IMG/VR virus record: IMGVR_UViG_3300030380_006291
Coordinates: 1-24,771 of that record
DNA length: 24,771 bases
From: a virus
Direction: 5' to 3' (one strand)
The notes under the pieces were generated by a model. The model did no database searches. It was not told the DNA's origin and saw nothing but the letters and a program-made list of their open reading frames with translations. The position numbers and the translations under genes were made by a program. Position 1 is the stretch's first letter. Each line of letters starts with the position of its first letter. This document shows, one piece after another, positions 1 through 24,771 of the stretch.

Positions 1-96
1 AACGAAGGTATGAGAGCATGGATGTCATCTGTTGACCAACCACATGAGAACTTCGTGTTTCCAGAAGAAGTATTACCAAGAGGTAATGCACTTTAA
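1..96 (+). CDS. psbD: Photosystem II D2 protein, C-terminal end (5' truncated by window)
   Basis: Only the last 31 codons lie in the window. They end in the residues [11 protein letters not shown], preceded by DQPHENF, which is the characteristic C-terminus of the photosystem II reaction-centre protein D2. D2 pairs with D1 in the thylakoid membrane. Phage-encoded copies are thought to keep photosynthetic electron flow going during infection. The gene is followed closely by a strong terminator and then by talC, so host-derived energy and carbon genes sit side by side. The N-terminal part and any intron or start are outside the window. The ending is highly specific, so I consider the identity secure despite the short length. 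Confidence 0.92.
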
Positions 97-99
97 AGG

Positions 100-128
100 T
101 TGATAAAACTCAAACAATCTGATACAAT
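100..128 (+). promoter_or_regulatory. sigma70-type promoter between psbD and talC
   Basis: TTGATA (100-105) and TACAAT (123-128) are separated by exactly 17 bases, each one base from the bacterial consensus. The predicted start, about 134-135, falls inside the 5' arm of the terminator hairpin at 131-154. A transcript from this promoter would therefore lack most of that arm and could read on into talC. Found by eye; not experimentally supported. Confidence 0.6.
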
Positions 129-130
129 AT

Positions 131-161
131 GGAGACCCTCACAAAAGGGTCTCCTTTTTTT
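131..161 (+). terminator. Rho-independent terminator after psbD
   Basis: A perfect 8-bp stem (GGAGACCC at 131-138, GGGTCTCC at 147-154) with an 8-base loop is followed directly by seven T residues. It would end psbD transcription before talC. Confidence 0.93.
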
Positions 162-197
162 ATTTCTTTTTATAGATACTCTAGGTAAATTATTCTT

Positions 198-851
198 ATG
201 AAAATATTTTTAGACACAGCAGATGTCTCAACTATTCTTGAACATTTTGAAACTGGCCTGATAGATGGAGTGACAACCAACCCCACTTTGATTATGAAGA
301 GTGGTAGAGATCCTGAAGATGTGTATCAGGAACTCGCTGAAGCAGGTGTAAGGGACATTAGTATGGAAGTAGTAGGAAGTCGTGATGACATGACCTCTGA
401 GGGTCGTAGGCTTGCCACTAAGTTCCAAGAAGTAGCAACTATCAAGGTTCCTTGTACACCAGATGGTCTTTATGTTTGTAATCAGTTAGCAAAAGATGGT
501 ACAAAGGTGAATGTTACACTGATTTTTGATGCTGCACAGGCAATACTTGCTGCTAAAGCAGGAGCAACATATGTTTCACCATTCGTAGGAAGGCTTGACG
601 ATAACTCAGTGAATGGGTTAGATGTAATCAGTGACATTGCTGAGATTTATAACAAGCATTGGATCAAAACTCAGATTCTATCTGCATCCATAAGAGGAGT
701 GAAGGCAGTATCCACTTCTTTTGCTCTTGGTGCTCATGTAGTAACAATGCCACCTACAGTTTTTGAGAAGATGTACAACCATGTTCTTACAGACAAAGGA
801 TTAGAATTATTTGACGCTGACTGGGCTGCAGTAGTGTCTAACGCTAAATAA
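198..851 (+). CDS. talC: Transaldolase-like protein (TalC / fructose-6-phosphate aldolase family)
   Basis: This 217-residue protein matches the short TalC type of transaldolase found in many cyanophages. It opens MKIFLDTADV and has the family motif GVTTNPTLI near residues 24-32. The segment KVPCTPDGL (about residues 93-101) contributes the strand usually carrying the family's catalytic region, and NVTLIF follows. Transaldolase moves a three-carbon unit between sugar phosphates in the pentose phosphate pathway. In phage-infected cyanobacteria it is thought to support NADPH and ribose production for nucleotide synthesis. The start at 198 gives the expected N-terminus, although the upstream AGG is weak and distant. 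The gene lies between the psbD terminator and nrdC, and a late-promoter-like box overlaps its stop codon. Confidence 0.93.
   Translation: MKIFLDTADVSTILEHFETGLIDGVTTNPTLIMKSGRDPEDVYQELAEAGVRDISMEVVGSRDDMTSEGRRLATKFQEVATIKVPCTPDGLYVCNQLAKDGTKVNVTLIFDAAQAILAAKAGATYVSPFVGRLDDNSVNGLDVISDIAEIYNKHWIKTQILSASIRGVKAVSTSFALGAHVVTMPPTVFEKMYNHVLTDKGLELFDADWAAVVSNAK
844..850 (+). promoter_or_regulatory. Late-promoter-like box CTAAATA upstream of nrdC
   Basis: CTAAATA, one base from the core of the T4 late element TATAAATA, overlaps the talC stop codon and ends 18 bases before the nrdC ATG. The same CTAAATAA string lies at similar distances before the genes at 4539 and 12097. This is a motif match only. 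Confidence 0.35.
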
Positions 852-868
852 ATTTTTAAATAGGTAAT

Positions 869-1108
869 ATGAAGTTTACTGTTTATTCTAAAAATGGATG
901 TCCTTATTGCGATAAGGTTAAACAGGTGTTACAGTTATCTAAGTTAGAACATGTCATCTATAAACTGGATGAGGACTTTGATAAACCAGGATTCTATTCT
1001 CAGTTTGGGCAAGGATCTACATTTCCTCAAGTTGTAGTAAATGACATGCAACATCTCGGTGGATGTACCGAAACAGTCAAGTATCTAAAGGAGAACGAAT
1101 TAGTCTGA
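869..1108 (+). CDS. nrdC: Glutaredoxin
   Basis: A 79-residue glutaredoxin of the small T4 NrdC type. The redox-active motif CPYC is at residues 11-14 in the sequence GCPYCDKVK. The cis-proline segment TFPQVV and the GGC glutathione-site signature (LGGCTET, about residues 63-69) are both present. The protein would supply electrons to ribonucleotide reductase or reduce protein disulfides in the cytoplasm during phage DNA synthesis. AGGT a few bases upstream is a plausible ribosome binding site. Its stop overlaps the next gene's ATG by one base (TGATG), so the two are probably translationally coupled. Confidence 0.9.
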   Translation: MKFTVYSKNGCPYCDKVKQVLQLSKLEHVIYKLDEDFDKPGFYSQFGQGSTFPQVVVNDMQHLGGCTETVKYLKENELV

Positions 1109-1473
1109 TGAAAAAAGTTGACGACTTTGAAACAGTTTATGACATGATCGAACATGCCATTGAACTTGCGTTTGATGGTAAGATGCAACTTAAATTTTAT
1201 GACTTTTTAAAGTATCGTAAAACTAAAAAAGAAGAGGTAGATGCTTTCCTTCATAGTTCTACTGCGAAGGAAATCTCTGACCAACTGTTAGAACTTCAAG
1301 AATATATTAAGGGAGGTGCTGATAACAATCATAAACAACTACGTGAGGCATATGGACATATTCCTAAACCTAAAGCACGTAAAATACAAGCATACCTCGG
1401 AGGTATTCTTGAAGATGCTGTGAGGTATAGCCATGACCGAAGACCTGGAAGACGAAAAAAAGTCTCTAAATAA
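1108..1473 (+). CDS. Uncharacterised phage protein (121 aa)
   Basis: I do not recognise this protein by function. The start at 1108 overlaps the nrdC stop by one base, which fits the tight packing here better than the longer frame reaching back to 1063 inside nrdC. It is a soluble, mostly helical protein with many charged residues, a central stretch rich in Lys and Glu, and a very basic C-terminus (RRPGRRKKVSK) that could contact nucleic acid. It contains no cysteine and no membrane segment. The last 41 bases overlap the next gene in another frame. Its position in the nrdC operon suggests a phage-specific accessory role, but nothing more can be said. Confidence 0.75.
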   Translation: MKKVDDFETVYDMIEHAIELAFDGKMQLKFYDFLKYRKTKKEEVDAFLHSSTAKEISDQLLELQEYIKGGADNNHKQLREAYGHIPKPKARKIQAYLGGILEDAVRYSHDRRPGRRKKVSK

Positions 1474-1636
1474 AGACACTACAGAGATCAATCGTGGTGT
1501 AGAATTACTATTACGCAGAAGGAGGAAACCCGAAAAACCTAAAACATTTCAAGTAAAATTTGGAAATATGATTTCCTTTTTTAAAAGAGAAATAGTTTTT
1601 CACTTTAACTTTTACTTGGACATCAGAAAAAAATAA
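1433..1636 (+). CDS. Small basic phage protein (67 aa), overlapping its upstream neighbour
   Basis: This short frame begins inside the previous gene (41-base overlap) and fills the gap to the next gene at 1653. The N-terminus is acidic (MTEDLEDEK), the middle is arginine-rich (LLLRRRRKP), and the C-terminus is aromatic and hydrophobic (FHFNFYLDI), which could be an amphipathic or membrane-associated end. There is no clear ribosome binding site, so it would depend on coupling with the upstream gene. I support it because otherwise about 180 bases would be non-coding in a very compact region. No function is recognised. Confidence 0.5.
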   Translation: MTEDLEDEKKSLNKDTTEINRGVELLLRRRRKPEKPKTFQVKFGNMISFFKREIVFHFNFYLDIRKK

Positions 1637-1652
1637 CTCTTGGAGGAGTGCC

Positions 1653-1886
1653 ATGTCAGAAACATTAGTAGTAACATTGACACTTATGACACTTGTGTCT
1701 ATCCTTGCATTATTAGTAGGAGGTATGATAGGATGGATGGCAAGACAACATTCATATGAAACTACTCCACCAGTAGTCTATTCTCATCCAGAGATGTTTG
1801 ACGCAAATGGGAATGTTCTTCCCGATGAAATTTTAGCCCTAAGAATTGAAACTCATGACAACACAGACGAAGAAGACGACGACTAA
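1653..1886 (+). CDS. Small single-pass membrane protein (77 aa)
   Basis: A strong ribosome binding site (GGAGG at 1642-1646) fixes the start. Residues about 5-30 form one hydrophobic segment (TLVSILALLVGGMIGWM) followed by a positively charged stretch. The remaining 45 residues are acidic and soluble, ending in EEDDD. This is the profile of a membrane-anchored protein with a cytoplasmic acidic tail. The tail contains a PEMFDANGNVLPDEIL segment typical of small cyanophage proteins I have seen without assigned function. The last 32 bases overlap the start of the next gene. Confidence 0.75.
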   Translation: MSETLVVTLTLMTLVSILALLVGGMIGWMARQHSYETTPPVVYSHPEMFDANGNVLPDEILALRIETHDNTDEEDDD

Positions 1887-2349
1887 GAAAAGGACAACAA
1901 GAGTTAAACTCCCACCGAATCCCTTTGTTCATGAAATTCTTGAACTAGTAGATAGTCAAAGAACCAAAGCAAAGAAGATTGAAATACTTCGAGAGTATGA
2001 TGATCTTGCTTTGAAGGCAATCTTGATTTGGAATTTTGATCCGACAGCAATATCAGTGATGCCTGAGGGCCCTGTTCCTTACAAAGAAAATGAGGTTCCT
2101 GTTGGCACTGATCACACATCTCTTCGCAGAGAGTGGAAGAATCTTTATCATTTTGTAAAGGGTGGTAATGATCGTCTGAGTTCCATGCGTCGAGAGACAA
2201 TGTTTATTCAGTTACTAGAGGGACTTCATCCTGAAGAGGCAAAGATCATATGTTTAGTAAAAGATAAAAACTTGGAAACTAAGTATAAAATTACTTATGA
2301 TATGGTACAACAAGCATATCCTGATATTCAGTGGGGAGGCCGTTCATGA
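1855..2349 (+). CDS. Conserved cyanophage protein, DUF6433-like (164 aa)
   Basis: The likely start is the ATG at 1855; a TTG at 1846 is possible but less attractive. After a Thr/Lys-rich basic leader of about 20 residues comes a well-ordered domain. It contains FVHEILELVDSQRTKAKK, LKAILIWNFDPT, a proline-rich loop (MPEGPVPYKENEVPVGTD), SLRREWKNLYHFVKGG, and RRETMFIQLLEGLHPEEA, ending in YPDIQWG. From memory this pattern is that of a family seen across T4-like phages (DUF6433); no biochemical function is known to me. It overlaps the upstream gene by 32 bases and the next gene by four (ATGA). Confidence 0.8.
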   Translation: MTTQTKKTTTKKRTTRVKLPPNPFVHEILELVDSQRTKAKKIEILREYDDLALKAILIWNFDPTAISVMPEGPVPYKENEVPVGTDHTSLRREWKNLYHFVKGGNDRLSSMRRETMFIQLLEGLHPEEAKIICLVKDKNLETKYKITYDMVQQAYPDIQWGGRS

Positions 2350-2693
2350 CCACAAAAACAGAGAAGAAACCTGAAGCACCAAAAAAGATTGAAAAAAATA
2401 CAGATCAATATTCTTGTCAGATTATTTTAGAAAAAACTACTCTAGATAAAGCAGAGGATAGGAATCTTCCTACAGATGCATTCAATGTAACGTACATGAT
2501 AGAGGGTAAAGAGTATTTGGATGTAACTCGTTCAGAGAAGATGGCAAATGTTTTTGATATGTATTATGATAAATATGGAGCAGGGTCAGTAAAATCTATT
2601 GATTATGGATGTGGCACGATAAGACCCAATCTTTGGAATGTTAAACCACCCGAAAGGAAAAAAAGAAAAAGGAGGCCTCGTATCGATGAATGA
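2346..2693 (+). CDS. Uncharacterised phage protein with basic tails (115 aa)
   Basis: The start at 2346 forms an ATGA overlap with the preceding stop. A GTG at 2331 would add five residues inside that gene and is less likely. The N-terminal 25 residues are rich in Lys, Glu and Pro and look disordered. A small central domain follows (about residues 28-95, including YSCQIILEKTTLDKAED and DYGCGTIRPNLW), then a highly basic tail (RKKRKRRPRID). The tail suggests nucleic-acid or acidic-protein contact. I do not recognise the family. It overlaps the next gene by 8 bases. Confidence 0.72.
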   Translation: MTTKTEKKPEAPKKIEKNTDQYSCQIILEKTTLDKAEDRNLPTDAFNVTYMIEGKEYLDVTRSEKMANVFDMYYDKYGAGSVKSIDYGCGTIRPNLWNVKPPERKKRKRRPRIDE

Positions 2694-2961
2694 TAAAGAA
2701 ATAGAACAACAAATTAATGACATCATTGAAGGAGAGATCCAGAATACTATCAATGAATATCTTGAGCAACAACAAGAGGGTAAAGGAGAAGATGGTGGAT
2801 TGGGATTTGCTAATGAGGAGGGAGGTCAATTGAATGTCAAGGTATCTCAGGCAGAAGTAGATAGACTTGTAAAAGAATATAAGAAACAAATGAAGTATAG
2901 AAAATCTAATCTTTTTCAAGCATCTCAACTTTTAGTGGACAAAAATGGTAAGAAATTATAA
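2686..2961 (+). CDS. Uncharacterised helical phage protein (91 aa)
   Basis: A ribosome binding site GGAGG at 2671-2675 points to the ATG at 2686, eight bases inside the previous gene. The longer frame back to 2638 is not needed. The protein is acidic in its first half, with repeated Glu/Gln (EYLEQQQEGKGE), and basic in its second (VDRLVKEYKKQMKYRKS). It is probably two helices joined by a glycine-rich linker. It is the last gene before the structured leader at about 3023. No family is recognised and no function is proposed. Confidence 0.72.
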   Translation: MNDKEIEQQINDIIEGEIQNTINEYLEQQQEGKGEDGGLGFANEEGGQLNVKVSQAEVDRLVKEYKKQMKYRKSNLFQASQLLVDKNGKKL

Positions 2962-2987
2962 AACTGTATCGTAGAATACAAAACTAC

Positions 2988-3016
2988 TTGACTATATAGT
3001 ATACATGTGTTAGAAT
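2988..3016 (+). promoter_or_regulatory. sigma70-type early promoter
   Basis: TTGACT (2988-2993) and TAGAAT (3011-3016) are separated by 17 bases, each one base from consensus. The predicted start (about 3023) is immediately before the repeat-bracketed leader at 3025-3082. It would transcribe the two small genes at 3086 and 3285, ending at the terminator at 3435-3460. Confidence 0.72.
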
Positions 3017-3022
3017 TAACAC

Positions 3023-3085
3023 AACGTTCATCCCCCTTCGACTGGGGACGCAAGTAAGCCGACTCGGAACGGATCGTTCATCTTC
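3023..3085 (+). promoter_or_regulatory. Structured 5' leader, possible bistable RNA element
   Basis: The leader is GC-rich compared with its surroundings and is bracketed by two copies of CGTTCATC (3025-3032 and 3075-3082). It holds a TCCCC/GGGGA hairpin (3031-3035 with 3044-3048) and a GAACG/CGTTC hairpin with loop GAT (3067-3079). The first CGTTC can alternatively pair with the same GAACG. It also contains two near-identical 12-mers (CGACTGGGGACG at 3039-3050 and CGACTCGGAACG at 3060-3071, 10 of 12 identical). It ends three bases before the ATG at 3086. The function is not known to me. Confidence 0.5.
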
Positions 3086-3244
3086 ATGGAAGTTCTACTC
3101 ACTACTCTTTTAACATGTGAATATGCTACAGGTCTTGTCGATCAGATATACCGACAGCATACCGAGACACCAAAATCTGAACTTGTTCAGATTGTGGCAG
3201 AGAGTACAGAGAAAGGATGTTTTGAGGACGCAGAAGTTGACTGA
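3086..3244 (+). CDS. Very small cyanophage protein (52 aa)
   Basis: This short frame begins MEVLLTTLLTCEYATGLV and ends EKGCFEDAEVD. It resembles a family of roughly 50-residue proteins that I recall as common in marine cyanophages, with a hydrophobic N-terminus containing LLTC, a helical middle, and a second cysteine in an EKGC motif near the end. The N-terminal stretch could be a short signal or membrane segment, with the two cysteines (residues 11 and 45) possibly forming a disulfide; that is inference. It is expressed from the early promoter at 2988 through the structured leader. There is no classical ribosome binding site outside the leader hairpin. Confidence 0.72.
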   Translation: MEVLLTTLLTCEYATGLVDQIYRQHTETPKSELVQIVAESTEKGCFEDAEVD

Positions 3245-3284
3245 AGGAACGGGGCCAAAATCCCTACTACTTTGGAGAAACCCA

Positions 3285-3428
3285 ATGGCAAAAGTCACTT
3301 ACCGTGGTGTCGAGTACGACACTGACGAGTACAACGCAAAGGTGCTTGCAGAGGCAGCACAACGTAAGAATCATGATCTAATGTATCGTGGTCTTAAAGT
3401 GAAAAGCAAGGCAATTCCTTGCAGTTAA
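3285..3428 (+). CDS. DUF4278-like small protein (47 aa)
   Basis: The real start is the ATG at 3285, preceded by GGAG at 3274-3277. The N-terminus MAKVTYRGVEYDTDE matches the opening of the DUF4278 family, in which small cyanobacterial and cyanophage proteins begin with a K(L/V)TYRGV-Y-(D/E) motif. A second copy of the core motif appears near the C-terminus (LMYRGLKVK, about residues 32-40). No function is known for the family. The gene is followed immediately by a strong terminator, so it is the last gene of the early unit starting at 2988. Confidence 0.75.
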   Translation: MAKVTYRGVEYDTDEYNAKVLAEAAQRKNHDLMYRGLKVKSKAIPCS

Positions 3429-3434
3429 TGTGAC

Positions 3435-3460
3435 AAGGGGGTTTACATACCCCCTTTTTT
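3435..3460 (+). terminator. Rho-independent terminator with a promoter element in its loop
   Basis: AAGGGGG (3435-3441) pairs with CCCCCTT (3450-3456) around an 8-base loop, TTTACATA, and runs into a T tract ending at 3460. It closes the small early unit. The loop itself carries the -35 element of the next promoter. Confidence 0.92.
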
Positions 3461-3470
3461 AATGTATAAT
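3442..3470 (+). promoter_or_regulatory. sigma70-type promoter nested in the terminator
   Basis: TTTACA (3442-3447, the terminator loop) and a perfect TATAAT (3465-3470) are 17 bases apart. The predicted start of about 3477 leaves a short leader with AAGGAT before the ATG at 3490. Confidence 0.72.
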
Positions 3471-3489
3471 TACTAAAAAGGATATACTT

Positions 3490-3744
3490 ATGGCACTCCA
3501 CATGAGAGAGCAAATCCTAAGAGCATTGATAGCACATGCTCAAGGTGATATTGCGAAACACAAAGCAAACATTGAAATCTATCTAGAACATCCTGCAGGT
3601 GTTGGTGAACATACTGACATTTTAGAATCCATAGAAAAGGAAATAGATACTATTGCAAAATATCAAGACCAGATAGATGTCATAAAGAAATATTTCATGT
3701 CTGGACAAACCATGTCTGATGTTGATAGAAGATCTAATGAATAA
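3490..3744 (+). CDS. Conserved small cyanophage protein (84 aa)
   Basis: The start at 3490 lies about 13 bases downstream of the predicted start site of the nested promoter, with AAGGAT as the ribosome binding site. The sequence ILRALIAHAQGDIAKHKANIEIYLEHP suggests a long amphipathic helix, followed by a GVGEHTDILE loop and a second helix (EKEIDTIAKYQDQIDVIKKYF). This pattern recurs in marine T4-like phages as an unassigned protein, as I recall it. A coiled-coil or helical-hairpin adaptor is plausible. It overlaps the next small gene by 8 bases. Confidence 0.8.
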   Translation: MALHMREQILRALIAHAQGDIAKHKANIEIYLEHPAGVGEHTDILESIEKEIDTIAKYQDQIDVIKKYFMSGQTMSDVDRRSNE

Positions 3745-3877
3745 AGCAAAATTGAAAGTCTTAGTACAAGCTCTCAAAGAGATTGTAGATGAATTAGAAT
3801 CGGAAATGTATGCTGATGAAGACGTGTTAGCATTTACTCCTCCACCTGAAGATTATGATGAGGTCTTTAATGAATAG
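3737..3877 (+). CDS. Very small acidic phage protein (46 aa)
   Basis: An ATG at 3737 overlaps the preceding stop by eight bases and opens a 46-residue frame. It starts MNKAKLKVLVQALKEIVDEL and ends PPPEDYDEVFNE. The first half is a basic-to-acidic amphipathic helix; the second half is strongly acidic with a proline turn. It exactly fills the space between its neighbours and overlaps thyX by eight bases, the same spacing as upstream, so I regard it as a real gene in a coupled string. No family is recognised. Confidence 0.6.
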   Translation: MNKAKLKVLVQALKEIVDELESEMYADEDVLAFTPPPEDYDEVFNE

Positions 3878-4514
3878 TCAGATTAAATTGGTAAGTGTAA
3901 CACCAGATGCTGAACAGCATATGGCATATGTGGCTCGTGTTTCTAACCCTAAGAATCAAGATAATGATAAGTTTGCTGGTCTTCTTAAGTATTGCATCAA
4001 GCACGGTCACTGGAGTGTCTTTGAGCAAGCATTCATGACGGTAGAGATCAATACTACTAGAGGATTGGCAGCACAGATATTAAGGCATAGAAGTTTTACA
4101 TATCAAGAGTTTTCACAGAGGTATGCTGATAGTAGTATGCTTGGTGATGAGATTCCTTTACCAGAACTTCGTAGACAAGATGATAAGAACAGACAGAATA
4201 GTATTGATGATGTAGATCCATTAATGCAACAAGACTTTGAGATTAAAATACAAAGACATTTTGTAGATGGAATGAAATTATATAAAGAGATGCTTGATGC
4301 TGGTATAGCAAAGGAGTGTGCAAGATTTGTGCTTCCACTTGCTACTCCTACCCGAATCTACATGACTGGTTCTGTAAGATCATGGGTACATTATATTGAC
4401 CTACGTTCTGCACATGGAACACAGAAAGAGCATATGGCAGTAGCAGAAGGAGTTCGTTCTATTTTTAGAGAACAATTTCCTACTGTTGCTGAAGCTCTTG
4501 ACTGGAATTCCTAA
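3870..4514 (+). CDS. thyX: Flavin-dependent thymidylate synthase ThyX
   Basis: ThyX methylates dUMP to dTMP using methylenetetrahydrofolate, FAD and NADPH. The 214-residue protein shows the family signature RHR-x7-S at residues 72-82 (RHRSFTYQEFS, then QRYA), which forms part of the nucleotide and flavin site. Also present are HWSVFEQA (about 47-54), typical of the FAD-binding region, and ATPTRIYMTGSVRSWVHYIDLR, typical of the conserved C-terminal helix and substrate arginine. I choose the ATG at 3870, preceded by AGGT, over 3855 and 3858. It supplies thymidine for phage DNA synthesis, bypassing a ThyA-type enzyme, and sits with other nucleotide and metabolic genes. Confidence 0.93.
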   Translation: MNSQIKLVSVTPDAEQHMAYVARVSNPKNQDNDKFAGLLKYCIKHGHWSVFEQAFMTVEINTTRGLAAQILRHRSFTYQEFSQRYADSSMLGDEIPLPELRRQDDKNRQNSIDDVDPLMQQDFEIKIQRHFVDGMKLYKEMLDAGIAKECARFVLPLATPTRIYMTGSVRSWVHYIDLRSAHGTQKEHMAVAEGVRSIFREQFPTVAEALDWNS

Positions 4515-4517
4515 ATA
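4511..4517 (+). promoter_or_regulatory. Late-promoter-like box CTAAATA upstream of the gene at 4539
   Basis: CTAAATA overlaps the thyX stop codon and ends 21 bases before the next ATG, matching the placement of the same box at 844 and 12062. This is a motif match only. Confidence 0.35.
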
Positions 4518-4538
4518 ACTATCCACTATTATATTCAT

Positions 4539-4820
4539 ATGGCAACATACCCTGTCGTTAATCAGAAAACTGGTGAACAAAAAGAAGTCGTGATGAGTGT
4601 CCATAAGTGGGACTCATGGAGAGAAGATAATCCAGATTGGTTGAGAGACTATTCTGATCCTTCTACTATGCCTGGTGTGGGAGAAGTGGGAGAATGGCAA
4701 GACAAACTTATTAATAAAAATCCTGGATGGGGTGAAGTCTTGAAGAAAGCTGACAAGTCTGGAGGCATTGGAGCACGACTCGCCAAAAAAGGTATTGGCA
4801 CAACTCAGGGGGATGATTAA
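4539..4820 (+). CDS. Conserved cyanophage protein, possibly derived from an FmdB-like regulator (93 aa)
   Basis: The protein begins MATYPVVNQKTGEQKEVVMSVHKWDSWREDNPDW and ends in a glycine-rich, basic tail. The segment VMSVHKWDSWREDNPDW resembles the portion of FmdB-type zinc-ribbon proteins that follows the metal knuckle. The CxxC pairs of that family are missing, so no zinc is bound here. Later come WLRDYSDPSTMP and GVGEVGEWQDKL, typical of the cyanophage version as I remember it. The role is unknown; a small structural or assembly role is possible because a late-promoter-like box lies just upstream. Confidence 0.75.
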   Translation: MATYPVVNQKTGEQKEVVMSVHKWDSWREDNPDWLRDYSDPSTMPGVGEVGEWQDKLINKNPGWGEVLKKADKSGGIGARLAKKGIGTTQGDD

Positions 4821-4825
4821 CTAAC

Positions 4826-5584
4826 ATGCCACGTAAAAAGAAAACGACAGATCCAATTGGTGTTGGTATAAGCATGTCGGCCAAGCACATGAAAAGAAAG
4901 AAACCAATTAATACTGATATGATGAGGGATATTGAACCCCTCACTGACAATCAGAAAAAATTATTTGAATCTTATAAAGATGGTAAGAATCTTGTTGCCT
5001 ACGGTGCAGCAGGAACTGGTAAGACTTTTATTACTCTTTACAATGCCCTTCAAGATGTTCTTAACCCTAGCACTCCCTATGAAAAGATCTATATTGTAAG
5101 ATCTTTGGTTGCGACTAGAGAGATAGGATTCTTGCCTGGTGATCATGATGATAAATCTTTCTTATATCAGATACCATATAAGCATATGGTAAAATATATG
5201 TTTGAGATGCCCACAGATGCAGACTTTGAAATGCTCTATGGCAATCTGAAAGCACAAAACACCATTGACTTTTGGAGCACCTCATTCATTCGTGGAACTA
5301 CCTTAGATAAATCTATTATCATTGTTGATGAATTTCAAAACTTGAATTACCATGAATTGGATAGTATAATGACAAGGGTAGGCTCTCATACTAAGATAAT
5401 GTTCTGTGGTGATGCTACTCAGACCGACTTGATTAAACAGAATGAACGGAATGGTATTCATGATTTCATGAGGATCTTAAGGGTCATGCCATCACTAAAC
5501 ATCATTGAATTTGGTGTTGAGGATATTGTAAGATCAGGTTTATGTAAGGAATATCTACTCGCAAAGTTGGAACTTGGTTTATGA
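4826..5584 (+). CDS. phoH: PhoH-like P-loop ATPase
   Basis: The 252-residue protein is a PhoH-type NTPase. Walker A is GAAGTGKT at residues 60-67, and Walker B is IIIVDE ending at D168-E169, followed by FQN. The family motifs TREIGFLPG (about 97-105), SFIRGTTL, and GDATQTD (sensor region) are all present. PhoH proteins are cytoplasmic ATPases related to RNA helicases. They are very widespread in marine phages, often associated with phosphate limitation, but their true role in phage is unresolved. The first 35 residues are a basic leader. The gene overlaps the next by four bases (ATGA). Confidence 0.93.
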   Translation: MPRKKKTTDPIGVGISMSAKHMKRKKPINTDMMRDIEPLTDNQKKLFESYKDGKNLVAYGAAGTGKTFITLYNALQDVLNPSTPYEKIYIVRSLVATREIGFLPGDHDDKSFLYQIPYKHMVKYMFEMPTDADFEMLYGNLKAQNTIDFWSTSFIRGTTLDKSIIIVDEFQNLNYHELDSIMTRVGSHTKIMFCGDATQTDLIKQNERNGIHDFMRILRVMPSLNIIEFGVEDIVRSGLCKEYLLAKLELGL

Positions 5585-6264
5585 CTTTTACTCATTGTAA
5601 TTACTTAGGTGATCTTGAATTAGAAAAGAAAGAAACTCCAGGCTGCCGACTGTATCATCTTCCTGATGGTCAGTGGGTTCCTTCTATTACTTCAGTAACA
5701 TCTTTTTATAACCGTGATATCTTTATCAAGTGGAGAAAGAGAGTTGGTATTGAAGAAGCAAATAAAATTACTAAGAAAGCCACTGCTCGTGGAACTGATT
5801 TCCATGAGGCAGCACAGGCATATCTAGAGAACAAAGAACTTAACTGGGATGACTATAGACCAGCAACTCAGTTCATGTTTCATCATGCAGCACCATATCT
5901 GGACAAGATAAATAATATACACGCTATAGAAAGAACCCTTTACTCTGAGTACCTTGGTCTTGCTGGAAGAGTTGATTGTATAGCAGAGTATGAAGGTGAA
6001 TTAGCCGTCATAGACTTTAAGACATCTGAGAAGATTAAACCTGAGAAATGGTTGGAAAACTATTTCGTTCAGGAGACCTTTTATGCAGCAGCTTACTACG
6101 AACTAACAGAAATCCCTGTTAAAAAACTTATCACTCTTATGGTTACCCCTAGTGGTGAAGTAAAAGTGTTTGACAAAAGGAACAAAGGGGATTATATTAA
6201 GCTTCTAGTTCGTTATATAAAAGAATTTGTACATCACAATACTGGGGCATCGAATGGACAATGA
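5581..6264 (+). CDS. PD-(D/E)XK family exonuclease
   Basis: The 227-residue protein has the layout of a small RecB/MGME1-like single-strand exonuclease. R70-G71-T72 to H75-E76 forms the RGTDFHEA motif. GRVD (D132) and IDFKTS (D145, K147) supply the metal-binding active site, and Q164 in the VQETFYAAAYYE helix matches the QxxxY motif. Such enzymes degrade or process single-stranded DNA ends in recombination or host DNA breakdown. It overlaps phoH by four bases and the gp33-like gene by 11, in the replication block. The exact substrate is not deducible. Confidence 0.88.
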   Translation: MTFTHCNYLGDLELEKKETPGCRLYHLPDGQWVPSITSVTSFYNRDIFIKWRKRVGIEEANKITKKATARGTDFHEAAQAYLENKELNWDDYRPATQFMFHHAAPYLDKINNIHAIERTLYSEYLGLAGRVDCIAEYEGELAVIDFKTSEKIKPEKWLENYFVQETFYAAAYYELTEIPVKKLITLMVTPSGEVKVFDKRNKGDYIKLLVRYIKEFVHHNTGASNGQ

Positions 6265-6511
6265 ACTAGAAAAGGCACTCGAAAGTAAGTTCTTTTGTCC
6301 TGCAAGATTTGCACAAGAGATAGAAGGTCTAGTGCAAGTTAATAAGAATATGAATTACATTGACGCTATTGTTTTCTTTTGTGATCAAAATAGTATTGAT
6401 TTAGAGTCAGTTCCTAAGTTGATATCTAAACCGTTGAAGGAGAAGATAAAGTACGAGGCACAGGAGTTGAATTTTTTAAAGCGTACTAGCCGTGCGAAAA
6501 TCATCTTTTAA
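6254..6511 (+). CDS. 33: Late transcription coactivator, gp33-like
   Basis: The preferred start is 6254, inside the end of the nuclease gene (11-base overlap). This gives an 85-residue protein beginning MDNELEKALESKFF. The core (YIDAIVFFCDQNSIDLESVPKLISKPLKEKIK, then EAQELNFLKRTS) matches the cyanophage form of T4 gp33 as I recall it. gp33 binds the beta-flap of RNA polymerase and bridges the sliding clamp to late promoters together with gp55. It is shorter than T4 gp33 (112 residues), mainly at the N-terminus. Late-type promoters in this window fit its presence. Confidence 0.78.
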   Translation: MDNELEKALESKFFCPARFAQEIEGLVQVNKNMNYIDAIVFFCDQNSIDLESVPKLISKPLKEKIKYEAQELNFLKRTSRAKIIF

Positions 6512-6568
6512 TTCCAAAAAAGTCGAAAAAATATCTCCGCAAATTTTTGCCCCTATTAGTTTTTTGAA

Positions 6569-7156
6569 ATGATGCCCTTTGACGCATATCGTTGTTATTT
6601 GTCTTTAAAGAACCACTTCACCAAAGACCACTATGATTACCATAAGTATGGTGGCAAGACAAGAGCGACAGTTCAAGCATTTTACAAAAGAAAGGATAGG
6701 TTTTGGTTTGAGAAATTTGCCAGATCTAAGAATGATAAGGAAGTAGAGGAATTTTTTGTATCTAACTTTGTAAGTTCCACAGACCCTGCAACAATGTGGA
6801 TCGGAGAGATGATACGAGAGGGAGAAGGGAGATATACAGATTGGAAGAAAAAGGTGCAATCTCTGTCATATACGTTTAAAGGTGAAATTGACACTCTTTT
6901 TGAAAATAAGCAAGTAGATGAAATATTCGATTGTTCGAGTGGCCACCCTCCCATCCTCAGAAGTTATTTAAGGGGAGATACCTCACTTGAAACATTAGTG
7001 ATATGTGATAGAATATTTGAATATAGGAAAAACTTTGATAAACGACTAAATGACCCTGTATGGGAAACCGTCAGTCGCAAAATAAAAAAGTATAAACCCT
7101 TCCTAAATATAGATGTACCAAAGTATAGAAAAATCCTTAAAAAAGTAGTATTATGA
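6569..7156 (+). CDS. 59: DNA helicase loader gp59
   Basis: A 195-residue protein with the layout of T4 gp59 (217 residues). It has an N-terminal helical domain (DAYRCYLSLKNHF and DYHKYGGKTRATVQAFYKRKDRFWFEKFA), then FFVSNFVSSTDPATMWIGE, then a C-terminal helical domain (LETLVICDRIFEY, WETVSRKIKKYKPFLNID). T4 gp59 binds forked DNA and gp32 and loads the gp41 helicase, coupling recombination to replication. The gene lies three genes before gp32, its partner. The 57-base gap upstream is A/T-rich with no promoter I can recognise. It overlaps the next gene by four bases (ATGA). Confidence 0.9.
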   Translation: MMPFDAYRCYLSLKNHFTKDHYDYHKYGGKTRATVQAFYKRKDRFWFEKFARSKNDKEVEEFFVSNFVSSTDPATMWIGEMIREGEGRYTDWKKKVQSLSYTFKGEIDTLFENKQVDEIFDCSSGHPPILRSYLRGDTSLETLVICDRIFEYRKNFDKRLNDPVWETVSRKIKKYKPFLNIDVPKYRKILKKVVL

Positions 7157-7482
7157 GTTTTTTCGATTCAGAAGTTGTTCGTGCAGAAATGGCAGAAATT
7201 GCGGAACTCCAAGATGAGGTTTATTCCAATGTTTTCAAGTTTCCAGCGATGACTCAAGAGGACCAATTATATCATGTTACTATTTTGGAGAAACTTTTAA
7301 ACAAACAACGAGTTCTTTATACTCGTGTGAGTTTATCGGACGATCCTGAAGCTAAGGAAATGAAAAAGAAGATCATAGAAAGTGCCAAACAAATGGGACT
7401 TCCTACCAATGTCGATATGAACATCTTATTTGCTAATATGAACAATATGGTAGAAATGATGAAAAAGCAGATTGACAAATAA
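7153..7482 (+). CDS. DUF1825-like conserved protein (109 aa)
   Basis: The N-terminus MSFFDSEVVRAEMAEIAELQ closely recalls the cyanobacterial DUF1825 family, whose members begin M-x-FFDSEIVQ and are helical proteins of about 110 residues. The middle (LLNKQRVLYTRVSLSDDPEAKEMKKK) and the Met- and Asn-rich C-terminus (NILFANMNNMVEMMKKQ) fit an all-helical fold. I know of no biochemical role. Phage versions typically sit directly before gp32 in T4-like cyanophages, as here. The family is shared by cyanobacteria and their phages, which suggests transfer from the host. The -35 element of the gp32 promoter lies inside its last codons. Confidence 0.82.
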   Translation: MSFFDSEVVRAEMAEIAELQDEVYSNVFKFPAMTQEDQLYHVTILEKLLNKQRVLYTRVSLSDDPEAKEMKKKIIESAKQMGLPTNVDMNILFANMNNMVEMMKKQIDK

Positions 7483-7500
7483 TCTTCCGATTGATATAAT
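7472..7500 (+). promoter_or_regulatory. Perfect-consensus sigma70 promoter for gp32
   Basis: TTGACA (7472-7477) and TATAAT (7495-7500) are separated by 17 bases, which is the exact bacterial consensus. The predicted start, about 7507, leaves a leader of about 31 bases before gp32 that is A-rich, almost without G, and has no ribosome binding site. Such a strong early promoter fits a protein needed in high amounts. Confidence 0.85.
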
Positions 7501-7537
7501 TAAGGTACACAAAAGCCAAATCTCAAACAAAATCTAA

Positions 7538-8443
7538 ATGTCATTTAAAGACCTAAAAAAACAGTCCTCTCTAGGATCATTGACTTCTAAATTAGTCAAA
7601 GAAGTGGAGAAGATGTCTACTGGTGGAGGAGGTGATGATCGCCTTTGGAAACCAGAACTTGATAAAACAGGTAACGGTTATGCCGTTCTCCGTTTCTTAC
7701 CAGCACCAGAAGGTGAGGATATTCCGTGGGCAAAGATTTATTCCCATGCATTCCAAGGACCAGGTGGTTGGTATATTGAAAACTCTTTGACCACAACAGG
7801 TGGCAAGGATCCAGTTTCCGAATATAATCGTGAACTCTGGAATAGTGGTAATGAGTCAGATAAGGATGTGGTTCGTAAGCAGAAGCGTAAGCTTTCTTAC
7901 TATGCAAACATCTATGTTGTAAAAGATCCAACAAATCCTCAAAATGAGGGTAAAGTCTTCTTATATAAATTTGGTAAGAAAATCTTTGATAAGGTCATGG
8001 AATCCATGCAACCTGAATTTGAGGATGAGACTCCAATCAATCCTTTTGACTTCTGGCAAGGTGCAAACTTCAAGTTGAAGATCGTGAAGAAGGATGGTTA
8101 CTGGAACTATGATAAGTCAGAGTTCGATGCAGTATCACCTTTACTGGATGATGACGATGCACTCGAAGCATTGTGGAAGAAGCAGTATTCACTTGCTGCT
8201 GTAACCGCACCAGACCAGTTCAAGTCATACGATGACCTGAAGAAGCGTTTGGACTATGTTTTAGGGCAGAAGCAACCTGCACGTCGTATAGACGAGGAGG
8301 TAGCAGAGGAAGATAACAGTCGTGGTTCTTATGCACCAGACTTCAATGCTCGTAAAGAACCTGTGGCTGCTGCTCCTGTAGCATCTGCTAGTTCAGATGA
8401 GGATGATGCTCTTTCTTATTTCCAAAAACTTGCAGAGGAATAA
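7538..8443 (+). CDS. 32: Single-stranded DNA-binding protein gp32
   Basis: The 301-residue protein matches T4 gp32 (301 residues). The N-terminus (FKDLKKQSSLGSLTSKL) contains the basic LAST-type motif for cooperative binding. The core includes LRFLPAPEG and WAKIYSHAFQG, and the C-terminus is acidic (DEDDALSYFQKLAEE), as needed for contacts with gp59 and the replisome. gp32 coats single-stranded DNA in replication, recombination and repair. The region corresponding to the T4 zinc site keeps a histidine (SHAFQG) but has no cysteines, so the zinc knuckle is lost. The start at 7538 lacks a ribosome binding site, which may allow autoregulation as in T4. Confidence 0.95.
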   Translation: MSFKDLKKQSSLGSLTSKLVKEVEKMSTGGGGDDRLWKPELDKTGNGYAVLRFLPAPEGEDIPWAKIYSHAFQGPGGWYIENSLTTTGGKDPVSEYNRELWNSGNESDKDVVRKQKRKLSYYANIYVVKDPTNPQNEGKVFLYKFGKKIFDKVMESMQPEFEDETPINPFDFWQGANFKLKIVKKDGYWNYDKSEFDAVSPLLDDDDALEALWKKQYSLAAVTAPDQFKSYDDLKKRLDYVLGQKQPARRIDEEVAEEDNSRGSYAPDFNARKEPVAAAPVASASSDEDDALSYFQKLAEE

Positions 8444-9112
8444 TTAGGAATATAATCTAATATTTTCTCCTTTTACTAAGGTTTCACTCAGATACTGGGT
8501 GGAACCTTCTTTGTATAGCATGAAATCTTCCATATCATTGAGAATAACATTTAGATACTCTGCCTTTAGAACATAGATATTTCTTTTCTCATCTTCAATT
8601 TTATTTTCATACGCATAATTAGTTATTTCAGTTGTTATATTTGAAACGGTGGTATATGATTCTAATCTCTCATCATAAAATTCAATAGAGTAATTTTGAG
8701 GAACTTTAAGTCCTTTTGGAACAATTACGGTTTGTGCAGTATTTTTTACCTCTGTAGTCTCATAGTGATGAACAGCATGAATATTCTCTTCACTTTCATA
8801 TTTTGTAATTAAAAAATTATAGAAAGATTCATGATTCAGAGGCCATTCAGTTTGGATATTTGTAATATTATTAGAAAGAAGAACTATCCAATCTAAAGTT
8901 TCATCCTCATATACATCAAATGCCACATTATCAGGACGATCATCACCTACAACTTTATATTGAGTGAAATAGGTTAAATCATTAAAAATATCATTTTTCA
9001 ATTTACCTCTTTTAAAGAGGTTTTTTACTTTTTGGTATTCGGAGATTTGTTTAGTGTCAGCATTTCTACTGACATATTCAAAATCTGGAATATTGCGGAA
9101 ATAAGCTGGCAT
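8444..9112 (-). CDS. 53: Baseplate wedge protein gp53
   Basis: A 222-residue protein with hallmarks of T4 gp53: MPAYFRNIPDFEYVSR at the N-terminus, then DVYEDETLDWIVLLSNNITNI and WPLNHESFYNFLITKYES, followed by HHYETTEV. In T4, gp53 completes the six wedges and clamps them around the hub during baseplate assembly. Residues 130-222 are a more variable C-terminal part. It is the last gene of the reversed block, one base after the gp48 stop. Its stop codon directly abuts the gp32 stop from the other strand with no base between them, and I see no terminator hairpin between the two. Confidence 0.9.
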   Translation of the reverse strand: MPAYFRNIPDFEYVSRNADTKQISEYQKVKNLFKRGKLKNDIFNDLTYFTQYKVVGDDRPDNVAFDVYEDETLDWIVLLSNNITNIQTEWPLNHESFYNFLITKYESEENIHAVHHYETTEVKNTAQTVIVPKGLKVPQNYSIEFYDERLESYTTVSNITTEITNYAYENKIEDEKRNIYVLKAEYLNVILNDMEDFMLYKEGSTQYLSETLVKGENIRLYS

Positions 9113-9113
9113 T

Positions 9114-10505
9114 TTAGTATCCTATTACTTGATCTTGATCTTGATCTAATTCGCTGTAATCACTATCATATATAGGATCAAGCTCGCTGAATTGCATGGT
9201 AAGTTGATAAGAAGTTAGAGTTCTAAATGGATCGTCATAAGTCATATATGTTCCATCTGGGGCGTATCGAACATTACATGAAGTAAGAGCACAGGTTTTA
9301 ATAATATTAATAGATGGATGAATGATCTCATCTCCATTTGTATTGAAGGTTTGATATTGAATGTCAAAGAGATTAGGTGATTTAAGAAAAACATTAGAAG
9401 AAGAGGTTTTAACTGACATGCCCTGTTTAAAAAATCTAATAATTTTTCTTATTTGATCTGCTTCTGTGGCATCTCTGGCAGATAATTTGAAGGTAAATCC
9501 AAAACTTCTTAACTTAGGACCACCAAACAACAATTCTAAGTTGGGATTCAGAACTGCACCAGTGGTTCTTGAGAGTAATCCTTGAGCACCAACTGCTGAT
9601 TGTGCAAGGTATACGTTAATAGCAGATGCAATATCACTTCCCACTTGTCCTCTAAGTTCCCCTCTTGCTCTATTTAAACCACCAGCTGTTGCTGTAAAAG
9701 CACCAGCAATATCTCCTCTGGTTCGCACATCTTCAAATATACCTAGTGCTGATGCTCCTGCAATTGCTTGAATAGGATTTAATTTACCTTCATTAAAATC
9801 TACGGAATTGGTATCCTCAATTCCTGTGACAATTGGAAGAGTGACCGAACCTCTTACTTTTTTAATTCTTCTTTGAAAATTTTTCTCTCCTGATGTAATG
9901 GTTGCTTCTATTTTTGTTCCTTCACTGTATTTTTGAGTAAATCTCACTCTATCTTGTTTATTAGTTCTTAAATCTTCAGGATAAGAAAAATGTCCATATT
10001 GTTTTCTAAATCTTCTTCCTGCGATGGATACATCAATTGATGTATTAGTAAGATTAAACGTCTTTGGAGGATCCTTCTCATCTACTCCACCACTTCCATT
10101 ATTATCAGCACTAACAGTAGCGACATTTGTTGTTCCTGTAACTGAATTTAGTGCTGTTTTTTCTTCATTACTAAGATTACCGAATTTGGCAAATAATGTT
10201 GTCAACGCACTGGAACTACCTTTTAGTTTTCTGGTAAGTGTGTTTAAATATTTTTTTTCTACTGGATCTGCCCCCTCATTGAGTTTAATAGCTCCTCCTA
10301 TTTTATTTCTTGTTCCAATTTCTGTTGATACACTGAAATCTGATGTATCGCTTCTTAATATAGTTATTGCAAATGTTCTATTTGGTGCAGTTCCACTTAC
10401 AACCATCTCTTCTTTATAATAATATGTTACATCATCACTCCAATCGAAAATGGTGTCTTTTCCCCATCGGATCATTATTGGTGTGGTTTTAATGGGATCT
10501 GACAT
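9114..10505 (-). CDS. 48: Baseplate tail-tube cap protein gp48
   Basis: The 463-residue protein is longer than T4 gp48 (364). The identifying part is the C-terminal half: LELLFGGPKLRSFGFTFKLSARDATEADQIRKIIRFFKQG (about 330-370), then SPNLFDIQYQTF, CALTSCNVRYAPDGT and SYQLTMQFSELDPIYDSDY. This is the tail-tube-like domain of gp48. In T4, gp48 and gp54 sit between the baseplate hub and the tube and start tube polymerisation. The middle has Ala/Gly-rich segments. The extra N-terminal 100-150 residues could be a decoration. A perfect TATAAATA late promoter lies just upstream (10520-10527). Confidence 0.82.
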   Translation of the reverse strand: MSDPIKTTPIMIRWGKDTIFDWSDDVTYYYKEEMVVSGTAPNRTFAITILRSDTSDFSVSTEIGTRNKIGGAIKLNEGADPVEKKYLNTLTRKLKGSSSALTTLFAKFGNLSNEEKTALNSVTGTTNVATVSADNNGSGGVDEKDPPKTFNLTNTSIDVSIAGRRFRKQYGHFSYPEDLRTNKQDRVRFTQKYSEGTKIEATITSGEKNFQRRIKKVRGSVTLPIVTGIEDTNSVDFNEGKLNPIQAIAGASALGIFEDVRTRGDIAGAFTATAGGLNRARGELRGQVGSDIASAINVYLAQSAVGAQGLLSRTTGAVLNPNLELLFGGPKLRSFGFTFKLSARDATEADQIRKIIRFFKQGMSVKTSSSNVFLKSPNLFDIQYQTFNTNGDEIIHPSINIIKTCALTSCNVRYAPDGTYMTYDDPFRTLTSYQLTMQFSELDPIYDSDYSELDQDQDQVIGY

Positions 10506-10519
10506 TTATCTTTTTTCTT

Positions 10520-10527
10520 TATTTATA
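10520..10527 (-). promoter_or_regulatory. T4-type late promoter for gp48
   Basis: On the minus strand this reads TATAAATA, the exact T4 late consensus, ending 14 bases before the gp48 start codon and overlapping the stop of the upstream gene. It would be used by RNA polymerase with gp55, gp33 and the sliding clamp. Confidence 0.6.
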
Positions 10528-10912
10528 GAGTTGTAAGGAAATAGGCATATGATATATCTCTTAGGTCGTTGATTTCACTGGGTCGGACTACATATAAATT
10601 TCCTCCGATCTCTTGCCATGTGTAGTTTCTAAATTTACCCCAATGATAATTGAGACCTCTGAATCCCCATCTTTGAATATCAGTCACTGCAACCAGAGGA
10701 TGTTGGTCATATGTCATTCTTGGAGTTTTTGCAGTGTAGATAAAAGTATAATACTGCCCCACATCTGGTACTACTTCTACATTCTTCAATGCATCCATGA
10801 TAAGGAGCATTTTCTCCTCAGGATCAGTTAGTTCTTTCAATTCATCCATGATAGGTGCGATTCTATTATCACCTACCTGTTCTTCATACTGACTAAAGTA
10901 ACTATCTGCCAT
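10523..10912 (-). CDS. Uncharacterised protein between gp4 and gp48 (129 aa)
   Basis: I cannot assign this gene. It begins MADSYFSQYEEQVGDNRIAP, has a helical first half (MDELKELTDPEEKMLLIMDALKN) and an aromatic-rich second half. That half includes YYTFIYTAKTPRMTYDQHPLVAVTDI, a WGFRGLNYHWGKFRNYTWQEI stretch, and VVRPSEINDL, ending in SYAYFLTTL. The many Tyr/Trp residues and beta-like pattern suggest a small structural protein, for example a baseplate or head-tail component. It overlaps the upstream gene (gp4) by 11 bases. In T4 no gene lies between gp4 and gp53, so this is a cyanophage addition. Confidence 0.82.
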   Translation of the reverse strand: MADSYFSQYEEQVGDNRIAPIMDELKELTDPEEKMLLIMDALKNVEVVPDVGQYYTFIYTAKTPRMTYDQHPLVAVTDIQRWGFRGLNYHWGKFRNYTWQEIGGNLYVVRPSEINDLRDISYAYFLTTL

Positions 10913-11354
10913 TATATATTCCTAATTCTTGTTCGGTGATAATTTTAAATTCAATTTTTCTATCATTACAAAACTCTTGTGCTGCCTTCCACTTAGCCGT
11001 ATTAACAGCATAGGTTTTGCATTCATAGAGATATGATTGAGTCACCTTTTTTCTTTTTTTAGGAGGTCGAGTTTGTTTCTTTGGTTTTACCTCAATCACA
11101 TAAGTTTTAATTAATCCATTGCTTTCTTTGACCTTGATAAGAAAGTCAGGATAGTAACGATGCGTCCGATTATCAACAGGAGAGACATACTTAATATAGA
11201 ATTCTTCACTGGCCCACTCAAGAATATTCTCATTCAAATCACAGTAATTGCAGAATTTGGTTTCCCAAGTGCTACGACATATAATATTATTTGGATTTCC
11301 CTTGTATTTTCTGGGAAAAGAGGGTTTGAATAAACTCTTTTTACTTTCTCCCAT
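10902..11354 (-). CDS. 4: Head completion protein gp4 (TnsA-like nuclease fold)
   Basis: Starting at the ATG at 11354 gives exactly 150 residues, the length of T4 gp4 (also called gp50/gp65), so the longer frame to 11411 is not used. Candidate PD-(D/E)XK residues are E31 (CRSTWETK), D70 (RYYPDF) and E88-x-K90 (VIEVKP), as in TnsA-type endonucleases. A basic patch follows (KKQTRPPKKRKK), then helices. gp4 completes packaged heads and probably trims or protects DNA at the portal before tail joining. A TATAAATA box lies 23 bases upstream. Confidence 0.9.
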   Translation of the reverse strand: MGESKKSLFKPSFPRKYKGNPNNIICRSTWETKFCNYCDLNENILEWASEEFYIKYVSPVDNRTHRYYPDFLIKVKESNGLIKTYVIEVKPKKQTRPPKKRKKVTQSYLYECKTYAVNTAKWKAAQEFCNDRKIEFKIITEQELGIYNGR

Positions 11355-11362
11355 TATACATA
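11355..11362 (+). promoter_or_regulatory. Possible late promoter for the gp54-like gene
   Basis: TATACATA differs from TATAAATA in one base and ends 28 bases before the ATG at 11391. It lies in the 36-base divergent gap facing the opposite-strand late box at 11378-11385. This is a weak match in A/T-rich DNA. Confidence 0.3.
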
Positions 11363-11377
11363 ATATATCAGTAGTAG

Positions 11378-11385
11378 TATTTATA
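11378..11385 (-). promoter_or_regulatory. T4-type late promoter for gp4 and the reversed block
   Basis: The minus strand reads TATAAATA (exact late consensus), 23 bases before the gp4 ATG. It would drive the gp4, unknown, gp48, gp53 block. Confidence 0.62.
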
Positions 11386-11390
11386 GGAAT

Positions 11391-12053
11391 ATGGTCACTC
11401 CAAGACCGCAAAAGAAAGTATTAGCAGATTTAAAGGCATCTATTTTAAATCCTGCACTTACTTCGCATTTTCAATGTTGGTTTTATCCTCCTGCCTCTGT
11501 TAGGTCTATCTTACCTGCAGGAGAAGCACAGAATGATGAGATTTGGTCATTATCTTGTGCAGAGGCCACATTGCCTGGTACTTCACTAGCAACTAATGAA
11601 CTTCTTAATGATCATACAGGTGTAACTGAGAGGCATGTATATAGAAGACAGTATGATACCACTTCTTCATTCACCTTTTATGTAGATCATGATTATAAAA
11701 TTATTAACTTCTTTGAGAAGTGGATTGGTTTCATTGTGAATGAACAAAATAGCACTGCAGGGAATTATTTTTACAGAGTAAATTTTCCCACCTTATATCA
11801 AACTTCTATTTACGTTAAAAAGTTTGAAAAAGATTATAATAGAGTATTAGAATATAGATTCTTAAAGTCTTATCCTATTAGTATTAATACAATGCCTATA
11901 ACTTATAATGCATCTGAGCTATTGAAGTGTACAGTTAACTTTAACTTCTCTCGTTACTTAGTAGAAACTCAAAATAATATTAATGCCGTCTTATTTGATG
12001 GTCCTGTTCAAGAAAATGGATTAACTAATACTGCTATAACTTTAAACGTTTAA
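11391..12053 (+). CDS. Tail-tube-fold baseplate protein, gp54-like
   Basis: A 220-residue protein with the pattern of the gp19/gp54 tail-tube family: HFQCWFYPPASVR, then SLSCAEATLPGTSLATNELL, RHVYRRQYDTTSSFTFYVD, a KIINFFEKWIGFIVNEQ segment, and LEYRFLKSYPISINTMPITY ending in NFNFSRYLVE. This mixture of short strands and one helix is the tube fold. T4 gp54 (320 residues) forms the initiator ring on which gp19 polymerises. The protein is closer in length to gp19 (163), but its position beside gp48 and gp26 argues for a gp54-like initiator; a minor tail-tube paralogue is the alternative. It is divergent from gp4 across 36 bases. Confidence 0.72.
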   Translation: MVTPRPQKKVLADLKASILNPALTSHFQCWFYPPASVRSILPAGEAQNDEIWSLSCAEATLPGTSLATNELLNDHTGVTERHVYRRQYDTTSSFTFYVDHDYKIINFFEKWIGFIVNEQNSTAGNYFYRVNFPTLYQTSIYVKKFEKDYNRVLEYRFLKSYPISINTMPITYNASELLKCTVNFNFSRYLVETQNNINAVLFDGPVQENGLTNTAITLNV

Positions 12054-12061
12054 TAACCACG

Positions 12062-12068
12062 CTAAATA
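12062..12068 (+). promoter_or_regulatory. Late-promoter-like box CTAAATA upstream of gp26
   Basis: CTAAATA lies 8 bases after the previous stop and 28 bases before the gp26 ATG. It is the third copy of the CTAAATAA string in the same relation to a gene start. Confidence 0.4.
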
Positions 12069-12096
12069 AAACACACTGAACTCTTTGTAAGATATT

Positions 12097-12816
12097 ATGC
12101 CATTACCAAAGATTGCGACACCGACGTATGAGTTGGAATTACCTTCTACCAGAAAACCTATTCATTATCGACCATTTTTAGTTAAAGAAGAAAAACTTTT
12201 AGTTCTTGCATTAGAAAGTGAGGATGTAAAAGAGATAACAACTGCAATTAAAAATGTAATTAAATCTTGTATCAAAACAAGAGGAATTAAAGTAGAGAAT
12301 CTTCCTACTTTTGATATTGAATATTTGTTCCTCAACATTCGGGGTAAGTCTGTTGGAGAAGACATTGAGGTTAATCTTGTTTGTCCTGATGATAAAAAGA
12401 CACAGGTTCCTGTGACTATTAATATTGATGATGTTAAGATCCAAAGGTCTAAAGGACATACTAATAAGATTAAATTAGATTCCTCTTTGATGATGGAGAT
12501 GAAGTATCCATCTCTTTCTGAGTTTATTAAAAATAACTTTGATTTTAATGAAGAGAATGTAATGGATCAGTCCTTTGAAATGATCGCTTCTTGTATTGAT
12601 AAAATTTATAATGAGGAAGAGGTATGGGTGGCTGCTGATTGCACTAAGAAAGAAATTAATGATTTCTTAGAATCCATGAACACTACACAATTTAAAGAGA
12701 TTGAAAAGTTTTTTGAAACTATGCCTAAACTTTCTCATAAAGTGAAGATTACTAATCCTAATACAAATGTAGAAAATGAAGTTGTAATGGAGGGATTATC
12801 TAGTTTTTTCGGCTAG
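12097..12816 (+). CDS. 26: Baseplate hub assembly protein gp26
   Basis: A 239-residue protein with the cyanophage gp26 signature: MPLPKIATPTYELELPST, then YRPFLVKEEKLLVLALES, AIKNVIKSCIKT, FDIEYLFLNIRGKSVGE and SMNTTQFKEIEKFFETMPKL. T4 gp26 (208 residues) is needed for baseplate hub assembly. Its fold and position suggest a role like the tail-assembly chaperones of other phages; that is inference. The last codons are AGT TTT TTC GGC TAG. The T TTT TTC run is a -1 slippery heptamer followed by a hairpin, and the -1 frame stays open into the next gene. A fusion of 238 gp26 residues with the 55-aa partner, about 299 residues, is predicted. Confidence 0.88.
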   Translation: MPLPKIATPTYELELPSTRKPIHYRPFLVKEEKLLVLALESEDVKEITTAIKNVIKSCIKTRGIKVENLPTFDIEYLFLNIRGKSVGEDIEVNLVCPDDKKTQVPVTINIDDVKIQRSKGHTNKIKLDSSLMMEMKYPSLSEFIKNNFDFNEENVMDQSFEMIASCIDKIYNEEEVWVAADCTKKEINDFLESMNTTQFKEIEKFFETMPKLSHKVKITNPNTNVENEVVMEGLSSFFG

Positions 12817-12839
12817 CTCTAGTCCATATGGATCTAGAG
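12804..12839 (+). promoter_or_regulatory. Candidate programmed -1 ribosomal frameshift signal
   Basis: A slippery heptamer T TTT TTC (12804-12810) is in the right phase for gp26. A 6-base spacer follows, then a hairpin: CTCTAG (12817-12822) pairs with CTAGAG (12834-12839). TCC (12823-12825) pairs with GGA (12830-12832) around the loop ATAT, with one bulged T at 12833. The downstream gene's ATG (12828-12830) is inside the hairpin. These are the parts of a classical -1 frameshift site; no experiment supports it here. Confidence 0.75.
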
Positions 12840-12995
12840 AGTTACTATAAACTGAATTTTTCTTTGATTCAGTATCATAAATATTCATTAACTGAGATAG
12901 AAAACTTGATCCCTTGGGAGAGAGACATTTATGTTGAATTACTTCGAGCACATCTTGAAGAAGAGAAACTAAAACAGCAACAAGCAGCATCATAA
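12828..12995 (+). CDS. 55-aa partner of gp26, probably made as a -1 frameshift extension
   Basis: The frame begins MDLESYYKLNFSLIQYHKYS and continues with LTEIENLIPWERDIYVELL, ending in a Glu/Lys/Gln-rich helix. It occupies the position of T4 gene 51 (hub assembly) but is far shorter than T4 gp51 (249 residues), so I do not give that name. The YSLTEIENLIPWERDIY pattern recalls the P2 E+E' chaperone extension, in which a short SLxEL-x2-W-R/E motif is added by frameshift (memory-based). There is no ribosome binding site before its ATG, which is buried in the frameshift hairpin. The stop overlaps the next ATG by one base. If the frameshift is real, the coding extension starts at 12810. Confidence 0.8.
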   Translation: MDLESYYKLNFSLIQYHKYSLTEIENLIPWERDIYVELLRAHLEEEKLKQQQAAS

Positions 12996-14413
12996 TGGCT
13001 ATAACCGTTATTAATCCATCAGTTACGAAGATTTTATTGGATCTAGGAATCGATCCAATAAATCCTTATGATCCCGATAATGCTGAAGACACTTATATGT
13101 CTGCAGTCAGGGAGGGTATTAATACTATTGAATCTGCCACCAAAGGAAAAGGAGATAGAAGAACAAGAATACTAAGAGAGGAATTTCAAGGATTACTGGA
13201 GAGAAAAAGAGGAAAAAAAGTAAAATTTGTCTCTAAGTTATTAGCAAAGAAAAGTATAATACCTACTAATAGAATACGTCCTCAAGCATTGCTTCCACCA
13301 GCAGAAGGAATAGGTGGTGCGTCTGCAGATTCTCAAAATAATATAATTGGAGGTTTACTAGGTAGTATATTAAAAATTCTTCAAAAGGATAGTAATTTAG
13401 ATAAACTAGAATTAAGAGAGAGAAGAAAAGAAAGACAAAGAGAAAAAAGAAGAGAGGCTGAAGAGAGAATAGAAAAAATATTTAAAGGAACAGGTGCAGC
13501 TGCCCGTGCAGGTCAGAAGGTGGTGGATAAATTAACCTCTCCATTTCAATCCATATGGAAGAGGTTAACAGAATTTCTCAAATTGACTGTTATAGGAACA
13601 TTATTCAATAAAGCATTGAATTGGTTTAGCAAGGAAGAGAATCAAGAAAAAATGGGAAGGGTTGTTAGATTCTTAAAGTTTTGGTGGCCCTCCATTTTAG
13701 CAGGTTATCTTGCATTCTTTACACCTTTAGGAGGATTGGTTACTGGTGCGATTGGATTATTGGGAACAGCTCTTCCTGCTTTATCAGGACTAATTGCAGC
13801 AAATCCTATCTTAGCTGCTGCTGTAGCTGCTGGTGGGTTGGTATTGGGTGCTAAGGCTTTAGATGGAGATTTCTCAGGAAAAGAAATGTCTGAAGAAGAG
13901 AAAGCAGCAGCAAAAGAAAAGTCAGAGGAAGTTATGGCAGATGATTTTCTCCCTAATTTATTTAATCAAGGTGGATTTGTGAGTCCCAGAGTTTTTGGTG
14001 AGGCTGATAAAGATACAGTCCCTGCTATGCTTACGCCTGGTGAGTTTGTGTTAACTAAGGGTGCAGTGAGGAGATTTGGTACAGGAATGCTGGAGTCAAT
14101 GAATAGAGTGGGTGGGGGGACTAATAAAGGTGGTCCGATGTATGAGGGTGGTGGACTTGTTGGTGATCTTTCATCAATGAAAGAAAACACTCAAACTAAA
14201 TTTTTACCTGTTAAGGCAAGCGGAATGAATCCTGTTAGCACTCCTATAAGAGTTAAAAATATTAGCACCACCACGGTGTTACCAGCGATCAAAAAAGAAG
14301 AATCAGAACCAACAATAGAACGTGGTGATACTATTCCCACCTTTGAGATTTTGAGTCCTTCTGAGGCTAGATATACTACTTTAATAACCTTAGGTATTGA
14401 GGGTGTAGCATAA
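12995..14413 (+). CDS. Tape-measure-like tail protein, first of two
   Basis: A 472-residue protein. The N-terminal 150 residues are basic and helical, with a Lys/Arg/Glu coiled-coil (ERRKERQREKRREAEERIEKIF). Residues about 180-215 (SIWKRLTEFLKLTVIGTLFNKALNWF) and 227-290 (WWPSILAGYLAFFTPLGGL and an Ala/Gly/Leu-rich run) are strongly hydrophobic. Then follows the motif FNQGGFVSPRVFGEADKDTVPAMLTPGEFVLTK (about 323-355), which is typical of tape-measure proteins. Such proteins set tail length and may enter the host envelope. Together with the next gene it may replace T4 gp29 (590 residues). It directly follows the predicted chaperone pair, as in other tailed phages. Confidence 0.75.
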   Translation: MAITVINPSVTKILLDLGIDPINPYDPDNAEDTYMSAVREGINTIESATKGKGDRRTRILREEFQGLLERKRGKKVKFVSKLLAKKSIIPTNRIRPQALLPPAEGIGGASADSQNNIIGGLLGSILKILQKDSNLDKLELRERRKERQREKRREAEERIEKIFKGTGAAARAGQKVVDKLTSPFQSIWKRLTEFLKLTVIGTLFNKALNWFSKEENQEKMGRVVRFLKFWWPSILAGYLAFFTPLGGLVTGAIGLLGTALPALSGLIAANPILAAAVAAGGLVLGAKALDGDFSGKEMSEEEKAAAKEKSEEVMADDFLPNLFNQGGFVSPRVFGEADKDTVPAMLTPGEFVLTKGAVRRFGTGMLESMNRVGGGTNKGGPMYEGGGLVGDLSSMKENTQTKFLPVKASGMNPVSTPIRVKNISTTTVLPAIKKEESEPTIERGDTIPTFEILSPSEARYTTLITLGIEGVA

Positions 14414-15666
14414 TGGCAACAACACTTCTACCTAAGGCTAGAATAGGAATTAAAAGGACTACTATCAATAGTTCAGTTTTACGAGAATTAAAACCAGAAA
14501 AACGAGGAAAATCAACTAATATTGAAAGAATAGGTCCAAAAGCATCTTTCATAGACAAATTAGAAGGGATAAGAAAATTTTTCTTGAAAAAATATGAAAG
14601 TAATCTTTTCTCTTTTGTAGAGGGTAGAAAACAAAGACAGGATGAGAAGAGAAAATTAAGAGAAGAAAAATTAGAAAAAAAATCTAAACGAAGTATTTTA
14701 CCAACTATTGGAGCTCCTGCCCCTGCCAAAAGTATTTTTTCTTCTATTGGTAATTTCTTGCTTTTTATGGCAGGAGGAGTATTATTCAATAGGTTTGTTG
14801 ATCTTGAAAAATCATTTGGGGCAATAGCAAAAACGTTTGAGATTATAGGTAAAGGTGTTGAATTTTTTGCTGATATTGTAGGTAACCTTACTAATTTCAT
14901 TGATTCTGCGGTAAAAGGGTATGATGACTTTTTACAAAAAATTGAGGATGTAAGTGGATTTGATAAGAAAAAGATTGAAAAATTTATGGAGGATTTTAAG
15001 TATGTAATAAATGGAGCAGTTATTGCTGCTATTTTGACAGTGAGAGCTCTTCCACTTTTTGTGAGTAGATTCTTGCGTAATCGTTTAAGAAAACCATCTA
15101 CTCCTAATACTTCTGCTGTCACCAGTAACACCCTGAGTAGAATGAGAGGTGGAAGTAATACTGGTATTGATTATAGACGGGGATTTACTCCCTCTGGACA
15201 ACCTTTAAGAAGTGGGCCAAGTATCAGTAGATTTAATAATTCAATGGCAAAATACATCTCAGGAAAGGCTGATCCTGGTGATATGCTGCGATTACTTCGT
15301 AGAGGATTTTTCAAACCATTTGCAAAATTCACTTTAAACAGCAAAGCATTAAAGATTCTTCCTTTCGGGATTGGATCTTTCATTGATTTTATTGTACAAT
15401 ATTTTGTGTTCAAAGAACCTGCTGGAAGGGCTGCATTTAAATCAATTGCCGCAGGTTTATTTGGTTTCTTAGGTGGATTACTTGGTGGTCCTTTTGCACT
15501 TGCCACTAGTTTTGGAGGTGCATATTTAGGTGATTATGTGGGAGGAAAATTATATGATGCAATCTTTGGTGATTCAGGAACAGATGTATCTGGTATCGAC
15601 GAGTATCCAGAATATGATCAGATTACAAATACTACTAATAACTTCATTCAACCAATAGAAACATGA
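14413..15666 (+). CDS. Tape-measure-like tail protein, second of two
   Basis: A 417-residue protein that shares the layout of its upstream neighbour: a basic coiled-coil (RKQRQDEKRKLREEKLEKK, about 72-92), then SIFSSIGNFLLFMAGGVLFNRF (about 105-126), resembling the SIWKRLTEFLKLTVIGTLFNK segment upstream. Further hydrophobic segments lie around residues 195-217 and 345-385, the latter Gly/Ala/Phe-rich (AAGLFGFLGGLLGGPFALATSFGG). It lacks the LTPGEFV motif of the first. The starts are coupled (TAATG with the upstream stop, ATGA with the downstream one). I infer that the two are duplicated or split halves of a tail-length protein of gp29 type; a membrane-associated hub protein is the alternative. 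Confidence 0.65.
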   Translation: MATTLLPKARIGIKRTTINSSVLRELKPEKRGKSTNIERIGPKASFIDKLEGIRKFFLKKYESNLFSFVEGRKQRQDEKRKLREEKLEKKSKRSILPTIGAPAPAKSIFSSIGNFLLFMAGGVLFNRFVDLEKSFGAIAKTFEIIGKGVEFFADIVGNLTNFIDSAVKGYDDFLQKIEDVSGFDKKKIEKFMEDFKYVINGAVIAAILTVRALPLFVSRFLRNRLRKPSTPNTSAVTSNTLSRMRGGSNTGIDYRRGFTPSGQPLRSGPSISRFNNSMAKYISGKADPGDMLRLLRRGFFKPFAKFTLNSKALKILPFGIGSFIDFIVQYFVFKEPAGRAAFKSIAAGLFGFLGGLLGGPFALATSFGGAYLGDYVGGKLYDAIFGDSGTDVSGIDEYPEYDQITNTTNNFIQPIET

Positions 15667-17084
15667 GTGTTAAACCTTTAAAATTTAAACAGTTTTTAAT
15701 TACATCTAATTCTGAAATAGATAAAAAAACTGGAAAACCTGTGACAGTGGATCTTAGATCAGGCATTCCTCGTGTGGAATATCGTGAGAGTGTTTTCATG
15801 CCTTATATTGAAATAACTGCATATGGTATTGATACTGGTAATACTTTACCTGCAGATGATGGAACTGGTGCAGGAGTTGGATTATTAGATGGTGGATTTG
15901 GACAAGGGACAGAGACTGTTCAATTTAATATTGAAGATGAGAAAGGAAATAGTATTAATTTATCTCGATTGACTGATTTAAGAGTTGGTTCTTGGACTAA
16001 TGATCAACAAGGGTTTAAAAATAATAGTTTTAAAATGACCATTATATCAAAAGAGGCATTTGATAATACTTTACTAAAGAATAGATGTGGTGGTGATGAT
16101 GGTTTAGATGTAAAATACAGTGGGAGAATATCTGAGATTGCGAGGTCAATCATAAGGTTAAATTTAAGGTCTCCTAAGTGGCAATCTATGAATACTGATG
16201 AGAGTTTAAATGAATATCATGCATTTGGCCAAGCCAGAACTCCTTTTGAGATGATTTTAGATCTACAACAACTAGCTATTCCTAATCTTCAAACATCAAA
16301 AGGTAAGTCGGCAAAAGGGAACACTGCTGGTTATCTTTTCTTTCAAACAGCAAATGGATATCAGTTTAGATCTTTAGATAAACTTTTTGAAACTAAAGAT
16401 AACAATACAAAAGATGCTAGAGGTAAAACTATTCTTAGATATATCGAGAATAGTAAATCTGATGATGATAGGGAGGATTCTTTACCTGTTGGTTTTGATG
16501 GTAAAATTTTATGGTCTAATATGTCTACGAATGTAGATGCACTGAGTCAATTTGAAAATGGTGCATGGGCATCTAAGATATATGTTTTTAACGATATTAC
16601 TAAAGAACCTGAAATAAAAACCCTTCAATGTGACGGAAAAGGGAACGGAATTACTGGAGGAAGATGTTTACCTAAACTAAATAAAGATTATGTAGATAGT
16701 GAGGGAGCTCTTCCTACTGTACAAACACATGCGAGACAAGCAGTGGGTCAAACTGTGATAGGATATGATAGCATAGAGGAACAGGTTGAAAAAACTGATA
16801 AAATCAACTATAATAATGAGGAAATAATTTTACAAGCACACCAGAATTATCGCCAAAAAATGAATATGTCTGCTGATATTGTTATCTCAGCTAATTTGAG
16901 TTTACGGGCAGGGGACTTAATTTATTTGTTCTTCCCTGAACTTTCTACTAAGGTTACCACTGTGGGAAGTAATACTTGGAAAAATGGCATATATATGATA
17001 GCAGATTTATGCCACTTTGTTGAAGGTGTTAAATCATTTACTGGTCTGCATTTAGTAAGAGATGCTTACGGAGTTAAAACATGA
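15663..17084 (+). CDS. Baseplate hub protein, gp27-like
   Basis: A 473-residue protein. Conserved features include VFMPYIEITAYGIDTGNTLP near the N-terminus and an ETVQFNIEDEKGNSINL strand region. A later segment, LFFQTANGYQFRSLDKLFE, is typical of gp27 hub proteins, in which a tube-like domain contacts the spike. The C-terminus (NMSADIVISANLSLRAGDLIYLFFPE, then IYMIADLCHFVEG and TGLHLVRDAYG) parallels the T4 gp27 C-terminus in pattern: a strand, a GxxI/L turn, a beta-hairpin, then a final strand. T4 gp27 (391 residues) forms the trimeric hub with gp5, and a gp5-like gene follows two genes later. Overlaps of four bases on both sides (ATGA) imply coupled translation. Confidence 0.7.
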   Translation: MSVKPLKFKQFLITSNSEIDKKTGKPVTVDLRSGIPRVEYRESVFMPYIEITAYGIDTGNTLPADDGTGAGVGLLDGGFGQGTETVQFNIEDEKGNSINLSRLTDLRVGSWTNDQQGFKNNSFKMTIISKEAFDNTLLKNRCGGDDGLDVKYSGRISEIARSIIRLNLRSPKWQSMNTDESLNEYHAFGQARTPFEMILDLQQLAIPNLQTSKGKSAKGNTAGYLFFQTANGYQFRSLDKLFETKDNNTKDARGKTILRYIENSKSDDDREDSLPVGFDGKILWSNMSTNVDALSQFENGAWASKIYVFNDITKEPEIKTLQCDGKGNGITGGRCLPKLNKDYVDSEGALPTVQTHARQAVGQTVIGYDSIEEQVEKTDKINYNNEEIILQAHQNYRQKMNMSADIVISANLSLRAGDLIYLFFPELSTKVTTVGSNTWKNGIYMIADLCHFVEGVKSFTGLHLVRDAYGVKT

Positions 17085-17344
17085 CTATTAAACACGACTT
17101 AGAACATGAGGTCTACATTGACCCCAAAGACGGTAAAGAGCATACTAATCATGGTATGCACGAATATACTAAGGAGGACTTAGAGAATGTTCATGCTGAT
17201 TATGATGTATATCATAAGGATGATGAAGTAGATCCTAATGATGCTAAGATTAATGATTATCATACAAGGCATGAAGATAGCCATCTAGAAGTTTATTGTG
17301 ATAATCATCCTGATGCGGATGAGTGTAAGGTGTATGACGATTAA
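17081..17344 (+). CDS. Small acidic His-rich protein with a CP12-like C-terminus (87 aa)
   Basis: The last 20 residues (HLEVYCDNHPDADECKVYDD, 68-87) closely match the C-terminal GAPDH-binding loop of CP12, in which two cysteines eight residues apart (C-x8-C) are embedded in a CxxNPxxxEC-xxYDD motif. CP12 ties GAPDH and phosphoribulokinase into an inactive complex under oxidising conditions. The rest is acidic and His-rich (11 His in 87) and lacks the N-terminal cysteine pair of plant CP12. It lies between the gp27-like and gp5-like hub genes, unusual for a metabolic regulator, so a structural or chaperone role is possible. It overlaps the upstream gene by four bases (ATGA). Confidence 0.78.
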   Translation: MTIKHDLEHEVYIDPKDGKEHTNHGMHEYTKEDLENVHADYDVYHKDDEVDPNDAKINDYHTRHEDSHLEVYCDNHPDADECKVYDD

Positions 17345-17350
17345 CACTTA

Positions 17351-20300
17351 ATGGAATCCCTCAATCAAAAAATAATAAAGAGGAAAACTGTATATGAGAA
17401 TACTCGTAAGGGTACTCTCATGTTGGCTCAGATTGCCGATAATTCAAGTTATCGTGCAACCAATCAGCAAAAAAAGGGAGAGGAAAAAATAGGAGAAGGG
17501 AGTCGTCAGAGATATAAAATTAGAGTATTAGGAGTCCATAATAAAGATACGGAGTCGGAGGTCTTACCTTGGGCATATCCTCCACAGTATAGTGGCACTA
17601 ACCCTATGGTTAGCACAGGTTGTCCTTACTTTCCTCAGGGTTCTTGGGTATATGTTTATCAAATTGGAGATACTGACGAGTATTTTATAGATCGACCTTC
17701 CCCCAATACCGTATGTGAGCAAGACCCTAAAGAGAGTGGATTTCAAGCAGGAGATACTTATCTGTTAATTCCTGACACCATGTATAAGGGGACTGAAATT
17801 CCCAAATGTGCGACTGTCTTTAACTCTCAGGTGGATGCTGAAATTGATGAGAAACAAAATAATAAAGAAATAATCTATTTTCCACCTTGGTGTGATTCTA
17901 AAGACGGTAAAGCTAGTGGAAAAGGAATTCAACTTGAGGTTGAAAAGACAATTAAGATAAGAGATCAATTAAACAATGCAGTAAAACCCCTTGCTGATTT
18001 TCAAATTGCTATTAATAATGCAAATGATAGTTTAGTAGGTGTAGGAGATACAAGAACTTTTTTCCAAGCCTTAAGACAGAATGATGTAACCATTCAAAGT
18101 TTTAATAATAGCATAGCACTATATCAAAAAAATCTGGCAAACGCTGCAAAAAATATATCAGGTTGGGTTGCAGATATAATGAAGAATGTGTTGGATGCGA
18201 TGTTAAGGAAATTGAGTTTTGCAGGAAATATTGCAAAAGGTCTTGCTCCAACTTCAGGTAGATTCGTAACGAATGATATCTGGAATAAAGCAATGAAAGC
18301 ACTCGCATGTGCATTCAATAAGATATTAAAATTTTTACCTGATTTAATTTTAAAGGCACTTACATCTTTCCTTGGGAAGGCTATAAATGCCACCACATGC
18401 CTAGTAGAAAATTTTATTGGTAGTTTTATTGGTCAACTTTTAGGACAAGTAAGTGGATTAATTAATTCTGTATTAAAGGGTGTAAGTAGTGCATTATCTA
18501 AACTTTCATCTACTATTGGTGCAGGCCTTGACCTTGTAGATGCGATAGGATCCACATTAGAAACTCTTTTAAGTATTTTTGATTGTGAAATTAAATATTG
18601 TTTGGGTAAAGACAGTGTTGTTACATGGAGCATTGTAGACGGACCTAAACCCGAAAAAAATGTATTAGATTTTAAAAATATATTTAACAAAGCAAAAAAA
18701 GTAGGAGAAAAGTTTAGAGATTTGGCAGATATTCCTAATGATATTACTAATTATCAATGGAATTTTGATGCTGATGATGCATTAGAGGAAATATATGATA
18801 AGTGTGATGCAGGCCCCATTTTCTGTGGAGCTCCTAGTGTTGTTTTCTGGGGTGGTGGCGGATCAGGAGGAGTGGGAAATGCTGTTGTGAGTACAGCAGG
18901 AGATCTATTAGGAGTAGATATAATTTTACCTGGTGATTATGAATCTGCACCTTTGATTGATATTGAGGATAATTGTGGTAATGGTAATGGGGGTACGGGA
19001 ACAGTTGTTATAGGCCCCATAACAGGAATTGGGACAGTTACAGTTGGTGTTGGCACTACGGGAATAACTGGAATTATTACTGATGGAACTGGAGGAGCAA
19101 TAGGAGGTCAATTTGGTCAAGGAACAACATCAGGAACAGGAATTACCTATCATGTAACGGTAAATCGTAGACCCACTGGTAACAAATATTTCATTGACGG
19201 TAAACAACAAGCAACCCTTACTTTTGAAAGAGGTAATACCTATATTTTAAATCAAGAACATGTTTCTAATAGAACTCATCAATTAAGATTTTCAGAGACT
19301 AAAGGAGGAACTCATAATGATGGAGTCGAGTATACCAGAGGAGTGACAATTGATGGAATACCTGGATTAGGAAAATCCACCAGTGATACAGCTTACTCTC
19401 GAATAGTGGTTGATAGTAACACTCCAGATAGATTATATTATTACTGTGTCAATCATCCTAAAATGGGAGGAGTGATTAATGTTATATCACCAACAAAAGA
19501 TATTGATATTAATACAGGTGGAACAGATGCAACTGTAGAAGTCGCATCTGTTAATTCAGGAGGTGGTGTAATCGCTGTTAGGAATCTAAAAGGTGGAACA
19601 GGATATAATGAATGTATGGCAAATGTTTCTACTCAGGGAGGTTCAGGGACAGGGTTCATGATTAAAACTGTGAGGACTAATGGTGGTGCGATTGAAGCAA
19701 TATCTATTAATGATAAGGGTACTAATTATGAAGTAGGGGATATTGTGAGTATTATCTCTAGAACTCCTACAACCACTCAACCCACTACTACCAGAACTGG
19801 CATTACTAAAGTTCTTATAAATTCATCGGGATATGGATATCTTCCAGCACCTGATGGATCTTTGGGTGGAATGAATAGGACATGGGCCAACAGATGCCAA
19901 ACAGTAGTTCAAAGAAAAAATCTTGATTGGGATGCTCCTTATTCAGAGGGAGAAGTAATTAAATTATATTCAGGAGATTCAGTTCAACTTCCTAATAAGT
20001 CTAAAGTTTTTATTGATGGTGATTTTAATGCAAGTAAATTACCTGGAGCTCAAATCACAGGTGTGAGTAGTTATATTCCTAAAGATATGAGTGATTTTCC
20101 TCTTTCAAATAAGACAGGGAAAACAACGACTTCGACTTTGAGTTATAATTTTGCTACTGCCACTTTAATAGATTCATTTAAACCTGATGGACTATATGAT
20201 TGGCAAGGAAATGGGCCAACTGGGATAGCACGTAGCGATACTTCTAACCCTGCTATTAGTTCTGCCATAGCAGATTGGAATTTTTATTTAAATGGAGAAT

Positions 20301-21517
20301 ATTTAGGATTATTCCAGCAAAATCTTTTTTCAGAAGATCCTCAAATTAGAATAGGTGATATTGCATATAGAGTAGGAACTCCTAGATCTTTTACTCTACC
20401 AGATCCTATAGATTCTCAAATACCTTGGGTTAGAACTGCTAATGTTTTACGTCCTACTAATTGGGTCTTAACTGATTCTCAAGGGTGGGCTCCTTTCTTG
20501 AAAAATTATGGAGTTTATCCTGCGACCACTGATCCAGAATATAGTGTGTATGGACCCAAGGAGGCTACATGGAAAGTCGCTATTTTTACTCCAGGCACTT
20601 ATACTTTTGAGATGCAAGCAGATAATGTTGGAACTATTTACATGGATGGAGAAAAATTAGGATCCACTGAACCTTATGCTGGTCATAATCGTTTTACTGT
20701 TTTTAATTTTCAAACTGCTAATTTAGAACCTCAGATTCATGAGATTAAAGTTGTAATTGAAAACTATCTTCATAGAGATGGTATTGTACGTCCTTTTGAA
20801 ACAAACCCTGCTGCAGTCGCATGGGTAATGAAGGATCCATATGGAGCTATCATAAAAACATCTTTAGATGCTTATGGAGTAGATGAGAATTATACTGATA
20901 TACTTTATGGTTATGAGAGTTATTTCAGTATCAAGGCATTTAATGTAAAGGAAAAAGATGATGAAATCATTGGGGAGTGGTTTAATTGTGAAGAGGATTA
21001 TAAGAGAGCAAGACTTTTAGGATTTACTGATTGTGATATTAGAGCATATCTTGAATCAAATCCTGAAATACAACTGGATGCATGTATGCGAGGAAAATTG
21101 GATGATGATAATTGGGGAAGATGTGATGGAGATTTGATGGTTTCGATCACTGCACCTGGATGTCCTAAAGATCCTTGTCTTCCCACTGATACTTATCCTG
21201 TTATTGTGTGTCTTGATGAAATTGTTGTGGAGAATCCTGGATTTGGATTTGATCCTTGTAAAGACACAGTAAATATAAAACCCTCTAACGGAGCAAAGGC
21301 TAAGATTGAGGAAAGTCGAGATGGGCAAATTATAAGAATTGTAGTAACTGATTGTGGTTCAGGATTTACAGAACTTCCTGAGATTTCTATAAATACTGAA
21401 ACAGGTTTTAATGCTATTCTTAAACCAATTATGAAATTCCATAGACCTGAAGAGATAGATGTTCCTCAAGGAACGCCTGTGATACAGGTTGTTGATTGTG
21501 TGGGGAAAGTTAATTAA
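17351..21517 (+). CDS. Giant gp5-like baseplate spike or hub protein (1388 aa)
   Basis: Residues about 45-125 (RYKIRVLGVHNKDTE, then QGSWVYVYQIGDTDEYFI) form the gp5-type OB-fold that docks on the hub. Residues 190-420 are helical and hydrophobic, and about 495-595 are a Gly-rich linker. Residues 600-712 form a cupredoxin-like domain with H643, C699, H702 and M705. About 720-820 carry glycine-tyrosine beta repeats. About 1070-1170 (FTPGTYTFEMQADNVGTIYMDGEKLG) resemble a PA14-like carbohydrate-binding domain. No lysozyme domain is visible, unlike T4 gp5. The start could be 17351 or, with a better ribosome site (AAGGG at 17408-17412), the in-frame ATG at 17420. The last strands repeat the beta pattern. 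Confidence 0.72.
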   Translation: MESLNQKIIKRKTVYENTRKGTLMLAQIADNSSYRATNQQKKGEEKIGEGSRQRYKIRVLGVHNKDTESEVLPWAYPPQYSGTNPMVSTGCPYFPQGSWVYVYQIGDTDEYFIDRPSPNTVCEQDPKESGFQAGDTYLLIPDTMYKGTEIPKCATVFNSQVDAEIDEKQNNKEIIYFPPWCDSKDGKASGKGIQLEVEKTIKIRDQLNNAVKPLADFQIAINNANDSLVGVGDTRTFFQALRQNDVTIQSFNNSIALYQKNLANAAKNISGWVADIMKNVLDAMLRKLSFAGNIAKGLAPTSGRFVTNDIWNKAMKALACAFNKILKFLPDLILKALTSFLGKAINATTCLVENFIGSFIGQLLGQVSGLINSVLKGVSSALSKLSSTIGAGLDLVDAIGSTLETLLSIFDCEIKYCLGKDSVVTWSIVDGPKPEKNVLDFKNIFNKAKKVGEKFRDLADIPNDITNYQWNFDADDALEEIYDKCDAGPIFCGAPSVVFWGGGGSGGVGNAVVSTAGDLLGVDIILPGDYESAPLIDIEDNCGNGNGGTGTVVIGPITGIGTVTVGVGTTGITGIITDGTGGAIGGQFGQGTTSGTGITYHVTVNRRPTGNKYFIDGKQQATLTFERGNTYILNQEHVSNRTHQLRFSETKGGTHNDGVEYTRGVTIDGIPGLGKSTSDTAYSRIVVDSNTPDRLYYYCVNHPKMGGVINVISPTKDIDINTGGTDATVEVASVNSGGGVIAVRNLKGGTGYNECMANVSTQGGSGTGFMIKTVRTNGGAIEAISINDKGTNYEVGDIVSIISRTPTTTQPTTTRTGITKVLINSSGYGYLPAPDGSLGGMNRTWANRCQTVVQRKNLDWDAPYSEGEVIKLYSGDSVQLPNKSKVFIDGDFNASKLPGAQITGVSSYIPKDMSDFPLSNKTGKTTTSTLSYNFATATLIDSFKPDGLYDWQGNGPTGIARSDTSNPAISSAIADWNFYLNGEYLGLFQQNLFSEDPQIRIGDIAYRVGTPRSFTLPDPIDSQIPWVRTANVLRPTNWVLTDSQGWAPFLKNYGVYPATTDPEYSVYGPKEATWKVAIFTPGTYTFEMQADNVGTIYMDGEKLGSTEPYAGHNRFTVFNFQTANLEPQIHEIKVVIENYLHRDGIVRPFETNPAAVAWVMKDPYGAIIKTSLDAYGVDENYTDILYGYESYFSIKAFNVKEKDDEIIGEWFNCEEDYKRARLLGFTDCDIRAYLESNPEIQLDACMRGKLDDDNWGRCDGDLMVSITAPGCPKDPCLPTDTYPVIVCLDEIVVENPGFGFDPCKDTVNIKPSNGAKAKIEESRDGQIIRIVVTDCGSGFTELPEISINTETGFNAILKPIMKFHRPEEIDVPQGTPVIQVVDCVGKVN
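21388..21395 (+). promoter_or_regulatory. Possible late promoter inside the spike gene
   Basis: An exact TATAAATA lies within the end of the 1388-aa gene, about 120 bases before the ATG at 21517. It could boost expression of the needle gene. Chance occurrence in A/T-rich coding DNA is likely. Confidence 0.25.
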
Positions 21518-22170
21518 TGGCTAAATATAATACATTTAACCACTTAGAGGTTAATAATACTGAAGGTGGATTATTTTTAACATATACTAATAAGAATGGA
21601 GCAAAAGTTGCTGCTGGTCTTCGACGTATTTTTCCTTCTTATGGTACAAAGACTGCACAATGTATAGAATTAATTGAAGCAGGCCCTTTAGAGGGATCTG
21701 TAATTGCTCAAACTCCAAAGTCTTTTGTGATTTCATGTGGAGAAATTGCTCCTGGCACAACTTCTACCCAAAATGGAATTGCTGGTATATGGAATGCTGC
21801 AAATGGTGATCTTATTCTCTCTGCTCCCAGAGGTGCTGTAAGAATAGTTGCTCAAAACATTGAACTTATATCTCATGGAGATCCTGGTGAAGCATCTGAT
21901 CAAGGGCATGTGAGTATGTATGCTGGAGGAGATATAAGATCTAAAAGTAGTAATGTAAAAATGATGGCAGGAACTGATTTGGCTCTTGGAGCAGAAAGTA
22001 ATGTTCTTATAACTACTACAAATCAAATGACACTTGAAGGGGAATTAAAGATAAATGAAGGTCATGATACATTTACCAGTATATTGGGTTTGGGTTCTGG
22101 TAGTAAAACTTTTGCTCAATGGACAGAATATATTCAGAAATTCACCAAGAGTATTAAAGCTGCAATCTAA
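21517..22170 (+). CDS. Predicted beta-helical spike or needle protein (217 aa)
   Basis: The N-terminus (MAKYNTFNHLEVNNTEGGLFL) is ordinary, but residues about 95-175 are regular beta: NGDLILSAPRGAVRIVAQNIELI, then GHVSMYAGGDIRSKSS, VKMMAGTDLALGAESNVLITT, QMTLEGELKI. Each turn carries a V/I/L pattern with G or N bends, like the triple-stranded beta-helix of T4 gp5 and VgrG spikes. I infer that it is the needle portion split from the gp5-like protein, whose stop overlaps this start (TAATG). The C-terminal helix (FAQWTEYIQKFTKSIKAAI) could nucleate trimers. A baseplate structural protein with another shape remains possible. Confidence 0.6.
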   Translation: MAKYNTFNHLEVNNTEGGLFLTYTNKNGAKVAAGLRRIFPSYGTKTAQCIELIEAGPLEGSVIAQTPKSFVISCGEIAPGTTSTQNGIAGIWNAANGDLILSAPRGAVRIVAQNIELISHGDPGEASDQGHVSMYAGGDIRSKSSNVKMMAGTDLALGAESNVLITTTNQMTLEGELKINEGHDTFTSILGLGSGSKTFAQWTEYIQKFTKSIKAAI

Positions 22171-22187
22171 GATGAGGTATTAATTAA

Positions 22188-23195
22188 ATGGAAGTTCAAG
22201 ACATTCATGTTGGTAACCAATTAATTGTTTCCTCAACTCCTGATTTGGGTGTGCTTCCCCTCGCACCGAATGTAAGAGATCCTATTGCTTTAGGTATAGG
22301 ACCATCTGCGATTCCTGGATCAATTTATGCTAGTGGTGTTGTCTTAATCGGCAGTCCTCTGTCTTATCCTGCAATTGCTGAAGCTGCATTGATGGTTGCT
22401 CGTCCTGCTCTTTCTAATCCTCGTGCTGCTGCTCTCCCATCTATCTTTAAGATAACAAATAAAGCAAATATCCAAGCCACTCCATTGGATGTGATGATTG
22501 GGGATCCTGGTGTAGGAATGGTAGGAATGACATTGAATACTGCAACTATTAATATTGTAGAGTCTGTGGCAATAAACATTGTAGCTCCTGTTAGAAATTC
22601 ACAGGGTATTAAACAACATCAGGGACCAAAAGCTCAAACTGGTCCTGAAACCAAGACTGGAGCGACGGCTGATGTAGGTGCTGAAACTAATGTAGGAGCA
22701 TCATGCGAAAGTAATATTAAAGCAGTGAGTGGTCCTCAAAAAACTCCTTTTCTTAAAGGATTCTTCTTTAGTGGATATTCAAAGAAGAATAAATCTTTTG
22801 ATATTGAGCATCCAAATAAAAAAGGATGGAGATTGCGTCATGTATGCGTAGAAGGCCCAGAATCTGCCATCTATATAAGAGGTAAATTAAAGGGAACGCA
22901 CATCATTGATATGCCAGAGTATTGGCAAGGACTGGTAGACTATGCTACAATTACAGTAAATCTTACACCATGCGGAAAACCTGATTTGTCTTTATATGTA
23001 AAAGAAATTAAAGATAATAAAATCATTCTTTCTTCGGATCATTTGACTCAAGTAGAATGTTTTTATCAGGTATGGGCTAACAGAATTGGTCCAGAACTGC
23101 ATGTTGAGTATGAAGGAGAATCACCTGCAGATTATCCTGGTGATCAATCAGATCATTCTATTGCAGGTTACCATTATGATAAGGAGGATGTATAA
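22188..23195 (+). CDS. Virion structural protein with a recurrent cyanophage C-terminal domain (335 aa)
   Basis: GAGG upstream supports the start at 22188. Residues 1-135 are Ala/Ile/Val-rich with regular hydrophobic spacing and could form a spike or sheet. Residues 140-195 are a Gly/Thr/Ala-rich low-complexity spacer (QTGPETKTGATADVG). The C-terminal domain (about 200-305; KSFDIEHPNKKGWRLRHVCV, then EGPESAIYIRGKL and DMPEYWQGLVDYATITVNLTP) is one that recurs in tail-fibre and other virion proteins of marine phages, in my recollection. Its role may be trimerisation or receptor contact; that is uncertain. The stop overlaps the next ATG by one base. Confidence 0.7.
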   Translation: MEVQDIHVGNQLIVSSTPDLGVLPLAPNVRDPIALGIGPSAIPGSIYASGVVLIGSPLSYPAIAEAALMVARPALSNPRAAALPSIFKITNKANIQATPLDVMIGDPGVGMVGMTLNTATINIVESVAINIVAPVRNSQGIKQHQGPKAQTGPETKTGATADVGAETNVGASCESNIKAVSGPQKTPFLKGFFFSGYSKKNKSFDIEHPNKKGWRLRHVCVEGPESAIYIRGKLKGTHIIDMPEYWQGLVDYATITVNLTPCGKPDLSLYVKEIKDNKIILSSDHLTQVECFYQVWANRIGPELHVEYEGESPADYPGDQSDHSIAGYHYDKEDV

Positions 23196-24771
23196 TGGGA
23201 TTAGGTAAGGAAATGCAAGACCGTATTATTAAAAGTCTTGATGACCAGTATGGACAAGTTGGATTCTTTCAGGATCAAGTTATTCTCGTAGATGATGAGA
23301 AAAAAATTTGGGATACGGCTATTGAATCATTGGATAGTGATTTATTAGGGCAAATAGAGATTGTAAATAGGGCAATTGATGATGTAAAGGATGCATATGA
23401 GGCTAGACAATCAGGAGTTGGGTCTTGTAGATCTGATTTATTTTGGCTTGCTTATAATGTAGAAAATGATGGATCAGGAGATGAATATGATTTTGTCTGT
23501 TGTAAAATAAATGGTAATGGATATACTGATTTATTAGCTCAATTGGGAAAAGATTATCCTAGTGCTAATTTAGTTGGTGAAAAAGAAGGTGATGATGGAG
23601 TAGGAATAGCAAGCACTTTCTTTTATTATATTCTTCCAAGTTCAAATGGTAGTGGTGGTATTGGAGTATTAACAACTTCTCCTACAAATGCGACAACAGG
23701 AGCAGAACAAGGAACCACTGATTCATTTACTCATGATGAAAATACTTTTAGATTTGGATTTGAACCTAAAAATTACTATGGACTAAGATATTATAGTGAG
23801 CAATATGCATTAGATATTGGAGATACTTTTGTAACCAGTTTTATTGGAACAATGTCCATAGGTTCCAACCAACTTACTGTCATGAATCCTGTAGGAACCA
23901 CAGGTGAAGATCCAGATGCAGGTTCTAATATATTAAGAGTAGGTCAAATTGTAACATGTGAGAAACCAGGAGTCTTGGTTGCAACAACTAAAATTTCTAA
24001 TATTGGTATTGGTTCAGCTGATTTAAGTCAGATCCCTACAAATGGTATTACCACTACTTCTTCTCCTGTCAATATTATCACTTTAACTAATTCATCAGGT
24101 GCTGGTGTATCTGCTTTTGAAGCAGTATCATTTAGAGTACTAGATGATTCGGATACAGGCCCTGTGGGACAAGTGGGAGTTGTTACTTCTAATGGAACTG
24201 TATATAAACCGAATAGATTTAATGGTAAAGATGATCCCTATGTGGCGGTTCCTAGTTCAAGTGATCAAGGTGGTGAGGGTGCGTTATTCAATGTAGGTAT
24301 TGATAGCACGGGTGCAATTGAGTATGTGGCAGTCGATGTTGTGGGTCAAGGTGGATTGGGTTATTCTCCTGGTGACACTGTTAAGATTTTAGGAGATGAA
24401 CTTGGGGCTACTACTCCTGCTGATGATATAGAATTTACAGTTCAGACTCTGGTGCAAGGAAGATTTCAATACCAAATAAAAATGGGGGACAATCTAGATC
24501 TTTGGATAAATCCTTTTGTTCCTCAGACTGTTGGAATCATGCAGACTGCTGATATAGGTATTGGAGTTTCTATTGCATTGGATAATTCTGGCCAACCTAG
24601 AGGGTCTCAAGGTTGGAATCCTGAGTTAAATGGTCAGGAAGTTCCTATGGATCCTGTTGATTTTACACATTTAACTTTGGTGGAACCTCCTAATGTTGGT
24701 GCTGATAAAGCGTTTTGGAGAGTAGGATTTCAAACTGCTCCTGCTCGTAGCAAACCAGTAGGTGTTCCCCC
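23195..24771 (+). CDS. Large virion structural protein, 3' truncated by window
   Basis: A strong AAGGAGG (23181-23187) places the start at 23195, overlapping the previous stop by one base. At least 525 codons are open to the window end. The N-terminus (KSLDDQYGQVGFFQDQVILV and EIVNRAIDDVKDAYEARQSGVGSC) is helical; the rest is Gly/Thr/Ser-rich beta sequence. One segment, NVGIDSTGAIEYVAVDVVGQGGLGYSPGDTVKILG (about 366-400), belongs to the same G-x-GY beta repeats seen in the 1388-aa protein. This suggests a fibre or baseplate-peripheral component. I cannot link it to a specific T4 gene. Confidence 0.75.
   Translation, partial: MGLGKEMQDRIIKSLDDQYGQVGFFQDQVILVDDEKKIWDTAIESLDSDLLGQIEIVNRAIDDVKDAYEARQSGVGSCRSDLFWLAYNVENDGSGDEYDFVCCKINGNGYTDLLAQLGKDYPSANLVGEKEGDDGVGIASTFFYYILPSSNGSGGIGVLTTSPTNATTGAEQGTTDSFTHDENTFRFGFEPKNYYGLRYYSEQYALDIGDTFVTSFIGTMSIGSNQLTVMNPVGTTGEDPDAGSNILRVGQIVTCEKPGVLVATTKISNIGIGSADLSQIPTNGITTTSSPVNIITLTNSSGAGVSAFEAVSFRVLDDSDTGPVGQVGVVTSNGTVYKPNRFNGKDDPYVAVPSSSDQGGEGALFNVGIDSTGAIEYVAVDVVGQGGLGYSPGDTVKILGDELGATTPADDIEFTVQTLVQGRFQYQIKMGDNLDLWINPFVPQTVGIMQTADIGIGVSIALDNSGQPRGSQGWNPELNGQEVPMDPVDFTHLTLVEPPNVGADKAFWRVGFQTAPARSKPVGVP

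Follow-up and report, generated by a model that had tools for sequence, protein, structure and literature searches.

A probable programmed -1 ribosomal frameshift in gene 26, the tail-assembly chaperone gene of a T4-like cyanophage

Gene 26 of a T4-like cyanophage very probably contains a programmed -1 ribosomal frameshift, by which the short protein gp26 would be extended into a longer form carrying the segment that other records annotate as gp51. The gene is part of the window analysed here, a stretch of 24,771 nucleotides from the IMG/VR record IMGVR_UViG_3300030380_006291, and the features of the locus are compiled in Table 1. The 3' end of gene 26 reads AGT TTT TTC GGC TAG, so that the slippery heptamer T_TTT_TTC lies in the phase of gp26 and is followed by a spacer of 6 nt; direct reading bears out the coordinates given for both in the first-pass annotation of the window. 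From the slip site onwards, the -1 frame is free of stop codons until 12993-12995 and runs into a 55-aa ORF (12828-12995). As that annotation had also proposed, the predicted fusion comprises 238 residues of gp26, six residues (RLALVH) and the 55-aa tail. Its total length would be 299 residues, with the junction peptide ...SSFFR / LALVHMDLESYYK.

Table 1 Features of the gene 26 locus in the window
Feature	Position	Strand	Evidence
Upstream tail-tube-family gene	11391..12053	+	PF23849 Phage_TTP_2, E 2.5e-12; phrog_45 tail tube, E 2e-31
Gene 26, short tail-assembly chaperone (TAC-N form), 239 aa	12097..12816	+	ORF; PF12322; phrog_150 baseplate hub; AlphaFold2 model
Shine-Dalgarno-like GGAGGG, putative upstream frameshift stimulator, ~10 nt 5' of the heptamer	12789..12794	+	Sequence; synonymous enrichment; anti-SD energy
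Slippery heptamer T_TTT_TTC in gp26 phase	12804..12810	+	Sequence; in phase as TTTTTTC/T in 176/179 homologues
-1 frame extension, RLALVH + 55-aa 'gp51' tail, stop included; TAC-NC-specific C-terminus	12810..12995	+	phrog_634; gp51 homology; Ka/Ks
gp26 0-frame stop codon TAG	12814..12816	+	Sequence; ORF list
Longer bulged stem (6 + 3 bp) of the first-pass annotation	12817..12839	+	Fold; largely confined to near relatives of the window
Short conserved hairpin with CCAUAUGG core and arms at 12821-12825 and 12830-12834, 10 nt downstream of the heptamer	12821..12834	+	Covariation, 76 distinct relatives
Tape-measure-like gene; start overlaps the tail stop (TAATG)	12995..14413	+	ORF; weak phrog tape-measure hits, E 2e-4

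In the proposed mechanism, most ribosomes would terminate at the TAG codon at 12814, and gp26 would be released as the short tail-assembly chaperone. A few would pause on T_TTT_TTC while the Shine-Dalgarno (SD)-like element pairs with 16S rRNA and the hairpin lies in front of the ribosome. Both Phe tRNAs would then re-pair one base back and the ribosome would go on to 12992, yielding the 299-residue gp26-'gp51' fusion as the long form. If the system works like lambda G/GT, the short form may coat the tape-measure protein, while the tail of the long form may recruit tail-tube subunits. We infer the slippage itself, its rate and this division of labour between the short and long forms.

Most T4-like phages share the slip site and the open -1 frame. 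All 80 close relatives from IMG/VR have an identical heptamer at this position and an open -1 frame. Across a wider set of 179 homologous genes, T_TTT_TTY was found at the same site in 176 genes and in 32 of the 35 clusters formed at 70% identity, and the -1 frame is open in every complete locus compared. Codon usage alone would place TTT behind a T-ending codon in each of the 32 clusters with a probability of ~1e-16, a value that treats the clusters as independent, which they are not fully since relatives share descent. The heptamer occurs in Kyanoviridae, Emmerichvirinae, KVP40-type phages, pf16 and phages of Stenotrophomonas, Xanthomonas, Sinorhizobium, Agrobacterium, Delftia and sulfate reducers. 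Individual phages with T_TTT_TTC or T_TTT_TTT in place are pf16, Aeromonas AS-szw, Vibrio VmeM-32, D483, KVP40, Stenotrophomonas Ps15, Xanthomonas X1, Sinorhizobium phiN3, Agrobacterium OLIVR5, Delftia PhiW-14, the sulfate-reducer phage SRB7757, the methylotroph phage Melnitz-2 and the pelagiphage Mosig, together with ~80 distant IMG/VR loci. A scan with the Vibrio K483 protein returned no further relatives. In a marine clade (L111, L126, L138, L141 and related loci) and in Mosig (L185), the gp26 stop is located 21 nt further downstream, which gives the short form a longer 0-frame end; the position of the heptamer is unchanged.

Relatives lacking the heptamer are few and follow one of two patterns. 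Phages of the T4 type have neither the heptamer nor the -1 tail and possess a separate long paralogue, gp51, instead. Ackermannviridae and related vibriophages have kept the -1 tail behind a shorter U-run, with a slip site of the form N_NTT_TTY only. The variants observed in these loci (L178, L181, L195-L198) are GGTTTTC, GATTTTC, AATTTTC, ACTTTTC and GCTTTTT, and two of the Vibrio phages among them show a TAATG start-stop overlap. These loci may use a weaker or different slip mechanism, or re-initiation. In the T4-type locus L174, GAG TTT TTT AAA occupies the homologous position at the end of gp26, but no -1 tail follows; the motif resembles a remnant of the slip site that was left when duplication gave rise to genes 26 and 51.

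The -1 extension behaves as coding sequence. In cyanophages, the Ka/Ks ratio of the -1 frame is 0.37 over the four codons that separate the gp26 stop from the tail ATG and 0.16 after this ATG, whereas the other frames of the region exceed 1. These ratios indicate purifying selection on both sides of the ATG. The tail could alternatively be a separate small gene (gp51), started at its own ATG at 12828 or by re-initiation after the gp26 stop, and GenBank annotates it in this way in P-SSM2, S-PM2, KVP40, phiN3 and others; 77 of 79 cyanophage loci do have an ATG no further than 45 nt from the heptamer. However, such an ATG is missing from 77 of 91 tails of other lineages (2 of 79 in cyanophages), and tail ATGs, where present, are on average not preceded by an SD (mean -0.4 kcal/mol), in line with the poor independent initiation first suspected from the window alone. 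The ATG at the position of 12828 is replaced even in the near relatives L037, L048, L049 and L067, two of which have another ATG nine bases upstream. As the -1 frame is conserved at the protein level already ahead of the ATG, ATGs are mostly absent outside cyanophages and an SD is lacking, a separate gene is a poor explanation. It would also leave the conservation of the heptamer unexplained, and the tail of T4 exists only within the long gp51. We regard a separate gene as very improbable. The tail is unannotated in the GenBank entries of Syn10 (L192), ACG-2014d (L193), Aeromonas AS-szw (L085) and Vibrio VmeM-32 (L177), and none of the GenBank records examined annotates the fusion as a joined CDS.

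Two candidate stimulators flank the heptamer. The glycine at the upstream SD-like element is fixed by the protein, while the choice among synonymous codons is not. Among the relatives, the Glu codon at this place is GAG in 73 of 94 cases, compared to 30.5% elsewhere in the genes, and the glycine codon is GGG in 52 of 176 cases, compared to a background of 4%. The mean anti-SD pairing energy at the element is -6.5 kcal/mol (background -1.4 kcal/mol). Judged by this codon usage, the SD-like element is under synonymous selection. The window's genes contain 57 in-phase X_XXY_YYZ heptamers in 7,767 codons, so such motifs are not rare and one could lie beside a stop, with an open -1 frame behind it, by accident. 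The gp26 heptamer is the only one of the 57 that would allow translation to continue for more than 100 nt beyond the 0-frame stop, and its conservation in 32 of 35 clusters, together with the selection on synonymous sites, refutes chance, to which we assign a negligible probability.

Downstream of the heptamer, a short hairpin is conserved among 76 distinct cyanophage sequences (alignment columns 18-22/27-31). It consists of 5 bp, is 85% paired and has an AUAU-type loop. Double changes occur in all five pairs, and the number of double-changed cells is 40 compared to 9.8 in shuffles. The window itself forms four of the five pairs, with the outermost (A-C) being absent. The first-pass annotation had drawn a different, bulged hairpin of 6 + 3 bp one register over. 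This stem folds as drawn, with a minimum free energy of -12.3 kcal/mol, and is unremarkable by itself given a z-score of -1.49 (13 of 200 shuffles fold as well). Across relatives it pairs in 63% of cells and is largely confined to the closest ones. A covarying hairpin downstream of the slip site thus stood, while the bulged stem was rejected as the conserved stimulator in favour of the short hairpin. An Rfam search of 12700-13100 gave one sub-threshold hit only.

Both stimulators bear on the question of whether the polymerase rather than the ribosome slips. RNA polymerase could stutter on the T-run and thereby produce the fusion, as the run comprises six Ts in the window, seven in pf16-type phages and eight in Melnitz-2. 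Six Ts are short for polymerase slippage. Moreover, the codon phase X_XXY_YYZ is kept everywhere, and both the covarying hairpin and the SD-like element, spaced as in dnaX, are stimulators of ribosomal slippage, which favours ribosomal over transcriptional slippage. We consider the latter very improbable, somewhat more so than a separate gene.

The window gp26 belongs to PF12322 (E 2.7e-75; 253 bits, curated cut-off 24.5), as do both T4 gp26 (208 aa, 216 bits) and T4 gp51 (249 aa, 178 bits). The -1 tail matches phrog_634 (E 5e-28), a family that also includes the C-terminus of gp51. The relationship of the 55-aa tail to a known chaperone, proposed earlier as a check, was found with the C-terminus of gp51: hhalign aligned the tails with residues 200-248 of T4-type gp51 at E 4.7e-7. 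PMC3004832 counts T4 gp26 and T4 gp51 among the hub-assembly chaperones. Since both proteins are members of PF12322 and the gp51 C-terminus is homologous to the -1 tail, T4 encodes the short and the long form separately; by homology, T4 gp26 (short) and gp51 (long) are paralogues of the window's gene 26.

The fold of gp26 points in the same direction as its proposed role as a tail-assembly chaperone equivalent to lambda G/GT. The AlphaFold2 model of the window gp26 has a pLDDT of 87, and the best structural matches of residues 1-95 are HK97 gp13 (2ob9, Z 8.0), 3fgx (Z 7.4) and YqbN (3klu, Z 7.3), followed by the next match at Z 4.8. All three are named as phage tail assembly chaperones (PMC9603447). 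A Z of ~8 is near the level reachable by unrelated folds, and Foldseek with the gp26 model gave no significant E-value for a chaperone fold, so that the chaperone-like fold predicted for the N-terminal domain is supporting evidence and not proof. Searching the sequences of solved structures with either gp26 or the tail gave nothing significant, and a fold search with the long, gp51-type protein of T4-type phages yielded no chaperone match.

The 30,111-base IMG/VR record, which is a fragment, contains one PF12322 gene plus the frameshift tail; the two-gene arrangement of T4 was not found in it. In an unrooted gene tree, T4-type gp26 and gp51 fall together on one side of a branch with 99/98 support, and the gp51 proteins form one clade. 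Emmerichvirinae, which belong to the same family as the T4 type (Straboviridae), have the frameshift arrangement. Based on its spread, which includes Straboviridae other than the T4 type, we infer that the frameshift is the older arrangement and that the duplication into genes 26 and 51 is derived. Cyanophage gp51 was noted to lack its first ~200 residues and to have ~20% of the normal length, for which no explanation was given (Sullivan et al. 2010, PMC3037559). The separate encoding of both forms in T4 explains this apparent truncation.

The gene downstream of the tail had been regarded as a tape-measure-like gene. Weak phrog hits (E 2e-4) agree with this assignment, while a comparison with T4 gp29 gave no sequence match. 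In cyanophages, the start of this gene overlaps the tail stop (TAATG or a few bases) and lacks an SD, the mean SD strength being -0.9 kcal/mol compared to -2.5 kcal/mol for gp26. The overlap and the absent SD suggest that its translation could be coupled to shifted ribosomes, although weak SDs are frequent among cyanophage genes. That the frameshift also gates the tape-measure-like gene, which would be delivered mainly by slipped ribosomes, is a tentative idea that we think is probably wrong. The signal itself has the form of a three-part, dnaX-like cassette. The tape-measure-like region of the window consists of two ORFs (472 and 417 aa, from 12995 and 14413), the second of which starts at the last base of the stop codon of the first; S-PM2 features a single ORF of 1167 aa directly after the tail. 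Elsewhere in the window, a 129-aa ORF on the minus strand (10523-10912) shows a partial match to a DNA end protector (phrog_429, residues 44-93, E 4e-17) and is much shorter than the usual gp2.

Compared to lambda G/GT, the arrangement shares a short chaperone ORF with a heptamer near its end and a -1 extension, flanked by a tail-tube-family gene on one side and a tape-measure-like gene (a weak match here) on the other. It differs in the heptamer, which is G_GGA_AAG in lambda and U_UUU_UUC in the window, in the evidence for stimulators, an SD-like element upstream and a hairpin, and in the proteins, which are alike in structure only. In the myovirus P2, the tail chaperone E/E+E' likewise has a slippery run rich in T (T_TTT_TTG) and directly precedes the tape-measure gene, but its protein family differs from that of gp26; its -1 frameshift was reportedly described by Christie et al. 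in 2002. The dnaX gene of Escherichia coli has an SD-like element ~10 nt upstream, a heptamer and a downstream hairpin. The window has the same three-part layout, but the dnaX frameshift leads to a shorter product and that of the window to a longer one. T4 gp26/gp51 share the PF12322 family and the short and long forms with the window, which differs in using one gene and a frameshift instead of two genes (26 short, 51 long). An open -1 frame and a conserved GTTTTT at the TAC-N end characterise the TAC of Pseudomonas phage Adele and other Vandenendeviridae (PMC12846349, 2025); these belong to another phage family and have a shorter U-run, like the Ackermannviridae variant.

The T4-like tail chaperones gp26/gp51 were identified by Vladimirov, Gautam and Davidson (Virology 2022;566:9-15), as cited in PMC10885494 and PMC12846349. 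According to the PRFect paper (PMC10885494), which refers to this study, some T4-like phages use a short and a long gene and no frameshifting; the Adele paper (PMC12846349) names the same study as the source for poly-T slip sites in T4-like TAC-N genes. The frameshift in T4-like tail chaperones is thus probably known in outline. The first-pass annotation knew of no description for T4-like cyanophages. In the literature searched, we found no paper on the cyanophage frameshift, its SD-like element or the covarying hairpin, but the novelty is smaller than that annotation held because T4-like tail chaperones were published in 2022.

Tail-chaperone frameshifting has been described as widely conserved 'except T4' (PMC5009743). 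One frameshifted gene in most T4-like phages and two paralogues in the T4 lineage account for this exception as well as for the short gp51. The finding matters for how the tail module is annotated in viruses that are among the most abundant of the ocean; their records sometimes omit the -1 tail altogether. If the gating of the tape-measure-like gene were true, a single slip site would set the amounts of the long chaperone and the tape measure together. The T4 lineage represents a natural experiment, in which a recoding event would have been replaced by a gene duplication.
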